A DNA stretch of 64,000 nt from Candidatus Fibrimonadaceae bacterium (GCA_031281345.1 JAITFN010000051.1:1-64000), one strand, 5' to 3'; positions 1 through 64,000 are shown, counted from the stretch's first letter. Translations and numbers: made by a program. The notes: a model not told the origin generated them from the letters alone.

Positions 1-849
1 TTTATCTTTGCCATTGTCTTTACTGTTATTCACAGAAAAAATGGGATAAAATATTTTAAATTCGCAAGGCTAGCTATTATTTTGAATATGATGATTCTCT
101 ATGGATTTATTTATGCAAATGTTCTTTATGGAGAGTCTTGGACATTCTTGATTCCTACTATGGTTATTCTGCTAATGGGTTTTCGTTTGGGGCTTGTTTT
201 TTGCTTTATCTATTTCTTTTATATGCTATATGCCGAATTTGCTTTTGGGGTTCGCACGTGGGATGTGTTTTTTCGCTTTGCCTGCGTTTTTTGGGGGCAG
301 GTGGCTATGGTGAGCATTTATGAAGCTCTAAGGGTGAACTACAATAAAAGATTGTTGGAGCAAAAAGAGGAAATAGAGTTTTTAAACATAACCGACCATT
401 TAACCAAACTCTACAACCGCAAATATTTTTTAAATACCATTGACAAAGAATTTGCAAGGGCTGCGGAGCAAAGGGAAAGCCTGTGCATTTTGCTGGTAGA
501 TATGGATAGGTTTAAAGATTACAACGATATTTACGGGCATTTGCAGGGTGATAAATTGCTCGTTTCAATCGCGGAGGTTTGCAAAAAAATCGCAAAACGT
601 TCAAGTGGTTTGGCGTTTCGCATAGGTGGTGCTGAATTTGGAATTTTAATCCCGAATATGGATTATTACGAAGCATTTTTGGTTGCAGAAAAAATCAGGA
701 TAGAAGTTTGCGAAACCGATTCAACCGTGAGCGTGGGAGTGGCTTGCATTTTGCCAAGTGCAGGTGAAACTTCGAAAAATCTGCTGAAACTGGCAACTGA
801 TAATGTTTGCAAAGCTAAAGAGATGGGCAGGAATAGAATTGTTGGTTAA
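1..849 (+). CDS. Membrane-bound GGDEF-family protein, 5' truncated by the window, degenerate active site
   Basis: The reading frame is open from base 1, so the true start lies outside the window; a TTG at 82 is internal. The visible part begins with hydrophobic membrane segments (about residues 1-110), a short linker, and then a GGDEF-type domain of about 165 residues. The domain has the family's metal/substrate block (LVDMDRFKDYND, then GHLQGD), but the signature reads GGAEF: the third, metal-binding acidic residue of GG(D/E)EF is Ala. The position of the RxxD inhibitory site reads RSSG. In this family such changes usually abolish cyclic-di-GMP synthesis, so a GTP-sensing or scaffold role is possible. 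It lies about 100 bp upstream of a chemoreceptor gene on the same strand. The fold is clear; enzymatic activity is doubtful. Confidence 0.85.
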   Translation, partial: FIFAIVFTVIHRKNGIKYFKFARLAIILNMMILYGFIYANVLYGESWTFLIPTMVILLMGFRLGLVFCFIYFFYMLYAEFAFGVRTWDVFFRFACVFWGQVAMVSIYEALRVNYNKRLLEQKEEIEFLNITDHLTKLYNRKYFLNTIDKEFARAAEQRESLCILLVDMDRFKDYNDIYGHLQGDKLLVSIAEVCKKIAKRSSGLAFRIGGAEFGILIPNMDYYEAFLVAEKIRIEVCETDSTVSVGVACILPSAGETSKNLLKLATDNVCKAKEMGRNRIVG

Positions 850-951
850 TAACGGCAAAGCGCTTGCATTTCGTGCCGAAATATATGCTATCTGTGCCGT
901 ACCTCTTGCAAAATGTCAAAAAATATAATATATTCTACAACAAAGGTAAAG

Positions 952-3141
952 ATGCCAAAGTTTTTTCATTCCATACGATTTCGCATTCATGCGTTGAGCA
1001 TGGGTCTTACATTGGTTATCTCCATTGCTTTTCTAGTTATTTTTCTGGAAAGTTCAAGAAAGGCAAATTTTGAGCATTTGGAGGATATTGCTAAAAGAAC
1101 AATGCAATATTTGAATGCAGACATTCAAAATGCCCTTGCCCCCGCCATATACATGGCAAATTACATAGCTACCTTTGCGAGCAATTACGATATGGAACAA
1201 AATTCGCAACTTTTGAACAAAATGCTCAAAGCGGAACCTTCCATTTTCGAAGCCTACTATGGTACTGCTCTTAGTCGTTTCGAAGGTGGCTGGTTTGCCA
1301 CCGCAACTGATTGGGACCCTTATAAAACAAATCCAAACTGGGACCAAATAAAAAGACCTTGGTTCATATCTGCAATGCAAAACCCTGGCAAAATCACCAT
1401 AACTGAGCCTTATGAAGATTCAAATACTGGCAAAATTTGCATAACAGTTGTGAAAACCGTAGCCGATGCCACTGGGAAAATCAAAGGCGTGGTTGGCATA
1501 GATGTATTTTTGGATAAATTGACGGAAATGATAAACGAACGTAAAATAACAGAAGACGGAAAAAGTTTTTTGATAGATGCAAACGGCTTGTACATAACTC
1601 ACCAAGACCTAGCGAATGTTATGAAAAACAATATTCTGGAAGATTTTAAACTGGATAAATCTTTGTTGGAAAAACAAGGCATTGAATTCAGAGACAATAT
1701 GTATGTTGCGGTCATAGCCGTTCCAAATACTCCGAACTGGTATCTTATGAGCATAGGTTCTTTAAAGAGCTTAGACAAAATGGATTTGAAGTCTATTTTA
1801 ATTATAATCGCAATTTCAATTGCACTGGCAATAATAGTTTCTATTGTAATCGGAAATAAAATAAACACGGAAATAAAAATTATCGTAAAAGGAATAAAAC
1901 AAGTGAGCAGCGGGGATTTAACCGAACGGCTTAAAATCAATTCTCACGATGAAATTGGGGAAATGTCAGGCAGATTCAACGATTTTTTGAATCTGCTGCA
2001 AAGATTCATGAAAAAGATAGGCGATGATGCGAGCAATTTTTTGAAAACATCGCAGCATTTAACAGAAACAAGCCATTCCTTGGCTCTAGGCAGCGAGCAA
2101 ACTGTGTCCGAGAGCAATTCTGTTGCAAGCACATCGGAGCAAATGGCAGTGACTATCAAAGCTATGGCAAACACAGCAGAAGAAGCCTCAATTAGTGCCG
2201 GAGAGGTAGCAAACGAAGTGGAGCAGTTGTCATCAAACATAAACGCTATGGCAAATACTGCCGAAAAAGCCGCTGTGAATGCCAATGAAGTTGCAAGCAC
2301 AGCAGAACAGATGTCTGCTAATATGAACACTATAGCCTCTGCCGTTGAAGAGATGAGTCTAAGCATAAGCCAAATATCCAACAACGCTAGTGAAGTTGGC
2401 AAGGTTGCCAAAGAAGCTACGGTCAAATCTCATAATGCAACCAACGCAATGAATAAGTTAGGCATTGCCGCCAAAGAAATTGGTAAAGTGACCGATGTAA
2501 TCAAAAAGATAGCCGACAAAACGAATTTATTAGCTCTTAACGCAACCATAGAGGCAGCGAGCGCAGGTGCAGCTGGAAAAGGCTTTGCTGTTGTGGCGAA
2601 CGAAATCAAAGAGCTTGCCCATCAGAGTGCCGCCAGCGCAGATGACATAGCCAGCCGCATAGAGAGCATTCAGGTAGGTACCCACGAGGCTGTGACGGTG
2701 ATAGACGATGTTTCTGATATTATAACAACAATCAACCAAAGCGTAGAATCCATATCCAGCAATGTTGGCGAACAAACAAAAGCAAGTATAGAAATAGCGA
2801 ATAATGTTGCCCAAGCTAACTCTGGAGCTAAACGTGTTGCTTCTGCTATAGGCGAGGTGGCAAAAGGCAACAAAGACATAGCTCTGGGTGCTGGCAAAGC
2901 GAATAATAGTGTAGAGCGTGTATCCAAATCCATAAACAGGGTAGCAAAGGGTAGCAAAGACATAGCTCTGGGCGCCGAAGAAGCTGCCAAAGGTGCGAGC
3001 GTGGTTAGTACAGGTGTGAATCGCATAACCCAAGATGCCAAAAACGGAGCCAAAGGAGCGGAGCAAACTAACCAGCAAGCAGACGTACTTGCCATGATAG
3101 CAAATGATTTGAAAGGTGTTTTAAATCAGTTTAAGGTGTAG
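952..3141 (+). CDS. Methyl-accepting chemotaxis protein (Cache sensor, HAMP, MCP signalling domain)
   Basis: Inner-membrane chemoreceptor of about 729 residues. A first membrane helix (about 12-34) is followed by a periplasmic Cache-type ligand domain (about 40-275), a second helix (about 281-303), HAMP (about 305-357) and a long coiled-coil signalling domain. The hairpin tip that contacts CheA/CheW is recognisable around residues 515-560 ([24 protein letters not shown]). The coiled coil contains near-duplicate blocks ([12 protein letters not shown] and [12 protein letters not shown]), pointing to internal duplication. I chose ATG 952 because AAAGG lies just upstream; ATG 913 in the same frame has no ribosome site and adds 13 residues. 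No C-terminal CheR/CheB pentapeptide is seen. The 3' end overlaps convergent hydE by 11 bp. Together with the flagellar genes at 44-46 kb it suggests a chemotactic cell. Confidence 0.93.
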
Positions 3142-4171
3142 ATTTGTATCCCACCCAATCCCCCCTAGAAACCGCAATCTCATAGCCAATTCGCTTAATG
3201 CGGTTTCGCATGCAATTCACACATTCGGCTGCTTCTTCTCCAGTACAAATTTTATTGTCGTAGAGCATATATTTTTTGCGCACTTCCACAGGGGATAGGT
3301 TTGGCATAATCACATTCGCTCCAGCGAGAATCCCTTGTTCTCTTCCATGAGAGTCGAGCGTTCCGAGTGCTGTTGTAGCGGGGATAAGCAAATTTGGTTG
3401 CATAAGGCGAAGAATTGCCAAAATATTCAGAGTTAAGTGTACATCACCAGCATTTTTGCCATTGAAAGGAGTGTTGGAGTGGGGGATAAAAGGACCAATG
3501 CCCACCATTTGCGGTTGCAATTCTTTGATGAATAACAAGTCATCTACAATATGCTCCAGCGTTTGGTTTGGCGAGCCAACCATAATACCACACCCAACTT
3601 GATAACCTATTTTTTTTAAATCGTATAGGCATTTTTTTCTATTTGTACACGACATTGAATTTGGGTGCAAGGTTTTGTAATGCTCATCGTTTGCCGTTTC
3701 GTGGCGTAGCAAATATCTGTCTGTGCCTGCTTTGAACAAACGCTCATAGCTCTCATAACTACGCTCTCCAATTGAAAGCGTCACCGCACAGTCTGGAAAT
3801 GCAGCTTTTATTTCACTGACAATATCAACTAGAATTTCGTCTGTGTAGTGGGGGTCTTCTCCGCCTTGCAATACAAATGTTCGAAAGCCGAGTGGATAGC
3901 CAGTTTTGCAGCAGTCCAAAATTTGCTCTTTCGAAAGCCTGTATCTCTCTGCCTCTTTGTTCTCTGCTCTAAGTCCGCAATAATAGCAGTTATTTTTGCA
4001 ATAAGAGGTAAATTCAATAAGTCCACGCATAAAAATGTTTTTGCCATAAACATTCTGCGCTACGCATCTAGCACGTTCAAAAAGATAATCATCATTGCAT
4101 AACAAAAGTTCCTTAAATTCTTCTCTCTCAAGAATTTGAAGAGCTTCCAATTTATCTACGAATTCTTCCAT
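3131..4171 (-). CDS. hydE: [FeFe]-hydrogenase maturase HydE (radical SAM)
   Basis: Radical SAM enzyme of 346 residues that helps build the diiron dithiolate cofactor of [FeFe] hydrogenase. The [4Fe-4S]/SAM motif CX3CX2C is at residues 58, 62 and 65 in the context FTSYCKNNCYYCGLR, typical of HydE. Further HydE-like stretches are VLQGGEDP, DRYLLRHETAN, MVGIGPFIPH and NVIMPN, and two C-terminal cysteines (ECVNC) are present. The partners hydF, hydG and the hydrogenase itself are not in the window. It is the last gene of a three-gene minus-strand run with 20 nt overlap with the zinc-ribbon gene upstream, an unusual neighbourhood for hydE. Family assignment is firm; that the cell has a hydrogenase is inferred from it. 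Confidence 0.93.
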   Translation of the reverse strand: MEEFVDKLEALQILEREEFKELLLCNDDYLFERARCVAQNVYGKNIFMRGLIEFTSYCKNNCYYCGLRAENKEAERYRLSKEQILDCCKTGYPLGFRTFVLQGGEDPHYTDEILVDIVSEIKAAFPDCAVTLSIGERSYESYERLFKAGTDRYLLRHETANDEHYKTLHPNSMSCTNRKKCLYDLKKIGYQVGCGIMVGSPNQTLEHIVDDLLFIKELQPQMVGIGPFIPHSNTPFNGKNAGDVHLTLNILAILRLMQPNLLIPATTALGTLDSHGREQGILAGANVIMPNLSPVEVRKKYMLYDNKICTGEEAAECVNCMRNRIKRIGYEIAVSRGDWVGYKSTP

Positions 4172-5447
4172 TATTTTTTACCGGAACTTTGCTAACCTTG
4201 CTATAAAGGAAGTTATCGTTCTTCTTCTTGAAAACAATGCTGTCTTTAACGATATATGCATTTGCCTCATTTTTTAATAGGGCAGTGTCCATTTGAGATT
4301 TCCAGCTGAATACATAAGCAAAACCCATCACTAAAGCCAAAATCAAGGCAGCGGCAATAAACCAAGCAAAATTCGGGTCGTTATAGCCTAAGCCAATTGA
4401 AGCAGCGGTGAAAATTGGTCCTAAAATACCTGAATATATAAAGCCGTATTTCCATATTTTTTTTGGCTCAATGGGCAATTTCCCAACAAGGCGTCCAGAT
4501 TCTCCATTCATAACAAAAAGGTAGTTTGCCTTTTTATATTTGGTGTTCAATATCCAAACCGGAAAAAGCGCATAGCTGTATTTGCCCTCGCTAACATTAA
4601 CGCAGGAACTTTCTATTTTTACCGAGTCATAACCAACGATGGAGTTTTCAAATTCTCTCTCCACCGAAGCCTTTATTCTGCGCGCTGCTCTCTCCTTGCT
4701 CTTTTCCACATCAACATCATATTTTTCGGCAACATAACCAGCCAAATAAGTTGTGTCAAAATCTTTCATTTGCGCATAATCAAATGGTTCTATGGCATCC
4801 ATGTATTTATCGTCCATTTTTTCGGAGCCATCGACTGGTATTTTTTCAAATACCATATCACCCTCTCTAATCACGGAATAGTAATCGGTTTTTATATAAT
4901 CGGTTGCTCTTTTAGCCTTGCTTGCCTTGAAGCATACACGCCCGCTCGCTTCTGCATCAAAAAGCCAAAAAGGAACATAAACCCCTTGAATGTTGTTTAT
5001 GTGGTTCTCCTTTACAAAAAAATCTGGAAGGAGTTTTTTTCCGTTGCAAAAATTTTTTAACGCTTTCACCGCGTTTTCTTTTTCAAGTTTGAATGGAATA
5101 ACATAATCGGGTTTTAAAAATCCAGAGAGCCTTTTGCTTACAATTTGGGCATTGCCGCAGCACGGGCACACCATTGCAACAGTGTTGGCATCGCCCAAAA
5201 GTTCCGCTCCGCAAGAAGGGCAGGAACCGGAACTCAAATCTTCAAGTTCGCTTTCTTTCCATTCCTCAGTGGTTTCTTCTTTTGACCAGCCAAAATTATC
5301 CTTTGCGGCTGCAATTTCCTTTTGGTATTCTTCCAGAGCGGCAATTTCAAATTCTGTGTCGCAATAGGGGCATTTCATTTTTTGGCTAGAACTGTCAAAA
5401 TTAACAGTTCCGCCGCAGTTCGGACATTTGTATTCTTTTATATCCAT
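4152..5447 (-). CDS. Zinc-ribbon membrane protein, YdjG-like
   Basis: A 431-residue protein opening with a TFIIB-type zinc ribbon (C8, C11, C26, C29) and a second CxxC...CxxC ribbon at about residues 74-97. A long soluble region follows and then two membrane helices (about 335-357 and 363-385) near the C-terminus. The architecture and the adjacent SPFH gene match the YdjG/YdjI pair of Bacillus subtilis, whose ydjFGHI locus recruits the PspA homologue YdjF to the membrane; that is established for Bacillus only. No PspA gene is seen here. It starts 2 nt after the SPFH gene stop and overlaps hydE, so the three are probably co-transcribed. Function here is inferred: membrane-stress scaffold or membrane-domain organisation. 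Confidence 0.75.
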   Translation of the reverse strand: MDIKEYKCPNCGGTVNFDSSSQKMKCPYCDTEFEIAALEEYQKEIAAAKDNFGWSKEETTEEWKESELEDLSSGSCPSCGAELLGDANTVAMVCPCCGNAQIVSKRLSGFLKPDYVIPFKLEKENAVKALKNFCNGKKLLPDFFVKENHINNIQGVYVPFWLFDAEASGRVCFKASKAKRATDYIKTDYYSVIREGDMVFEKIPVDGSEKMDDKYMDAIEPFDYAQMKDFDTTYLAGYVAEKYDVDVEKSKERAARRIKASVEREFENSIVGYDSVKIESSCVNVSEGKYSYALFPVWILNTKYKKANYLFVMNGESGRLVGKLPIEPKKIWKYGFIYSGILGPIFTAASIGLGYNDPNFAWFIAAALILALVMGFAYVFSWKSQMDTALLKNEANAYIVKDSIVFKKKNDNFLYSKVSKVPVKNNGRIRR

Positions 5448-5449
5448 TT

Positions 5450-6664
5450 CTAAGCCCTTGGTTTACCGCACTCAGCGCAGAATTTTCCTGTATTCCCAGC
5501 ATTGCCGCAAGAACAAGTCCAAGGTGAATTAGGGGAAGGTTTTCCACATTCTGCACAGAATTTGCCCGTGTTCTGTACCCCGCACGAGCAAACCCAAGTA
5601 GCGGCGGTGGCAGCTGGTGCCGTGGGAGCTGCTTGCTGCTGAGGCGGTTGCTGAGGTGCCTGTTGCTGCCCCATTTGAAAGAGAGCCTGCGGATTCATTC
5701 CGCCTGCCTGAGCCGCCATTCCCATACCTAGGAAGCCTGTCATAGCTCCACCTTTATTTTCTGCTGCTGCACGCATAGCATCGCTTTGAGCGCCAACCAA
5801 AGAAGCGGCAGCCATAGTCGGGTCTCGCATAACGGCTGCGGTTTGCAGTTGTTTTATTCGGTTATCGTCTTCGGGCGAGGCGGTGCAAGTTATTCCAAAG
5901 TTTACTATTTCTATTCCTCTGCCTTCTCTCCACTTTGCACTGAGAGCCTCGTTTAAAATATCTGCAAGTTTATCGGTGTGGAAGGAAATCTCGTGATATT
6001 CCAAACCCGTGCCGAGCTTTCCAAGCGAAGGTCCTAAAACTGTGATTATTTCGGATTTGAGCTGGCTATCTATTTTATCTCTGGTATATTGCTCATCCAC
6101 ATTGCCGCATACATTGGCATAGAACAATGCAGGATTGACCATGCGGTAAGAATATTCGCCATTTGCTCTTAAACTTATGGTAAGGCGCAAATTGATATTA
6201 GGATCAACTATGAGATAAGGAATGGGATTTGGTGTGCCGTATTTATTTCCGAGTATTTCTTTTGTGTTAAAATAATATACGCGTTGGTCTTTGCCCGGGC
6301 TACCACCATATTTAAAACGTTCTGCCATATTTTTTATAGAACCCACAAGCCCTTGCCCCAAGCCTCCGTGAAAAATGCTGGGTTCCGAAGACGTATCGTA
6401 GGTATATTGTCCTTCTTCTGCGCAAAATTCTGCAATGCGGCCATTATCCACTATTATAGCAGCTTGCCCCTTGTTCACAACGATTCCAGAGCCATTGGAG
6501 ATAATATTATTTTCTCCGCTTGTGTTGCTGCTTCTTTTGCTAGTCTTTTTTTGACCCTTGGTAGCCAGCACATTGGCATCCAAGCTTTCGCAAATGAAAA
6601 ACTCCAACCACTGGTCGGCTAAAACACCACCAGCAGAACCCATTGCCGCTTTGAGTAATCCCAT
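5450..6664 (-). CDS. SPFH-domain protein with two C-terminal zinc ribbons, YdjI-like
   Basis: Protein of 404 residues. After a low-complexity N-terminus (about 1-50) comes an SPFH/virion-core-like domain (about 55-290), then a Q/P/A-rich linker and two near-identical zinc ribbons (about 354-404; each CxCG...FCAECGKP). This layout is that of YdjI-type SPFH proteins, which form membrane-associated scaffolds and lack a classical transmembrane anchor. The ATG is preceded by AGGAG at good spacing, and a promoter-like TCTATATTA sits about 30 bp further up. It heads the operon with the YdjG-like gene and hydE. The first gene of such pairs usually supplies the scaffold and the second the membrane anchor; that is inference here. 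Confidence 0.82.
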   Translation of the reverse strand: MGLLKAAMGSAGGVLADQWLEFFICESLDANVLATKGQKKTSKRSSNTSGENNIISNGSGIVVNKGQAAIIVDNGRIAEFCAEEGQYTYDTSSEPSIFHGGLGQGLVGSIKNMAERFKYGGSPGKDQRVYYFNTKEILGNKYGTPNPIPYLIVDPNINLRLTISLRANGEYSYRMVNPALFYANVCGNVDEQYTRDKIDSQLKSEIITVLGPSLGKLGTGLEYHEISFHTDKLADILNEALSAKWREGRGIEIVNFGITCTASPEDDNRIKQLQTAAVMRDPTMAAASLVGAQSDAMRAAAENKGGAMTGFLGMGMAAQAGGMNPQALFQMGQQQAPQQPPQQQAAPTAPAATAATWVCSCGVQNTGKFCAECGKPSPNSPWTCSCGNAGNTGKFCAECGKPRA

Positions 6665-6691
6665 AAAAACTCCTGCTACTTAAGTATTGAA

Positions 6692-6706
6692 TTAATATAG
6701 ATAATT
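6692..6706 (-). promoter_or_regulatory. Putative promoter of the SPFH/zinc-ribbon/hydE operon
   Basis: On the minus strand the -10-like hexamer TATATT (6699-6694) lies in the context ATCTATATTAATT, matching the TCTANNTT element found repeatedly in this window. It is about 30 nt upstream of the start codon and leaves room for the AGGAG ribosome site. No convincing -35 is seen. Confidence 0.5.
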
Positions 6707-6898
6707 TATAGACAACACCTACAACCACACACAAACGCACGACAACCACATTCATACTGTCTGAACCAGACGCCCATACGCTACTTCATTCGCTGGCGAA
6801 CATCCGCAGGATGGTCATTTGCAAAATTTACAGTATTAACAGAATAATACAATTCGGCACAACAACCCAATGCGTAAAACAACCCAATGATACCGATT

Positions 6899-6928
6899 TG
6901 TAGGGGCAGCTCCCTGTGGCTGCCCCGC
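6899..6928. repeat. GTAGGGGC palindromic hairpin, copy 1
   Basis: Arms GGGGCAGC (6903-6910) and GCTGCCCC (6919-6926) pair perfectly over 8 bp around an 8-nt loop. Related hairpins lie at 11183-11204 and 45153-45192, and a variant at 10791-10812, all intergenic. No T-tract follows, so it is not a typical intrinsic terminator. Confidence 0.7.
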
Positions 6929-6987
6929 ATTTAAATTTGCAATGCACACGCGTGTTTGTTCGCATTTTTGCGATTGGCAATTACGCT

Positions 6988-7305
6988 TTATTGGATCAAC
7001 ATTTCATTTATTGTGTTTTTCAATTCCTTTATCTTGTCAATCTCTAATTTTCCCAAAATTTTTACTAACCGAGTTTTATCTATGGTTCTAATTTGGTCTA
7101 AAACAATCCAACCATCTTTATTTTGAAAGTGGATTTTTATTCTCGTAGGATAGTTGTGAGATTTTGTTGTCATTGGGGCGATTATTATAGTTGATAAAAA
7201 ATCGTTCATTTCGTTTGGTGATATAATGACACAAGGTCTAGTTTTCTTTATTTCGTGCCCAATTGTAGGATCTAAATTTACTAAGCAAATGTTATATTGC
7301 TTCAT
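6988..7305 (-). CDS. mazF: MazF/PemK-family endoribonuclease toxin
   Basis: Toxin of 105 residues of the MazF/PemK family, which cleaves mRNA at short motifs. Visible family features are the opening MKQYNICLVNLDP, the conserved RPCVIISPNEMND block, the strand IIAPMT and the WIVLDQIRTID segment. I chose ATG 7305 because it lies 2 nt after the antitoxin stop and is preceded by GGAATGG; the frame also holds ATGs at 7320 and 7314. The gene directly follows a RelB/DinJ-family antitoxin instead of the usual MazE/AbrB type, so the pairing is a mixed one. Two-gene operon order is antitoxin first. Toxicity is inferred from family. Confidence 0.9.
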   Translation of the reverse strand: MKQYNICLVNLDPTIGHEIKKTRPCVIISPNEMNDFLSTIIIAPMTTKSHNYPTRIKIHFQNKDGWIVLDQIRTIDKTRLVKILGKLEIDKIKELKNTINEMLIQ

Positions 7306-7307
7306 TT

Positions 7308-7583
7308 TCACCATTCCCATTTGAAATTATTGCTGTCAATAGTTTCTGGTACTAGCATTTGCTCTTTCTTTTTTGTTTTTGAAAATGCTTCTGCCCAACC
7401 TTTTCTTGGCTTAACTTCATTTTTATTTGACATTATTTCAAAAGGTATGGTTCCTCTTAGCAGAGATTGCATAAAAAATAAGCGAATTGCTGCCGTTGTG
7501 TCTAAACCTATGCTCCGAAAAAGAGCATCTGCCTTTTGTTTAAGGCTTGGTTCTACTCGTATTTGGACTAAACTAGATTGCAT
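7308..7583 (-). CDS. RelB/DinJ-family antitoxin
   Basis: A 91-residue protein beginning MQSSLVQIRVEPSLKQKADA and continuing with the ribbon-helix-helix pattern of RelB/DinJ antitoxins (LFRSIGLDTTAAIRLFFMQSL). Its C-terminal half would wrap the toxin. The frame extends upstream to 7649, but that extension reads through the neighbouring terminator hairpin and lacks family residues, so I start at ATG 7583. No Shine-Dalgarno is present; instead TATATT lies exactly 7 nt before the ATG, predicting a leaderless message. Antitoxins of this class normally repress their own promoter. The partner toxin is MazF, not the usual RelE/YafQ. Confidence 0.85.
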   Translation of the reverse strand: MQSSLVQIRVEPSLKQKADALFRSIGLDTTAAIRLFFMQSLLRGTIPFEIMSNKNEVKPRKGWAEAFSKTKKKEQMLVPETIDSNNFKWEW

Positions 7584-7587
7584 AAGT

Positions 7588-7604
7588 ATAAATATACAAA
7601 AAAA
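7588..7604 (-). promoter_or_regulatory. Putative leaderless promoter of the toxin-antitoxin operon
   Basis: On the minus strand TTTTTTTG is followed by TATATT (7596-7591), 7 nt before the antitoxin ATG. The possible -35, TTAAAA (7619-7614, 17 bp away), lies in the loop of the upstream terminator. The T-run is also the terminator's U-tract, so terminator and promoter are interlocked. Confidence 0.5.
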
Positions 7605-7632
7605 CCGCCCCCCTTTTAATCGGGTGGCGGCT
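7598..7632 (-). terminator. Rho-independent terminator of the FISUMP lipoprotein gene
   Basis: On the minus strand a GC-rich stem (7630-7622 with 7613-7605, 9 bp with one mismatch, about 8-nt loop) is followed directly by seven T (7604-7598). It begins about 30 nt after the stop codon of the FISUMP gene. Confidence 0.85.
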
Positions 7633-7664
7633 TGCAACCTCAATAACACACCGGTTGCGGTTGC

Positions 7665-10406
7665 TTAATCTTGCATGCAGCGAACTGAGAATAATTCGGT
7701 ACTACTCCTGGCACTAGTATAAAAATAATCAGCATTATACGACATATTGGCGACGAAGATAGAACTTTCCCCTCCGTTGAGAGTGGAAGTCCACCACAAG
7801 GCAGATTTGCCAACATAGTTGAATCCACCATATTCGTAAAGACCGCCAGGCAGAGCCGCAAAGCCGTAATCGTCCGTGCCAGCATTATCAGGATTCTTAC
7901 TCGTTTCCCATAAATTGCTAATGGCTTTCAGCTTGGTTCCCGATCCAGCTGAAAAAGCACCGCCGACAACATCTGCCAGCGTATTCCATTCGGCTTTGCT
8001 TGGCAAATGCCAGCCAGCGGGGCAAACGCCGCTCGTAGCCTCTAACCAAGTGTACAGCCTGCCGTAAGTATCGCAGTTGGCAGGGTCGTCGTTGAAGCAC
8101 TTGCTGCCGCCTGATTTGTAATTCAAGTTCTCTGCCATCCAAGTTTGGGTGCCAATTTCCACGTATTTGTATTCTTTGCTATCGCGTTCATCTATGAATG
8201 TTGGTTTGTTTAGAGCAATTGGTTTGTCTTGTACCTTGCCGTCTTTGCAGAATTTCGTTCCGGTATCGTAGCTTTTACCTTCGCAAAGCGGAACAATCTC
8301 AGGATTGCTCTCAGACTTTATGCAGAAATGCGTTTTGGGATTATAGCCTTTGTTGCCGCATTTCGGTAAAGTGCTTTTGAGGCAGCGAACACTGTAGGTA
8401 TAATTTTTATCGGAATATATATCTGTACCTATGTTAGCAGCATATATTTCCACTCTTTGTGCTTGATTGGAACCAGAAAAATCTAAAATAGGAGTGGAAT
8501 TCCAAAATTGTGCCTGATAACCGTTGCTTGTCAGGGCTCGGAAGCCATAGTTGTCCGTGCCATTGCCGCCAATGCTATCCCCCCAGCCGCTTGTAGCCCT
8601 CAATTTGCTTGAAGCCACTTTGAATCTTTCCGAAGGCGCAAGTCTCTGAACATCGACATAGCTGGCAAAGTCTATCAACGCATTCCAATCTCTCTCTGTG
8701 GGCAAGTACCAGCCGTCCGGGCAAACGCCCTGAGGCTCCAAGCCTACATCACCCGCTGAACAAAACTTCCCATATCCGCAGCCCGGCATAGCCGCTCCGT
8801 AGTCGTAAAGCCTGCCGTATATCTCGCAGTTTTCTTCTTTGTTGCCAAGGCATTTGGAACCTATTGCTTTGTAATTCAAGTTCTCTGCCATCCAAGTCTG
8901 CTCGCCTATTTTCACGTATTTGTATGCTTGGTTATCGCGTGCATCTGTGAATGTCGGTATGTCTTGCACAGTGCCATTCACGCAGGCTTTTGTTCTTGTA
9001 TCGTAGCCTTTACCGCCGCATTTTTCAACAACTGCCGGGGTATTCTCAGACTTGGTGCAGAAATGCGTTGCAGGATTGTATTTCTCCTTGCCGCAAGTAG
9101 AAGGCTCGTATTCCTTGCCATTGTGAAGGGCGTAAATTTCTTTGCCACCTGAGCAAAAATGCGTTGCAGGATTGTAGTATCTATTGTCGCAAATTGTTGG
9201 AGCAACTCCCTGTCCCTTTACGCAACGCACCGAAACTATATAGTCTAATGACCACTCAAGGGAAGCGGTGGGGCTATAATAAACGTCTTTGGATACGGCA
9301 AGAGTAATCACACTATCAACGGCAGAAATTATCCGAATGTAGGCTTTGGTGGTATCGGCATTGTCCTGAGTGGCACTCCACCAGTAGCCTTCACCTAAAC
9401 TAGCTTCGTCCCATTTGTTAGAGCCAAAACCGCCGCGCTGGGCAGAAAAGCCGTAATCGTCTGTGCCATTGGTAATTATGCCTTTGTATGATGTGGCCCA
9501 ATCCGTAACCCTAAGCTTGGTCACGGCAGCAGTAGCACCGCCAACAAAATCTAATAGCTTTGCCCATTCTGCATTGCTCGGCAAATGCCAACCTGCGGGG
9601 CAAACGCCTTGAACATTGCTCGGATTTTTGTCAGAGCTTGCAAGAGCGCCCATAGCCGCTTCCCATTTGTAAAGCCTGCCGTAAGTATCGCAATATTCAG
9701 TATTTGCATCAATTAAAGTCTTGGTACTGCTGACACACTTGCTGCCTTTGACGGCATAATTCAAATTCTCTGCCATCCAAACTTGCTCTCCGATTTGTAC
9801 GTATTTGTATTTTTTGCCGTCACGTGCATCTGTGAATGTATTTGCTATGTCTTTATCTTTCAACTCGCCGCCTTTGCATACCATTATTTCAGGATCGTAA
9901 GCCTCTGTTCCGCACATAGCTTTTGCCAGCAGTTCAGAATCAATGCCGCAGCTTATCTGCAAATACGCAGAATTGCTTGTTGATGTTTTAATGGAACACT
10001 TCTCGCCGTCATTCCCGTTATTCAATGCGCCCATATTAATGCCGCCGCAGATAACATCATAGCCGCCTTCTTTGGGCTGAACCACGCAGTTTCCGTCTTT
10101 GCCGTCTTTACCATCCTTACCGTCTTTTCCATCCTTGCCGTCTTTACCGTCTTTGCCATCCTTGTCCGATGGCACCTGAGTCAAATAAGGTGCTTCGCCT
10201 TTGCTTGTGTTCAGCTCGCCGACATTTTTGCCATCGCAATAAACATCGTATTCGCCGCTTTCCGCATTCGGTTTAATGGAGCAGCCTGTGTCATCATTCT
10301 TGCCCACTTCGGAGCAAGAAAAAGCGAATACCGAGGCAAGCGCAAAGCCTGCCGCCAACGTGAGCTTGGAGTACCTTTGTACAGCCAATTGGATTTTCTG
10401 ATTCAT
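7665..10406 (-). CDS. Triple-FISUMP surface lipoprotein with a collagen-like repeat
   Basis: Secreted lipoprotein of 913 residues. ATG 10406 has GAGGT just upstream; the frame extends 12 codons further without a ribosome site. A signal peptide ends in a lipobox with Cys31 (AFSC). A short region contains seven Gly-Lys-Asp triplets (about residues 82-105), which is collagen-like. Three FISUMP domains (TIGR02145 family) follow at roughly 190-400, 470-690 and 750-913. Each carries FTDARD/FIDERD, YKYV.IG.Q.WMAENLNY, CP.GW.LP and a C-terminal SVRC. Between them are short Cys-rich repeats of the type YNPATHFC. FISUMP proteins are abundant at the Fibrobacter cell surface; their biochemical role is not settled, with fibre adhesion or matrix roles proposed. 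It is monocistronic, with a long leader and its own terminator. Confidence 0.9.
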   Translation of the reverse strand: MNQKIQLAVQRYSKLTLAAGFALASVFAFSCSEVGKNDDTGCSIKPNAESGEYDVYCDGKNVGELNTSKGEAPYLTQVPSDKDGKDGKDGKDGKDGKDGKDGKDGNCVVQPKEGGYDVICGGINMGALNNGNDGEKCSIKTSTSNSAYLQISCGIDSELLAKAMCGTEAYDPEIMVCKGGELKDKDIANTFTDARDGKKYKYVQIGEQVWMAENLNYAVKGSKCVSSTKTLIDANTEYCDTYGRLYKWEAAMGALASSDKNPSNVQGVCPAGWHLPSNAEWAKLLDFVGGATAAVTKLRVTDWATSYKGIITNGTDDYGFSAQRGGFGSNKWDEASLGEGYWWSATQDNADTTKAYIRIISAVDSVITLAVSKDVYYSPTASLEWSLDYIVSVRCVKGQGVAPTICDNRYYNPATHFCSGGKEIYALHNGKEYEPSTCGKEKYNPATHFCTKSENTPAVVEKCGGKGYDTRTKACVNGTVQDIPTFTDARDNQAYKYVKIGEQTWMAENLNYKAIGSKCLGNKEENCEIYGRLYDYGAAMPGCGYGKFCSAGDVGLEPQGVCPDGWYLPTERDWNALIDFASYVDVQRLAPSERFKVASSKLRATSGWGDSIGGNGTDNYGFRALTSNGYQAQFWNSTPILDFSGSNQAQRVEIYAANIGTDIYSDKNYTYSVRCLKSTLPKCGNKGYNPKTHFCIKSESNPEIVPLCEGKSYDTGTKFCKDGKVQDKPIALNKPTFIDERDSKEYKYVEIGTQTWMAENLNYKSGGSKCFNDDPANCDTYGRLYTWLEATSGVCPAGWHLPSKAEWNTLADVVGGAFSAGSGTKLKAISNLWETSKNPDNAGTDDYGFAALPGGLYEYGGFNYVGKSALWWTSTLNGGESSIFVANMSYNADYFYTSARSSTELFSVRCMQD

Positions 10407-10520
10407 AGTTACCTCAAAAAAAAAAGACGTGTGCTTCTCCACAGAAGCAACCCTTGTGAATTGCCCCTATGAAGAACACACGCCTTTGTGTGTATGGTTA
10501 ATGTTGTATAATAATATAAA
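10407..10520 (-). promoter_or_regulatory. Promoter and structured leader of the FISUMP lipoprotein gene
   Basis: A -10-like TATATT is seen at 10518-10513 on the minus strand, giving a leader of about 100 nt. The leader holds two hairpins: arms 10493-10488/10481-10476 (6 bp) and 10448-10443/10438-10433 (GCTTCT/AGAAGC). Ten T follow the second hairpin after 7 nt, directly upstream of the GAGGT ribosome site. The gap from stem to T-run is too long for a standard terminator, but it could attenuate transcription or set mRNA stability. Confidence 0.4.
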
Positions 10521-10630
10521 TTAAAAAACGATTTGTAAAGATGCCAATTTGAAAGTTTTTATACAATATGCGAAAAATAAGCAAAAACGCACATAAGTAA
10601 ATATAATAAAATTGGGAGTTTTTTTCAAGA

Positions 10631-10649
10631 GGGAGGGGGGGGCGGGGGG
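10631..10649 (+). repeat. G-rich tract, possible G-quadruplex
   Basis: The sequence is GGGAGGGGGGGGCGGGGGG, broken by single A and C bases. It provides at least four runs of three G, enough for an intramolecular quadruplex on the plus strand. It sits in an AT-rich intergenic region upstream of the FISUMP promoter. Confidence 0.6.
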
Positions 10650-10887
10650 TTTTCATTGGTGTTTACTTATTACTGCTGGGCAAGCAGGGCGTTCACTTAT
10701 TACTGCTGCGTTTAGCTCTCTGATAATTGGTATTTGATATTTTGTAATTGGTAATTGTGTTGCGAATGTAGAAATTTTTTTGCCATTGTTGTAGGGGCGT
10801 ATTTTTTTACGCATTGGGTTGTGGTACCAAATTGCAAAATATAAATGCGAAATCGGGAAAATAGGTATAACAGACATTTGGTAATGA

Positions 10888-11086
10888 TTTTATAGATGGG
10901 CTTTATTCTTATTCTGATAATCCTGTAAATTCTGATAATTCTGGTTCAGACAAAAGGGGTGTAAATCAGCAATCGGGAATAAGTATGCCCGAAGACTTGG
11001 TAAAGCTTTTATAGATGGGCTTTATTCTTATTCTGATAATCCTGTAAATTCTGATAATTCTGGTTCAGACAAAAGGGGTGTAAATC
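10888..11086. repeat. Tandem duplication of about 80 bp
   Basis: The segment 10888-10967 recurs at 11007-11086 with an offset of 119 bp and appears identical by eye. Each copy contains two TTCTGATAAT units and one GGTTCAGACA motif. The 39-bp spacer carries AATCGGGA and a partial copy of the upstream flank (CTTGGTAA). Confidence 0.85.
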
Positions 11087-11182
11087 CTGTGAATCGGGGC
11101 ATCGGGGTTCAGACGTTCAATAAATGCGAATATCGTACATTGTGTGTGGTTGTAGGTGTTTAATAAAAATCATTTCACATTT

Positions 11183-11204
11183 AGGGCAGGCAAACCCTGC
11201 CCCT
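11183..11204. repeat. GTAGGGGC-type palindromic hairpin, copy 2
   Basis: Arms GGGCAGG (11184-11190) and CCTGCCC (11196-11202) flank a 5-nt loop; the right side continues CTAC as in the other copies. It is in inverted orientation relative to copy 1 and intergenic. Confidence 0.65.
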
Positions 11205-11266
11205 ACGAATCGGATTATTTTGTTTTTTATCGTATCGGGTTGTGGTGCCAAATCGGGGTTCAGACA

Positions 11267-11278
11267 ATTTTCTACCTT
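11267..11278 (+). promoter_or_regulatory. Putative leaderless promoter of glmS
   Basis: ATTTTC is followed by TACCTT (11273-11278), exactly 7 nt before the glmS ATG. No Shine-Dalgarno is present between them. A GGTTCAGACA copy (11257-11266) abuts the element. Confidence 0.55.
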
Positions 11279-11285
11279 AACCCAC

Positions 11286-13121
11286 ATGTGCGGAATAGTT
11301 GCTTACATAGGTTTTAGACCTGCCCTCCATATTTTACTAGACGGTTTGAAAAGGCTTGAATACAGAGGCTACGATAGCTCCGGTGTTAGCTTGCTCTCTG
11401 ATGGCAAAATAAAAACTGCAAAGGCAGTTGGCAAAATAAAAGAACTTGAAAAAAAAATGGAAACGGAGCAAATGGAGGGGTTTTTAGGAATTTGCCACAC
11501 CCGTTGGGCAACGCACGGCGAACCTAGTGAGATAAATGCTCACCCTCATCTCTCAGCAAACGGAAAAATTGCCGTTGTGCATAATGGGATTATTGAAAAC
11601 TACGCGATTCTCAAAAAGAAGTTGCAAGCCGAAGGTGTTAAATTTGCCTCTGATACAGATACCGAAGTTGTTGCCCATTGGATAGCCAAGTTTTACAAAG
11701 GCAATTTGGGAAAGGCGGTTTTGGAGGCATTGAAGCACGTTGAAGGCACGTTTGGGCTTGCTGTGATATGCGAAGACGAACCCGATGTTCTTGTTGGAGC
11801 GCGCAGAGGCAGCCCTCTTATACTTGGAGTTGGCGAAAATGAAAGTTTTTTGGCAAGCGATGTTTCTGCAATAGTGGGGCACACAAAAAAAATTGTTTAT
11901 TTAGAAGACAACGATGTTATAACCATTGGCAAAAATCATTTTGAAATAAAAAATATAAAAGACATAAAAGACAAATACGTTAATCGAGAAATTCAAGAAG
12001 TTGATGCAGATTTGCAAACGGCGCAAAAAGGCGATTATCCGCATTTTATGCTGAAAGAAATTTTTGAACAGCCCGAAGCGCTTAAAAACTGCACAAGAGG
12101 TCGCTTGCTTTTAGCAGACGGCAATGCCAAACTTGCGGGGCTGGATAATTCGCTTAGAGAACTGAGGACTATAGACCGCATAATAATAACAGCCTGTGGA
12201 ACAAGCTACTATGCGGCAATGGTAGGGGAGTACCTTATTGAAGAATGGGCGGGCATTCCCGTTGAAGTTGAATATGCTTCGGAGTTTCGCTACAGAAATC
12301 CCATAATAGGTTCAAACACTCTTGTTTTCACCATATCTCAAAGCGGCGAAACAGCAGATACTTTGGCTGCGCTAAAAGAAGCTCAGAACAAAGGGGCAAC
12401 GGTGCTTTCTATATGCAATGTGGTTGGTTCAACCATTGCAAGGGCATCTAATGGCGGGGTATATTTGCACGCTGGTCCAGAGATTGGGGTTGCAAGCACA
12501 AAAGCATTCAATGCGCAGGTAACTGTTTTAGCTTTGGTTGCTCTTTTGCTCGGTCGCCAGCGCAGGCTTTCTTCTGTTCAGGGAATGGAAATAGCTCAAG
12601 CCATAAACTCCCTGCCTTCGGCAGTGGAAGAAACTTTAAAACTGAGTGATGAAATTTTGAAAATCGCTGAGGTGTATTACAAGCACTCAAACTTTCTCTA
12701 CCTTGGCAGGCATTATCATTATCCGGTTGCTATGGAAGGTGCTTTAAAGTTAAAGGAGATAAGCTATATCCACGCAGAAGGCTATCCAGCAGCAGAGATG
12801 AAGCACGGACCTATAGCTTTGATAGATGCAAATATGCCTGTTGTGATAGTTGCACCCAAAGATGCTCTTTTTGATAAAATTGTTTCAAATGCCAGAGAAA
12901 TTAAAGCTCGTGGCGGAAAGCTAATCGTTGTAACTACTAGTGATTCCGCACCCTTAGATGAATTTGTAGAGCATATAATAAGGGTGCCTACTGTGAACAG
13001 CGCTCTTATGCCTGTGATAACAAGCGTGCCTTTGCAGCTTTTGGCATATCACATAGCCGTGCTACGTGGCAACGATATTGACCAACCGAGGAATTTGGCA
13101 AAAAGCGTGACCGTGGAGTAA
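11286..13121 (+). CDS. glmS: Glutamine--fructose-6-phosphate aminotransferase (isomerizing)
   Basis: Enzyme of 611 residues that makes glucosamine-6-phosphate from fructose-6-phosphate and glutamine, the entry step to peptidoglycan and LPS amino sugars. The start ATG 11286 places the catalytic Cys directly after Met (CGIVAYIG), as the N-terminal nucleophile hydrolase requires; upstream in-frame sequence to 11124 is intergenic repeat and is excluded. Seen are HTRWATHGEPSEINAHPH (glutaminase), SQSGETADT (first SIS domain), EMKHGPIALID (second SIS domain) and the conserved C-terminus NLAKSVTVE. Length is normal. No glmS ribozyme fits before the start, and the message is predicted to be leaderless. 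A lipoprotein peptidase operon follows 38 bp downstream. Confidence 0.97.
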   Translation: MCGIVAYIGFRPALHILLDGLKRLEYRGYDSSGVSLLSDGKIKTAKAVGKIKELEKKMETEQMEGFLGICHTRWATHGEPSEINAHPHLSANGKIAVVHNGIIENYAILKKKLQAEGVKFASDTDTEVVAHWIAKFYKGNLGKAVLEALKHVEGTFGLAVICEDEPDVLVGARRGSPLILGVGENESFLASDVSAIVGHTKKIVYLEDNDVITIGKNHFEIKNIKDIKDKYVNREIQEVDADLQTAQKGDYPHFMLKEIFEQPEALKNCTRGRLLLADGNAKLAGLDNSLRELRTIDRIIITACGTSYYAAMVGEYLIEEWAGIPVEVEYASEFRYRNPIIGSNTLVFTISQSGETADTLAALKEAQNKGATVLSICNVVGSTIARASNGGVYLHAGPEIGVASTKAFNAQVTVLALVALLLGRQRRLSSVQGMEIAQAINSLPSAVEETLKLSDEILKIAEVYYKHSNFLYLGRHYHYPVAMEGALKLKEISYIHAEGYPAAEMKHGPIALIDANMPVVIVAPKDALFDKIVSNAREIKARGGKLIVVTTSDSAPLDEFVEHIIRVPTVNSALMPVITSVPLQLLAYHIAVLRGNDIDQPRNLAKSVTVE

Positions 13122-13126
13122 GAAAA

Positions 13127-13140
13127 TTTTTGTATATTTA
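13127..13140 (+). promoter_or_regulatory. Putative promoter of the C10 peptidase operon
   Basis: TTTTTG is followed by TATATT (13133-13138), about 20 nt upstream of ATG 13160. AAGGAGG (13147-13153) lies in between, so this message has a normal short leader. Confidence 0.55.
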
Positions 13141-13159
13141 CATAAAAAGGAGGATTTTT

Positions 13160-14620
13160 ATGAGAATACACAAACTTGTCTGTGCATTTCTTGCCTTTGT
13201 TTTTCTTGTTTCATGTTCCGATGAGAATGATAAACAACCTAAAGAAACAGCAATATTTGACGAAAAAAATCTCTCCAAGCTAACGGAAGATGAGTTTAAA
13301 GTTCTTGTGAGAATGCGAAATCCAAAAAGCCGTGTTAGCGTTAAAGAAGCTGTGGAGCAGACTGATTGGGTAATCAATTTTATGAATGTGGGGGAATCAG
13401 GCGTAACTAGGAAAATAAGTTCTATTTCCGCTCTAACTTCTGACAATGCTGAATTTGCTAAAGCTTTAAAATCCAATGGCATTGAAGTTCCAGACACTTT
13501 GATTTATGTTGTGAACTTTGCCGATAGCCTCGGCTTTGCTATTATTTCTGCGGATACGCGCATTGACGACCCTCTGATAGGATTTTCGGGCAGTGGCTCT
13601 TTAAAGGATTCAATAGATAATCCCGGAATGGTTATATTTTTGGAACACTTGGAAGATTATATGCTAAATTCCATTATTGAGGCGGAACGGCAGAAGGATT
13701 CTTTAATTGGTGGGATTTGGGAAAAGTTAGATGTTGAAACAGGAACAAAAGCCACATCACTCCCTTTAATATCAGTAAGTTCTCTTAGAGTTGAAGCTAC
13801 TGACATAGTGTACCCGCTTGTGCGTGTGGAGTGGGGGCAAGGAGCACCTTTCAATAATAGCTTGAAAGACAAAGGTTGTACTGATGATGAGGGTGAAATT
13901 AAGAACGGCGGCAGAGTTTTAGTGGGTTGCGTTGCTGTTGCGGTAGCTCACATTATTTCTTACTGGAAATATCCAACTAAAATAGGCAAATATTCTTTTG
14001 ATTGGGCAAAGATGAATGAATATACAGGAAATACAGATCCTCTTGATTACCCTTACATGGCACAAACTCATATTAGCAGTGCATCTGCCTCAATACAAAG
14101 CCAAGTTGCAAATTTAATGGAGCGAATAGGCAGTGGTGTTAATATGGACTACGGATGTAACGAAAGTGGCGCGGGTAAACATAGTGGAGCCAACTTTTTA
14201 CTAGCGTATGGATATTCGTTGTATAAAATGACAAATAATCACGTCTCTCTACCAATATTAGTAAGCTATGATTCCAAGACAGCCATTGCTTCAATAAAGA
14301 GAAAAGAGCCTTTAATCGCAAGGGGTTGCTCTAAAAAAGATAATGGTATTTTTTTTACAAGTTATGGAAAATGCCATCAATGGGTAATAGATGGTTATAT
14401 ACCACGGCAAACAACAACTACTATTGAAGGAAAACCAATCTCTTTTGATGACGACTATATACACCATAACTGGGGATGGTATGGAAACTATAATGGATAT
14501 TTTAAGAGCGGCATTTTCAATTCGAGATCAAAAAGTTATAATCTTGCTCCAGAAACTAAATCGTACGAAGTTGGTAATTATCAATATGAAGTACAAATAA
14601 TCCCATCTATACGCAGGTAG
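13160..14620 (+). CDS. Secreted lipoprotein cysteine peptidase, family C10 (streptopain type)
   Basis: Zymogen-type protease of 486 residues. ATG 13160 is chosen for its strong AAGGAGG; ten upstream codons are ignored. Signal peptide with lipobox Cys19 (LVSC). A propeptide of about 190 residues resembles Spi/C10 prodomains (YVVNFADSLGFAIISADTR). The mature domain shows the C10 layout: EWGQGAPFN (oxyanion Gln), catalytic Cys257 in LVGCVAVAVAHI, catalytic His406 in CHQWVIDGY, and the HNWGWYGNYNGYF end block. All catalytic positions are present, so activity is likely. C10 enzymes are typical of host-associated bacteria and degrade extracellular protein. It precedes a BACON-like lipoprotein and a C11 peptidase in one transcription unit. 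Confidence 0.9.
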   Translation: MRIHKLVCAFLAFVFLVSCSDENDKQPKETAIFDEKNLSKLTEDEFKVLVRMRNPKSRVSVKEAVEQTDWVINFMNVGESGVTRKISSISALTSDNAEFAKALKSNGIEVPDTLIYVVNFADSLGFAIISADTRIDDPLIGFSGSGSLKDSIDNPGMVIFLEHLEDYMLNSIIEAERQKDSLIGGIWEKLDVETGTKATSLPLISVSSLRVEATDIVYPLVRVEWGQGAPFNNSLKDKGCTDDEGEIKNGGRVLVGCVAVAVAHIISYWKYPTKIGKYSFDWAKMNEYTGNTDPLDYPYMAQTHISSASASIQSQVANLMERIGSGVNMDYGCNESGAGKHSGANFLLAYGYSLYKMTNNHVSLPILVSYDSKTAIASIKRKEPLIARGCSKKDNGIFFTSYGKCHQWVIDGYIPRQTTTTIEGKPISFDDDYIHHNWGWYGNYNGYFKSGIFNSRSKSYNLAPETKSYEVGNYQYEVQIIPSIRR

Positions 14621-14632
14621 GAGGTATAAATC

Positions 14633-15349
14633 GTGAAACATTTATTTCTGATTTTCTGCTTGGTTTTATGTTCTTGCGAACATTCTAAAGAGGGGGATTG
14701 CGAGCCAATAATGGTGGGTACGTTCAAATTTAACTCACAAGAAGGAACTGATAGCATAATTCCCCATGATTATCAATGGAGCTTTACTGGTGTACGAGGA
14801 GAAGAAGGATGCGAAGTTAAGCCTGAAACAATAGAATGCTCGTGGTTTAGCGTGGTGAAAAAGGATAGAATAGTATTTGCCTCGGTAAAACAAAACAATA
14901 CAGGTCGAGAAAGATACGAGTATATAAAGGTATATAGAAATGGTGGTACTGGCGAATGCACGGAAAATAGTGGAGAATTTACAATATCCCAATGTCCTGA
15001 GCTAACAGATATGGAGCTATCAAGGGATGAGTTATTATTTAGTTCCGAAGGCGGTATGGATAGCGTAATTGTAACCACTGGCAAAAACCATTGGCTAAAT
15101 TATCCACATATAAATGTATCGTACGAGAATGTAGTTTATGTTTTTGATCCTAACACAGACGGCTTTGATTTCTCTGATTATGTTTCTAAATATCTAGAAA
15201 TAAAAGATATTTGGTTTAATATCAATATAATTGATGAAAAACTCATTTTTTCTATAAATAAGAATGAATCTGGGAAAGAGAGAACTTTTAGCGTAAGTTT
15301 TCCTGGCAGTTGCAAGCCTACAATTAAAATCATTCAATCCGCGGAGTGA
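14633..15349 (+). CDS. Lipoprotein with BACON-like repeats
   Basis: A 238-residue lipoprotein starting at GTG 14633, with AGGAGGT 7 nt upstream. The lipobox Cys is at about residue 15 (LCSC). Two Ig-like/BACON-like repeats are suggested by the pattern W-F-x-V ... N-x-(S/T)-G-x-E-R ... I-x-Q-(C/S), once at about 60-125 and once at about 180-237. BACON domains usually accompany secreted glycosidases and peptidases in Bacteroidota and bind glycans or proteins; assignment here is by pattern only. The gene lies 12 nt after the C10 peptidase and 1 nt before the C11 peptidase, so it may bind the same substrate or act as their inhibitor or scaffold. Confidence 0.65.
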   Translation: MKHLFLIFCLVLCSCEHSKEGDCEPIMVGTFKFNSQEGTDSIIPHDYQWSFTGVRGEEGCEVKPETIECSWFSVVKKDRIVFASVKQNNTGRERYEYIKVYRNGGTGECTENSGEFTISQCPELTDMELSRDELLFSSEGGMDSVIVTTGKNHWLNYPHINVSYENVVYVFDPNTDGFDFSDYVSKYLEIKDIWFNINIIDEKLIFSINKNESGKERTFSVSFPGSCKPTIKIIQSAE

Positions 15350-15350
15350 G

Positions 15351-16439
15351 TTGAAGAAGATAATCCTTTCACTGCTCGCCGCATATCTATGCCTCTCCTG
15401 CTCCAACAGCAGAACAGAACAGGAGAGCGCCAAACGCACAGTCTTAGTTTACATGGCAGCCGACAACAATTTGATTAGGCAGGCTCGCAAAAACATAGAG
15501 GCAATGCTCACGGCAAAAATCCCAAACGAGTACAATTTGCTTGTATATATAGATTCACCTACCGACAACCCATATTTGCTAAAAATAGCAAAAGGGAAAA
15601 TAGACACCATAAAGCAATACAACACGCAAAATTCCGCATCCAAAAATGTTCTAAAATCCGTGATAAACGATGCTTTCTCATTATTCCCCGCAGAAAATTA
15701 TGGACTAATCCTATGGTCTCACAGCACTGGCTGGCTACCCGAAGGCGTTTACGACTACATAAAAGAAACAAACACACGCTCCTTTGGGAAAGACAAAAAC
15801 AAAGAAATGGAAATCACGGACTTGGCAGAAGCTCTGCCAGAAAATTTGGACTTCATTATTTTTGATGCCTGCTTGATGAGCGGAATAGAGGTTCTCTATC
15901 AGTTGCGAAACAAAGCGAAAATAATAATCGCTTCTCCAACAGAAACGCTTGTAGCCGGATTCCCTTACGAAAAAACAATTCCCATTTTGCTTACACCTAG
16001 CCCGAATTATGGGGAATTAGCATTGGTATTTATGGAACATTACAAGAATAACGATGGCGATTTGCAATCTGCCTCCATAGCCGTAATTGATGCCAAGCAA
16101 TTAGAGCCTTTGGCAAATTTGGTGAAAAGAGCCATAAAAAACGAAGTTTGCCCAAACAGGGAGCTTATCCAAAGATACGATACAAGAGAACCCGCTTTGC
16201 TTTTTGATTTTGAAGATTATTTGGAACGTATAATTTCAAATGAAAGCGATTTGATTGCTTTAAGAAAACAAATTTCCAGAGCGGTGATTTACAACGATTT
16301 CACGCCTTATTTTTTGGATGAATTCCCCATTGAGAAGAGCTGTGGAATAGGTATTTACATTCCTTTTGCAAACGATGTTCTTTATGAACCGTATAGCTCG
16401 CTCGACTGGTATAAAGATTCAGGGTTGTTTTGCATATAA
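15351..16439 (+). CDS. Lipoprotein cysteine peptidase, clostripain family C11
   Basis: Peptidase of 362 residues of the clan CD clostripain/fragipain type, cleaving after Arg or Lys. It starts at TTG 15351 with GGAG upstream, 1 nt after the preceding stop. Signal peptide with lipobox Cys17 (LCLSC). Catalytic His124 lies in LILWSHSTGW and catalytic Cys174 in IIFDACLMS, both in the expected contexts. The N-terminal strand VLVYMAADNNL is also family-typical. C11 enzymes self-activate and can activate other secreted zymogens (fragipain activates fragilysin in Bacteroides fragilis). It could therefore process the C10 proenzyme encoded two genes upstream; that is inference. Confidence 0.88.
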   Translation: MKKIILSLLAAYLCLSCSNSRTEQESAKRTVLVYMAADNNLIRQARKNIEAMLTAKIPNEYNLLVYIDSPTDNPYLLKIAKGKIDTIKQYNTQNSASKNVLKSVINDAFSLFPAENYGLILWSHSTGWLPEGVYDYIKETNTRSFGKDKNKEMEITDLAEALPENLDFIIFDACLMSGIEVLYQLRNKAKIIIASPTETLVAGFPYEKTIPILLTPSPNYGELALVFMEHYKNNDGDLQSASIAVIDAKQLEPLANLVKRAIKNEVCPNRELIQRYDTREPALLFDFEDYLERIISNESDLIALRKQISRAVIYNDFTPYFLDEFPIEKSCGIGIYIPFANDVLYEPYSSLDWYKDSGLFCI

Positions 16440-16499
16440 TAACCTAAAATCATTACATTTTAAGGAAAATGTTGGTACATATCGCTATAATTCCCTTAT

Positions 16500-16512
16500 T
16501 TTTTTCTACATT
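16500..16512 (+). promoter_or_regulatory. Putative promoter of pilT
   Basis: TTTTTTC is followed by TACATT (16507-16512), 10 nt before ATG 16523. The same string precedes mlaC at 29015. It supports ATG 16523 over the upstream ATG 16469, which would add an odd hydrophobic leader. Confidence 0.45.
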
Positions 16513-16522
16513 ACTTTGTAAT

Positions 16523-17608
16523 ATGCCATATAATGTTCAAGATTTGCTCACCCAAATGGTTAATATGGGTTCTTCGGATTTGCATTTTACCGTTGGAGTT
16601 CCTCCATTAGTTCGCTTGCACGGTGAATTGAAGCCCATTGGTGAAGAAAAACTAACTCCGCAAGAAACAATGCGAATGTCTTATAGCCTTATGAACGAGA
16701 TGCAGCGCAAATCTTTTGAGCAGAGCAAGGAGTGCGATTTTTCCTTTGGCATAAATAATTTAGCCAGATTTCGTGCCAATGCTTATTTGCAAAGAGGCTG
16801 CGTGGGGCTTGCGCTTCGCATAATTCCAATTCGCATTAAAACCTTTGAAGAACTAGGGCTACCAAAAATTATGGCAGATTTCACAAAACGCCCGTCTGGG
16901 TTGGTGCTTGTGACTGGAGCTACAGGTAGCGGCAAATCAACAACGCTCGCAGCTATGATAGACAAAATAAACAAAGAGCGGCACGAGCATATTATCACCA
17001 TAGAAGACCCTATAGAATTTTTGCACAATCACCAGAATTGCATGGTAAATCAGCGCGAAGTTGGCAATGATACTTCCAGTTTTGCACAGGCTTTGAAAAT
17101 GGCACTCCGCCAAGACCCAGACGTGGTGCTTATAGGCGAAATGCGCGACACCGAAACAATGCGCGCAGCCTTGACTATTTCAGAAACTGGTCACTTGGCA
17201 TTTGCAACCCTGCACACAAATTCAACTGTTCAAACCATAAACCGCATAATAGATGCATTCCCAAAAGGCGAGCAGCAAACAATAAGAACACAGCTCTCAT
17301 TTGTGCTTCAAGGTGTTATTTGCCAAACCCTTTTGCCCAAGCTAGGCGGCGGCCGTGTTATGGCTTATGAGGTTATGAATGTTTTGCCCTCAATTCGCGC
17401 TTTGATTAGAGACGATAAAGTTCACCAAATAGAATCCATAATAGAGATAAGCCAAAAATTTGGAATGAACACTATGAATATGAGGCTTGCCGATTTGGTT
17501 CTATCCAGACAAATAGACCGCCTACTCGCTCTGAACAAATCTTCTAACCCAGAAAATTTGGAAAAATTGCTGCTGGAAAAAGAACTTCGGAAAGGAGGCC
17601 CTGCTTAA
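16523..17608 (+). CDS. pilT: Type IV pilus retraction ATPase PilT
   Basis: Hexameric ATPase of 361 residues that depolymerises type IV pili for twitching and adhesion. The protein begins MPYNVQDLLTQMV, as in PilT. Seen are the Walker A GATGSGKST (about 130-139), the Asp box IITIEDPIEF, Walker B DVVLIGEMRD, the His box FATLHTNS and the AIRALIRDDK motif that marks PilT rather than PilB. Eighteen in-frame codons upstream (ATG 16469, with AAGGA close by) encode a hydrophobic stretch atypical for the family. The gene ends directly before pilC. PilB, PilA and PilM-Q are not in the window. Confidence 0.95.
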   Translation: MPYNVQDLLTQMVNMGSSDLHFTVGVPPLVRLHGELKPIGEEKLTPQETMRMSYSLMNEMQRKSFEQSKECDFSFGINNLARFRANAYLQRGCVGLALRIIPIRIKTFEELGLPKIMADFTKRPSGLVLVTGATGSGKSTTLAAMIDKINKERHEHIITIEDPIEFLHNHQNCMVNQREVGNDTSSFAQALKMALRQDPDVVLIGEMRDTETMRAALTISETGHLAFATLHTNSTVQTINRIIDAFPKGEQQTIRTQLSFVLQGVICQTLLPKLGGGRVMAYEVMNVLPSIRALIRDDKVHQIESIIEISQKFGMNTMNMRLADLVLSRQIDRLLALNKSSNPENLEKLLLEKELRKGGPA

Positions 17609-18877
17609 ATGCCGTTTTTTTTATACAAGGCTGTTTCGTCCACAGGAGCTGATTTTAGCGGGCAATTAGAAGCACGCGACCTTGAAGAGGCACGCGGAAT
17701 GTTAATCCGCAGGCATTTGACTATCCAAAGCCTCAAAAAAAAACCAACCGAAATAAAACTGCCTTCGATGGGCACTGGAATAAAATCAAAAGAAATTGCT
17801 CGCTTCACTCGCCAGTTTTCTGCTATGAGCCAAGCAGGACTACCAATAATTCAATCACTTGCAATTTTAGAAGAACAAGCCACAAATCCAACATTGAAAG
17901 CCACAATACACAAAATCACAATGTCTATAAATGGCGGTTCATCTCTTGCAGATGCTCTTGCGCTTCATCCAAAAGTGTTTGATAGGCTTTATATTCACAT
18001 GGTTGCGGCTGGTGAAGCTGGCGGTATTTTAGATGGCATTTTGCTTAGGCTTGCTGAATACCAAGAGGCAAACGAAAGGCTAAAGAGAAAAGTTAAAAAG
18101 GCTATGACATATCCTGCAATGGTAGCGATAGTGGCAATTCTTGTTGTGATAATAATGCTCACTTTTGTTATTCCTCAGTTTGTATCCATATTCAAAGATG
18201 CAGGCATTGGTCTGCCTTGGCCCACAAGGGTGGTTATGGGAGCTTCTGATTTGATAAGAGACAATGTTTTAATTTGGGTTACTGCTGTTGTAGCAATTAT
18301 TGTTGGGGTCAGATATCTGTTGAAACTTCCGAGATTTCGCTTGGTGTTTGATGGTATGATGCTCAAATCACCGCTCTTTGGAGATTTGCTCACAAAGTCA
18401 ACCATTGCACGCTTTTCACGCACGCTAGGCACGCTTTTGAATGCTGGTGTTGCAATTACAGATGCACTTACCGTAACGGCCAAAACCGCAGGCAATACCG
18501 CTGTGGAAAAAGCCATATTGTATATACAAAGTTCAATATCTGGAGGAAAGCCAATAGCCGAGCCTATGAACGAACCTCTGTCTTTTAAATACGATAAAAA
18601 ACAATCCTTATTAAACGACTTGTACGGAATGTTGCCTAAAATAAAGATTTTCCCGCCAATGGTTATACAAATGGCAGGCGTGGGCGAAAAAACCGGTGGG
18701 CTTGGCAATATGTTGATTAAGGTTGCGGATTTTTATGACGAAGAAGTGGACGCGGCAGTTGATACTTTGACTTCTATGATAGAACCGTTGATTATAGTAT
18801 TCCTTGGTGGGTTTATAGGTTTTATATTGGTAGCTATGTATATGCCGATGTTCAGTTTGTCCGATGCGGTGAGCTAA
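17609..18877 (+). CDS. pilC: Type IV pilus inner-membrane platform protein PilC (GspF family)
   Basis: Protein of 422 residues that anchors the pilus assembly and retraction ATPases at the inner membrane. It begins MPFFLYKAVSSTGADFSG and has the two repeated GspF domains: first about 70-195 with FTRQFSAMSQAGLPI, second about 270-400 with FSRTLGTLLNAGVAI. Each is followed by a hydrophobic segment, the last close to the C-terminus. The second domain carries an insertion of about 30 residues (around 310-340, with KYDKKQSLLNDLYGMLPK), longer than usual. ATG follows the pilT stop without a gap, and its ribosome site GGAGG lies inside pilT, so the two are translationally coupled. Confidence 0.93.
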   Translation: MPFFLYKAVSSTGADFSGQLEARDLEEARGMLIRRHLTIQSLKKKPTEIKLPSMGTGIKSKEIARFTRQFSAMSQAGLPIIQSLAILEEQATNPTLKATIHKITMSINGGSSLADALALHPKVFDRLYIHMVAAGEAGGILDGILLRLAEYQEANERLKRKVKKAMTYPAMVAIVAILVVIIMLTFVIPQFVSIFKDAGIGLPWPTRVVMGASDLIRDNVLIWVTAVVAIIVGVRYLLKLPRFRLVFDGMMLKSPLFGDLLTKSTIARFSRTLGTLLNAGVAITDALTVTAKTAGNTAVEKAILYIQSSISGGKPIAEPMNEPLSFKYDKKQSLLNDLYGMLPKIKIFPPMVIQMAGVGEKTGGLGNMLIKVADFYDEEVDAAVDTLTSMIEPLIIVFLGGFIGFILVAMYMPMFSLSDAVS

Positions 18878-18892
18878 AAGCAAGAGGTTATT

Positions 18893-19432
18893 TTGGACTA
18901 TATTTCTCCAATAGGGGTGTTGCGTATAGAAACTTCCGAAAAAGGCTTGCGTGCAATAAGATATTTATCGCAAGAGCAAGAAGCAGATAATACTTTGGAG
19001 TTTCCTCAAAGCGAGTATGCAAGGAATTGCATGGCACTCTGCGTTTCTGCGCTTAACAGCTATTTTGCAAAGCAATGGGGAGTGTTTAGCCAGCTACGTT
19101 CAAAAATACCTTTAGACATAAATGGCACGGATTTTCAGAAAAGAGTTTGGGGAGTAATTTATTCTCTGCCAAACACTTATCCCATTGTTGGCATACATTA
19201 CTCGGAACTTGCATATTTGTCTGGCAAACCAAGTGCAACAAGGGCTTGCGCAAATATTTGCGGGCAAAATGCTATTCCAATTATAATACCCTGCCACAGA
19301 ATAACAGCGGTAAACGGAATTGGCGGTTATGCGGGCGGAATTTCCAAAAAATCCTGGCTTTTATGGCATGAAGGCATAACCAAAGGCTCAAAAACAAACT
19401 TTTACTCCAGCAACCCCCCACAAACGAGGTGA
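18893..19432 (+). CDS. ogt: Methylated-DNA--protein-cysteine methyltransferase
   Basis: Suicide repair protein of 179 residues that removes O6-alkyl groups from guanine. The active-site motif IIIPCHRI places the acceptor Cys at about residue 134. FQKRVW (DNA-binding helix), the RACANICGQN arginine-finger region and GGYAGG complete the family pattern. Start is TTG 18893 with AGAGG upstream; no better start is available without losing the N-terminal strand. It lies 15 nt downstream of pilC and may be read through from that operon. Confidence 0.9.
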   Translation: MDYISPIGVLRIETSEKGLRAIRYLSQEQEADNTLEFPQSEYARNCMALCVSALNSYFAKQWGVFSQLRSKIPLDINGTDFQKRVWGVIYSLPNTYPIVGIHYSELAYLSGKPSATRACANICGQNAIPIIIPCHRITAVNGIGGYAGGISKKSWLLWHEGITKGSKTNFYSSNPPQTR

Positions 19433-19496
19433 ATTTTGTCAACAAATGTATGCAAAACACAACTACTGCCCTTTTGTTCAGTATTTTTTATTATTA

Positions 19497-19508
19497 TTTT
19501 ACTATAAT
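19497..19508 (+). promoter_or_regulatory. Putative recA promoter (-10 element)
   Basis: TTTTACTATAAT ends with a consensus TATAAT at 19503-19508, about 30 nt before the recA start and its AAAGGAAGG ribosome site. No TTGACA is seen at 17 bp, and I could not identify a LexA box with confidence. Confidence 0.55.
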
Positions 19509-19540
19509 ATGGGTAGATAACCCAAACAAAGGAAGGCAGT

Positions 19541-20614
19541 ATGTCTAAAAAAGCAGCAAGCAAAGAAAGCAAAAGTTCGCTTTCACCAGAAAAAGCAAAG
19601 GCCGTAGAAGCCGCCGTTGCGCAGATAGAAAAGAATCATGGCAAAGGTGCCATTATGACTCTTGGCAAGGAGCCTGTAGTGGAAATTCCCGTTATATCAA
19701 CAGGTTGCATTCAGCTTGATATAGCGCTTGGAGTTGGTGGAATTCCAAGGGGAAGGATAATTGAAATTTTTGGACCGGAATCTTCGGGCAAAACAACTCT
19801 AACCTTGCACTGCATAGCAGAGGCTCAAAAAGCAGGTGGGGTAGCCGCATTTATAGATGCAGAGCATGCCTTTGATGCAAGCTATGCCCGCAAGCTCGGT
19901 GTGGACATAGAGGCACTGCTCGTTTCACAACCAGACACAGGCGAACAAGCCCTTGATATATGCGAAACCCTTGTTCGTTCTGGCGCAATAGACCTTATAG
20001 TGGTAGATTCCGTTGCAGCCCTTGTACCCCAAGCAGAAATCAACGGTGAAATGGGCGATAGCCACATGGGTCTCCAAGCCCGCCTTATGAGCCAAGCTCT
20101 CCGCAAATTAACGGGCTTGTTGAATAAGTCAAACACCGCTCTCATTTTTATAAACCAGCTTCGTATGAAAATAGGTGTTATGTTTGGCAATCCAGAAACC
20201 ACCACCGGAGGCAATGCGCTAAAATTCTATGCCTCTCAACGCATAGATATTCGCCGCGTGAGCACCATAAAAGAAGGCGAAAATTCCGTGGGCAACCGCA
20301 CCAGAGTAAAGGTTGTGAAAAACAAAGTTGCACCGCCATTTACACAGTGCGAATTTGATATTCTCTATGGGCATGGAATTTCAAAAGAAGCTTCCATACT
20401 AGACCTTGCAGTGGATTTGGAGTTAATTCAAAAAAGCGGTTCTTGGTTCTCTTACAATGGCGAGAGAATTGGGCAAGGCAGGCCGAATGCTCTTCAATAT
20501 TTAAAAGAGAATGCCGAAATTTCCAAAGAGATTGAAAAGAAAATTCGCGAGCACGGAAAAGAAATTGAAGTGTTTCAAACATCGTCTAGAGAAGATTCTG
20601 ATAGTGAGGAGTAG
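19541..20614 (+). CDS. recA: Recombinase RecA
   Basis: Homologous recombination and SOS coprotease of 357 residues. Walker [10 protein letters not shown] (about 78-86), the MAW-type [10 protein letters not shown] segment, Walker [11 protein letters not shown] and loop L2 ([19 protein letters not shown]) are all present, and the length is normal. The acidic C-terminal tail (SREDSDSEE) is also typical. It has its own promoter and strong ribosome site. A small secreted-protein gene starts 6 nt after the stop and is probably co-transcribed. Confidence 0.98.
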
Positions 20615-20620
20615 TGTTTG

Positions 20621-21043
20621 ATGAGATTTGCAATTTTATTGGTATTAATTCTAGGTTCTAAATTTCCATTAGCAGTTTTTGCTCAGGAATTGCCTAGAGG
20701 TGATATTTCAATAAATGGAGAAGTTCTGCCTGGTTTTTACAAAGCCGGAATTCGCTATGGAAATGCACCAGGCGACTCTCTTTATATTAAATGGTCTCAC
20801 GCCGCTGAAGCAGACACCTTTTGGGTGCATAAGGGAAAATTAAGCTTGGAATACATAACAAGAGAGGGCATTAGAACCGCGTGGTACAATAATCCCTTTA
20901 GATACGAAAGGCGAATGGCGACTCATCACCTAAAAGAACACATATTGAATAGCCCCCTTAAATTCGATACTCTAGAGAGCCTAGCTAAAAAACAAAATCC
21001 GCCATTTTCTGGGAAAAACCTGCAGGAGCATTTCACAAGGTAA
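20621..21043 (+). CDS. Small secreted protein of unknown function
   Basis: I do not recognise this family. The protein has 140 residues and a clear signal peptide (hydrophobic to about residue 20, cleavage likely after AVFA). The mature part is rich in aromatic and charged residues, without cysteines or repeats. ATG 20621 is chosen with GAGGAG about 9 nt upstream; a TTG three bases earlier is in the same frame. It lies 6 nt after recA on the same strand and almost abuts the convergent SPOR lipoprotein gene (3 bp between stops). Confidence 0.6.
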   Translation: MRFAILLVLILGSKFPLAVFAQELPRGDISINGEVLPGFYKAGIRYGNAPGDSLYIKWSHAAEADTFWVHKGKLSLEYITREGIRTAWYNNPFRYERRMATHHLKEHILNSPLKFDTLESLAKKQNPPFSGKNLQEHFTR

Positions 21044-21046
21044 AAA

Positions 21047-21901
21047 CTACTGCTTCTTGAATTTTTTAAGCTTGTTTTTAGCATTTTCGGAGGGAGTTTT
21101 AATAACAGGTGGTGGAGGATCTGCTTTAGCTGGGATTTTTGGCGGAGTCAATACAGGAGCAGAGGATACAGAGGCATTTGCGGCTTTTGCAATGGCTTTG
21201 TATTCTTCTTTAGCTGCAGCTATGGCAGCTGCTCTTTCGGCATCTTTTCTCTCTTGTTCGGTCATTTGTTTAGGTGTTTTTTCGGGACGTTTCTCAACAA
21301 CAAAAGGCTCTGATCCCGAATCTGTCAGTTTGCCAATATTGTCGTTTCTGCTTCTGTCCACCCACCAACGGTAGCCAAGTGGTTCTAGTCTGGATTTGGC
21401 AAATGCTTCTGCGGCAGGTTTTGCATCAAAAAAACCTATTCTAACCCTATTATATGTGCCAATCATGCCTTTTTCTGGGTCTGGATTATCAACTTTTGCG
21501 TTATATGCCTTAATTCCATCGTCTGAGAGTTTTTTAATAATTCTTCTTGCAGATGCCTCAGTTGGAACAATTGATACTTGAATAACATATCTGCCTCTGC
21601 TGAGTTGCTCTGCATCGCCGCTATAATAGGCAACTCTTGGCGGGTCTTTTGGGGGAGGGGGCTCTTTGGCAACTTTTACAGGAGCTTCTTTGACCGGAGG
21701 AGCTGCTTTTGCGGGTTTGGCTGGTTCACTAGGTTTTTCTGCGGCAACCTGTTGTTGCGCATTTTCCTCAGCTGGTGGTGCTGCGGAGTCATTGCCAACG
21801 GCCTGTGCTGGGGGAGGCAAAGGAATGGGAATAACGTCTTCTTCGCAAGCGAGGAAGAGCATTGAAAAGGCAACCGTAGCCAAAACAGCAAGTTTTTTCA
21901 T
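21047..21901 (-). CDS. SPOR-domain lipoprotein
   Basis: Lipoprotein of 284 residues, lipobox Cys at about residue 19 (LFLAC). A long Pro/Ala/Lys-rich stretch (about 25-100) is typical of a periplasm-spanning linker. A SPOR domain follows at about 108-195: the opening GRYVIQVSIVPTEASARRI and the later NRVRIGFFDAKPAAEAF match its two-repeat fold. SPOR domains bind denuded septal peptidoglycan, so a role in division or wall remodelling is likely. The C-terminal part is again Pro/Lys-rich. AGGGAG precedes the ATG and TTTTTATATATTTA lies 30-45 nt up, a promoter like the others in the window. Confidence 0.83.
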   Translation of the reverse strand: MKKLAVLATVAFSMLFLACEEDVIPIPLPPPAQAVGNDSAAPPAEENAQQQVAAEKPSEPAKPAKAAPPVKEAPVKVAKEPPPPKDPPRVAYYSGDAEQLSRGRYVIQVSIVPTEASARRIIKKLSDDGIKAYNAKVDNPDPEKGMIGTYNRVRIGFFDAKPAAEAFAKSRLEPLGYRWWVDRSRNDNIGKLTDSGSEPFVVEKRPEKTPKQMTEQERKDAERAAAIAAAKEEYKAIAKAANASVSSAPVLTPPKIPAKADPPPPVIKTPSENAKNKLKKFKKQ

Positions 21902-21942
21902 ATAAATAAACTCCCTACTTTAAATATATAAAAATTTTGAGA

Positions 21943-23037
21943 CTAGTGACTAACAAATATCATAAGCATCTCCAAATGAAAGGTTTGGGGGTAAAAAGCA
22001 AAGCCTTGAACGCTTTCTAAGGTATAGCCAGCGTTTAGCAGTTTGCGGGTGTCGCGGGCGAGGGTGGCGGGGTTGCAGGATACGTATATCAGTTTGCTGG
22101 TTTTGTTTTTGCAAAGGCACTGGCAAAGTTCATCGGTCATTCCTTCGCGGGGTGGATCTATTAAAATACAGGCTTTGCTCAAAAGGGGGGTGTTTTCATT
22201 GAACCATTCCTCTGCGTTCATCGCGTAAAATTCGCAGTTTCTGCCAAGATTTTTTTCTGCGAATTTTTGGCACAGGGGATTCTGCTCAACGGCAATAACA
22301 CGGTTGAATTGCTCTTGCAAAAATGCGGAAAATAGCCCAACTCCACTGAAAATATCTAAAAGAAGTTCGCCCTTGCCCGCTGCTTTTTGAATTTCACCTA
22401 TCAATTTGGGCAATAGTTCCAAATTGCTCTGAAAAAATACGCTTTCGTCTGCGTGAATGTGCTTGCCCAAAAATTCTTCGCTTTTGTTATCAAATAAATA
22501 ACGCTTTTTCAAATTTGCATTTTCTTTTAGTTTTTCGTTTAAATTTTGCGATAAAACAAGACACTTTTCTATAGGCACCGCATTATTTGCAGCTCGCTCG
22601 CTAAAACCCCAAGGGATGTTTTTATTATTTGTTGCAAACACCTGCGCCCTATAGCGATAAGCCCACTGCGCGCCGTAATGGATTTCAAAATTTTGCGGCA
22701 AATTTATTTTTGCGGTTCGTGTAAATAAATCTGAGACGATTTGTTTTAATAATTCTATTTGTCCTTCAAATTCCACGTGCTGGGCATTGCAGCCTCCGCA
22801 TTTGCCATAGTATTTGCACGGGGGAGTGCGCCGCATTTTATTTGGTTCTAAAATTTTTGTTGCGACTGCTTTTGAAAAATCTCTTTTTTGTTCTGTTATT
22901 TTTATCTCTACCGATTCGTTTGGCAAGGCACCATCAACAAAACATACAGAACCATTAGGCAAACGGGCAAAGCCCGCTCCTCCATTTATTATTTTTTCAA
23001 TTTTTAAAACCTTTTCCCCAGCGGAATAGTAACCCAT
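21943..23037 (-). CDS. 23S rRNA (uracil-5-)-methyltransferase, RumA/RlmD family
   Basis: SAM-dependent RNA m5U methyltransferase of 364 residues. An N-terminal TRAM-like region (about 8-60) is followed by an iron-sulfur cluster site with C74, C80, C83 (PCKYYGKCGGC) and probably C158 (EKCLVL), as in RumA. The SAM pocket reads LLLDIFSGVGLFS. The catalytic region includes IDPPREGM and the nucleophile Cys in VSCNPATLARD. At 364 residues it is shorter than E. coli RlmD (433). RlmC, RlmD and TrmA cannot be told apart reliably by eye, so no symbol is given. The start overlaps the exported-protein gene upstream by 34 nt. Confidence 0.88.
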   Translation of the reverse strand: MGYYSAGEKVLKIEKIINGGAGFARLPNGSVCFVDGALPNESVEIKITEQKRDFSKAVATKILEPNKMRRTPPCKYYGKCGGCNAQHVEFEGQIELLKQIVSDLFTRTAKINLPQNFEIHYGAQWAYRYRAQVFATNNKNIPWGFSERAANNAVPIEKCLVLSQNLNEKLKENANLKKRYLFDNKSEEFLGKHIHADESVFFQSNLELLPKLIGEIQKAAGKGELLLDIFSGVGLFSAFLQEQFNRVIAVEQNPLCQKFAEKNLGRNCEFYAMNAEEWFNENTPLLSKACILIDPPREGMTDELCQCLCKNKTSKLIYVSCNPATLARDTRKLLNAGYTLESVQGFAFYPQTFHLEMLMIFVSH

Positions 23038-23963
23038 TCTTTGAACTTGGGGTTCCAGTAAACAAGATTTGCCGCAGTATTAAAAACTATTATGATAAAA
23101 GCGGGGTTTTCTATTGTGATCTTGGCCTTGGTGGCTGTGTTCACATATTCGCCGGGGTCGGTGAGCATAACGCCGTTTGCTATTACGGTGCCCCTCTCTG
23201 CACTGCCATAAGGGCTTAAATCGTAAGTGCCGTCTTTGAGAGACATATTCACAAATAATGCAACTTGCTCTGTCGATTCATTCAGCAAATATGCTGCGGC
23301 ATCAATATGGCCGTCTCCGTTAAAATCGCCTTTTACCACTGTGAATAGATTTTTAGGGTCGTTTTTTAGTCTTATTGGAAAAGAGGCGAGTTCCTTTGCG
23401 GATTCTGGAAAACGCCAGCCTTCTGGGGCAAAAAATGGCACTGTGTCTCTTGTTAATTTTGAAACAGGAAGGTTTTTTGGTTTTGTGAATTTTAAGTTAG
23501 TATTTGTGGCTTGAAGTTCCATTTTAGTATCTGATATATGCAAAATAGGCATAAAGTTTTTATACTCCTCTTTTATGATTTTTTCAATTTCCTTTCTGGA
23601 GTTCTGGGCTGCCTCTGCATCACTCATGGAACCTTCTTCTATTTCTATTGTGGGATTTTTTGGGTATTTTTGGAGTTCCGAACCTGATAGGCGATATTCT
23701 CCCTCATCTACGGTTATTTTTAGCCTGTATTTCAAATTTATTTTTTGCGGTCCATAGTCTGGATAGTCTATTTCGTATATGCTCACTTCCTTTAATTTCC
23801 AATCGCTCGTGAGTTTCAGGGTATCTGCTTCTAGAGATACTACGGACGAACTAGTTCTGCGTGATTTTTCAAATGTCCAGTTTCCTATAACGGAACTTTG
23901 ATTTATGGTGGCACTATTTGCAAAAACAGCAAGAAATAAAATGCCTGAGAGTATTTTTTTCAT
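23004..23963 (-). CDS. Exported protein with FG-GAP/VCBS-like calcium motif
   Basis: Unrecognised exported protein of 319 residues. ATG 23963 has GAGGT upstream; the frame extends 13 codons further without a ribosome site. The signal peptide is short (MKKILSGILFLAVFANS). The N-terminal half (about 20-120) is strand-rich and could be a lipocalin-like beta-barrel. The second half contains KGDFNGDGHIDAAAYLL, a DxNGDGxxD calcium-binding loop of the FG-GAP/VCBS kind, followed by more strands. A Ca-binding surface or periplasmic protein is a fair guess; no function is claimed. It lies between GT2 and the RNA methyltransferase gene and has its own promoter. Confidence 0.6.
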   Translation of the reverse strand: MKKILSGILFLAVFANSATINQSSVIGNWTFEKSRRTSSSVVSLEADTLKLTSDWKLKEVSIYEIDYPDYGPQKINLKYRLKITVDEGEYRLSGSELQKYPKNPTIEIEEGSMSDAEAAQNSRKEIEKIIKEEYKNFMPILHISDTKMELQATNTNLKFTKPKNLPVSKLTRDTVPFFAPEGWRFPESAKELASFPIRLKNDPKNLFTVVKGDFNGDGHIDAAAYLLNESTEQVALFVNMSLKDGTYDLSPYGSAERGTVIANGVMLTDPGEYVNTATKAKITIENPAFIIIVFNTAANLVYWNPKFKEWVTIPLGKRF

Positions 23964-24000
23964 AAGAACCTCGCTATGGTTGTGTTTCGATTTCCACCCC

Positions 24001-24014
24001 AATATAGAAAAAAA
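24001..24014 (-). promoter_or_regulatory. Putative promoter of the exported-protein gene
   Basis: Minus-strand TTTTTTTC followed by TATATT (24006-24001), just beyond the GT2 stop codon. It lies about 38 nt upstream of ATG 23963 with GAGGT in between. Confidence 0.55.
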
Positions 24015-24716
24015 TCAAGACCTGAATCTCAGTTTTAGCACCAAAAAGAAGGCCTCAGATATTATGCCACCGCTCATTTTTGAAGAACCTTTTGTGCGGT
24101 CTGTGAAAATTATAGGAATTTCCTTTATTTTGAGTCCTTTTTTCCAAAGAGTATGGGTGGTTTCTATTTGAAAGCAATAGCCATCGCTCTTTAGTTTGCC
24201 AAGGTCTAGTTTTTGCAGGGCCTCGCGGCTAAAGCATTTAAAGCCGCCTGTGGCATCGGAAAAAGGCATTCCCGTTGCAAATCTAGTGTAGAGATTTGCG
24301 CAGTAGCTTAAAACCAATCTCTTCCAGTCCCAGTTCACAACTGAAATTTTCCCGTTCAAATAGCGGCTTCCCAAAACCAAATCTGCGTTTTCTGCCTCTT
24401 TCAAAAAAATATTCAATGCCTGCGGGCTGTGGGAACCGTCTGCATCCATTTCGAAAATTCTATCGTAACTTTTTTCCAATGCCCACTTAAAGCCTGCTAC
24501 GTAGGCTGTTCCAAGACCCATCTTTTTTTCACGCCGCAAAAGATGAACCCTGCTGTTTTCTTTGGATAAATTTTCAACAAAATCTCCTGTGCCGTCTGGA
24601 GAGCCATCGTCAACAATTAAAATTTCCAAATTCTCGTTTTGCTTCAAAATACGTGGAATAATCTCTGGGATATTTTCCATTTCGTTGTAAGTGGGAATTA
24701 TTATTAAAAATTTCAT
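24015..24716 (-). CDS. Polyprenol-phosphate mannosyltransferase-like glycosyltransferase (GT2)
   Basis: Soluble family-2 glycosyltransferase of 233 residues. The GT-A fold is clear: IIPTYNEMENI, LIVDDGSPDGTG, the metal-binding FEMDADGSH and the acceptor segment DATGGFKCFSREAL. This is the DPM1 class, which transfers a hexose from a nucleotide sugar to a polyprenyl phosphate. No C-terminal membrane domain is present, as in the minimal members. The ATG overlaps the leuD stop by 4 nt (ATGA), so the two are coupled. The sugar and lipid acceptor are not deducible; envelope glycosylation is the general expectation. Confidence 0.9.
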   Translation of the reverse strand: MKFLIIIPTYNEMENIPEIIPRILKQNENLEILIVDDGSPDGTGDFVENLSKENSRVHLLRREKKMGLGTAYVAGFKWALEKSYDRIFEMDADGSHSPQALNIFLKEAENADLVLGSRYLNGKISVVNWDWKRLVLSYCANLYTRFATGMPFSDATGGFKCFSREALQKLDLGKLKSDGYCFQIETTHTLWKKGLKIKEIPIIFTDRTKGSSKMSGGIISEAFFLVLKLRFRS

Positions 24717-25294
24717 AACGAATTCGCCAAGGCTTCGATTTTATCTTTGTTCAAAAGCAAAACGCTTCTGGCGTGCCAGGAGCCGTCTAAAAACTGCCCG
24801 CGCGGGCCGTCTGCCAATTTTAGCTCATAAGATTTTTCACCAAATTTAGCTTTAAGTTCTTCAACGCTAACAGAAAATTCAGCGGCAGGATTTTTCTCTA
24901 TGCACTCTAAAATTTCTTCGGCTGTTTCGTGGTTTGCAACAAAACATGGAATGCCAATAGAAACGCAATTTCCAAAGAAAATTTCGCTGTAGCTTTCGGC
25001 TATAATGGCTTTTATTCCAAATCGCATAAGAGCCTGTGGTGCATGCTCTCTGCTGGAACCGCATCCAAAATTCCGGTTGGAAACTAGAATACCAGCACCC
25101 TTGTATTTGGAATCTCTAAAAGGGTGAGTGCCGCCTTGTTTGCTAACACCTTCAATATCGTCTTCAAAGGCGTGTTCGCCAAGGCCATCAAAGGTCACGC
25201 ATTTTAAAAACCTTGCGGGTATAATGCGGTCTGTGTCTATGTCGTTGCCTCTAAGTGGCAAACCCTTACTTGTTATTTTCTCTATTGTGCGCAT
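24713..25294 (-). CDS. leuD: 3-isopropylmalate dehydratase small subunit
   Basis: Swivelling subunit of 193 residues of the leucine-pathway dehydratase. The N-terminal GNDIDTDRIIPARFLK, the substrate-recognising NFGCGSSREHAP and the helix that follows match LeuD. It must pair with LeuC (carrying the Fe-S cluster), which is not in this window. AGGTAAT precedes ATG 25294. It follows folE by 1 nt and overlaps the GT2 gene by 4 nt, inside a minus-strand run of unrelated housekeeping genes. Leucine synthesis at the dehydratase step is therefore probably intact, which is relevant to the acid-assimilation operon at the right end. Confidence 0.93.
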   Translation of the reverse strand: MRTIEKITSKGLPLRGNDIDTDRIIPARFLKCVTFDGLGEHAFEDDIEGVSKQGGTHPFRDSKYKGAGILVSNRNFGCGSSREHAPQALMRFGIKAIIAESYSEIFFGNCVSIGIPCFVANHETAEEILECIEKNPAAEFSVSVEELKAKFGEKSYELKLADGPRGQFLDGSWHARSVLLLNKDKIEALANSL

Positions 25295-25295
25295 A

Positions 25296-25859
25296 TTACC
25301 TCTTTCCTATCAGCGACATAAACTCTGCTCTGGTTGTAGCATTGCTTTTGAATGTGCCAATGAGTTTGCTTGTGAACATTACTGAACCTGTTTTTTTTAT
25401 GCCTCTAATTGTCATGCAAGTATGAACACATTCCATAACAACGCCAACACCCTGCGGCTCAAGGGAGCGGTGAATAAGCTCGGCTATTTGCGTGGTTAGC
25501 CTTTCTTGCACTTGGGGGCGGTGGGCATAAAAATCAACTGCCCGTGCCAGCTTTGAAAGCCCTGCAATTCTATTGCCTGGTACATAAGCTACGTGCGCAA
25601 CACCTGTGAATGGCAAAAAATGATGCTCGCATATACTTGTCACCGGAATATCTTTTAACAAAATCATCTCATCGTATTTTTCAACAAACTGAGTTGCTAA
25701 AATATCTTTCTCATTTTCTTTGGAATCCAACCCGCTTAAAAGTTCCGAATACATTTTTGCCACACGCTCAGGCGTTTTAAGCAAACCTTCTCTATTTGGG
25801 TTTTCTCCCAAACCCTCTAAAATAAGTCTAAATCCATCTTCAATCTTTTTTATGTCCAC
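25296..25859 (-). CDS. folE: GTP cyclohydrolase I
   Basis: Enzyme of 187 residues converting GTP to 7,8-dihydroneopterin triphosphate, the first step of folate synthesis. Zinc ligands are seen in SICEHHFLPFTG and in ECVHTCMTIRG, and the substrate-binding GLSKLARAVDFYAHRPQVQERLT is complete. The length is normal. It starts at GTG 25859 with AGAGGAG about 10 nt upstream; the ribosome site lies inside mlaF, which it overlaps by 20 nt. The later steps of the pathway are not in the window. Confidence 0.95.
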   Translation of the reverse strand: MDIKKIEDGFRLILEGLGENPNREGLLKTPERVAKMYSELLSGLDSKENEKDILATQFVEKYDEMILLKDIPVTSICEHHFLPFTGVAHVAYVPGNRIAGLSKLARAVDFYAHRPQVQERLTTQIAELIHRSLEPQGVGVVMECVHTCMTIRGIKKTGSVMFTSKLIGTFKSNATTRAEFMSLIGKR

Positions 25860-26598
25860 TATTGCTTTCTCCTCTAGTGAAGAACTCCCTCACTTCTTCT
25901 ATATCGCTTTCCAGTCCGGTTTTCAAGTCGGAATCCAAAAGAACATTTCCGGTTTTCAAAAATAGAATTTTATTTGCTATTGTTTTAATGGAATCCAATT
26001 CGTGAGTAACTATCAAAACCGAGAGTTTTAAGTTATCTCTCAAAAACAGCAAAAGGTCGTCTAAGGCACGGCTTGTGACGGGGTCAAGTCCTGCGCTCGG
26101 CTCATCGCAAAAAAGGAGTTCGGGGTCTAGGGCTATTGCTCGCGCTAACGCCGCTCGCTTTTTCATTCCGCCGCTGAGTTCGCTAGGCAATTTATCTATG
26201 GCGTGGAGCATATTCACTTTTTCCAAGCGGCTTGCCACCATATCCCTAACTTCTGATTCTGGAGTTTTTGGGCGGTGCAAGCGAATTGGCAGGGCAACGT
26301 TTTGAAAAACCGTTAGTGAACTCAGTAACGCACCGTTTTGAAATAAAACCCCCATGCGTTTTTGTACAGAAAGTGGAACTTGCTCTTTACCAGCTTTTAA
26401 TCTTGTGCCTAAAATTTCTATTTCGCCAGCCATTGCTTTTTCAAGCCCAAGAATATTATTCAAAAGCGTGGATTTTCCGCAACCAGATGTTCCCAAAATA
26501 GCTCTGATTTCTCCTTGTTCTTGCGAAAAGGAAATGTTTTGCAGAACTATTTTTTTCCCATAGCCTGCTTTTAAGTGAGAAACAGAAAGAACTGGCAC
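25840..26598 (-). CDS. mlaF: ABC transporter ATPase, MlaF/Ttg2A type (lipid transport)
   Basis: ATPase of 252 residues belonging to the Mla/MCE phospholipid-trafficking class. Walker A GTSGCGKST, Q-loop LFQNGALLSSLTV (the Mla-typical FQ.GALF-like version), signature LSGGMKKRAALARA and Walker B LLFCDEPSAGLDP are intact. The start is GTG 26598. No Shine-Dalgarno is seen; TACTTT ends 7 nt before the GTG, so the message is probably leaderless. An MlaC-like gene lies 2.5 kb away on the other strand (29043); MlaD and MlaE are not in the window. It is the first gene of the mlaF-folE-leuD-GT2 run. Confidence 0.88.
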   Translation of the reverse strand: MPVLSVSHLKAGYGKKIVLQNISFSQEQGEIRAILGTSGCGKSTLLNNILGLEKAMAGEIEILGTRLKAGKEQVPLSVQKRMGVLFQNGALLSSLTVFQNVALPIRLHRPKTPESEVRDMVASRLEKVNMLHAIDKLPSELSGGMKKRAALARAIALDPELLFCDEPSAGLDPVTSRALDDLLLFLRDNLKLSVLIVTHELDSIKTIANKILFLKTGNVLLDSDLKTGLESDIEEVREFFTRGESNSGHKKD

Positions 26599-26604
26599 AG
26601 GGGG

Positions 26605-26627
26605 TAAAGTAGAAATTTTCTATCTTA
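26605..26627. promoter_or_regulatory. Bidirectional leaderless promoter, mlaF / DUF4160
   Basis: A 23-bp near-palindrome: left arm TAAAGTAGAAA, centre T, right arm TTTCTATCTTA (9 of 11 positions symmetrical). On the plus strand TATCTT (26621-26626) ends 7 nt before ATG 26634. On the minus strand TACTTT (26611-26606) ends 7 nt before GTG 26598. Neither gene has a Shine-Dalgarno sequence. Confidence 0.6.
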
Positions 26628-26633
26628 TATATA

Positions 26634-26936
26634 ATGCCTAGCATATTTGAGTATTTGGGAATTATATTTTATTTTTTCTCTAATGAGCATGAGCCTATTC
26701 ATGTTCATGCTAGGAATGGAGAATTTGAAAGCAAAGCCGAATTTTATATAAAAAATGGTAAAATAACGGAAATTAAAATAAAAGAAGTCATTGGCAAGCT
26801 ACCACTTAAAGGTGTAAAATTAAAAGATTTTAAGAAGTTTTTGAGTATTTATGCAGATAAAATAGTAGCTAAATGGGTGGATTATTTTATTTATCATAAA
26901 AAAGTTTCTTTTGAAAAAATAGAGGTTCGTTTATGA
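26634..26936 (+). CDS. DUF4160 protein, candidate partner in a two-gene module
   Basis: A 100-residue protein with the DUF4160 hallmark: MPSIFEYLGIIFYFFSNEHEPIHVHARNGE, where the E-H-x-P-x-H-x-H-A cluster resembles a metal or catalytic site. The rest is Lys-rich and helical. The message starts directly at the ATG (leaderless promoter). The stop overlaps the DUF2442 gene by 4 nt. DUF4160-DUF2442 pairs are common, mobile and often predicted as toxin-antitoxin-like modules, but I know of no settled biochemistry. Codon use is more AT-rich than in the neighbours, consistent with recent acquisition. Confidence 0.75.
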   Translation: MPSIFEYLGIIFYFFSNEHEPIHVHARNGEFESKAEFYIKNGKITEIKIKEVIGKLPLKGVKLKDFKKFLSIYADKIVAKWVDYFIYHKKVSFEKIEVRL

Positions 26937-27217
26937 AAATAACTATAGAATACAGTAATAAAAAGCAAATTCCAATAAAGATTGTGTCGGCTAAATATAA
27001 GAATAATTATATTGTTGAATTAGTTTTTAGCGACAATAGCAAAAAGGCGGTTAGATTTGGTTCTTTCCTCAAGAAATCTATACACCCACTAATTCGTAGT
27101 TATTTGAAAGAAGATAGATTTAAAAAATTTCATATAGATAGCGGAAATATTGTTTGGGGTAAAAACTGGGACTTGGTTTTTCCCATAGAACAACTATATA
27201 GCGGTAAAATAGTCTAA
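26933..27217 (+). CDS. DUF2442 protein, partner of DUF4160
   Basis: A 94-residue Lys-rich protein whose middle part (IVELVFSDNSKKAVRF) and end (FKKFHIDSGNIVWGKNWDLVFPIEQLYSG) match the DUF2442 pattern, in which a W-x-x-x-x-D-L-x-P-E/I-like block is conserved. It overlaps DUF4160 by 4 nt, so both should be made in fixed ratio. DUF2442 proteins are small, possibly DNA-binding, and appear beside toxin-like genes. Family assignment is by pattern; function is unknown. Confidence 0.72.
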   Translation: MKITIEYSNKKQIPIKIVSAKYKNNYIVELVFSDNSKKAVRFGSFLKKSIHPLIRSYLKEDRFKKFHIDSGNIVWGKNWDLVFPIEQLYSGKIV

Positions 27218-27231
27218 ATTTACCACCTCAA

Positions 27232-29046
27232 ATGCAAGACATTCGCAACATAGCCATTCTCGCTCACATAGACGCAGGCAAAACAACGCTTTCGGAGCGG
27301 ATTTTGTGGACTGCGGGAAAAATTTTGCGACCCGGAAATGTGGAAGACGGGCTTGCCACAATGGATTATTTGCCCGAGGAAAAAGCAAAAGGGATAACCA
27401 TAGAAGCGGGCATTTCGTATTTTGAGTGGAGGGATATTTGGTGGAATTTGATAGATGCACCCGGGCATATAGATTTTGGAATGGAAGCAGATACCGCTTT
27501 GCAAGCCGCAGACGGAGCGGTTTTGGTGGTCTCTGCACTTGATGGAATTCAGCCTCAGACTTTTGCGGCTTGGGAAAAATTGAAATTGCTGAACAAACCC
27601 TGCATTATATTTTTCAACAAAACAGATTTGCCAGAGTCGCGTTTGGAAGAGAGTTTTTTGGAAATAGAGGAGCAGTTTGGCGTTAAACCTTTGCTTATGA
27701 ATTGGCCTGTGAAAAACGAAGGCGTTTGGGATGTTTTGAGCGGATGTTTTTTGAAACACAATGCAGAGGGCAAAGAGGATATCTTTGATTTTACAGAAGA
27801 AAAAGAGGAAATGGAAAATTACCGGAGAGAAGCCTGCGAAGCGGCATCACTTGCAGACGATAAAATTTTAGAAAAAATGCTTGCTAAGAAACAGGTGGAA
27901 ACATCCGACTTGCTTGCCGGTTTACAAAAATTGTTCTGCGAAAAAAAACATATTTTGTGTTATGCAGGGTCTGCAAAAAAAAATATAGGAATTCGCTCGC
28001 TTTTGAATGGGATTTCTTTTTTCATAAAACCGCAAACTATAATGAGCAAGGAATTAGGGCAAGTTATACGCTATCGCTTTTTTAGTGGTATAGGCGAAGT
28101 TGCCATTTTCAAGAGTTTTAAAAAATTGCCGCGTAGCAAATTCCCAAGCGGACTAAAGTTTTACCGCATTCACGCCCAAAATTTGAGCGAAGTTCAGGAA
28201 ATTTTTTGCGGAGATATTTATGCGATAAAGGGAATGGAGCATAAAAAAACAGGGGACTATACACCTCTTTTGCAAATGAGAATTGAATGTTTAAAGGCTA
28301 AAGACTGGGAAGCGACAAATGCAGCTTTAAAGAGCATAGAGCGTACAGATAATTCGGTGAAAGTTTCGGATAACAGCGATGGTTCTTGGACCTTGCACGC
28401 TATGGGTGCGGTTCAGTTTGATTTTATTTTGTCTAGATTAAAAAGGGAATTTCGCTCTGAGGTTAGAGCAGGGGAGCCAAGCGTTGAGTTTAGGGAAATG
28501 CTTTCCAAAAAATTAGAGGCTACCCAGAATTTTTGCCAAATTGGAGATACAAGCGTAAAAATTTCTCTTTCTGCTGAACCTAATTCCTCAGGCTTTGCCG
28601 TTGAAGGCTCTGAAAAAAAATGGAGAGATGTGATAATATCTGCTCTTGATGAATTTTGCCAATCTGGGGTTTTGGGCAAAGGCTCTCTTTGGAATGTTAA
28701 ATTTATTTTGCATAAATTTGAGGTACAAGGTAGTTCGCAAGCCGTGATAAAAAAAGCCTGCCTTGATGCGGCAAAAATGCTTGTGGAGCCGAGTTCCGTG
28801 CAAATTTACGAACCTTGGGTTAATTTAACAGTTCAATGCCCAAGCCTTTTTGCAGGCACGGTTACAAGCGATTTGCTCTCTCGTGGCGCAAAAATAATAA
28901 ATAGCGATGGAGACGGCAAAAAAGCCCGTTTTTATGCAGAAGCTCCACTCAGCAAACTTGCTCGCTACACAACAGAACTCCTCTCCATAACCAAAGGAGG
29001 GGGGAATTTTTTTCTACATTACCTCAAACATAAGGAGTTTTTATGA
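27232..29046 (+). CDS. Elongation factor G-like translational GTPase (EF-G/Tet(M) superfamily paralogue)
   Basis: GTPase of 604 residues, about 90 shorter than standard EF-G. G1 AHIDAGKTT, G2 GIT, G3 DAPGH and G4 FFNKTD are intact, so GTP binding is expected. Later parts recall EF-G domains II-V (VRAGEPSVEFREML corresponds to the domain III/IV border), but sequence is divergent and the G' insertion is reduced. It resembles ribosome-protection or EF-G2-type paralogues more than the housekeeping factor; which one cannot be told by eye. TAAATT lies 11 nt before ATG 27232 without a Shine-Dalgarno. The stop overlaps mlaC by 4 nt, and an mlaC promoter lies in its 3' end. Confidence 0.8.
   Translation: MQDIRNIAILAHIDAGKTTLSERILWTAGKILRPGNVEDGLATMDYLPEEKAKGITIEAGISYFEWRDIWWNLIDAPGHIDFGMEADTALQAADGAVLVVSALDGIQPQTFAAWEKLKLLNKPCIIFFNKTDLPESRLEESFLEIEEQFGVKPLLMNWPVKNEGVWDVLSGCFLKHNAEGKEDIFDFTEEKEEMENYRREACEAASLADDKILEKMLAKKQVETSDLLAGLQKLFCEKKHILCYAGSAKKNIGIRSLLNGISFFIKPQTIMSKELGQVIRYRFFSGIGEVAIFKSFKKLPRSKFPSGLKFYRIHAQNLSEVQEIFCGDIYAIKGMEHKKTGDYTPLLQMRIECLKAKDWEATNAALKSIERTDNSVKVSDNSDGSWTLHAMGAVQFDFILSRLKREFRSEVRAGEPSVEFREMLSKKLEATQNFCQIGDTSVKISLSAEPNSSGFAVEGSEKKWRDVIISALDEFCQSGVLGKGSLWNVKFILHKFEVQGSSQAVIKKACLDAAKMLVEPSSVQIYEPWVNLTVQCPSLFAGTVTSDLLSRGAKIINSDGDGKKARFYAEAPLSKLARYTTELLSITKGGGNFFLHYLKHKEFL
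29008..29020 (+). promoter_or_regulatory. Putative internal promoter of mlaC
   Basis: TTTTTTC followed by TACATT (29015-29020) lies inside the 3' end of the EF-G-like gene, 22 nt before the mlaC ATG, with AAGGAG between. The element is identical to the one before pilT. Confidence 0.5.
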
Positions 29047-29630
29047 AAAAATCAATTTTACTTTCTCTTTTCGCTTGCGTTTCGCTTTTTGCTGCGCAAG
29101 ACCCTGTTGCTTTGCTAAAACAAAACGATGTGGAATTGCAAAAAGAGCTTAAAAAAAAGAGCCACACACCAAAAGAAATAGAGAGAATCAAATTTTTGAG
29201 CAGCGGGCTTTTTGATTTTGCTAAAATGGCAGAGCGCAGTTTGCCCAAAAAAACTTTAGATACAGTTTCTGCGGCGTTAAAGGCGGAATTTGCCAAGGAA
29301 TTTCAACGAATGGTTGAGAACTCAAGTGTTAATAAATTCAAAAACACAACATTTACCTCACCAGATTCCACTGTTTACGAGGCACCCAAATACAAAAAAG
29401 ACGGTGCAGAAGTTGAGGTTTCCATACATTCTTGGAGCAAGGGCAAAGATATGCTTATGGTTTACAAAATGGAAAAGGCAGGGGAGTCTTGGCGTGTTTG
29501 GGATTTGGTTATAGACGATCTTTCCACTACCCGCAACTATCAAGACCAATTCAAAAGCATTTTGGAAACAAAGAGTTTTAAGGAATTGATCAAGACCGTG
29601 AAAGATAAAGCAGATGAATATGCAAAATGA
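29043..29630 (+). CDS. mlaC: MlaC-like periplasmic phospholipid-binding protein
   Basis: Periplasmic protein of 195 residues with a signal peptide (MKKSILLSLFACVSLFAA). The body matches the MlaC/Ttg2D family: FDFAKMAERSLP, a helical LKAEFAKEFQRMVENS, and the late GESWRVWDLVIDDLSTTRNYQDQF, where the W-x-V-x-D-x-x-I-x-x-x-S-L block is diagnostic. MlaC ferries lipids between the inner-membrane MlaFEDB complex and the outer-membrane MlaA; the ATPase gene mlaF is 2.5 kb away on the other strand. AAGGAG precedes the ATG. It overlaps the next gene by 4 nt. Confidence 0.85.
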   Translation: MKKSILLSLFACVSLFAAQDPVALLKQNDVELQKELKKKSHTPKEIERIKFLSSGLFDFAKMAERSLPKKTLDTVSAALKAEFAKEFQRMVENSSVNKFKNTTFTSPDSTVYEAPKYKKDGAEVEVSIHSWSKGKDMLMVYKMEKAGESWRVWDLVIDDLSTTRNYQDQFKSILETKSFKELIKTVKDKADEYAK

Positions 29631-30217
29631 AATTTCGCATAGCTTTTTCTTTTTCTAAAACGGAGCGTAAATTTAGGCTTCGTTTTTGGAAATGGGATAT
29701 ATGGAATATCGATTCTGCTCAGGAATATGAAAATGTTAAAAACGATTTGAGCAAGGCAGGCTTTTTGTCTTCTAATGACACGGGTGAAAAAGATTCTGAC
29801 GGTGGCAAACTTTTGCTTCAAGCACTTTTTGAGCCTGGGGTTGAGGGCCGAATTTGGAAAGCCAGCCAAAGATTCACCAGCAGGGCAATAAATATATTTT
29901 CTGTTAGTTTTGAAAATCTTGAGATTAAAGGAACTTTGGGCGACCCTTTTTACGATTCAATAGCCCTTGGAATGTCTAATGGTTGTTATTTTCCAAATTG
30001 GGAAGATGAGAATGGGAACTGGAGTACAAAAGGCGAAATTATTTTGAACACAAAATTTTTCCCTTCTGTTTATTTTGCATTTAGCGTTATTTACGAAACC
30101 ATTGTTTTTCTTTTTCTTTTGTGGCGTGGCACAAAGACTGCAAAAAAGAATCCAAACGGCGAGAATTTTGGTTCTATTCGCAGATGGATTTTCTTAAAGA
30201 CAAGAGAAGCCCTGTGA
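29627..30217 (+). CDS. DUF2953-like protein of unknown function
   Basis: A 196-residue protein with a basic N-terminus, a central acidic stretch (DTGEKDSDGG), a strand-rich region with EIKGTLGDPFYDSIALGM, and one hydrophobic segment near the C-terminus (about 150-170). The G-x-x-G-D-P block recalls DUF2953 membrane-associated proteins, but the match is weak and I give no function. It overlaps mlaC by 4 nt and the following amidohydrolase by 4 nt (GTGA), so it is part of the same operon. Confidence 0.55.
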   Translation: MKFRIAFSFSKTERKFRLRFWKWDIWNIDSAQEYENVKNDLSKAGFLSSNDTGEKDSDGGKLLLQALFEPGVEGRIWKASQRFTSRAINIFSVSFENLEIKGTLGDPFYDSIALGMSNGCYFPNWEDENGNWSTKGEIILNTKFFPSVYFAFSVIYETIVFLFLLWRGTKTAKKNPNGENFGSIRRWIFLKTREAL

Positions 30218-30978
30218 AGCCCGTTTTTGTGAACGCCCATTGCCATTTGGAGCTGACGAATTTGGCAGGCAAAATGCCAAAGAACAAACCCTTCTTTGAA
30301 TGGCTCTCAGTTCTTCGCAAAGAGGTGGAAAACTGGACAAAAGAGGATTACCAAGCGAGCTACTTAAAAGGATTGGAACTTTCATCAAAAGCAGGCACCA
30401 GCATAATTTACGATGTGGGAAATCAAATGTCTGAACCAGAGTTTTCAGGATTTACAAAGTTATATTCTATGCACGAAATAATAAAACAGCCTCTTCCGGA
30501 ACCCTGCACTCCGCATTCAATTTATGCTACTCCGCCGGAGCTTGTTAGGGAGGCTGTAAAATCCTGTGTTAAGGCTGGAATTCCTTGGAGCATTCACTTG
30601 GCGGAATTTGATGAGAGTGATAGATTTTGTGATTTTTTGGATATTTTCAAGGGGGAGCAGGAGTTTGTTAGGAATGGGCTTATTATTCACGGGAATTTTT
30701 TAAAAGAGGGGGATTTGGCATTTATGGCAAAAAACCATATTGCCCTTGTGCATTGCCCAGAGAGCCACGAGTGGTTTGGGCATAAAGACCCCGAATTTGA
30801 GATGTGGAAAAAGAGCGGAGTAGATATTTGCATTGCAACAGATAGCCTTGCTTCTGCCACTTCTTTAGACCTTATGGAGCAGGTAAAAACGCTATTTCGG
30901 CGCTACCCAAAGGCTTTTACCCACAAAGAGGCTATGGCGGCGATTACAACCGTGCCGGGAAAATATTTCTATATTTAA
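30214..30978 (+). CDS. Amidohydrolase-family protein (metal-dependent deaminase/hydrolase)
   Basis: Compact amidohydrolase of 254 residues, shorter than the usual 400 or more because the N-terminal beta-sandwich is missing. Metal ligands of the TIM barrel are visible: NAHCHLE (HxH), IHLAEF, IIHGNF and IATDS, in the order found in the MtaD/SsnA/guanine-deaminase group. I chose GTG 30214, which overlaps the previous stop as GTGA and puts the HxH motif near the N-terminus as is usual; ATG 30184 in the same frame lacks a ribosome site. Substrate unknown; a purine, pterin or related amine is plausible for this group. Confidence 0.75.
   Translation: MKPVFVNAHCHLELTNLAGKMPKNKPFFEWLSVLRKEVENWTKEDYQASYLKGLELSSKAGTSIIYDVGNQMSEPEFSGFTKLYSMHEIIKQPLPEPCTPHSIYATPPELVREAVKSCVKAGIPWSIHLAEFDESDRFCDFLDIFKGEQEFVRNGLIIHGNFLKEGDLAFMAKNHIALVHCPESHEWFGHKDPEFEMWKKSGVDICIATDSLASATSLDLMEQVKTLFRRYPKAFTHKEAMAAITTVPGKYFYI
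30963..30975 (+). promoter_or_regulatory. Putative promoter of the Ser-rich lipoprotein gene
   Basis: ATATTTC followed by TATATT (30970-30975) overlaps the stop codon of the amidohydrolase gene, about 50 nt before ATG 31025. Confidence 0.45.
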
Positions 30979-31024
30979 ATTGGGGATAGTTTGAAGTTTG
31001 GGAAAGCCAATGCAGGGGGTTTGT

Positions 31025-32083
31025 ATGGCAAAAAAACTTGGTTCATTTCGCATATTGTCTTATACCTTATCGGTACTAGCAACTGTCGTTTTTATCGTTG
31101 CTTGCGGTGACGGCGTTCCCGATATACTTGCTGATTTTAGGCAAAACGTGGATGTTTCGGAAAACGAAATGAGGGATAAAATAGGAGATGTTATGGAAAA
31201 ACAACCAGAACCTCCTCAACCGCCACCACCTCTTTCAAGCAACGTTGGTGGTGAAGAAAGCAGTGATTCCGGCTCAGGTGATAAGTCAAGCAGTTCAAAC
31301 TGGGAACAACCCTCTAGTACAAGCCCTGGAGTCTCAAGCCAAAGCAATGCGGAATCAAGCAACTCAGCAGAACCTTCAAAATATACCCTTGAATGCAATA
31401 TTCTTCCTGCTAATTCCACATTCCCATCTGGTACTAAAATTCTTGAAGAAAAGAGACCTGAAGTAAAATGCAAAGTGATAGAGAGTGGTGCAGTTATTAC
31501 TTTAGATGAAAAAGTAGATGTTTTTAGTTGGACTAATGATCCTCCGTGGTATGCTCCGTATGTGGGAACTTATGATAACATTTTGGTTAAGATAAGTAGA
31601 TCTGGCGGAACAAAAGAATGCAATAATATGGAAGTTAAATGCAACGGCACCATAACAATAACCGGCCCCAGCAGCAGCAGCAGACCACCCACGCCAAGCA
31701 GTAATAGCACACCTAGCAGTAGCAGCAGATCAAGTAGTAGTAGCGTAGCAAGCAGCAGTAGCAGAGCCGCCAGTAGCTCTAGTGCAGCACAAAACGGAAG
31801 TGGAGACTATTGTTACTATGGGGAGGGAAATTGCCATAAAATGCCCACTGGCGATAATTGTGCTAGCGGTGTATTAGTTACTAGTTGCAGCAACCCTACA
31901 GTAAAGTATTGTGATTATGGAGTTTGTACAAATGGAAATAAGTGGGATTGTGCGAGTGGAGGTTGTTATATAAAACCTTCTGGTGGATGTGGTGGCTCTG
32001 GTTTTACTGAAGTAACTACATGCCCAAGCGATCACCTTCCGCCATGTGGTAAAAATCCAGATGGTGCTGGATGTAAAGATTAA
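31025..32083 (+). CDS. Ser-rich lipoprotein with Cys-rich C-terminal region
   Basis: Lipoprotein of 352 residues; ATG 31025 with GGGG upstream is preferred over an in-frame TTG at 30998. Lipobox Cys in FIVAC. Two low-complexity linkers rich in Ser (about 75-115 and 215-255; the second alternates Ser runs with Arg, Ala, Pro and Thr) separate three regions. Such poly-Ser linkers are characteristic of Fibrobacter surface and cellulolytic proteins. The last 95 residues hold about a dozen cysteines in short repeats (CYYGEGNCHKMP, CDYGVCTNGNKWDCASGGC), suggesting a disulfide-rich binding module. No catalytic domain is recognised. Its stop overlaps that of convergent pepP. Confidence 0.75.
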   Translation: MAKKLGSFRILSYTLSVLATVVFIVACGDGVPDILADFRQNVDVSENEMRDKIGDVMEKQPEPPQPPPPLSSNVGGEESSDSGSGDKSSSSNWEQPSSTSPGVSSQSNAESSNSAEPSKYTLECNILPANSTFPSGTKILEEKRPEVKCKVIESGAVITLDEKVDVFSWTNDPPWYAPYVGTYDNILVKISRSGGTKECNNMEVKCNGTITITGPSSSSRPPTPSSNSTPSSSSRSSSSSVASSSSRAASSSSAAQNGSGDYCYYGEGNCHKMPTGDNCASGVLVTSCSNPTVKYCDYGVCTNGNKWDCASGGCYIKPSGGCGGSGFTEVTTCPSDHLPPCGKNPDGAGCKD

Positions 32084-33357
32084 CCCTCAATATCCTCAAT
32101 CTCTTTTGGGATGCTAGCAGATAAATTCTCGCATCCCTTTTCTGTTATCAGCAGGTCGTCTTCTAAGCGAATGCCAATATCTTCTTTGTATAGAATTCCG
32201 TCTATTTTCATCTCAAAATGCCCATAAAGACCGGGCTCGTTTGAAATGAGCATATTTGGTTCCAAAGGGTTTTCCATATAGCTTCTGTTTGGCGAACCCT
32301 CGTGCACAATATCTCCTATCAAATGGCTAATGCCGTGCGGTTTCACTTTATAGCAGCGCTTCATTTTGCCGCCTCGTTTTGTAAAACGCTCTGCCAAAAG
32401 TTCTTCTAAAAAATGCCAAGCGTCTTTGCCCAAATCACTTAAAATTAAGCCTGCTTTAACGTTTTTTTCGTGAAATTTTTGAGTATCCAAAACAATATTG
32501 TAAAGCAACTTTTGCAAAGGGTTGAATTTTTTGCTCGCGGGAATTGTACGCGAAATATCGCAGCACACTGCGTTATAGCGGCAACCGAAATCCAAAAGGA
32601 TTAAATTATCGCTTTCAATAGCGGAGTCCCTCTTTGCATAGTGCAGGGTGCAGGCATTTTTCCCCGCAGCCACAATGCTCGGGAATGCCAGACCGTTATT
32701 TGTTTGAGAAAGCATCGCACAGTCAAGCTTGGCAGCCAATTCGCGTTCATTTTTGCAGCTTGAAATTTGGGATAAAATTTTTAAAAAAGCCTCTTTTGCA
32801 ATCACTTGAGCCTTTTTAGCAAGGGCAATTCTCTCTGGTTCCAAAATAACCCTTTGTGCAAGGTGAATTCTAGAAATATCCTTCACTTCTAATTTGTGGC
32901 GGCGCAATTTATTTATTATAGTTTTGTTTGAATAAATGTGTTTTTCTTTTAGGCTTGCAATTCGTTTTTTAAACCAAGGATTAAATTCTTCTAGAGGCAA
33001 AATTGTTTCAATACCTGTTATTTTTTTTATATGTGTACTCGGCAGTCCTAACCTTGTCCCATTCCAAAATTCTTTTTTTGCATCTTTTTCTTTCAAAAAT
33101 AAAATTTCCTGTTTTTGTTTGTTTGCAAAAGGGTCTAAAACCAAAATTGCTCCGCTTTGGTTTATACCCGTTAAATACAAAAATTCTGGATTTTGGCAAA
33201 TTCTATCTTCACTCTCTTTTTCAACAGAGGCGTAAACACATAGCGAATCTAAGTTTTTTAAGTGTTTTTGCCTTCGTTTCGCATAAAAGAGGGGAGCTTC
33301 GCTCTCAAATCCTTCTGAGAGGAAAACTTGGGAATATGTTTTAAAGATATTTTCCAT
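32080..33357 (-). CDS. pepP: Xaa-Pro aminopeptidase (M24B)
   Basis: Aminopeptidase P-like metalloenzyme of 425 residues releasing N-terminal residues before proline. The N-terminal AMP_N domain (about 10-150) includes FLYLTGINQSGA. The pita-bread catalytic domain shows the five metal ligands in LLDFGCRY, CDISRT, HGISHLIG, SNEPGLY and IRLEDDLL. Start ATG 33357 overlaps the 3' end of the transporter gene by 100 bp. The overlap is supported by TAAATT 6 nt before the ATG (context TTTCTAAATT) and by the family-typical N-terminus; no Shine-Dalgarno is seen. Confidence 0.92.
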   Translation of the reverse strand: MENIFKTYSQVFLSEGFESEAPLFYAKRRQKHLKNLDSLCVYASVEKESEDRICQNPEFLYLTGINQSGAILVLDPFANKQKQEILFLKEKDAKKEFWNGTRLGLPSTHIKKITGIETILPLEEFNPWFKKRIASLKEKHIYSNKTIINKLRRHKLEVKDISRIHLAQRVILEPERIALAKKAQVIAKEAFLKILSQISSCKNERELAAKLDCAMLSQTNNGLAFPSIVAAGKNACTLHYAKRDSAIESDNLILLDFGCRYNAVCCDISRTIPASKKFNPLQKLLYNIVLDTQKFHEKNVKAGLILSDLGKDAWHFLEELLAERFTKRGGKMKRCYKVKPHGISHLIGDIVHEGSPNRSYMENPLEPNMLISNEPGLYGHFEMKIDGILYKEDIGIRLEDDLLITEKGCENLSASIPKEIEDIEG

Positions 33358-35675
33358 TGAGAGAATTTAGAAACAAGTTTTTGTGGCTGGATGAGCATTT
33401 TGAATAGTTTATTCAAGTTGAATGGCATTATCTTTTCTTTTATCAAAAGCGGTTGAATAAGGGCAAATAGCAATATTGGCGGCAAAGAAGCTATAATGGA
33501 GAAAGCCATTAAGAGTTCTGGTCGGTTTGCAAGCTGACCAACAGTGAGCCTTATTCCAACGGGCAGGGTAGCCGTAGTTGAATCGGTAGAGAGAATCCAT
33601 ATAAATAAAATCTCGTCCCAAGCAAATAGGAATATATAAACCAAGCATATTGCAAGAGAGGGCAAAATTATTGGAATAATTATTTTCCAAAATGTTGTCC
33701 AAGGCGTGCAGCCGTCTATCATAGCCGATTCTTCCAAATTTGGTGGAATTGCTTTAAACATATTGAACAAAAATTGCACTGCCAATGGCAAGAAAAACGC
33801 AATGTTTACGAGTATTATAATTGTGAAATTATTGAATAGCTGAAAAGATTTCATTTGCAAAATATTAAATATAACAAAAATGGGAATTAAAAAAGGCAAG
33901 CTAGAAAGCACTTGCGAAGACAGCATAATTCTTGCAAAGGCTGCTTTGCCAAAAAATCTAAGGCGAGATATGGCATAGCTAGGCAGTATTGCTAAAAAGG
34001 TGCAAAGCAGGCTTATGGATAAACTCAGCAATATGGAATTTTTGAAGAATGGGCCTATAGGCATAATTTTTATTATATCTTGATAATTATTCCACTGAAA
34101 CGTACGTTTGCCTTTTGGAATGGAGCTAGTTTGAATGTTGAGATTTGATTCGTTCAAAACCTCAAGTTTTCCATCGCCATAGCCTACCCATTTATATCCA
34201 TTTTTGTTTTCGTAATAAGAACTTATTGATGAATAGTCAAGCGTTTGTTCTTGCTCTTGTTCTTGCTTTTGCTCGATTTTGAAATTATCGTAGTTAAATA
34301 TTAGGTTTCTTGTTCCATAGTTTATGGAAATTTTCCTGTTTAGCAATGTTTTTTCGCTTGGCAGAGGTACTTTCTCCTCTGGTATTGATACTTTTGGCTC
34401 TGGCAATGCTTTTTTGCCTAGCGGTGTTTTTTTGGCCTGCGAAGGCGGTGGCTTTTTGGCTGGCAACCCTTTTTTGCTTGGCAATACAATTATCTCATCT
34501 TGGAGTATTATTTCGTTTGGCAATACTTTTTCTTTTGGTGGTGGTTCTTCATAAACTTTGATATATAAATTTTGCCCAGCCAAATCTGGCAATTCATGTT
34601 CGCCAAACATAACATTGCGGATTATTTTTCTAGATTCAAGCTGAATAATGCTAAATCCAATATCGTGCACAACTAAAATAGTATCGTTTTGAATAGTACT
34701 GGGTTTTGATATTTTAACTATGTTTTGAACAGAGGCATTCGGAAGCCCTGTTGCTTCTGTAATCCAGGTTACCTGTTTTGTTTCTGTATCAAAAATGGCA
34801 ACTCCCGGGAAAAAATCGCCACGAACGCCTATTGCAACTTTGTTTTCGGTTGCCAAAATTGCAAGCCCAGAGCTTACTATTTGGCTAATCCATAAATCTT
34901 GCCAAGGAAAAAATTTTACACGCGATATTTCGTTTGGAAAGAGTTCCGATAAGCAAAAACGAAACAGCAAATGTTTTTCTTTTTCAGAGATATTTTTATT
35001 TTTCTTCAAGTTGTATATTTGCGGATTAAGCCAGTCTTCCCGTTTTGTCCAGTAATCCAAAATTGAATTTAGAATTTTATCGTTTGCTAAAATCCAATTG
35101 AGTTGGTTTATTATTTCTTCAGATTCAAAAAATTTAAATCCAACCAAAGATGACACAGTTATATTTTCGTTTTCACTTGGAAGTGCTGGAGCTGTATTCA
35201 AGTAATTTGCTAGCTCTACAAAATGCTTTGGCAAAACATCGCCAGAAACCAAAAATCTAGATTGGTCAAAATTTTCATAGCTATTTCTAAAGAAATTCCA
35301 ATCGTAAGATTTTTTTTCTTGTTTGTCTTTCATATCTATTTCTATTAAACCTCTATTTGCGCTAAACGCCCAAAGGCTTGCTTTATTTTGCGCATAAACA
35401 GTTGAAACGGAATTTATATTTAAAATTTCTTTGCCTTCAAAGTTGCGTATATATCCCAAATTTGTGGCAACAATTATATCTTTTTCTGTTGGTACAAAAA
35501 ATGTTACCTTGTCGTTTCTTTTTTGAGGGAAAAAAACAGATTTCTGAATGTCTTCTGAATTTAATATGGATAGCCAAACTATGAATAATACAGGGAGTGA
35601 ACTTATTAACGCCAAAACCCATGCCACAGCTATTTTTTCACGTCTGAAATTTATACGTTTGAAATAATTTAGCAT
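33258..35675 (-). CDS. MalG-type ABC permease with a giant periplasmic insertion
   Basis: An 805-residue protein, about 500 more than a normal MalG-type (CUT1) permease. One membrane helix at about 16-38 is followed by a large extracytoplasmic region (about 40-535), then a normal binding-protein-dependent permease core (about 540-780). The core has the EAA loop EESAMIDGCTPWTTFWKIIIP near residue 648. The insertion, placed where MalG has its first periplasmic loop, reads like beta-propeller or sensor repeats (IIVATNLGYIRNFEGKEI, LWAFSANRGLIEID, VAIGVRGDFFPGVAIFDTETK). It ends with a Pro/Lys-rich segment of imperfect LPxKK units (about 377-448). It is the fifth gene of a transporter operon, 1 nt after the MalF-type gene. 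The fusion is real in frame; the role of the insertion is unknown. Confidence 0.85.
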   Translation of the reverse strand: MLNYFKRINFRREKIAVAWVLALISSLPVLFIVWLSILNSEDIQKSVFFPQKRNDKVTFFVPTEKDIIVATNLGYIRNFEGKEILNINSVSTVYAQNKASLWAFSANRGLIEIDMKDKQEKKSYDWNFFRNSYENFDQSRFLVSGDVLPKHFVELANYLNTAPALPSENENITVSSLVGFKFFESEEIINQLNWILANDKILNSILDYWTKREDWLNPQIYNLKKNKNISEKEKHLLFRFCLSELFPNEISRVKFFPWQDLWISQIVSSGLAILATENKVAIGVRGDFFPGVAIFDTETKQVTWITEATGLPNASVQNIVKISKPSTIQNDTILVVHDIGFSIIQLESRKIIRNVMFGEHELPDLAGQNLYIKVYEEPPPKEKVLPNEIILQDEIIVLPSKKGLPAKKPPPSQAKKTPLGKKALPEPKVSIPEEKVPLPSEKTLLNRKISINYGTRNLIFNYDNFKIEQKQEQEQEQTLDYSSISSYYENKNGYKWVGYGDGKLEVLNESNLNIQTSSIPKGKRTFQWNNYQDIIKIMPIGPFFKNSILLSLSISLLCTFLAILPSYAISRLRFFGKAAFARIMLSSQVLSSLPFLIPIFVIFNILQMKSFQLFNNFTIIILVNIAFFLPLAVQFLFNMFKAIPPNLEESAMIDGCTPWTTFWKIIIPIILPSLAICLVYIFLFAWDEILFIWILSTDSTTATLPVGIRLTVGQLANRPELLMAFSIIASLPPILLFALIQPLLIKEKIMPFNLNKLFKMLIQPQKLVSKFSQWKISLKHIPKFSSQKDLRAKLPSFMRNEGKNT

Positions 35676-35676
35676 A

Positions 35677-36612
35677 TCAGTTTCCGTTTAAGTTTTTGTA
35701 ATAATATAAAACAGAAATTCCAACCATTAGCATTAGCATTGTAGATAGCGCAGCTCCAATTCCCAAATTCCAATACTGGAACGCTGTGCGGAATATATAT
35801 GGAATAATCATATCTGCGTTTTTGCTTGGAGTTATGGTTCCGGTGCCAAACATCATAACAACAATATTGAAATTGTAAATGTTTATCACAAAATTTTGAA
35901 TTAACACAGCTACCAAAACAGGGCGAAGTATGGGAACTGTTATGTAAAAGAATTTATCAATTTTATCTGCTCCGTCCATAGTTGCGGCTCTGTCTATATC
36001 ACTGTGGATGGAATTTAAACCTGCCAAAAACAAAAGCATTGAATACGGCCAGTAGTGCCATATAGCGGGAATAGCCACGGTTAGCACGGAGTATTTATGG
36101 TCAAGCCATCTCGGTGGTATTAATTGCCCATCTTGGTTATAGCTCCATCCCACTCCCATCCAAGACGAAATCGCATCAATGTCCAGCATATCGAACAGTA
36201 TAAAATTTATGAGGCTGTTGTCTTGCTGAAAAACATAACCAAAAAAAATTCCAACCACATAAGTTGGTATAGACCACGCAACCATAATTAAAAGTATAAC
36301 AATTCCTCTTCCCTTAAAAGGCTCTCTTAAACAAATAGCCGCAAGCAACCCTACAAGGCTCACGCATAAGGTGGTTAGTATGGTATATATTGTGGAATTT
36401 TTAACAGCACTGATAAAACCATCTTGCATAATGGCATCGTAATAATTGTCAAAAAATACAAAAGAATGGAACGACCATAAATCTGGGGCATTTCCTATGT
36501 CTAATGTGCTTATAACGGTATTGCACAAAACAGGCAATATTAAAAAAAACAAGAGCAGAATGCTTGTTGGCAAAGCAAAAAACAATGCTATTCTGTTGTT
36601 CTGTCGTTTCAT
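35677..36612 (-). CDS. MalF-type ABC sugar permease
   Basis: Inner-membrane permease of 311 residues of the carbohydrate uptake (CUT1) class. About six membrane helices are visible. The EAA loop (DIDRAATMDGADKIDKFFYITVPILRP, about 205-230) contacts the ATPase. It contains an unusual insertion of about 40 residues rich in aromatic and acidic residues between helices (around FGYVFQQDNSLINFILFDMLDIDAIS). The start ATG overlaps the binding-protein gene by 4 nt. Its partner permease is the following fusion gene. Confidence 0.9.
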   Translation of the reverse strand: MKRQNNRIALFFALPTSILLLFFLILPVLCNTVISTLDIGNAPDLWSFHSFVFFDNYYDAIMQDGFISAVKNSTIYTILTTLCVSLVGLLAAICLREPFKGRGIVILLIMVAWSIPTYVVGIFFGYVFQQDNSLINFILFDMLDIDAISSWMGVGWSYNQDGQLIPPRWLDHKYSVLTVAIPAIWHYWPYSMLLFLAGLNSIHSDIDRAATMDGADKIDKFFYITVPILRPVLVAVLIQNFVINIYNFNIVVMMFGTGTITPSKNADMIIPYIFRTAFQYWNLGIGAALSTMLMLMVGISVLYYYKNLNGN

Positions 36613-37964
36613 AATTTCTTGTTATGCCTTTTTTGAAAGTCCTTGCCTATAATGACGTTTATATCGTTGTCTGCTTTTTTAAGTTCATCTTCTATTTTGC
36701 TTTGTGGCCATTGCTTTCCTTCTGAGCTAGCTATTATGTTGAAAATGTTGTTAAATCTTTTCACCAAAACATCGTTTTCTATTGAACTCCAAAAAGGCAC
36801 AGCGGGGTAGCTCAGCCCGTTTTCTACTATTTTTTGGAATATCTTGCGATTTTTATTTTCCGAAAAATAAGGCAGATTATATGTTTCCGCTAGTGCTGGC
36901 AAATAACCAGACATTTTAGAAAATTTAAGCTGAACATCGCTTTGAGTTGTTAAATATCTTAAAAGGGTCAAAGATTCTTTTTTTATTTTTGTCGCTTTGA
37001 AAATTCCCAAATTTGAGCCACCCAAAAAATACTTTCCTGGTTGGTCTTTTTTTGCAGTTGGCGGAACTATGCAACCATAATTTACCGCTTGTGAGTTTGA
37101 GCCTTGCAAAAGGTTTTGATTTTCAAGATAAAGGACTCTTTGCGTTGTTTCTCCTATAAAAGCGGTTTTGCCTTGGTCAAAATCGCTGTTCACGCCGGCT
37201 GTTGTTTTATCTAAATTGGAATAATCGTTATAGCCGTTTTTCACAAAGTCTAAGTAAAAATAAATGCCATCTAAAGTTTTGCTGTCTAGCAAATTGCTCT
37301 TTGATAAATCTTTGTTCAAAAAAGAACCTCCCGCACTGAAAATCCAAGATGCAAAATTATGAACAATGTTCCAATCGTTCTTTGCTGGATATTCCATTGG
37401 GCTTACAATTTTATCGTTTATCGGTATGTTTGATTCTTTTATTTTTTGTAAAACCTCTTTGAATTTTTCCCTTGAACTTATTGTATTTGGGTCTATATGC
37501 AGTACCTTTAAAACATCCTCGCTATAATAAAATGGGCGTACATCCAAAAACCAGGGAAGCGATGTGATGCTGGTTGAATTTTTGGGTTTCATTGTTTCTC
37601 TGGATCCTGTTATAAATAGTTCTGGATTTCCCCAGATTTCAATAATTGAATCTAAAGGCATAAGAGCGTCAATATCGGTGAGCGATGCAGCCCAAGTTGA
37701 AGGAACTTGAGCAACATCTGGGCCATTGCGGGTTGCTGCTGCCAAATTCAATTTTGATAAACCGCTTCCCCAATCCAAAATGGTAACTTCAACTTTTAAC
37801 CCCGGATTTTCAACGTGAAAACCTTTTAAAATTTTATTCATATCGTCTAGTGGGTTTGGGCTATTGTTGAAAACCCATAGGTGTATTATTTTTTCAGAAC
37901 GCGTTTTCTCTTTGCATCCGCAAAAAAAGCAAAGCAGTAAAATGGGTACCAAAAATTTCATCAT
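36609..37964 (-). CDS. Extracellular solute-binding lipoprotein (family 1)
   Basis: Binding protein of 451 residues for the sugar-type ABC importer. Lipobox Cys at about residue 17 (CFFCGC). The family-1 pattern is visible in LDDMNKILKGFHVENPGLKVEVTILDWGSGLSKL, GPDVAQVPSTWAASL, and the C-terminal AALIYS-like block replaced here by GKTAFIGETTQRVLYL and YFLGGSNLGIFKATKIKKES. Ligand is not predictable; oligosaccharides or glycerol-phosphates are usual for this family. Two adjacent ATGs are possible starts. It overlaps both neighbours by 4 nt, so stoichiometry is coupled. Confidence 0.9.
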   Translation of the reverse strand: MMKFLVPILLLCFFCGCKEKTRSEKIIHLWVFNNSPNPLDDMNKILKGFHVENPGLKVEVTILDWGSGLSKLNLAAATRNGPDVAQVPSTWAASLTDIDALMPLDSIIEIWGNPELFITGSRETMKPKNSTSITSLPWFLDVRPFYYSEDVLKVLHIDPNTISSREKFKEVLQKIKESNIPINDKIVSPMEYPAKNDWNIVHNFASWIFSAGGSFLNKDLSKSNLLDSKTLDGIYFYLDFVKNGYNDYSNLDKTTAGVNSDFDQGKTAFIGETTQRVLYLENQNLLQGSNSQAVNYGCIVPPTAKKDQPGKYFLGGSNLGIFKATKIKKESLTLLRYLTTQSDVQLKFSKMSGYLPALAETYNLPYFSENKNRKIFQKIVENGLSYPAVPFWSSIENDVLVKRFNNIFNIIASSEGKQWPQSKIEDELKKADNDINVIIGKDFQKRHNKKL

Positions 37965-39055
37965 ATCACAAGTTTTCCTTTTGTGAATAGGTGAATTTCG
38001 TTCTGGTCCGGTTCAACGTACACAGTTTCTCCAAGATCATAGCGCTTGTTCATCGGTACCTCAACCGCCAAGGTCTGATGTTCCCTAGAAACATAAATTA
38101 TGGATTGTGAGCCTGCATATTCTTGCATTTCCACTATCATCGGGACTGTATATGGGCTTTCTTCAGCGGCAATTTTTAAATGTTCCGCTCTAATGCCTAT
38201 TTTTGCCTTTGTATAATGCTTTAGAACATTTTTCAGTTTTAGCGGAATTTCCACGGAATAATTCGCATTTATGAAATTTAAAGTGATATGGCCGTTTTCT
38301 TCTATTGTCTCAAATTCAACGAAATTCATTTCTGGATATCCTATAAATCTCGCTACAGATTCGTTTGCAGGTTGGTTATAAAGTTCGTAGTTTGTGCCAA
38401 CTTGCAAGATTATTCCTTTGTTTATGCAAACTATGCGGTTGCTTAGAGTCATGGCTTCGGAAGGGTTATGTGTTGCATACATAACGGTTGCTTGCAAATT
38501 TATGCAAAACCGCTTTATTATGGATTGTATTTTTATTTTGGATTGAGAATCCAGCTCGGAAATAGGTTCATCTAGAATTAGAACTTGAGGGTGTTTCACA
38601 AAAGCACGTGCGAGTGCCACAAGCTGCCTTTCCGAAATAGGCAATGCATCTGGTTTCAAATCCATTATTTTTGGTATATCCAATAAATCTTCAATTTCTG
38701 CTATTCTTGTGTTTATTGTGCTTTTGGGAATGTTCGCTAGTTTAAGCCCAAATTCAAGATTTTTTCGCACGGTTAAATGAGGGTAAAGAGCTTGGGAGCG
38801 AAACACCATTGCTAGATTTTCGTATTTGGGAGAAAATTCGCTTAAAGTTTTTCCGTTGAAAAGCACGTTTCCAGAATCGGGTTCGGTTAAACCAGCTACA
38901 ATCCTGAGTATGCGAGACTTTCCGCTGTTAATGGGGCCGGTTAGCGTTATGAATTCGCCTGCTTTTACCTCTAGAGAAATATCATTTAGCAGAACTTCAT
39001 TAGTTTGTCCCTTTTTTTCGTATAACGTAATTCTATTTAATGATATATTTACCAT
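37961..39055 (-). CDS. MalK-type ABC ATPase with degenerate signature motif
   Basis: ATPase of 364 residues with the MalK layout: nucleotide-binding domain (about 1-235) and C-terminal regulatory OB-fold (about 240-364). Walker A reads GPINSGKS (usable), the Q-loop VFRSQALYPHLTV, Walker B VLILDEPISELD and the H-switch ATHNPSEAM are present. The ABC signature, normally LSGGQ, reads LPISE in DALPISERQLVALARAF, losing the Ser and both Gly that contact ATP across the dimer. This should weaken ATP hydrolysis unless compensated. The gene starts 9 nt after the receiver-like gene and overlaps the binding-protein gene by 4 nt. Confidence 0.88.
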   Translation of the reverse strand: MVNISLNRITLYEKKGQTNEVLLNDISLEVKAGEFITLTGPINSGKSRILRIVAGLTEPDSGNVLFNGKTLSEFSPKYENLAMVFRSQALYPHLTVRKNLEFGLKLANIPKSTINTRIAEIEDLLDIPKIMDLKPDALPISERQLVALARAFVKHPQVLILDEPISELDSQSKIKIQSIIKRFCINLQATVMYATHNPSEAMTLSNRIVCINKGIILQVGTNYELYNQPANESVARFIGYPEMNFVEFETIEENGHITLNFINANYSVEIPLKLKNVLKHYTKAKIGIRAEHLKIAAEESPYTVPMIVEMQEYAGSQSIIYVSREHQTLAVEVPMNKRYDLGETVYVEPDQNEIHLFTKGKLVI

Positions 39056-39064
39056 AGCTTTTGC

Positions 39065-39511
39065 CTACTGCTGTTCACCTTCTGGTGGGTTAGCGTTTAA
39101 GTTATCTTGAACAAATAATTTACGGATTGGTTCAAAGTACATTTCGCTTTGCTCGTTATCCCTATTGAGGCGGGAATAGTTCAGCGCAACAAGCATTATT
39201 TCCAAATTGTTGTTTGCCGTTTTAACGAACTCGCTTGTGGACACACCCTCTTCCATTAAGTCAACAACATAAGTGTCCCATTCCTCTTTTTCGGAAAGCT
39301 CGGTTGCTTTTTCTTCATTGTTCACATAACGTATGGTGGCATACGGCAAAAGAAAAGCTAAAGTTTCCTCCACCTGAGGCTGGTTCTCTTTGTCTTCAAT
39401 CCAAACTAAAATGCGGCGAGACTTGTAATCATAAACCTGCTGCGAAATAGGTTTTTCTTCATCAAGTTCCTCGTAATCCTCAAAATCTTCATCTTCTTCA
39501 AGTTTTACCAT
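39065..39511 (-). CDS. Acidic pseudo-receiver protein heading the transporter operon
   Basis: A 148-residue protein with a very acidic N-terminus (EEDEDFEDYEELDEE) followed by a receiver-like alpha/beta domain (about 32-135). Strand 1 (RRILVWIEDKE) offers acidic residues, and strand 3 (DTYVVDLMEEG) has an Asp at the phosphorylation position. The conserved Thr/Ser after strand 4 and the Lys-Pro of strand 5 are not evident, so phosphoswitching is uncertain. The message is predicted to be leaderless (TATATT 7 nt before ATG). Being first in the operon, 9 nt before the MalK-type gene, it may couple a signal to transport; this is inference. Confidence 0.55.
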   Translation of the reverse strand: MVKLEEDEDFEDYEELDEEKPISQQVYDYKSRRILVWIEDKENQPQVEETLAFLLPYATIRYVNNEEKATELSEKEEWDTYVVDLMEEGVSTSEFVKTANNNLEIMLVALNYSRLNRDNEQSEMYFEPIRKLFVQDNLNANPPEGEQQ

Positions 39512-39518
39512 AGGCTTA

Positions 39519-39530
39519 AATATAGTAAAT
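39519..39530 (-). promoter_or_regulatory. Putative leaderless promoter of the ABC transporter operon
   Basis: Minus-strand TTTAC followed by TATATT (39524-39519), exactly 7 nt before ATG 39511. No Shine-Dalgarno is present. Confidence 0.55.
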
Positions 39531-39536
39531 CAGCAC

Positions 39537-40358
39537 TCACTTCTTATTCTGTTTTCCAAACCATTGCAGATAATCTCTCTCTTCTTGGCTTAACGATTGA
39601 AGTCCTGTGCGGTTTATTTTTTCTAAAATTTCGTTTAAACGCTCTTCTTTTGCGCTTGAGTTGCCCTTGTATAGCTCGCCTTCCAGTGGCGGAGCTTGTT
39701 TTGCGTGTTCTTTGAAAAATTCCCTTGAATATCTTTCGGGGCCTTTGGATTTTGCAAAAAAAGATTCCAAAGAAATGCTCTTAGACCAAAACAGCATAAA
39801 TAAATAACCCGAAAGTACACCGCCCAAATGAGCAAAATGAGCAATGCCGTCTGAGCTATTTGCCATAAATAAGTCTATGGCTATGAATATCCATATAGCG
39901 TGTTTTATTTTCATAGGAACTATGAAGAACATCAAAATAATTTGCTCGGGAAACAAAAAGGCATAAGCCGCCATTACACCAAACAACGCACCGGAGGCCC
40001 CTATAACAGCGTGATTTCCCATTAAGCCAAAGGCATAGAAGGGTATGCTGAACAGGCCTGCGAATATGGCAGATAGCAGGTAAAGGGTGGTAAAATTTCT
40101 CTCTCCGAGACTTTTGCAAACCTCAGTTGCGAACATCCAAAACATGAGCATATTAAAGAGGATGTGCATAAAATCGGTATGTATAAAAGCATAGCTCACA
40201 AAACGCCAAAGCTCGTGGGCTTGGCTTGGGATAAAGGCTCCATACCACAGAATATAATCGCCAAGGTTAATCCAAGACAGCAAATAGACAATGGCATTTG
40301 CTAGCAATATGGCTTGCATAGGGCGAGGCAAATATTTTAATGGAGTTAAACCAAGCAT
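39537..40358 (-). CDS. Rhomboid-family intramembrane serine protease
   Basis: Membrane protease of 273 residues with six predicted helices. The catalytic Ser lies in IGASGALFGVMAAYAFL and the catalytic His in AHFAHLGGVLSGYLF; the HxxxxHxxxN motif of helix 2 is seen in HTDFMHILFNMLMFWMF. All key residues are present. The reading frame continues upstream to 40436, but that part is a translation of tRNA-Ala, so I start at ATG 40358. No Shine-Dalgarno is found; TACATT (40373-40368) lies 9 nt before the ATG. The soluble C-terminal tail (about 200-273) is charged and ends in QNKK. Substrate unknown. Confidence 0.9.
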   Translation of the reverse strand: MLGLTPLKYLPRPMQAILLANAIVYLLSWINLGDYILWYGAFIPSQAHELWRFVSYAFIHTDFMHILFNMLMFWMFATEVCKSLGERNFTTLYLLSAIFAGLFSIPFYAFGLMGNHAVIGASGALFGVMAAYAFLFPEQIILMFFIVPMKIKHAIWIFIAIDLFMANSSDGIAHFAHLGGVLSGYLFMLFWSKSISLESFFAKSKGPERYSREFFKEHAKQAPPLEGELYKGNSSAKEERLNEILEKINRTGLQSLSQEERDYLQWFGKQNKK

Positions 40359-40367
40359 TTGAGTAGT

Positions 40368-40378
40368 AATGTAGAAAA
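40368..40378 (-). promoter_or_regulatory. Putative leaderless promoter of the rhomboid gene
   Basis: Minus-strand TTTTC followed by TACATT (40373-40368) lies immediately after the tRNA-Ala 3' end and 9 nt before ATG 40358. The tRNA and the protease therefore need not share a transcript. Confidence 0.5.
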
Positions 40379-40451
40379 TGGAGCTAAGGAGATTCGAACT
40401 CCTGACCCTCACGCTGCCAGCGTGATGCTCTACCAACTGAGCTATAACCCC
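40379..40451 (-). tRNA. tRNA-Ala (anticodon GGC)
   Basis: A 73-nt cloverleaf on the minus strand. Acceptor GGGGTTA pairs with TAGCTCC (two G-U pairs), D-stem GCTC/GAGC, anticodon stem TCACG/CGTGA with loop CTGGCAG (anticodon GGC, reading GCC and GCU alanine codons), T-arm AGGAG-TTCGAAT-CTCCT, discriminator A. CCA is not encoded. Confidence 0.95.
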
Positions 40452-40463
40452 GGGTGAAATGTA

Positions 40464-40492
40464 AATTTAGAAAAAATTTGCGGATTTGTCAA
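40464..40492 (-). promoter_or_regulatory. Promoter of tRNA-Ala (TTGACA, 17 bp, TAAATT)
   Basis: On the minus strand a perfect -35 TTGACA (40492-40487) is followed after exactly 17 bp by TAAATT (40469-40464). The TTTTTTC that precedes the -10 is the same flank seen at the mRNA promoters of this window. It starts transcription about 5 nt before the tRNA. It is the best single piece of evidence that TTTTC-TANNTT is a -10 element. Confidence 0.8.
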
Positions 40493-40526
40493 GTAGCCAC
40501 AAACTCTCTGAAATTTGCGAAATATA

Positions 40527-43500
40527 CTACTTTGCCAAATCCTCATACTGTTTCCACCTTGCATCCACAAATGCTTGCAGTCTGTTTGCAAGTTCCTCTG
40601 CAGCAGTCGGGTTGGAAGCGGTTAGCATCTTGTAGCGGTTCTCGGTGTAGATATAGTCTTTAACCGGCAAGCTCGGTGCTTTGGAATCCAAAACAAATGG
40701 ATTTTTGCCTTCGTCTATGTTTGCTGGAATGTAGCGGAGCAGGGGCCAGTAGCCGCTTTCCACTGCCATTTTTTGCTGGTTAAGCATATAACGCATATCC
40801 TTTATGCCGTGCGAAATGCAAGGGGAGTAGGCGAGTATAAGCGAGGGGCCGTTGTGGGCTTCTGCTTCGCGGAACACCTTGATTGTGTGCACATCGTTTG
40901 CACCCATAGCGACTTTGCCAACATACACGTTTTTGTAGCTCATAGCGATTAAACCAAGGTCTTTTTTTGGAGCGCGTTTGCCGCTTGCGGCAAACTGCGC
41001 AACCGCTGCCAAATTGGTGCTTTTGCTCGCTTGGCCGCCTGTGTTGGAATACACCTCGGTATCTAAAACCAGAATATTCACGTTCTCGCCGCTGGCAAGA
41101 ACGTGGTCTAAGCCACCATAGCCAATATCATAAGCCCAGCCATCTCCGCCCATAATCCACACGCTCTTGTGCACAAGGTAGTCGGCTAAGGAGATGAGTT
41201 TTTTTGCTTCATGGCTGCTTGATTTTTTCAGAATTTCCTTTAATTTTTCGACATTCGCTCTTTGAGCGGCAATGCCGGCTTCGTCAATTTGGCTTTGCTC
41301 TTTGAGAGTTTTTTTCAAATCTGCTGGAACTTCGCTAACAGAATCTAAAAGGTCTTCGGCTTGTTTTGCGTGGTGGGTTATCGCAACGCGAAGCCCAAGC
41401 CCAAATTCCGCATTGTCTTCAAATAGGGAATTGGTCCAAGCCGGACCTCTGCCTTCTTTGTTTTTTGCCCAAGGGGTAGTTGGTAAATTACCACCGTAAA
41501 TGGAAGAACAGCCTGTTGCATTTGTAACCACCATTCTATCGCCAAACAACTGAGATGCCAAACGGACATAAGGTGTTTCGCCGCAACCTGTGCAAGCACC
41601 GCTGAACTCAAAGAGAGGCTCAAGGAGCATAGCGTTTTTAACGAGTTTCGGGTCAATTTTTGTGCGGTCTGCTTCGGGCAAGTCCACAAAGAAATCCCAA
41701 GCCTTTCCTTCTTTTTCTGCAATATTTGCCTGTGGGAGCATAGTCAAGGCTTTTGCGCCTTTAAGCCCAGAGCAGGCTTCTGTGCAAACTCCGCAACCCG
41801 TACAATCGTAAGGGCTAACCTGAACTGTATATTTAATGTTGCCGTCTAGCTTGAAGCCTTTGCCTTCCATAGTCTTAAATCCTTCTGGGGCATTTCCCAA
41901 GGCAGAGGCATCGTAGGCTTTGGTGCGAATAGCGGCGTGTGGGCAAACCATTGCGCACTTACCGCACTGAATACAAGACTCGGTGTTCCAAACAGGAATT
42001 TCCAAAGCCAAGTCTCGTTTTTCGTATTTGGATGTGGCGGTTGGATATGTGCCGTCTGCAGGTATTTTAGAAACTGGAAGCTCATCGCCATAACCTTCAA
42101 TAATCTTTGCAGTTACGGAGTTTAGGAATTCGTCATTTGTGCCTATCAATGCGGGGCGGAAACCACTTGTCGCGCTAACGCTGTCTGGGACTTTTACCTC
42201 GCTTAAATGAGCTAGGGTGTGGTCAACGGCTTCCCAATTCTTTTTAACAACCTCTTCGCCTTTTTTCAAATAGCTTTTTTTGATTGAATCTTTAATATGG
42301 CTAATTGCCTCTTCTTTTGGCAAAATGCCCGAAATGGCAAAAAAGCAAGTTTGCATAATGGTATTTATGCGCCTGCCCATTCCTGTATCGTGGGCAACCT
42401 TGTAGCCGTCAATAACATAAACTTTGAGCTTTTTGTCTATTATCTGCTTTTGAACTTCTTTTGGGAAGGTATCCCAAGCTGTTTCTGCACTGTGCTGAGT
42501 GTTAATCAAAAACACTGCACCGGGTTTTGCATAGCGGAGCATATTTACTTGGTGAAGGTGCGGGGTATGGTGGCAAGCTATGAAATCTGCCTGGTTTGGC
42601 TCAATTAAATAGGGGGCGTGAATGGGGTCGCTGCCAAAGCGCAAATGGCTGGTTGTTCCGCTGCCGCTCTTTTTGGAATCGTAAACAAAATAGCCTTGGG
42701 TGTAGTTCTCCGTGTATTCGCCTATTATCTTTATGGAATTTTTGTTCGCTCCAACTGTGCCGTCTGCTCCAAGACCATAGAACATAGTTTGGAACAGCTT
42801 TTTCTCCAAACGGAAGTTTTCGTCTATTTCTAGGCTTGTGTTGCTAACATCGTCATTTATGCCAACGGTGAAGTGTTTTTTGGAATCTATGCTATTTGCA
42901 TTATCTATAACCGCCTTTACGTAAGCCGGAGTGAAATCCTTTGATGCCAAGCCATAGCGACCGCCCAAAATTTTTGGAGGCTGCTGGAATTTCCCTTCCA
43001 TAACCGCTTCTGCAACGGTGGTTAAAACATCTTGGAACAAGGGTTCTCCAAGAGAACCAGGTTCTTTGCACCTATCCAGAACTGCTATATTTTTAAAGGA
43101 CTTAGGAAGAGCTGACATAAATTCTTTTGTGGGGAATGGTCTATAGAGATGAACATTTATCATTCCGACTTTTTGCCCTTTGCTCGCCAAAAGCTCAACA
43201 GTTTCACGCACGGTGGCGGCAGCCGAGCCCATTACTACTATAATGGTTTCTGCATTTGCGGCTCCTGTGTATTCCACAAGTTTGTACTGGCGGCCTATTG
43301 CTTTTCCGAGCTTGTCCATATACTCTTGAACAATGCCGGGTACTGCGGTATAATATGGATTTACAGTTTCGCGCCCTTGGAAGTAAACATCTGCGTTTTG
43401 GGCTGTGCCACGCAAAACTGGAGCATCTGGGGTGAGTGCTCTTGCACGGTGGGCGGCAACAAGTTCATCGTCTATTAAATCTCTAATAGTTTCTATGGGG

Positions 43501-44075
43501 AGTTCTTCTATTTTCATTATTTCGTGGGATGTGCGGAAGCCGTCAAAGAAGTGAATAAAAGGAACGCGGGCTTTTAAGGTTGCTGCATGAGCCACCAGTG
43601 CTAGGTCGTGGGCTTCTTGAACGCTGGAGCTGGCGAGCATTGCAAAGCCGGTTTGCCGGCAAGCCATAACGTCTGAATGGTCGCCAAAAATGGAGAGACC
43701 TTGCATAGCAAGGGCGCGGGCGCTTACGTGGAATACCGTGGAAGTGAGTTCGCCTGCTATTTTAAACATATTGGGAATCATTAGCAGCAAGCCTTGGGAT
43801 GCTGTGAATGTTGTGGTTAGGGCGCCGGCTTGCAAGGAGCCGTGAACGGCACCAGCGGCTCCGCCTTCGGATTGCAGTTCTACAACTCTTGGTACTTGCC
43901 CCCAAATATTCTTATGCCCTTGTGCGCTCCAAGCATCGCAGAGTTCTGCCATAGGAGTGGAGGGTGTTATTGGATAAATTGCGACAACTTCGCTTACTTT
44001 GTGCGCTACCCTCGCGGTTGCCTCATTACCATCAACGGCAATCATTTTTTTCTTATCATTATCTTTTTCAGACAT
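40527..44075 (-). CDS. nifJ: Pyruvate:ferredoxin (flavodoxin) oxidoreductase
   Basis: Single-chain PFOR of 1182 residues converting pyruvate and CoA to acetyl-CoA, CO2 and reduced ferredoxin. Start ATG 44075 has GGGAG upstream; 14 further in-frame codons are ignored. Domains in order: pyrimidine-binding (AIYPITPSTPMAE near the N-terminus), central domain II and gamma domain (FFYGLGADGTVGANKN), ferredoxin domain with two CxxCxxCxxxC clusters (CIQCGKCAMVCPHA; CTGCGVCTEACSG), TPP domain (FSGACTGCGETPYV, ATGCSSIYGGN, GGDGWAYDIGYGGLDHVLASG) with cofactor and fourth-cluster cysteines. The length is normal for the homodimeric enzyme. It supplies the low-potential ferredoxin that the right-end oxidoreductase could use. 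TATATT (44110-44105) is a likely -10. Confidence 0.97.
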   Translation of the reverse strand: MSEKDNDKKKMIAVDGNEATARVAHKVSEVVAIYPITPSTPMAELCDAWSAQGHKNIWGQVPRVVELQSEGGAAGAVHGSLQAGALTTTFTASQGLLLMIPNMFKIAGELTSTVFHVSARALAMQGLSIFGDHSDVMACRQTGFAMLASSSVQEAHDLALVAHAATLKARVPFIHFFDGFRTSHEIMKIEELPIETIRDLIDDELVAAHRARALTPDAPVLRGTAQNADVYFQGRETVNPYYTAVPGIVQEYMDKLGKAIGRQYKLVEYTGAANAETIIVVMGSAAATVRETVELLASKGQKVGMINVHLYRPFPTKEFMSALPKSFKNIAVLDRCKEPGSLGEPLFQDVLTTVAEAVMEGKFQQPPKILGGRYGLASKDFTPAYVKAVIDNANSIDSKKHFTVGINDDVSNTSLEIDENFRLEKKLFQTMFYGLGADGTVGANKNSIKIIGEYTENYTQGYFVYDSKKSGSGTTSHLRFGSDPIHAPYLIEPNQADFIACHHTPHLHQVNMLRYAKPGAVFLINTQHSAETAWDTFPKEVQKQIIDKKLKVYVIDGYKVAHDTGMGRRINTIMQTCFFAISGILPKEEAISHIKDSIKKSYLKKGEEVVKKNWEAVDHTLAHLSEVKVPDSVSATSGFRPALIGTNDEFLNSVTAKIIEGYGDELPVSKIPADGTYPTATSKYEKRDLALEIPVWNTESCIQCGKCAMVCPHAAIRTKAYDASALGNAPEGFKTMEGKGFKLDGNIKYTVQVSPYDCTGCGVCTEACSGLKGAKALTMLPQANIAEKEGKAWDFFVDLPEADRTKIDPKLVKNAMLLEPLFEFSGACTGCGETPYVRLASQLFGDRMVVTNATGCSSIYGGNLPTTPWAKNKEGRGPAWTNSLFEDNAEFGLGLRVAITHHAKQAEDLLDSVSEVPADLKKTLKEQSQIDEAGIAAQRANVEKLKEILKKSSSHEAKKLISLADYLVHKSVWIMGGDGWAYDIGYGGLDHVLASGENVNILVLDTEVYSNTGGQASKSTNLAAVAQFAASGKRAPKKDLGLIAMSYKNVYVGKVAMGANDVHTIKVFREAEAHNGPSLILAYSPCISHGIKDMRYMLNQQKMAVESGYWPLLRYIPANIDEGKNPFVLDSKAPSLPVKDYIYTENRYKMLTASNPTAAEELANRLQAFVDARWKQYEDLAK

Positions 44076-44099
44076 AAAAACTCCCAAAAAATAGACGTG

Positions 44100-44116
44100 A
44101 GAGTAATATAGTAACA
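44100..44116 (-). promoter_or_regulatory. Putative nifJ promoter (-10)
   Basis: Minus-strand TTACTATATTACTC contains TATATT (44110-44105), about 30 nt before ATG 44075, with GGGAG between. It is divergent from the sigma-54 promoter of flgB. Confidence 0.45.
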
Positions 44117-44162
44117 ATTATTTCAGCAATCGGGAAAATCGGTGAATCGGGGTTCAGACAAA

Positions 44163-44179
44163 TTGGCACGGTTTTTGCA
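44163..44179 (+). promoter_or_regulatory. Sigma-54 promoter of the flagellar rod operon
   Basis: TTGGCACG, four bases, TTGCA: a near-perfect sigma-54 (RpoN) -24/-12 site with GG (44165-44166) and GC (44177-44178) separated by exactly 10 bp. It lies 22 bp before the flgB start. A GGTTCAGACA repeat copy sits just upstream. Confidence 0.9.
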
Positions 44180-44200
44180 TATATACAAAATGAGGTTACT

Positions 44201-44635
44201 ATGCTTACAAAACTAGCCATCCTAGACAAGACAAGCATCCCTGTTGCGAGCAAAGGGTTAGATGCTTATGCCCACAGAGGCAGGGCTATTGCTAATAATA
44301 TAGCCAATGTAAGCACCCCAGGCTACCGCCGCATAGAAGTTTCCTTTGAAGACCAATTACGCAGAGCTTTGGACAAACAACTCAATTTGGCCGGAGAACG
44401 CACCGATGGCAACCATTTATTTTTAGGCCGCCCAGAACTTGAACACGTGAAAAGCGAAGGATATCGCGTTGACGACTATACAAATCCGGGTGAAATAAAC
44501 AATGTGGATATAGATATAGAAATGGCAAAACTTGCAGAAAACGAAATTGCTTTTAATTTTGCAGCCACATTCATAAAAGACCGCAGTGGGGCAATAGGGG
44601 AGGCAATTAGAGGAAGCAGGTTCGGAGGTGAATAG
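44201..44635 (+). CDS. flgB: Flagellar basal-body rod protein FlgB
   Basis: Proximal rod protein of 144 residues. The rod-family N-terminal motif RGRAIANNIANVSTPGYRR is clear, with the C-terminal helix (AKLAENEIAFNFAATFIKDRSGAIGEAIRG) that polymerises in the rod. It is exported by the flagellar type III apparatus and has no signal peptide. GAGG lies upstream of ATG 44201. It is the first gene behind the sigma-54 promoter; flgC starts 3 nt after its stop. Confidence 0.94.
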   Translation: MLTKLAILDKTSIPVASKGLDAYAHRGRAIANNIANVSTPGYRRIEVSFEDQLRRALDKQLNLAGERTDGNHLFLGRPELEHVKSEGYRVDDYTNPGEINNVDIDIEMAKLAENEIAFNFAATFIKDRSGAIGEAIRGSRFGGE

Positions 44636-44638
44636 TTT

Positions 44639-45151
44639 ATGGCAATGGTAGGACTTTTTACAGGCTTGAATATAAGCGCAACGGGTTTAAGGGCTCAGCG
44701 TGTTAGGCAAAACGTTATTGCCTCAAACATAGCAAATGTAGAAACAACCCGCACTCCAAATGGCGGCCCCTACAAAAGGCAGCACGTGATTTTAGAGGCA
44801 GACCCTCTTGAATTTGACCAATTTTTGGTAAAAGAGGAAAACAAAATTAGAGGAACAAAAACCCAGCCTGGTCACATAAACATTCCTCAACCGGAATGGC
44901 CAGTATCTAGGGAACACATAGGCAGCGGCGTAAAAGTCCAAGAAATTAGACCAGACGAAGGCCCAGACAAACTGGTATATAACCCAGACCATCCAGATGC
45001 GGATGAAAACGGCTATGTACACATGCCAAACGTCAATATAGTAGAAGAAATGGTGGATATGATAACAGCAACAAGAGCGTATGAGGCAAACACAACCGCA
45101 TTCAACAGCACAAAAGCGATGTTGATGAAAGCATTAGATTTAGCAAATTAA
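44639..45151 (+). CDS. flgC: Flagellar basal-body rod protein FlgC
   Basis: Proximal rod protein of 170 residues, longer than the usual 135-150. The N-terminal SATGLRAQRVRQNVIASNIANVETTRTPNGGPYKRQ and the C-terminal YVHMPNVNIVEEMVDMITATRAYEANTTAFNSTKAM are diagnostic. The extra length lies in the middle (about 55-115). GGAGG precedes the ATG. It is followed by a strong hairpin and then two further genes. Confidence 0.95.
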   Translation: MAMVGLFTGLNISATGLRAQRVRQNVIASNIANVETTRTPNGGPYKRQHVILEADPLEFDQFLVKEENKIRGTKTQPGHINIPQPEWPVSREHIGSGVKVQEIRPDEGPDKLVYNPDHPDADENGYVHMPNVNIVEEMVDMITATRAYEANTTAFNSTKAMLMKALDLAN

Positions 45152-45152
45152 C

Positions 45153-45192
45153 CACGTAGTAGGGGCAATCCTACGTGATTGCCCCTTACGTG
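45153..45192. repeat. GTAGGGGC palindromic hairpin, copy 3, with outer arms
   Basis: Inner arms GGGGCAATC (45162-45170) and GATTGCCCC (45177-45185) pair over 9 bp; outer arms CACGTA (45153-45158) and TACGTG (45187-45192) extend it. It lies inside the flagellar operon between flgC and the small gene, without a T-tract. It could end or process part of the transcripts. Confidence 0.75.
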
Positions 45193-45230
45193 ATTAAATG
45201 GAACAGGGACGTTAAAACAAGGAAGTTGAT

Positions 45231-45548
45231 ATGAAAGTAGATGTTCAAAAATTCATGGAATTGCGCAATAGCGCAATAGAGCGTTCGGGAACCACCCGAG
45301 GCGTTAAGGTTTCTCCAAAAACTGCCGATAATAATAATGATTGGCGTTCTCTCTTGGAATCCAAAAGAAAGGAAATTGGGCTGCAGCCTGCGGCTCCGGT
45401 TGCAAAAAGCAATGTAACCAAGCAGGCTAAGGTTGTGGCTACGAATTTTGACGGGACGATAGAAGAACGGGTAAGCGCTCTGCGTGAAAGGAGCTCAGAG
45501 GGCTTGCCCGTTCGCGAACGTGGAAATTTTATTGATGTAAGGGCTTAA
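45231..45548 (+). CDS. Small protein of unknown function in the flagellar rod operon
   Basis: I do not recognise this 105-residue protein. It is hydrophilic and basic, without a signal peptide or membrane helix, and ends in RERGNFIDVRA. The middle (about 50-75) is Ala/Val/Lys-rich and looks disordered. AAGGAAG precedes ATG 45231. Position between flgC and fliE suggests a role in flagellar assembly or its regulation, such as a lineage-specific chaperone, but that rests on context only. Confidence 0.6.
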   Translation: MKVDVQKFMELRNSAIERSGTTRGVKVSPKTADNNNDWRSLLESKRKEIGLQPAAPVAKSNVTKQAKVVATNFDGTIEERVSALRERSSEGLPVRERGNFIDVRA

Positions 45549-45567
45549 ATCTTAAATATGGCATGAA

Positions 45568-45580
45568 TTTTGCTATATTT
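45568..45580 (+). promoter_or_regulatory. Possible additional promoter before fliE
   Basis: ATTTTGC followed by TATATT lies about 20 nt before ATG 45598, with AAGAAGG between. It resembles the window's TTTTC-TANNTT elements and could give fliE some sigma-54-independent expression. Confidence 0.4.
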
Positions 45581-45597
45581 ATTATAAGAAGGTTAAT

Positions 45598-45930
45598 ATG
45601 TATAGCGATATAAGAACACCAGTATCAAACTCACAGCCGCTGAGCGACACAGTTCAGCCGCTTAACCCCGGCATTGACCCAAAACGCATGGGCCCCCAAA
45701 AGGCAGATGCGCCCAAATTTGACGAAATGCTAAAAGGATTTTTAACAGACGTAAACCACATGCAAAACTACGCCGACGAGTCCATTCAAAAAATGGTAGC
45801 CGGAGAAATCAAGGATGTTCACCAAGTTATGCTTGCAGTTGGCGAAGCAAAGGTTGCTTTTAACCTAATGCTGGAAATCCGCAATAAAACCATGGATGCC
45901 TACAACGAGCTTATCAAAATGCGTGGTTAA
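45598..45930 (+). CDS. fliE: Flagellar hook-basal body protein FliE
   Basis: Rod-MS ring junction protein of 110 residues. The C-terminal half has the FliE pattern (MVAGEIKDVHQVMLAVGEAKVAFNLMLEIRNKTMDAYNELIKM). The N-terminus is Pro-rich and variable. It ends the plus-strand flagellar block, overlapping the convergent outer-membrane protein gene by 4 bp, so the usual fliF-fliG-fliH continuation is not here. Confidence 0.93.
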   Translation: MYSDIRTPVSNSQPLSDTVQPLNPGIDPKRMGPQKADAPKFDEMLKGFLTDVNHMQNYADESIQKMVAGEIKDVHQVMLAVGEAKVAFNLMLEIRNKTMDAYNELIKMRG

Positions 45931-47387
45931 AGAGCAACATTTATTCCGCAAAAAAATCTAGCCTCATTATAGCCGCCAAAGGGGAAATCTTTGGCTTTTT
46001 TAGAGAGAACTTGGAGCAAAACCGCATAAAGTGAAGTGTTCAGTTCGGGTATTCTCTGCTCAATTTGGGCATTCCAAAACCATATATCTGGTTTATTCCT
46101 ATAAAGCCATTCATGGGCAATGGATAAATTTTGCAAAAAACGATATTTCACAAATAGTTTGGCCGTGCTTTCCGCTGGTTTAATATCGTAAAAAATATCC
46201 TCGCGGTAATATTCAAAAAATTCCCTTGAATAAGCGGCTCCGGCTTCTGCCAACCCGGATTTATAGGCTATTTCGCTGTCAAAGCCAATGGATTCAAAAT
46301 CTTCTGTATAAGCGTAGTTTTGATACGCCTTCACCTTCATAAAAAGAGGCTTTGAATTGTAGCTTGTTTCACTATATATCTTCACGCCATTTTGCCTGAG
46401 CAAAACTCCAAGCGTTAAATCGGTGGGATTGCTAATCTCGGTATTGTATTCCAAACTATCTGCAAATACAAAATCAGCAAATTTCAGCTCCTGATATTTT
46501 CTAGGGCTAAAAGATATAAACCCTTTGTTTGTAATGAGTTGCAAAAAGCTGTGATTGAAGTCCACCCAAGCTGTAATGTTCTCTTTGTCTTCTGTTCGGC
46601 TTGCGTAAAAACCTCCACCTGTATTTTCGCCTTTAAGCCTAAGACCAAAGTTGTTATTAACTTCTGAGGCTGAATCTTGAATTTGGGATTTTTCGGTGGA
46701 GAAGTTAAGTTCAATCTCTTTTTCCATAAAATAAAACTCGGCATTTCCTTCCACCCTTGGGCTAATGCGAATGGGAACCCACTCCTGCCTGTTCCAAGCC
46801 CAAAGATATTCAGAACCGGTTAGAACAGAGGCATTTTTGAAAAAATCATCATCGCTGTTATAGCCAAATCCGCCATAAATACCTGAATATGCAGGCAAAT
46901 TTTCGCCAAACCCGGAGAATTTTTGCGAATTATTTATGCGTTTTTTGCGGTCATTGAATGTGGCTTCGCTAAAATGGTCTATTTGGTTGAATTCCAAAAT
47001 AGCATAAAATCCCTTGAAAGGGGGAGTTGCAAAGCCGCCGTAAAGCATAGGTGTGCGGTTTGGTTCTTCGCCTAGGGCGTTTAATTCTTGCCAGAGCATA
47101 TCTCCCAATTCGTTTCCAAAGTAAAACCAAAGGCTGCTCTCCCTTATTTCCCAGTCCATAATAGGAACAAAGCGGTTAAAGATTCTCCGGTTTTTCCATT
47201 TATCCGGCCGCCAAGTTTCTTCTTCTGCATTCAAGCCAAGGTTCCCTGGTTTTCTGCTATAAGTGTAAGTGGGCATTGCTATTAGATAGGTTCCTTGTTC
47301 GTTTGTAAACGGAGTTAAAGCGGGCGTTTCGCCTTGAATTTGAGCAAAAGCAATGGAGCAAAAAAACGCTAAAACGAGAAGAGGCAC
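45927..47387 (-). CDS. Putative outer-membrane beta-barrel protein
   Basis: Exported protein of 486 residues with signal peptide and many alternating hydrophobic/aromatic strands (for example FYAILEFNQID, GNAEFYFMEKEIELNF, LFVKYRFLQNLSIAHEWLYR), as in a large outer-membrane barrel. No family is recognised. I start at GTG 47387 because TACCTT ends exactly 7 nt before it, as at glmS; a TTG 14 codons further (47429) lies in the same frame. From the GTG the signal sequence is MPLLVLAFFCSIAFA, which lacks basic residues, so the longer start cannot be excluded. It is divergent from the TPR gene. Confidence 0.6.
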   Translation of the reverse strand: MPLLVLAFFCSIAFAQIQGETPALTPFTNEQGTYLIAMPTYTYSRKPGNLGLNAEEETWRPDKWKNRRIFNRFVPIMDWEIRESSLWFYFGNELGDMLWQELNALGEEPNRTPMLYGGFATPPFKGFYAILEFNQIDHFSEATFNDRKKRINNSQKFSGFGENLPAYSGIYGGFGYNSDDDFFKNASVLTGSEYLWAWNRQEWVPIRISPRVEGNAEFYFMEKEIELNFSTEKSQIQDSASEVNNNFGLRLKGENTGGGFYASRTEDKENITAWVDFNHSFLQLITNKGFISFSPRKYQELKFADFVFADSLEYNTEISNPTDLTLGVLLRQNGVKIYSETSYNSKPLFMKVKAYQNYAYTEDFESIGFDSEIAYKSGLAEAGAAYSREFFEYYREDIFYDIKPAESTAKLFVKYRFLQNLSIAHEWLYRNKPDIWFWNAQIEQRIPELNTSLYAVLLQVLSKKAKDFPFGGYNEARFFCGINVAL

Positions 47388-47393
47388 TGCGGT

Positions 47394-47421
47394 TAAGGTA
47401 GAAAAAGAATTTTCTATATTA
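47394..47421. promoter_or_regulatory. Bidirectional leaderless promoter, outer-membrane protein / TPR protein
   Basis: Arms TAAGGTAGAAAA and TTTTCTATATTA (10 of 12 symmetrical) around 4 bp. Plus-strand TATATT (47415-47420) ends 8 nt before ATG 47429; minus-strand TACCTT (47400-47395) ends 7 nt before GTG 47387. Neither side has a Shine-Dalgarno. Confidence 0.6.
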
Positions 47422-47428
47422 CCCACCA

Positions 47429-49441
47429 ATGTTCAAGCATTTTTTAACTATAGTCGCTTTTGCGGGAGTTTTTGTTTTTGCGCAAAATCCGCAATCCCTT
47501 AGGTTAAAGCAAGCTGGGGAGCTTGCGAACCAAGGAAGGCACAAAGAGGCTTTGGATGAATACAAAGCCGTGCTTTCTATTGACAAAAGCAATGCAGAGG
47601 CATATTTGGGTGCGGGCGATGCGCGGCTTAAAATGAAGGATTACAAACTTGCTTTGGACAATTTTCAGCTTGCCCAAAAATACAACCCAAAACTCACCAA
47701 AGCCATAGAAGGGGAGGCAGAGGCTTATGAAGCTCTGTCTCAAAAAGAGAATGCCCTTGCCAGATGGCAGGCTTTGGCAGAGGCCGGAACTGCAGAGCAA
47801 AAAACAAAAGCCGTATCTAGGATAGGGATATTGCTCGGAACCAATGCAAACGGTCAGGCATCACAAACACCGCAAACGCCGCAAGCCCCTCCTCTGTCCG
47901 CTGCATCTTCTGCATCTGCCAAATCGTCTCAGTCAGCTAATCCATCTCCAGCCGCTGCTGGCAAATCAAAGTACACTTATGATTCTCCAGAATTCAAAGC
48001 TGGGCTTGCCGCTTTTGAAAAAAAGAATTGGGCAGAATCTGCAAAATCTTGGGGAGAGGTACTAAAAAAAGAACCAGGCAACCCTGGGGCTTATTATTAC
48101 GCTGGTGTTTGCCGCTTTAATTTGGGCGAAATGGACAAGGCTGTGATAAATTTCAATAAAAGTTTTGATTATCCAGAAAAAGGCTATAACTCACATTATT
48201 ATCTAGGCAGAGTTTACGAGCAAAAAGGCGATAAGGCAAAAGCGATAAGTTATTACAATAAATATTTGCAGCTAACGCCAAGCGCAGACGGCAAAGCAGA
48301 GGTAAAAGGCAGAATAGCCGCGCTTAATAGCGGGGTAGCTGCTCCTGCGGTCAAAGATAGCACAACGGAAAGCAACCAAGCCAGCAGTAGTTCAGATGCA
48401 AAATCTTCTGCATCTTATGCGTGCAATAGCTTGGAAAGTTGCTTAAAAATGGAAGAAAAGCGCAAGCAAGATTCTGTGGCGGCATATTTGGAAAGCCTTA
48501 AAAACAAGCCTTTAACCATTGGTCCCGAAAAGGTAGCTCCAACGGAATATGGTGGCAGTTTTGCCTTTGCCTCCTTAACAGAAGTCGGTAGCGCAGATTT
48601 GCAAAAGGCCTTTAACCTAGTTCAAAAAAAATCATTTCAGTCTGCAATAGATGCTTTGCAAACAACACGGCAAAAATTTTCTGGAACTCCTAATTCAATG
48701 GCCGCCGCATACAACCTGCTCTCGCTTTACCAATATCTTGAACTGCACGATAAAGTAGTTGCTCTTGGAAATTCCGTTTTGCAAGAGCCTGTGCCAGAGC
48801 CTTACAAAAGCGCGGTGCTTTATATGCTTGCATTTAGCCAAGTAAAAAAAGAGCAATATCAAGTTGGCGACAATTCGCTTTCAAATGTTATAGAAGACCA
48901 AAAACTTGGGCCAACTCTTGGGCAGAAACTGGCATTGAAAGCCGAAATAGCCGCTAAATACAAACCCGACCAAGGCTCACCAGAAATTTTGAAAAAAGCC
49001 ATAGAAGCAGAATCCGATAACGCCAAAAAGAATGAGCTTCGACTTAAACTGGCAGAATTATATATGAAATTGCAAGATACTCCCTTTGCAATACAAACCT
49101 ACAAAGACATAGCCGAAGACTGCCCAGTAAATACTGCGTCTCCTTGCCGCAAGGCTATTTATGAACTTGGCAATATCAGTTTTATAGCTCAAAATTGGCC
49201 TATGGCACTTGAATATTACAACAAAGCGATGGAACAAAATAATAAAGACCCAGAGCTTGTTTCTTGGGCATTGTTCCAAATAGGAAACGTGTTTCGCAAA
49301 CAGAACAACGTTAAAGAAGCCGTGCGTTATTACGACCGCCTTATAAAAGAGCACCCCGGAACCTATTGGGCAGACCAAGCAAAGCTTTACAAAGATGATG
49401 TTATTTGGCACGAGAACAATAAAGGAGTACTGAAGAAATGA
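47429..49441 (+). CDS. Exported TPR-repeat protein
   Basis: Protein of 670 residues with a short signal peptide (FLTIVAFAGVFVFA). Tetratricopeptide repeats occupy about 25-130, 190-300 and 380-660 (for example AEAYLGAGDARLKMKDYKLALDNFQLAQKYNP, split here by name only), separated by Ser/Ala/Pro/Gln-rich linkers (about 140-180 and 305-330). The C-terminal part resembles YbgF/BamD-like periplasmic TPRs (YYDRLIKEHPGTYWADQAKLY). Such proteins scaffold envelope machines. It is followed by FlgN-like, kinase and DnaA-like genes; the first two are coupled by 4-nt and 1-nt overlaps. The message is predicted to be leaderless. Confidence 0.8.
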   Translation: MFKHFLTIVAFAGVFVFAQNPQSLRLKQAGELANQGRHKEALDEYKAVLSIDKSNAEAYLGAGDARLKMKDYKLALDNFQLAQKYNPKLTKAIEGEAEAYEALSQKENALARWQALAEAGTAEQKTKAVSRIGILLGTNANGQASQTPQTPQAPPLSAASSASAKSSQSANPSPAAAGKSKYTYDSPEFKAGLAAFEKKNWAESAKSWGEVLKKEPGNPGAYYYAGVCRFNLGEMDKAVINFNKSFDYPEKGYNSHYYLGRVYEQKGDKAKAISYYNKYLQLTPSADGKAEVKGRIAALNSGVAAPAVKDSTTESNQASSSSDAKSSASYACNSLESCLKMEEKRKQDSVAAYLESLKNKPLTIGPEKVAPTEYGGSFAFASLTEVGSADLQKAFNLVQKKSFQSAIDALQTTRQKFSGTPNSMAAAYNLLSLYQYLELHDKVVALGNSVLQEPVPEPYKSAVLYMLAFSQVKKEQYQVGDNSLSNVIEDQKLGPTLGQKLALKAEIAAKYKPDQGSPEILKKAIEAESDNAKKNELRLKLAELYMKLQDTPFAIQTYKDIAEDCPVNTASPCRKAIYELGNISFIAQNWPMALEYYNKAMEQNNKDPELVSWALFQIGNVFRKQNNVKEAVRYYDRLIKEHPGTYWADQAKLYKDDVIWHENNKGVLKK

Positions 49442-49827
49442 CATCTAATTTGCCAGAGTTGCTCCGCGACAGCTTAAATGCGCAATTATCTATTTACAAG
49501 CAAATTCACGAATTGCAAAGCGATTTGCTTAAAGACTTGGATTCCAAAAATGAATTGAACAAAATAATGCAATTGCTAGAAAAGAAAAGTTCCTTTTTGG
49601 ATAGCGTAAAAGCAGAAAATGTACGATGCGCACCGCTTGTGAGCGAGTGGGTAGAGAGAAAAGCCGAAATGCAAAATTCCGAGCTTTTTGCTGGTATTGA
49701 ACAAATAATATCCGAAATTGAAAAACTTGTTCTGGAGCTTAGGGCACAAGATGAAGTTATGATTCAAAGATTTGACCAGCACAGCCAATCCAAAAACAGG
49801 ATAGACGCATTCAGGGCACTTAGATAA
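49438..49827 (+). CDS. Coiled-coil protein, possibly FlgN-like flagellar chaperone
   Basis: A 129-residue, almost entirely helical protein without signal peptide. Size, heptad pattern, and the opening LRDSLNAQLSIYKQIHELQSDLL resemble FlgN-type chaperones for hook-associated proteins, but the family is poorly conserved and the assignment is tentative. It overlaps the TPR gene by 4 nt and the kinase gene by 1 nt (TAATG). The nearby rod genes and the FlgS-type kinase support a flagellar link. Confidence 0.45.
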   Translation: MTSNLPELLRDSLNAQLSIYKQIHELQSDLLKDLDSKNELNKIMQLLEKKSSFLDSVKAENVRCAPLVSEWVERKAEMQNSELFAGIEQIISEIEKLVLELRAQDEVMIQRFDQHSQSKNRIDAFRALR

Positions 49828-50636
49828 TGGAAAGCGACATTGCATCTGCTATGGAGCGTTTTGAGCTTTTTTTTGAAAAGTTCAATGAATTGGAATTTAA
49901 ATACTTGGAAAACTTAAAGATTCTGGAAGTACAAGCCGAGCAAATAAAAAAAATGCAAGAGGAGATTCACCAGACTAGGGTATTGAGCGCGCTTGGGGAG
50001 ATGGCTGCAACCGTGGCTCACGAAATTAGGAACCCCCTTGGAGGAATAGCTGGTTATGCCAGTTTGCTTGCGAGGAGCATTCCCCCCGAAGACCAAAGGC
50101 GAAAATACGTGGATAAAATAATAGGCGGAATATCCAGCCTCAACAAAATAGTTAGCAATTTACTCGTTTATACCAGAAAAACAAATTTGCAAAAACAAAG
50201 CACAGATTTGGTAGCTTGGGCAGAGGCTATTTTATCTCACGCAGAAATTGAAATTGAAAAAGAAAAAAAGCAAGTTCGCATAGAGCGTGATTTTCCAACA
50301 GAGCCATTGAATGCAGAAATCGATAGCGAAAAATTGCAGCAAGTTATGCTTAACCTGCTAATAAACGGAATTCAGGCAATAGAGACCGAAGGCAAAATTT
50401 TTGTAAGCATTAAATCAAACGGAAACGCTGCAGAAATAACCGTAGCAGACACAGGAAAAGGTATTGAACAAGAGCATTTAAAAAACATATTCACGCCATT
50501 TTTCACCACAAAAGAACAGGGCACAGGCCTCGGTCTTGCCATTGTGAAAAAAATAGTGGATTTGCACGAGGGCGAAATATCCGTTGAGAGCGAACCGAAT
50601 AAAGGCACAAAGTTTTGCATTAAAATTAATGTTTAG
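49827..50636 (+). CDS. Cytoplasmic sensor histidine kinase (NtrB/FlgS type)
   Basis: Soluble histidine kinase of 269 residues. A short coiled-coil input region (about 1-50) is followed by HisKA with His65 in TVAHEIRNPLGGIAGYASLL. The HATPase domain has N box LQQVMLNLLINGIQAI, G1 VADTGKGI, F box TPFFTTKEQGTGLGLAIVKK. No membrane helix or PAS domain is present. The H-box type is that of NtrB/FleS/FlgS kinases, which phosphorylate sigma-54 activators. With the sigma-54 flgB promoter 5.6 kb away, a role in flagellar gene timing is likely, though the cognate regulator is not in the window. Confidence 0.88.
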   Translation: MESDIASAMERFELFFEKFNELEFKYLENLKILEVQAEQIKKMQEEIHQTRVLSALGEMAATVAHEIRNPLGGIAGYASLLARSIPPEDQRRKYVDKIIGGISSLNKIVSNLLVYTRKTNLQKQSTDLVAWAEAILSHAEIEIEKEKKQVRIERDFPTEPLNAEIDSEKLQQVMLNLLINGIQAIETEGKIFVSIKSNGNAAEITVADTGKGIEQEHLKNIFTPFFTTKEQGTGLGLAIVKKIVDLHEGEISVESEPNKGTKFCIKINV

Positions 50637-50650
50637 TTTTTCTATATTAA
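50637..50650 (+). promoter_or_regulatory. Putative promoter of the DnaA-like gene
   Basis: TTTTTC followed by TATATT (50643-50648) just after the kinase stop, about 46 nt before ATG 50695; AACGAGG serves as ribosome site. Confidence 0.5.
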
Positions 50651-50694
50651 ACAGTTCCAGTAAAACAAATTCAGTTTGTAGGAACGAGGCTTAA

Positions 50695-51819
50695 ATGAAT
50701 ACAGACAACAAAACCTCAGTGGATTCTTTTGTTGATGGAATAGTCCATTTAAACAAAAGCGTTTCTGATTATACATTGGATTCCGATTTCCTTTTCAAAG
50801 GCGACTATAAATGCTTAAAAAAAGCCGTAGCTTATGCAAAAGAAACCATAGATAAAATTGTAAAAAAGCAACCTCTTGCAATTAACCCATTGATTTTCGT
50901 TGGCGAAATTGACTCTTGCAAAAAACACCTGCTCCACGCAATGTGGAACTCATTGCTAAAAGAAAAACAGAAAATAGGGGAGGGAGAACCAATAGTTCTT
51001 TATTCGCAGGTTACACCTTTTCACGACTCAATGGTCGCTCTGTACGAAAGTTTTAGCGATGAAGAAAGGAAGGCTTTATTTTTGAAAATAGTAGAAAGAA
51101 TCAAAGGCGTGGATATGGTGTTTATAGATGAAATCCAATATTTGGAAGGCAAGAGAGCTTTGAATTTAGTGCTTGGAGTAATAAAGTTCATGGAATCTAT
51201 AGGTAAACAAATGGTGATAACATCGCAAAAAATTGGCATTGACAAAACCGGACTAGTTCCTGATCTTGCCGAGCGTCTTGATGATTTTGAATATATTAAA
51301 ATTCTCCCACCAGATACCGAAGACCGCCTTAAAATGTTGGAAGATTTTATGAAAAAAGAAAATCTAAGCTTGGAAAATCCAAGTCTTAGGGATGTTTGGG
51401 CAAAAAACACGGAGAAGCGCTCGTTAAAATGTTTGATGAACAAGCTAAACCGCCTTGTTTGCGAAGCGGAAGGCAGGGTAATAACTTCTAAAACAATGGA
51501 GCAACTTTTTGAAGCAAAAGACTCTACGAAGAATATACTGGACATCGTAAGCGCACGTTTCAATATAGACCCTAAAACGCTGATAAACGAAGAGAGAAAA
51601 TTTGCTTATGAAAGGTCTATTGCGATGTATTTTATAAAGAACGCGAATAAAGGTATGGATTTTTGCGAAATAGGAAAAAAGCTCGGTAGAAGCGAAGATA
51701 CGGCAAGAATTGCCTACGATGGCATAGAGCGGGCTATAAATGGCGGCAAGGAATTATTCAATAAAAAGAGGCCAGTCCAAATTAAAACAGATGTAGAGGA
51801 AATACTTCAACTTTTGTAA
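50695..51819 (+). CDS. DnaA-like protein with degenerate Walker A (pseudo-ATPase)
   Basis: A 374-residue protein with the domain III-IV layout of DnaA. It matches DnaA around the P-loop (LIFVGEIDSCKKHLLHAMWN against LFIYGGxGLGKTHLLHA), but Walker A GxxGxGKT is replaced by GEIDSCKKH (residues 70-78), losing the essential Gly-Lys-Thr pattern. Walker B VFIDEIQYLEGK (about 142-153) is kept. The C-terminal helix-turn-helix (about 285-345; FCEIGKKLGRSEDTARIAYDGIERAI) recalls the DnaA-box reader EIGREFGGRDHTTV but differs at the DNA-contact residues. The N-terminal domain I is absent. It is probably a paralogue that regulates or competes with DnaA, or a dedicated transcription factor. It cannot be the housekeeping DnaA. 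Confidence 0.75.
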   Translation: MNTDNKTSVDSFVDGIVHLNKSVSDYTLDSDFLFKGDYKCLKKAVAYAKETIDKIVKKQPLAINPLIFVGEIDSCKKHLLHAMWNSLLKEKQKIGEGEPIVLYSQVTPFHDSMVALYESFSDEERKALFLKIVERIKGVDMVFIDEIQYLEGKRALNLVLGVIKFMESIGKQMVITSQKIGIDKTGLVPDLAERLDDFEYIKILPPDTEDRLKMLEDFMKKENLSLENPSLRDVWAKNTEKRSLKCLMNKLNRLVCEAEGRVITSKTMEQLFEAKDSTKNILDIVSARFNIDPKTLINEERKFAYERSIAMYFIKNANKGMDFCEIGKKLGRSEDTARIAYDGIERAINGGKELFNKKRPVQIKTDVEEILQLL

Positions 51820-51897
51820 CCGAGCTAAACCGAGCTAATTCTAGATAAAATATTCAGAGTTTTAGCCATTTTTACGATAAATAGTGTATTTTAACCA

Positions 51898-51972
51898 TTG
51901 TCTGAACCCGGATTTTCCTGGAAAACCTCCAAAAAAGCACTACCTTGTTAATGGTTATCAGGGTTCAGACAA
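51898..51972. repeat. Inverted repeat built from the GGTTCAGACA motif
   Basis: TTGTCTGAACCC (51898-51909) and GGGTTCAGACAA (51961-51972) are perfect 12-bp inverted copies separated by 51 bp. The element lies between the convergent DnaA-like and helicase-associated genes. A direct repeat CCGAGCTAA is seen just upstream (about 51820-51838). It could act as a weak bidirectional terminator or be a tiny mobile-element relic. Confidence 0.75.
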
Positions 51973-51981
51973 TTTTTCTAC

Positions 51982-53574
51982 TCAAAAATTCGCATCTTCC
52001 CCTTCTGGAATAGGATAGGGGAGTTTGAATTGCTCTATTTCAGCTAGTTTAGGGAGAGGTGCTTCTTTGCCCAGACTTTGCGTAGAAGAATGAGGCTCTA
52101 AAGAAAAATTTACTAACATTTCTTTGATTTTCTTTTCGCTTTCTGGTTTTATGATAAAACCCCAGTTTGGGATAATTTCTTCTACACAGGTCAAAAATGG
52201 TTTGTATGCGGAGAGTTCTACGAATTTATTTGCATTTCTTATGCGTAAAATAGGCAGGGTGTCAATGGAAGAGTCGTTGTATATGTGAAGCCACTCGTTT
52301 AAAGCTCCGGCTACGTTTGGCACCGCTTTGTTCCACTGCAAAAAATCTTGAACAAAAGAGTTTGGAAGTTTTGAACGAAGCCCATCTAAAAAAGATTCTT
52401 TGGAAAGCACAAAACGCAAAAGCTCTTCTTCGTTTTTTGCCTGCGCAAAACAAGACATTTGAAAAATTCTAAATGCCCCGTTGTTCTGCGACAAAAGCCA
52501 TTCAAAATTGGAACTGCTCGCTACAATCGGCTCGGCTAAGGTTTCTTTTGGAGTTTTGGCAAAGAAAATGCTCTCGCCAAATTCGGAAAGGGAAAAGGTT
52601 AAAATGTGTTTTTTTCTAACTTGCATTTTTAGTATTCCAAAAATCCAAAGTTCCTTGAGCGGCACAGGCAAATGCTGCCAACTTATAGTGGTTTTGTTTT
52701 TTTGCAACCTAGAGCGTGTGTCGTGAGCCCAGAATAATTTGGCGGCATTCAATGCGCTAAGGGGTTTTTGAAAAAATGTTAAAAGTTTTGGCAAATCGTT
52801 TTTGTTGCGGAATCTCTCGTTTTTCCACCAAAAAAAGAATTCCGAAAAAAGCCTGAACCCGTTGTTTTGCAAAAATTCATAAGCAGGGGAGAGCAGTTTT
52901 AAATTTCCACTCTCTGCATCTTTTGAAATCCATTTTTCTGAAATTAAAAAAGAGAGCAACAGGCAAACACATTCTTCAATCATCAAATGGTCTAAATTTT
53001 TGTTGTTGTTGAAAATTGTTGAAATATGCTTTTTTGAAAAATGACTAATGGAAAAATCTTTATTAACAGAAATTTTGCCGAGTTGCATTTTAGATAGCAT
53101 AAAGAGCAAATATAATTCAGCTTTTTTTTCGTTAGAAACCCAAGCAACTGATTCTAGCGTTTCTTCGTTTTTAATAAAATTGCTCAAAATAAAATTTTCA
53201 AAATCCGCAAAGCCATAATATATGTGAGAACCTTGGCATTTTGTGTGCCATATAAACATTTCGTTAGAGGCTTCGTTTAAAAATGCAAAAAGAGATTTTT
53301 GGTCTGTATCTAAATTGCGTTCCAACTCGTTGAAATGCAAACCCCTGCCTTGGCTTGCGTAAATTAAGCACAGAGCCAGAACCTCTTGCTCACTCTTTTT
53401 TTGCATCCATTTTTGCAATCTTTCTTCGCTTGCAATTTCGTTGCACAATTCGTTATGAATTTTTGAATTTTGCACAAGTCCACTTTTTTTTGTGAATTTT
53501 ATGCGCAAGCGGCTTAAATAAGAACCTGGTGCGTTTTTAATATGCTCTTGAATGGATTGCAGGCTTTTTAGCAT
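51982..53574 (-). CDS. Helicase-associated-domain protein (Helicase_C_3-like)
   Basis: A 530-residue soluble protein. The middle and C-terminal part (about 345-500) follows the pattern of helicase-associated XPB/Helicase_C_3 domains: PIVASSSNFEWLLSQNNGAFRIFQMSCFAQAKNEEELLRF, FLDGLRSKLPNSFVQDFLQWN, LPILRIRNANKFVELSAY. No Walker motifs are visible, so it is not a helicase by itself. Related stand-alone proteins exist in actinobacteria; their function is not known. The start ATG 53574 lies 9 nt after TAAATT of the shared divergent promoter, without a Shine-Dalgarno. Confidence 0.55.
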   Translation of the reverse strand: MLKSLQSIQEHIKNAPGSYLSRLRIKFTKKSGLVQNSKIHNELCNEIASEERLQKWMQKKSEQEVLALCLIYASQGRGLHFNELERNLDTDQKSLFAFLNEASNEMFIWHTKCQGSHIYYGFADFENFILSNFIKNEETLESVAWVSNEKKAELYLLFMLSKMQLGKISVNKDFSISHFSKKHISTIFNNNKNLDHLMIEECVCLLLSFLISEKWISKDAESGNLKLLSPAYEFLQNNGFRLFSEFFFWWKNERFRNKNDLPKLLTFFQKPLSALNAAKLFWAHDTRSRLQKNKTTISWQHLPVPLKELWIFGILKMQVRKKHILTFSLSEFGESIFFAKTPKETLAEPIVASSSNFEWLLSQNNGAFRIFQMSCFAQAKNEEELLRFVLSKESFLDGLRSKLPNSFVQDFLQWNKAVPNVAGALNEWLHIYNDSSIDTLPILRIRNANKFVELSAYKPFLTCVEEIIPNWGFIIKPESEKKIKEMLVNFSLEPHSSTQSLGKEAPLPKLAEIEQFKLPYPIPEGEDANF

Positions 53575-53583
53575 GGGGGATAT

Positions 53584-53606
53584 AATTTAGAAAAATTTTC
53601 TAAATT
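53584..53606. promoter_or_regulatory. Bidirectional leaderless promoter, perfect palindrome
   Basis: Arms AATTTAGAAAA and TTTTCTAAATT are perfect 11-bp inverted copies around one A. Plus-strand TAAATT (53601-53606) ends 7 nt before ATG 53614; minus-strand TAAATT (53589-53584) ends 9 nt before ATG 53574. Neither gene has a Shine-Dalgarno. Confidence 0.65.
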
Positions 53607-53613
53607 TTGCTTT

Positions 53614-53889
53614 ATGCAGAACATAGAAGTAATTTGCCCGTGCTGTGATAAGATACTGGTGGTGGACACCCTTGCTAAGGAGGTCGTTTCTCATAGGGAA
53701 CGCAAAAAGCAGGTCAGTTTGGAAGAATTCATGGCAAGCGAAAAGAACAAAGACTCGGAATTGGATGCCAAATTCTCAGAGGCAAAGGAAAAAGAAAAGC
53801 ACAGAGATGAATATTTAAGCAAAAAATTTGAAGAAGCGAAGAGCAACAAAGACCTAAAAGACCCGCCCCCAGCCATAAATTGGGATTAG
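53614..53889 (+). CDS. Small zinc-ribbon/coiled-coil protein
   Basis: A 91-residue protein. The N-terminus MQNIEVICPCCDKILVVD has a CxxC knuckle of a half zinc ribbon; the second CxxC is missing, so metal binding would need a dimer or another ligand. Residues about 30-80 are highly charged and helical (Lys/Glu-rich), and the end is DPPPAINWD. No family with known function is recognised; similar short proteins occur widely as FmdB- or DUF-type ribbons. The gene is predicted to be leaderless and divergent from the helicase-associated gene. Confidence 0.6.
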   Translation: MQNIEVICPCCDKILVVDTLAKEVVSHRERKKQVSLEEFMASEKNKDSELDAKFSEAKEKEKHRDEYLSKKFEEAKSNKDLKDPPPAINWD

Positions 53890-53895
53890 GTAAAA

Positions 53896-53967
53896 CATAC
53901 TAAACAGATATGTATTATATAGACCTTAGGGGGTATGCTCGTATTTTCTCATACTAAACAGATATGT
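53896..53967 (+). promoter_or_regulatory. Pair of 18-bp operator-like direct repeats before the acid-assimilation operon
   Basis: CATACTAAACAGATATGT occurs identically at 53896-53913 and 53950-53967, 54 bp apart. Each has CATA...TATG dyad ends. The second copy ends 4 bp before the TATATT -10 (53972-53977) and so covers the -35 region, while the first is 54 bp (about five helical turns) further up. This is typical of a cooperative transcription factor site; which factor is unknown. Confidence 0.7.
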
Positions 53968-53980
53968 TTACTATATTATT
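53968..53980 (+). promoter_or_regulatory. Promoter of the acid-assimilation operon
   Basis: TTTAC followed by TATATT (53972-53977) lies about 38 nt before ATG 54015, with AAGGAG in between. The -35 region lies in the second operator repeat, so the promoter probably depends on or is blocked by its regulator. Confidence 0.55.
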
Positions 53981-54014
53981 GGTAAGTTTTTACCCATAAC
54001 CAAGGAGAATCATT

Positions 54015-55370
54015 ATGAGTAGCAATATTTTATCCATTGCAGCCTTGCTTGTAGCAAGCTCAATCGTATTGGCACAAGGAGTTCCGGCTCCTGCCGTAGA
54101 AGCAGCTCCTGTTGCTGCCGTGCCAGAAACCGCACCCATTCCAGCAGAAGTTCCAGCTGCAACTGTGGTAGCGCTGCCAAAGGTCGCTCCCATTGTTGTA
54201 GCGACAGAATCCGTTCCCGCCCAAAAACCAGCGGAGCCAGCGGTAAGCGTGGCTGGAACAAAAATTTCACTATACGGATTTTTACAACTCAACGCAGTAT
54301 ATGAAGATGGTGCAAACGGTGGTCTTAACTGGTCTAATTATGCTCCATTAAATGCTCAAGATGGCGAAGGGCGTTTGTTAATCAACGTGAACCAAACTAG
54401 ACTTGGTTTGAATTTAGCTGGGCAGCCTAAAGAAAGTGGAGCCGAAGTTTCTGGAAAATTTGAATCTGACTTTGTAGCCAACCAAAATCGCAACAACAAT
54501 GGAGTTAACGGTTTTCGCATAAGGCACGCTTATGGTCAGTTGAAATTCAACGATATAGGTTTGTCTGTGTTGTTTGGACAAACTCAAGATATAATTGCTC
54601 CATTGGTTGCTCCTTCTCTTAACCAAGGTGCTTTGCAAGGTCAGGGTTCTTTAGGTACACGCCGCCCAATGATTCGTTTAGCAGAATTTGTTGGTCCAAT
54701 TGAAGCAGCCGTTGCCGTAACAGATAACAGAGAGACAGCAACTCCCGTGCTTCCGGCTTTCCAAGGCTCCCTAAAAACGAAAGTTCCTGCTTCTTGGGCT
54801 GGCGAAAAACAAAATGTGGAGTTTACCCTAAGCGGTCACTATGCTTCAAGAGAAACTGCAGCAGAAACCGAAGCCGAGAAAGATGCAAAAGATGCAAGCG
54901 GCTGGGAAGCACCACCTATTTCGTGGTCTGGAGTGGCAAGTTTGTCGCTCCCTGTAATTAGCATAGTAAATCTCTCTGGCGAATTTTTCTTGGGGCAAAA
55001 CCTAAGTAATTACAACGTTGGAAGCATTGGGCAAAATGCTAATAGCAAAGATGGGGAAGGCTTGAAGTCACTTGGCGGCTGGGGTGCTGCAAATGTAAAA
55101 CTCCCTGCTAATTTTGCTCTTGCAGGTGGCTATGGATTTGAATCTATTGATAAAAAAAGAGAACCTTCTACTGCAAACGGTCCCGCACGTATTAAAAATG
55201 CGGTTATATTCGCAAATTTGAAATACTTTGTGGATGAGTCAGTATTTATAGGTTTTGAATATGCTAACCTAGCGACCGACTATGTTGTTGATAATAGTGG
55301 AGATAATCATAAAACTGATGATGGCAAGTTGAACCGTTTTGAGTTGGTATTCAACTACTCATTCAAGTAG
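54015..55370 (+). CDS. Outer-membrane porin (DcaP-like)
   Basis: Porin of 451 residues. A signal peptide (SIAALLVASSIVLAQ, without basic residues) is followed by a Pro/Ala/Val-rich linker (about 22-80). A 370-residue beta-barrel comes next: ISLYGFLQLNAVYED, LLINVNQTRLGLNLAG, FRIRHAYGQLKFNDIGLSVLFGQTQD, and a terminal strand LNRFELVFNYSFK. The barrel resembles DcaP-type porins, which admit organic acids, and the linker may bind peptidoglycan. It heads an operon for an organic-acid-like substrate, consistent with outer-membrane entry of that substrate. The ATG has AAGGAG upstream. Confidence 0.78.
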   Translation: MSSNILSIAALLVASSIVLAQGVPAPAVEAAPVAAVPETAPIPAEVPAATVVALPKVAPIVVATESVPAQKPAEPAVSVAGTKISLYGFLQLNAVYEDGANGGLNWSNYAPLNAQDGEGRLLINVNQTRLGLNLAGQPKESGAEVSGKFESDFVANQNRNNNGVNGFRIRHAYGQLKFNDIGLSVLFGQTQDIIAPLVAPSLNQGALQGQGSLGTRRPMIRLAEFVGPIEAAVAVTDNRETATPVLPAFQGSLKTKVPASWAGEKQNVEFTLSGHYASRETAAETEAEKDAKDASGWEAPPISWSGVASLSLPVISIVNLSGEFFLGQNLSNYNVGSIGQNANSKDGEGLKSLGGWGAANVKLPANFALAGGYGFESIDKKREPSTANGPARIKNAVIFANLKYFVDESVFIGFEYANLATDYVVDNSGDNHKTDDGKLNRFELVFNYSFK

Positions 55371-55391
55371 TTTAACACAGGAGAATAGATT

Positions 55392-56435
55392 ATGAAAACA
55401 ATGAAAAAAATTATCGCTACTCTTGCCACAATCGCTATGCTGGCAGTGGTTTTCACAGGGTGTGAGGAGAAAAAAAAGGAGTTAGTTAAGTTCAACGTTG
55501 GCCATTTAACCTCCACTGGGCATATTCTATATTTTATCGCTCAGGAAAAGGGACTTTTCAAAGCAAACGGACTTGACGTGGAATTATTCCAGTTCAACAA
55601 TTCCGGCGAAGGCATTAACGCTATAATCGCAGGCAAACTAGATGCAGGCTCTTTTGGTACCGCGCCTCCTTTCACATTTATTGAAAAGGGAGCCGCTATA
55701 TCAATATTCGGTGGGCAAATGACCGAAGGGCACGCACTTGTTGCCAAACCAGAAGTTGCGGAGCAAATTAAATCCATTACCGACCTCAAAGGAAAAACCA
55801 TTGCCACTGTTCGTTTGGCTACTGGCGACATTGCATTTAGAAGCGCTTTGTCTGCTGCTGGCGTTGACTGGAAAACAGAGGTTACCATAAAAGAAATGGA
55901 ATCTCCGGCTGCGGCACTGGAAGTAGTTAAAAAAGGCGATGCAGATGCAGGCGTGGTATGGACACCTTTCCGCAAAATGGCAGAAGACCAGGGACTCAAA
56001 ATTTTGTTCTACAGTGGTGAACTGAACAACTTAACTGGACATCCCTGTTGCCGCCAAATTGCCGTAACAGAAAAAATCAAGCAAAGGGAAAATGACTATA
56101 GAAATTTCCTAGTAGCTCTGATTCAGGCTTATGATTTCTACAAAACCAATCATGATGAGTCCATTGACATTCTTTCAAAGTATGTGAAAGTGGATAGAGA
56201 TATTTTGGTGGCAGAAACCTATGGGCCTCATATAAGCAGTAGCCCCGACCCGAATAAGGACGGAGTTATTAAATTCTGGAACGCTATGATTGCAGCTGGT
56301 TATTTAACCAATAAAGACATAGATGTTGCAAATTATGTAAATACTGCTCTGTTTGAAGGTGCATTGGATATAGCGCTTAAATCAGATCCAGACAATGCGA
56401 ACTATAAACAACTGAAGGCTGAATTCAAAAAATGA
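55392..56435 (+). CDS. NitT/TauT-family ABC substrate-binding lipoprotein
   Basis: Periplasmic binding protein of 347 residues of the SsuA/TauA/NMT1 family. Lipobox Cys at about residue 24 (VFTGCEEK). Family blocks: FNVGHLTSTGHILYFIAQEKGLFKANGLDVELFQF, GINAIIAGKLDAGSFGTAPPFTFIEKG, DLKGKTIATVRLATGD, GDADAGVVWTPF, followed by GHPCCRQIAV. Members bind sulfonates, nitrate, thiamine precursors, aromatic and short-chain acids; the ligand cannot be read from sequence. Its ATPase and permease are encoded 5-7 kb downstream in the same operon. The stop overlaps the oxidoreductase gamma gene by 4 nt, linking import and metabolism. Confidence 0.9.
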   Translation: MKTMKKIIATLATIAMLAVVFTGCEEKKKELVKFNVGHLTSTGHILYFIAQEKGLFKANGLDVELFQFNNSGEGINAIIAGKLDAGSFGTAPPFTFIEKGAAISIFGGQMTEGHALVAKPEVAEQIKSITDLKGKTIATVRLATGDIAFRSALSAAGVDWKTEVTIKEMESPAAALEVVKKGDADAGVVWTPFRKMAEDQGLKILFYSGELNNLTGHPCCRQIAVTEKIKQRENDYRNFLVALIQAYDFYKTNHDESIDILSKYVKVDRDILVAETYGPHISSSPDPNKDGVIKFWNAMIAAGYLTNKDIDVANYVNTALFEGALDIALKSDPDNANYKQLKAEFKK

Positions 56436-56968
56436 TTGAAGTTTTATGGCACGGGCGAGGGGGGCAGGGAGCCTTTACCGCCGCAAGAATTTTAGGTGCT
56501 GCCTATTCGTTCAAAGGAGAAGGCTTTTTTGCTCTCGCATTTCCTTCTTTTGGACCTGAGCGAAGAGGCGCACCAATACGTGCTTTTACCAAATTGAGCA
56601 ACAAACCGCTCCACAGCAGAAGCGAGATAAAGAAAAGCGATTATATAATTTATTTAGACGATACTCTGTTTTCGCAAGACTCTTTGAACACACTCAAAGA
56701 AAACGGAAAAATTATTTTAAATACCACGGCAACTTATGAAGATACTCGCATAATAACATTTGATGCAACTAAAATAGCAAGCGAAATATTGGGGCTACGG
56801 GTTACAAACACAGTTATGCTTGGTGCGCTTTCAGCATTTTTCGACCAAGTTTCTGTTAAGGATATTGAATTTGCCATTGAGAAAGCAATGCCGCAAAAAT
56901 TGTGGAAAGGGAATAAAGCTGTGATTACTGCGGCTTACAATGCTTTGGCAAAGGGGGCTGCAGCATGA
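56432..56968 (+). CDS. 2-oxoacid:ferredoxin oxidoreductase, gamma subunit
   Basis: Gamma subunit of 178 residues, which binds the CoA moiety. Family motifs are WHGRGGQGAFTAARILG at the N-terminus and FALAFPSFGPERRGAPIRAF. It is the first of four genes (gamma, delta, alpha, beta) in the order and sizes of archaeal-type four-subunit pyruvate, 2-oxoisovalerate or indolepyruvate oxidoreductases. It overlaps both neighbours by 4 nt (ATGA). Substrate class cannot be told from this subunit. Confidence 0.92.
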   Translation: MIEVLWHGRGGQGAFTAARILGAAYSFKGEGFFALAFPSFGPERRGAPIRAFTKLSNKPLHSRSEIKKSDYIIYLDDTLFSQDSLNTLKENGKIILNTTATYEDTRIITFDATKIASEILGLRVTNTVMLGALSAFFDQVSVKDIEFAIEKAMPQKLWKGNKAVITAAYNALAKGAAA

Positions 56969-57261
56969 AACCATATCTGCGAAGCATAAAAGCAAAATGG
57001 ACATTGCAAGACTATCCTGATAACACAACTTACGAAGCTGGATATTTAATTTCAAAAAATGCTGGCTGGCGTAGCATACGGCCTGTGATTGATACCAAAA
57101 AATGCTCTGGCTGCTTGCAATGCTATTTGCACTGCCCAGACGGGGTAATATCCAAACGCGATGGTGCTGTGGCTATTGATTATGATTTTTGCAAAGGTTG
57201 CGGTATATGCAAACGAATATGTAAATTGAAGGCGATAGAAATGGAGGCTGAATCAAAATGA
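56965..57261 (+). CDS. 2-oxoacid:ferredoxin oxidoreductase, delta subunit (2x[4Fe-4S] ferredoxin)
   Basis: Electron-transfer subunit of 98 residues. Two ferredoxin-type cluster motifs are visible: CSGCLQCYLHCP and CKGCGICKRICK, each CxxCxxCxxxC (the fourth cysteine of each is followed by P or K). It passes electrons between the TPP site and external ferredoxin. The N-terminal 35 residues include YPDNTTYEAGYLISKNAGWRS, typical of PorD/VorD. It overlaps the gamma and alpha genes by 4 nt each. Confidence 0.93.
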   Translation: MKPYLRSIKAKWTLQDYPDNTTYEAGYLISKNAGWRSIRPVIDTKKCSGCLQCYLHCPDGVISKRDGAVAIDYDFCKGCGICKRICKLKAIEMEAESK

Positions 57262-58427
57262 GCAGGGAATTTCTATCTGGCAACGAAGCCTTTGCTTATG
57301 GAATTAGATTAGCAGCACCACAGGTGATTTCTGCTTATCCAATTACTCCTCAAACCATAGTGGTGGAACGCCTTTCCGAAATGGTTGAAGACAAAAGCCT
57401 TAAATCTGAGTTCATTCACGTTGAATCAGAACACTCGGCTTTGTCTTGTGCGATTGGTGCGAGTGCTACAGGCGTGAGAACTTTTACCGCCACATCTTCG
57501 CAAGGGCTTTTATATATGGCAGAGTGCCTTGTTTATGCATCTGGTGGAAGATATCCCATTGTTATGATGAATGCAAATCGTTCAACCGCATTGCCCTGGA
57601 ATATCTATGGCGACCAAAGGGATTCGCTCTCTTTGCTGGACTGCGGGTGGATACAGGCTTATGCCAAAGATGCCCAAGAAAGCCTTGATTTGGCAATTTT
57701 AAGCTATTATATTGCAGAACATCCAAAAGTTTCCACGCCATTTATGGTGAATTTAGACGGCTTTCATTTAACCCACACTTATGAAATGGTAGAAGTGCCA
57801 GAATCTGAATTGGTTAAAAATTTTCTTTCCGATTACAATACAGATAATAAAATTGATTTTGAAAATCCTAAAAACATAGCTTTCTCGGCTGGGCCAGAAC
57901 ATAATTTCGCTTTTAAATACAAAGAGCATATAGGTATTTTAAATGCAAAAGAAATTATATCTGAGGCAGAACAAAAATTTGCACCCCTGTTTGGCAGGGA
58001 ATATTCTGGGCTTGTGGAAGCATATCGCTGCGATGATGCCGAATATATATTGATCACTCTGGGTTCTATTTTCGGGTTGTGCAGTGATGTGGCAGATGAG
58101 TTGAGGAATGAAGGCGTAAAAACAGGGGTGCTACGTCTTAGATACATGCGTCCTTTTCCAAATAAAGAAATTGCGGATATTGCACGTAATGCAAAGGCAG
58201 TTGCGGTGTTGGAAAAAGATATTTCTTTTGGCAATGAAGGCAGCGTTTATACAAATGTGAATTCCGCTTTGCAAAAAGCGGGGCTTTCCGTTCCATCTTT
58301 GAATTTCATAGGTGGGTTGGGGGGGCGGGATATTTCCGAAGAAGATATACGGGAAATTTTCAACAAACTTAGCCAAGGCAAAACTGCGGTGCATTTTATA
58401 GGGATTGAAGAGGGAGCTATAATATGA
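57258..58427 (+). CDS. 2-oxoacid:ferredoxin oxidoreductase, alpha subunit
   Basis: Alpha subunit of 389 residues providing the pyrimidine part of the TPP site. SREFLSGNEAFAYGIRLA, SAYPITPQTIVVERLSE (the YPITPxT motif), VESEHSALSCAIGASATG, TATSSQGLLYMAE and GDQRDSLSLLDCGW are seen, and the C-terminal domain (about 250-380) has RLRYMRPFPNKEI. The catalytic core is intact. Four-nt overlaps with both neighbours indicate coupled synthesis of the complex. Closest in look to VorB/PorA of the four-subunit class. Confidence 0.94.
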   Translation: MSREFLSGNEAFAYGIRLAAPQVISAYPITPQTIVVERLSEMVEDKSLKSEFIHVESEHSALSCAIGASATGVRTFTATSSQGLLYMAECLVYASGGRYPIVMMNANRSTALPWNIYGDQRDSLSLLDCGWIQAYAKDAQESLDLAILSYYIAEHPKVSTPFMVNLDGFHLTHTYEMVEVPESELVKNFLSDYNTDNKIDFENPKNIAFSAGPEHNFAFKYKEHIGILNAKEIISEAEQKFAPLFGREYSGLVEAYRCDDAEYILITLGSIFGLCSDVADELRNEGVKTGVLRLRYMRPFPNKEIADIARNAKAVAVLEKDISFGNEGSVYTNVNSALQKAGLSVPSLNFIGGLGGRDISEEDIREIFNKLSQGKTAVHFIGIEEGAII

Positions 58428-59302
58428 ACGTGAATGCCAATACATTAAATGAAGATGAATTTTTTTATGGTCATAAAGCATGCGCCGGCTGCGGCGGCAG
58501 TTTGGCAGTGCGTATTGCCTTAAAGGTACTCGGCAAAAGAGCGGTTGCTGTGCTTCCTGCTGGTTGCATGTCTGCGGTTGGGTTTAATTTTCCACAGCTC
58601 TGTTTTGCAAACAATGCAATTATATCTACCTTTGCTGGAACCGCCTCAATGCTCACAGGAATTGAAGCTGGGCTTAGGGCAAAAGGAATCACGGATTTTG
58701 TTGCAGTGGGTTTTGCAGGTGACGGTGGAACAGCAGATATTGGAATTCAGGCACTTTCTGGGGCAATAGATAGAGACGATAATATACTTTATATTTGCTA
58801 CGATAATGAGGCTTATATGAATACAGGTGTGCAAAAAAGTTCTTTAACTCCTTTTGGAGCAAAAACAACCACAACGCCTGCGGGGGGGAATGTGCGTGGA
58901 AATTTGCGCCCTAAAAAGAACATGTTTGAAATTGTGGCGGCTCACGGCATTAAATACGCAGCAACAGCGAGCATAGGCTATCTACCGGATTATATGAAAA
59001 AAGTGCAACACGCTTCAGAAATAAAAGGAACTAAATATATTCACGTAATAGCACCCTGCCCAACTGGTTGGGGAATTGCACCAGATGAATCTGTTGAAAT
59101 TGCAAAAGAAGCCGTGGATTGCGGGCTATGGATTCTTGCCGAATATGAAAATGGAATTTTCAGTGTAAACACAAAACCGAAAAATCTATCTGCCCTTAGA
59201 ACGCATATAAAAAAGCAAGGGAGATTTAAGCACCTTACAGATGAGGATATTGATCATATAGAATCACTGAGGGATTCAAAATGGGAAAACGGAGGACAAT
59301 AA
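58424..59302 (+). CDS. 2-oxoacid:ferredoxin oxidoreductase, beta subunit (TPP-binding)
   Basis: Beta subunit of 292 residues binding TPP diphosphate and a proximal [4Fe-4S] cluster. Cluster cysteines lie in HKACAGCGGSL and later in LPAGCMSAVG. The TPP/Mg motif is GFAGDGGTADIGIQALSGA...NEAYMNTG. HVIAPCPTGWGI near residue 207 is typical of PorB/VorB-type subunits. Substrate is undetermined: side-chain pocket residues cannot be assigned by eye. It starts 4 nt inside the alpha gene and ends 1 nt before the CoA-ligase start. Confidence 0.94.
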   Translation: MNVNANTLNEDEFFYGHKACAGCGGSLAVRIALKVLGKRAVAVLPAGCMSAVGFNFPQLCFANNAIISTFAGTASMLTGIEAGLRAKGITDFVAVGFAGDGGTADIGIQALSGAIDRDDNILYICYDNEAYMNTGVQKSSLTPFGAKTTTTPAGGNVRGNLRPKKNMFEIVAAHGIKYAATASIGYLPDYMKKVQHASEIKGTKYIHVIAPCPTGWGIAPDESVEIAKEAVDCGLWILAEYENGIFSVNTKPKNLSALRTHIKKQGRFKHLTDEDIDHIESLRDSKWENGGQ

Positions 59303-59303
59303 A

Positions 59304-60626
59304 ATGAGTGAATACTGGGACAAACAGATAGAAACGATTTCTCGCGAAGAGCTAGAAAAAATGCAGCTTGAGAGCTTGAAAGAAATTGTGAATTTTGCCT
59401 ATAATAATGCGGCTCATTACAAACACGCATTTGATGTAGCAAAAGTATCGCCAAATGATATAAACTCGCTTGCCGACCTTGCGAAATTCCCTTTTGTGGA
59501 TAAGCAAACCGAGCGTGAAACGCAGGGCGTTGGAAGCCTTTTGGGTGAAATGTGCGCCGTGCCAGAGACAGATGTTGTTTTTGTATCTGCTTCCAGCGGT
59601 TCAACAGGCGTTCCCACTTTGAGCCCTTTTACCAAAACTGATTTTGATGAATGGCAAGATGTGGAGAGCCGTTTGTTTTATATGGCGGGAATGCGCAACA
59701 CAGATAGATATGTGCACGCCTTGAATTTCACCTTGTTTGTTGGTGGCCCCGATGTTATAGGGGCGCAGAATTTGGGTGCGCTTTGTATATGGGCAGGAAC
59801 AGTTCCCTCAGATAGGCTGTTGTTTATACTTAAAGAATTCAAACCCACAATTATTTGGACTACGCCCTCTTATGCTTGGTATTTGGGCGAAACAGCCAAA
59901 AAGAGCGGAATTGACCCAGCTAAAGACCTTTCCATAAGGAGAATTATTGTGGCAGGGGAGGCTGGTGGCAGCATAGAAGCAACCCGCACCGCTATAGAAA
60001 CGCTTTGGAATGCTCAGTTGTTTGATTTCTATGGAATTTCCGATATATTTGGTGCTTGCGCCGGTATGTGCGAGGCAAAAGATGGCTTGCATATTGCCGA
60101 AGACCATATTTTGGTGGAAACAGTGGATTTGAGAACAGGCAATCCTATACCAGACGGCGAGCAAGGCGAACTTATATTGACCACGCTTCGCAAACACGCC
60201 CGCCCGATGATTCGTTTTCGCACAGGCGATATTGGCTATGTAAACCGAAACAAATGTTCCTGCGGAAGGACTCATACCCGCATTTACATAACGGGCAGAA
60301 AAGACGATATGTTCATAGTGTCTGGCGTTAATATTTTCCCAAGTGATGTGGAGTTTGTAATTCGCGGACTTAGCGGGATAACCGGCGAGTATATGATTCG
60401 AGTGTCGGAAAAGAATTTCACCGCGCAGTACTCTGTAGATATTGAAAAACAACAGGGCAGTTCGGAATCCTATGATGAATTGGCAGCCCGTGTTTCTGCT
60501 GCACTTAAAACGCGAATTGGAGTTAAGCCTAGCAAGGTAACAGTGCTTGCGGACGGTGCCCTGCCTCGCGCCACGCATAAAGCAAAACGCCTGATTGATG
60601 AACGCAAGTTGAATTTCAATATATAA
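59304..60626 (+). CDS. PaaK-like AMP-forming acyl-CoA ligase
   Basis: Acyl- or aryl-CoA ligase of 440 residues, the size of phenylacetate-CoA ligase. Motifs: SASSGSTGVPT (P-loop), FYGISDIFGA, RFRTGDIGYV, GRKDDMFIVSGVNIFPSDVE and the C-terminal lysine region PRATHKAKRLIDER. A Cys cluster (KCSCGRTH) also fits the PaaK/coenzyme F390 synthetase subgroup. The enzyme spends ATP to AMP and PPi, so it works toward thioester formation. In this operon that points to activation of an imported acid before reductive carboxylation. The acid could be an arylacetate, a branched-chain or a methylthio acid. Confidence 0.88.
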   Translation: MSEYWDKQIETISREELEKMQLESLKEIVNFAYNNAAHYKHAFDVAKVSPNDINSLADLAKFPFVDKQTERETQGVGSLLGEMCAVPETDVVFVSASSGSTGVPTLSPFTKTDFDEWQDVESRLFYMAGMRNTDRYVHALNFTLFVGGPDVIGAQNLGALCIWAGTVPSDRLLFILKEFKPTIIWTTPSYAWYLGETAKKSGIDPAKDLSIRRIIVAGEAGGSIEATRTAIETLWNAQLFDFYGISDIFGACAGMCEAKDGLHIAEDHILVETVDLRTGNPIPDGEQGELILTTLRKHARPMIRFRTGDIGYVNRNKCSCGRTHTRIYITGRKDDMFIVSGVNIFPSDVEFVIRGLSGITGEYMIRVSEKNFTAQYSVDIEKQQGSSESYDELAARVSAALKTRIGVKPSKVTVLADGALPRATHKAKRLIDERKLNFNI

Positions 60627-60642
60627 AAGGAGTGATTGAAAT

Positions 60643-61806
60643 ATGCCAAAACTTTCGGAAAGAACTGCGGGATTTACTGACTCAGTTATTCGTCGTATGA
60701 CGCGAGTATCTCTGCAATATAATGCGGTTAACTTGTCTCAGGGATTTCCAGATTTTGACCCTCCAAAGGAAATATTGGATAGACTAGCAGAAATATCCGC
60801 ATTTGGACCTCACCAATATTCAATCACTTGGGGCGCACAGAATTTCAGAGAAGCCTTGGCACAAAAACAATCACGCTTTATGGGCAGAACCATTGACCCA
60901 AACGGTGAAATTGTTGTAACTTGCGGAAGCACCGAAGCTATGATGGCAGCGATGATGACTGTGACCGACCCGGGTGATAAGGTTGTTGTATTTTCGCCAT
61001 TCTATGAGAATTATGGTGCAGATGCCATACTTTCTGGTGCAGAACCTATTTATGTGCCACTAAACCCGCCTGAATTCAATTTCAATGTAGATGAACTTGA
61101 AAAGGCTTTTAAGCAACATCCCAAAGCTTTGATTTTGTGCAACCCGTCTAACCCCTGCGGCAAAGTGTTTAGTCTAGGTGAATTGGGAGTTATTGCAGAT
61201 TTGGCAAAAAAATATGATGTGTATGTTTTAACCGATGAAGTATATGAGCATATTGTTTATGCACCTCATAAACACACCTACATAGCTACCTTGCCGGGTA
61301 TGTTCGAGAGAACTTTGTCTTGCAGTTCTCTTTCCAAAACCTATTCAATCACAGGTTGGCGGCTTGGATATATAATTGCCCCGCCCGAAGTTGTGGAGAG
61401 AGCCAAAAAGGTTCACGATTTTTTAACAGTTGGTGCTGCGGCTCCGCTTCAAGAGGCTGCGATTATAGGGTTAAAGTTCAGCGATGATTACTATACAGAA
61501 TTGCTAAATAGATATACAGAAAAACGCGAATTATTTTTGAAAGGGCTTTCGCAAATTGGAATTCCCTATACGGAACCAGAAGGTGCATATTATGTTTTGT
61601 TGGATATTTCTGAATTCGGTTATGAAAGCGATTTAGAATTTTGCGAGAAACTCGCACGTGAAGTTGGTGTAGGTGCTGTGCCTGGCTCTAGTTTTTTCAA
61701 AAATGATATTCAGCATTTAATACGCCTGCATTTTGCAAAGAAAAACGAAACGCTTAATGAGGCTTTGAATCGTTTGGAACATATGAGAAAAAAGATGAAG
61801 AGGTAA
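60643..61806 (+). CDS. PLP aminotransferase, class I (methionine/aromatic type)
   Basis: Fold-type I aminotransferase of 387 residues. PLP Lys232 lies in CSSLSKTYSITGWRLGY; the N-terminal NLSQGFPDFDPP and FSPFYENYGADAILSGAEPIYVPL match the kynurenine aminotransferase/YbdL group, which prefers methionine, glutamine and aromatic amino acids over aspartate. NPSNPCGKVF and the Arg of IRLHFAK (carboxylate binding) are present. It could convert the 2-oxoacid made by the oxidoreductase to the amino acid, or run in the opposite direction. AAGGAG precedes the ATG, 16 nt after the ligase. Confidence 0.92.
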   Translation: MPKLSERTAGFTDSVIRRMTRVSLQYNAVNLSQGFPDFDPPKEILDRLAEISAFGPHQYSITWGAQNFREALAQKQSRFMGRTIDPNGEIVVTCGSTEAMMAAMMTVTDPGDKVVVFSPFYENYGADAILSGAEPIYVPLNPPEFNFNVDELEKAFKQHPKALILCNPSNPCGKVFSLGELGVIADLAKKYDVYVLTDEVYEHIVYAPHKHTYIATLPGMFERTLSCSSLSKTYSITGWRLGYIIAPPEVVERAKKVHDFLTVGAAAPLQEAAIIGLKFSDDYYTELLNRYTEKRELFLKGLSQIGIPYTEPEGAYYVLLDISEFGYESDLEFCEKLAREVGVGAVPGSSFFKNDIQHLIRLHFAKKNETLNEALNRLEHMRKKMKR

Positions 61807-61812
61807 AAGGAT

Positions 61813-62622
61813 ATGAGCAAACTTGTTGTTAAAAATGTAACTTTGAACTATGCAAACGGAAATAAATCCAATACAACAGCATTGGAAAACATAAATTTTT
61901 CCGTTAGCGAAGGTGAATTTTTAAGCATTATAGGTCCAAGTGGTTGTGGAAAAAGTTCCATTCTCAATTTGTTCACAGGACTGCTTTCTGCCTCCGAAGG
62001 CGAAATTTTACTGAATGGAAAAGCTATATCCGGTACGGGTTTAGATAGAGGTGTGGTGTTTCAGCACTATTCCTTGTTTCCGTGGATGTCTGCAAAGAAA
62101 AACATCAGCTTTGCACTTAGCCAGTCTTTTCCCTCAAAAAGCAAAAAGGAACTTACCCGCATAGCAGAAGATTATTTGGGGGCTATGGGGCTTAAAGGAT
62201 TTGAGGATAAATTCCCAGCCGAATTGTCCGGTGGTATGCAGCAAAGAGTTGCCATAGCCAAAGCCCTCGCTATGGATACCGAACTTATTTTAATGGACGA
62301 ACCCTTTGGCGCGGTGGATTCAAAAACACGTGTTGTATTACAAGACAAATTGCTCAATATGTGGGATAGCGGCGAACAGAAAAAAACGGTTGTTTTTATA
62401 ACCCACGATATTGATGAAGCCATATTTTTATCGGATAGAATTATTGTTATGTCATCTGGTCCTGGGCGTGTAAAGCGAGAAATAGCGGTGAACTTTGCAC
62501 GTCCCAGAGATCGTTTTTCGCTTACGAAAAATGCAGAATATGCGCATTTACGCAACGAAATAGTGAGCTTATTCTATGATGATTTGGCAAGCAAGATAGG
62601 TGGAGAGGAGGTTGTACTATGA
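61813..62622 (+). CDS. NitT/TauT-family ABC transporter ATPase
   Basis: ATPase of 269 residues for the importer. Walker A GPSGCGKSS, Q-loop VFQHYSLFPWMSA, signature LSGGMQQRVAIAKAL, Walker B LILMDEPFGAVDS and the H-switch ITHDIDEAIFLSDRI are intact. The DEPFGAVD and VKREIAVNFARPRDR blocks are typical of SsuB/TauB. AAAGGA precedes the ATG. It overlaps the permease gene by 4 nt, and it pairs with the lipoprotein encoded at 55392. Confidence 0.93.
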   Translation: MSKLVVKNVTLNYANGNKSNTTALENINFSVSEGEFLSIIGPSGCGKSSILNLFTGLLSASEGEILLNGKAISGTGLDRGVVFQHYSLFPWMSAKKNISFALSQSFPSKSKKELTRIAEDYLGAMGLKGFEDKFPAELSGGMQQRVAIAKALAMDTELILMDEPFGAVDSKTRVVLQDKLLNMWDSGEQKKTVVFITHDIDEAIFLSDRIIVMSSGPGRVKREIAVNFARPRDRFSLTKNAEYAHLRNEIVSLFYDDLASKIGGEEVVL

Positions 62623-63530
62623 AAAAATTTCTTCGCCTTGCAGATTTTATATTCATTGTGTTTTTAATCCTTGTGCTCGTTTTGCCTTCTGTGGTAAAAG
62701 CCCACAGTGCATATTTGGCAGGCTTAATCTCCATAACCTGGGTAATATTTATCGGTGCAAGAATATATAACAAAAGCTCCGAAAAAGTCATTGTGCTTGG
62801 CGATGCCTTGCTGGTTGTTTACATATTTTTGTTGCTCTGGGAACTTGCAACTTCTAAATTTGCTTGGTTGGATAAATTTCTCTATCCAACGCCCGGGGTG
62901 GTAATAAAAATGTTCATTGAGGATATGCCATTCTTGCTAAAAGGCTTGTTAAGTTCGTCTGGTTTGCTCGCCGGAGGTTTTGGTCTCGCTTTGATTACCG
63001 CTATTCCAATGGGCTTATACTTCGGTTATAAAAAGCGTTTAAAACTAGCGGCAAAACCCTTTGCAAAAATTTTGGGACCAATTCCGCCCATAGTGTACAT
63101 TCCCTATGCAATAGCGGTTTTACCAACGTTCAGAGCGGCATCCATATTCATAATATTTTTGGGAGCCTTTTGGCCAATTTTCATAAACACATTGAACGGA
63201 GTTTCTGATATTGACAAAAAAATTATGGATTCTGCCCGAATGTTAAATCTTAACGACAGGCAAATGCTTTTGAATGTGATACTACCGGGTTCAATATCTG
63301 CCATAATGTCTGGGGCAACAATAGGATTATCTTTCTCTTTTATTTTGTTGACCTCTGCGGAAATGATAGGTGCAACGAGTGGAATGGGTTGGCATGTGAA
63401 ATATTTTTCGGATTTTGCAGATTATCCGCGTGTTATTGTGGGTATTCTTTTTATTGGAATTATTGTAACTATAATAACATTTTTCTTTGATAAACTGGAG
63501 AAATATCTTTTGCGGTGGAGAAAAACTTGA
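62619..63530 (+). CDS. NitT/TauT-family ABC transporter permease
   Basis: Permease of 303 residues of the SsuC/TauC class. The first two helices (about 8-45) extend beyond the usual core. The core has [40 protein letters not shown] and the EAA loop ([29 protein letters not shown], about 205-232). Six or seven helices are likely. The start overlaps the ATPase stop as ATGA. cysK follows 22 nt downstream. Confidence 0.92.
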
Positions 63531-63552
63531 TTTTTTAAAAAGGAGGTTCACT

Positions 63553-64000
63553 ATGAAATCAGTTGCAAAAAATTTAACAGAGCTAATAGGAAACACTCCG
63601 TTGCTGGAACTTTCCAATTACGGAAAGAAAAAATCTCTTTCTGCTAGGATTGTGGCAAAGCTAGAATATTTCAATCCGCTTGGTAGCGTAAAAGACCGCA
63701 TAGGCTACGCAATGATAGCAGATGCAGAAGATAGAGGGCTTATCAAAAAAGAGACAACTATTATAGAACCTACCAGCGGAAACACAGGTATTGCGCTTGC
63801 ATTTGTATGTGCCGCCAAAGGATATAAACTCATTTTAACAATGCCAGAAACTATGAGCTTGGAGCGACGAAATTTGCTGAAAGCGCTTGGTGCAGAACTT
63901 GTGCTTACACCGGGCTCTGAGGGCATGAAGGGAGCTATTAAACGAGCTGAGGAACTATCCGCTCAAACGCCAAATTCTTTTATCCCCGGTCAGTTTGTAA
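63553..64000 (+). CDS. cysK: Cysteine synthase A, cut by the right window edge
   Basis: The frame is open from ATG 63553 (AGGAGG 6 nt upstream) to the end of the window, 149 residues of an expected 310 or so. PLP Lys47 lies in [11 protein letters not shown], the phosphate cradle in [11 protein letters not shown], and the family block [21 protein letters not shown] follows. N-terminal [10 protein letters not shown] is standard. It makes cysteine from O-acetylserine and sulfide. Position 22 nt after the transporter suggests it belongs to the operon and ties it to sulfur metabolism, although a generic amino-acid operon is also possible. Confidence 0.94.

Follow-up and report, generated by a model that had tools for sequence, protein, structure and literature searches.

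In E. coli, the maltose-binding protein MalE touches MalF at its P2 loop and MalG at its P1 loop (Daus et al. 2007, cited in PMC3150292), and the same article gives residues 91-271 as MalF-P2. Cellodextrin uptake is described for C. thermocellum: CbpB takes ligands from cellobiose to cellopentaose, the organism has no cellodextrin importer other than the CbpB transporter, and deletion of this transporter B abolishes cellulosome induction (PMC9601137). In F. succinogenes, the mechanism of cellodextrin transport was stated to be unknown (PMC6851124). A β-glucoside importer is encoded in Thermus on pTT27 (TT_RS10335-RS10350), with betaGlyBP as its binding protein. How does a permease of the same class, carrying a very large periplasmic domain in Fibrobacterota, compare with these systems?

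The window, by which we mean the whole 64,000-nucleotide stretch of DNA analysed (Candidatus Fibrimonadaceae bacterium, GCA_031281345.1, JAITFN010000051.1:1-64000), contains one unbroken ORF for a permease of 805 aa (Table 1), with its ATG at 35675, its stop at 33258 and no internal stops; the plus strand over 33258-35675 has many stops. Hydropathy shows a segment at residues 15-33, nothing at 34-546 and then the TM2-6 region. The sole Pfam domain is BPD_transp_1 (residues 587-744, E=1.8e-10, 41.3 bits for a cut-off of 26.4), and alignment to the SugB and MalG structures places a MalG/SugB-type core at about residues 510-745. The EAA loop reads E648-E649-A651-x3-G655, and its EAA residues are invariant across the orthologue alignment (27 frames, window included). 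A six-helix core topology follows from hydropathy only, together with the alignment to the SugB/MalG structures, and the operon supplies the partner permease, solute-binding protein (SBP) and MalK-like ATPase of a type I importer. Judged from its sequence, the protein is the MalG-type subunit in an ABC importer of type I (CUT1-like). The first-pass annotation had described a single 805-residue frame with one N-terminal helix and a complete permease core with an EAA loop, and all of this stands, with the frame on the minus strand. Apart from the window protein, the C-terminal tail is present only in that of the closest relative, G008, and the other orthologues lack it. The frame runs 100 bases (33258-33357) into the beginning of the M24 peptidase ORF downstream, and a comparable overlap is seen in G008.

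Table 1. Features of the importer locus, in positions of the window
Feature	Position	Strand	Basis
MalG-type ABC permease, 805 aa, carrying the periplasmic insertion	33258..35675	-	ORF; Pfam BPD_transp_1; 26 full-length orthologues
TM1, residues 15-33	35577..35633	-	Hydropathy; alignment to Thermus permease TM1
Inserted periplasmic domain, residues ~52-519, β-propeller (predicted) plus helical insertion	34119..35522	-	Thermus permease alignment; AlphaFold; BT4663 profile match
Helical insertion in propeller, residues 126-262, blades 2/3	34890..35300	-	AlphaFold; missing from g15 orthologues
Module of ~62 residues with homology to the insertion in BamA POTRA3	34929..35126	-	Profile comparisons
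Pro/Lys-rich loop, residues 383-442, disordered, within blade 5	34350..34529	-	pLDDT; ω; orthologue alignment
Permease core, TM2-6 with EAA loop, residues 534-747	33435..34076	-	Pfam; alignments; hydropathy; ω
C-terminal tail, residues 748-805	33261..33434	-	ORF; orthologue alignment; ω
MalF-type permease, 311 aa, no P2-like domain	35677..36612	-	Pfam; 33% identity to 306-aa Thermus permease
SBP, cellodextrin/β-glucoside type	36609..37964	-	Pfam; profile matches; alignments
MalK/UgpC-type ATPase with TOBE domain	37961..39055	-	Pfam; homology
First operon gene, receiver-like protein (weak)	39065..39511	-	Synteny; A6 profile

Where do the additional residues sit? Alignment with the MalG-type permease of Thermus (TT_RS10345) reveals a clean insertion of ~468 residues between Thermus residues 48 and 50, corresponding to window residues ~52-519, and the flanking FP and W-x-NY motifs are retained on both sides. 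This site is the TM1-TM2 loop, that is, the P1 loop of MalG, and we speak of an insertion into that loop because the matching permease of the Thermus operon is a plain protein of 285 residues. The earlier description of a permease fused to a periplasmic domain is right in that both belong to the same protein, but the domain is inserted internally in the TM1-TM2 loop and is not an end fusion. The comparison that had been drawn with the large loop of E. coli MalF is apt, as the insertion occupies the MalG P1 loop, and it marks this loop as a site able to accept a large domain.

The operon runs in the order receiver-like small protein, ATPase, SBP, MalF-type permease and propeller-bearing MalG-type permease. 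Apart from gaps at some contig ends, the Fibrobacteraceae carriers conserve this order, as does the genus g15, there without the small protein; the downstream genes vary among carriers. The small protein, conserved in carriers, resembles a degenerate receiver domain, with weak matches: its profile (A6) hits response-regulator chains only, at E=0.005-0.08. The MalF-type subunit aligns with its Thermus counterpart and has no P2-like domain. The SBP matches Thermus betaGlyBP (E=7e-63) and CbpB of C. thermocellum (E=5e-62), both over the full length, at an identity to characterised binders of only about 29%. Conservation of the ligand contacts was examined at the level of motifs, of which PWF, NDWN.VHN, AGG and GGSNL are shared. 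Because of the full-length SBP matches, and because the Thermus operon includes a GH1 β-glucosidase gene, the substrate is likely to be cello-oligosaccharides or other β-glucosides. There is no GH1 gene in the window operon, nor among the few neighbours scanned elsewhere; such a linked gene, as in Thermus, is not obligatory for a cellodextrin/β-glucoside importer.

SBPs of the CbpB type are also found away from permeases. In genera without the permease, and as second copies in carriers, they adjoin GGDEF proteins, with dCache/HAMP where scanned (L116:8966-12275, L117:7116-10442, L118:8945-12354, L119:1933-5175, L120:9130-12318 and L121:6315-10343). This arrangement suggests a signalling use for these SBPs, and it may bear on the CbpB-like protein Fisuc_0617/FSU_1047 of F. 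succinogenes. At another locus (L122:8920-12667), a CbpB-like SBP gene overlaps another whose product joins an S13 D-Ala-D-Ala carboxypeptidase to an AmiA-like amidase domain.

The proposed survey of Fibrobacterota yielded 26 orthologues with the same layout, 601-783 aa long, all single-frame and with the fusion intact. They come from 10 genomes of the window's genus, six further genera of its family and g15, a genus of another family in the same class. From named records of its members, among them the carrier Fibrobacter intestinalis ATCC 43854, we infer the family to be Fibrobacteraceae. The orthologue of G008 has 783 residues, those of the other congeners 664-679, those of other family members 724-750 (one has 601) and those of g15 612-670. 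Could the long frame be an assembly or sequencing error joining two genes? Nothing was found in favour of this explanation, and 26 single-frame orthologues, including that of F. intestinalis ATCC 43854, speak against it; we reject it, its probability being practically nil. Genera g2 to g5 lack the permease, and no such permease occurs in the sister family f2. A genome scan with two peptide patterns, which would miss g15-like forms, returned nine loci, all in Fibrobacterota, and a plasmid tblastn with the g15 protein gave no record covering 80%; propeller-bearing MalG permeases in other phyla are possible.

What is the inserted domain? AlphaFold returned an ordered model for residues 37-533 (mean pLDDT 81.7; 400 of the 497 residues at 70 or above), with six four-stranded blades predicted in the window protein and seven in a Fibrobacter-type model, as counted from DSSP strand strings and not from coordinates. 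The helices of the ~137-residue insertion between blades 2 and 3 (residues 126-262) have pLDDT values of 80-96. Only one long part of the model is disordered, the Pro/Lys stretch at residues 383-442 (pLDDT below 50). The large, ordered, propeller-like extracytoplasmic domain anticipated by the first-pass annotation is therefore supported, and its converse, that no ordered domain would emerge, is excluded by structure prediction. The Pro/Lys (LPxKK) repeats to which it gave prominence do exist, but they form a lineage-specific loop, found in the window and G008 and missing from all other orthologues. Being lineage-specific and disordered, the loop (ω 0.32, with 14 gaps, against G008) was rejected as a key or defining feature.

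Foldseek matched mostly generic propellers, and because fold search was so unspecific a sequence profile was preferred for finding the nearest relative. The best matches of the domain profile are the periplasmic domain of the heparin sensor BT4663 (E=4e-15) and BT4673 (E=4e-8). Pfam Reg_prop reaches only E=0.11, in two of the 18 domain members, and PQQ_2 appears in seven of them at up to 2.9e-6. Despite the PQQ_2 matches, the domain is not BamB, since it sits inside a permease and is not a lipoprotein. A homologue of MalF-P2 was likewise rejected: the host subunit is of the MalG type, there is no MalF_P2 match and the predicted fold is a propeller. The layout of a two-component sensor, a double propeller with a kinase, was not found either, as the protein has a single propeller of 6-7 blades and no kinase.

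Is the propeller nevertheless a sensor? As part of a transceptor, it would act like the propellers of Bacteroides hybrid two-component systems, binding oligosaccharide and either altering transport or signalling via the ATPase and the receiver-like protein. Its best profile matches are indeed sensor propellers, nearly every Fibrobacteraceae carrier with intact flanks has a receiver-like gene at the head of the operon, SBP homologues elsewhere in the family adjoin GGDEF genes, and cellulosome induction in C. thermocellum is lost with transporter B. We still consider this unlikely, given the weakness of the receiver assignment and the poor fit between a conserved ligand pocket and the changes seen in the propeller: the window genus has lost one blade and g8 several, and g1 has lost the WWE motif of blade 3. 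Alternatively, the propeller could itself be an additional binding site that feeds the importer, capturing periplasmic cellodextrin or a different polysaccharide directly. Conserved propeller aromatics such as W258 and W262 would suit this role, as would the cellodextrin-type operon, but a dedicated binding protein is already present, no carbohydrate-binding family was matched in Pfam and the number of blades varies between lineages, which makes such a capture domain fairly improbable.

The evolutionary rates address a further possibility, that the domain was acquired once and retained with little function, as a spacer or drifting decoration. Between the window and G008 (86% aa identity overall), ω is 0.06 in the permease core, 0.16-0.17 over the propeller and helical insert and 0.54 in the C-terminal tail. 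Between genera, conservation of the module (described below) and blades 3-4 (0.36-0.39) is about that of the core (0.39), and falls to 0.16 in the last blades. The fast-evolving last blades, the blade losses and the disordered Pro/Lys loop are what a drifting domain would show; the low ω over propeller and module, the conservation of module and blades 3-4 and the presence of the inserted domain in every orthologue found make this reading very improbable.

An unexpected relative of part of the domain came from scanning 168 genomes of the phylum with the domain profile (A3). Besides the permease, it matched, weakly but repeatedly (E 7e-7 to 9e-4), a single region of one further protein, ~920-1000 residues long, in 43 of the family's genomes. 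This second protein is BamA, with POTRA domains and an Omp85 barrel, and the matched region lies inside an insertion at BamA residues 261-402, within POTRA3. Comparing the permease module with BamA, hhalign gave a probability of 96% (E=2e-9, 61 columns), and 95.7% with a wider BamA set. Of the 22 permeases that carry the module, a profile built from BamA only recovered 21, all but L017, at E 6e-6 to 0.01; it recovered no other real protein, and no reversed or shuffled decoy scored below E=0.2. The reciprocal profile, the decoys and the exact coincidence with the BamA insertion lead us to reject a chance match, and on these profile comparisons the ~62-residue module and the insertion in BamA POTRA3 are homologous. 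A joint profile finds a single copy, in BamA, in most genomes of the family and generally two, in BamA and the permease, in permease carriers, one being missing in a few incomplete assemblies; as both groups are in this profile, its E-values do not add independently to the case for homology. Outside the family no genome scores, and four marginal other matches (E=0.003-0.005) are probably due to chance. Among the 168 genomes, only BamA and the permease carry the module convincingly.

The BamA insertion is a feature in its own right: ~140 helical residues in POTRA3, present in all Fibrobacterales BamA examined (e.g. L071:679-3447, plus strand, residues 261-402) and covered by no Pfam family. PQQ_2 propellers of the BamB type reach the Pfam cut-off in only two of 19 Fibrobacteraceae genomes searched, G000 and relatives.

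In families f3 to f11, BamA lacks the insertion (the matches break at ~260/403, with few residues between). BamA of the sister family f2 has it (E down to 6e-17), without matching the permease profile, and the g15 permease has the propeller without the helical insertion. The simplest history would be that the insertion arose in BamA within the order and was then copied into the permease propeller in Fibrobacteraceae. The g15 form also indicates that the architecture can do without the module. The correlation between permease and BamA distances (r=0.885) points to largely vertical inheritance after the copying; horizontal shuffling within the family is not supported.

What, then, could the domain do? 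Reading the insertion and its site, the operon, the SBP family, the conservation and the homology to BamA from sequence, and the fold class from prediction, we tentatively favour, with a confidence somewhat under even, a non-catalytic periplasmic docking platform on a cellodextrin-type importer. A short MalG P1 loop would have received a sensor-type β-propeller, which in Fibrobacteraceae would have gained the helical module related to that of BamA. Placed at the P1 loop, the normal meeting point with the binding protein, the domain may hold or guide that protein, and the module may bind BamA itself or an envelope partner that BamA POTRA3 recognises too. Such docking would hold the importer close to where sugar enters. 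Here we infer the contact with the SBP, a partner for the module and any effect on transport. Docking is preferred to a ligand pocket made up of the propeller in its entirety because the module and blades 3-4 are conserved and the last blades are not, and because L012, which has lost several blades, keeps the module. The importer may in this way be tied to other envelope machinery. The first-pass annotation had suggested that the insertion could capture polymer ends, sense load or span to peptidoglycan or the outer membrane; these are hypothetical roles, and a single result, the helical module common to the permease and the outer-membrane protein BamA, has a bearing on spanning. A stronger version, in which the module forms a physical bridge between the inner-membrane importer and the outer-membrane BAM machine, either directly or via a common partner, has a low probability in our view; a common module alone is no proof of a common partner. 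If true, it would create a trans-envelope station, with sugar import beside outer-membrane protein assembly or uptake porins. With its module common to BamA, the importer offers a way to test whether sugar import at the inner membrane is linked to outer-membrane machinery in a major lineage of cellulose degraders.

Taken singly, the transporter, the propeller class and the BamA scaffold are each known. Literature searches found no description of a propeller-in-permease architecture or of the BamA POTRA3 insertion; what we have not found described is the combination of propeller and permease, and a module common to an inner-membrane permease and BamA, in a survey that was limited outside Fibrobacterota. 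How close are the known systems? The module of Fibrobacterales BamA (Omp85) is a homologous helical module of ~62 residues, but its host protein and membrane differ, and it lies inside a POTRA domain instead of a propeller. Bacteroides BT4663 and BT4673, of the Reg_prop type and the best profile match of the window propeller, are double propellers on a histidine kinase, unlike the single propeller in a permease loop. E. coli MalFGK2-E also has a large periplasmic domain in a core loop of a type I importer, near the binding protein; this domain has ~181 residues in MalF, against ~468 in the MalG-type subunit here, and the MalF-type partner of the window has no P2, unlike E. coli MalF. The E. 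coli MalF-P2 domain is not a propeller. Transporter B of C. thermocellum shares an SBP homologous over its full length and a cellulolytic host, but its ATPase is encoded elsewhere, and no inserted domain is mentioned in the text consulted. The Thermus β-glucoside importer has the same order of binding protein, MalF-type and MalG-type permease, at 29%, 33% and 38% identity to the window proteins, respectively, and its permease core is 62-63% identical to that of g15. It has the GH1 β-glucosidase gene adjacent and no adjacent ATPase gene, and its MalG-type permease has a short P1 loop without propeller; the importer of the window, probably of the cellodextrin type, has an accessory domain that its Thermus relative lacks.
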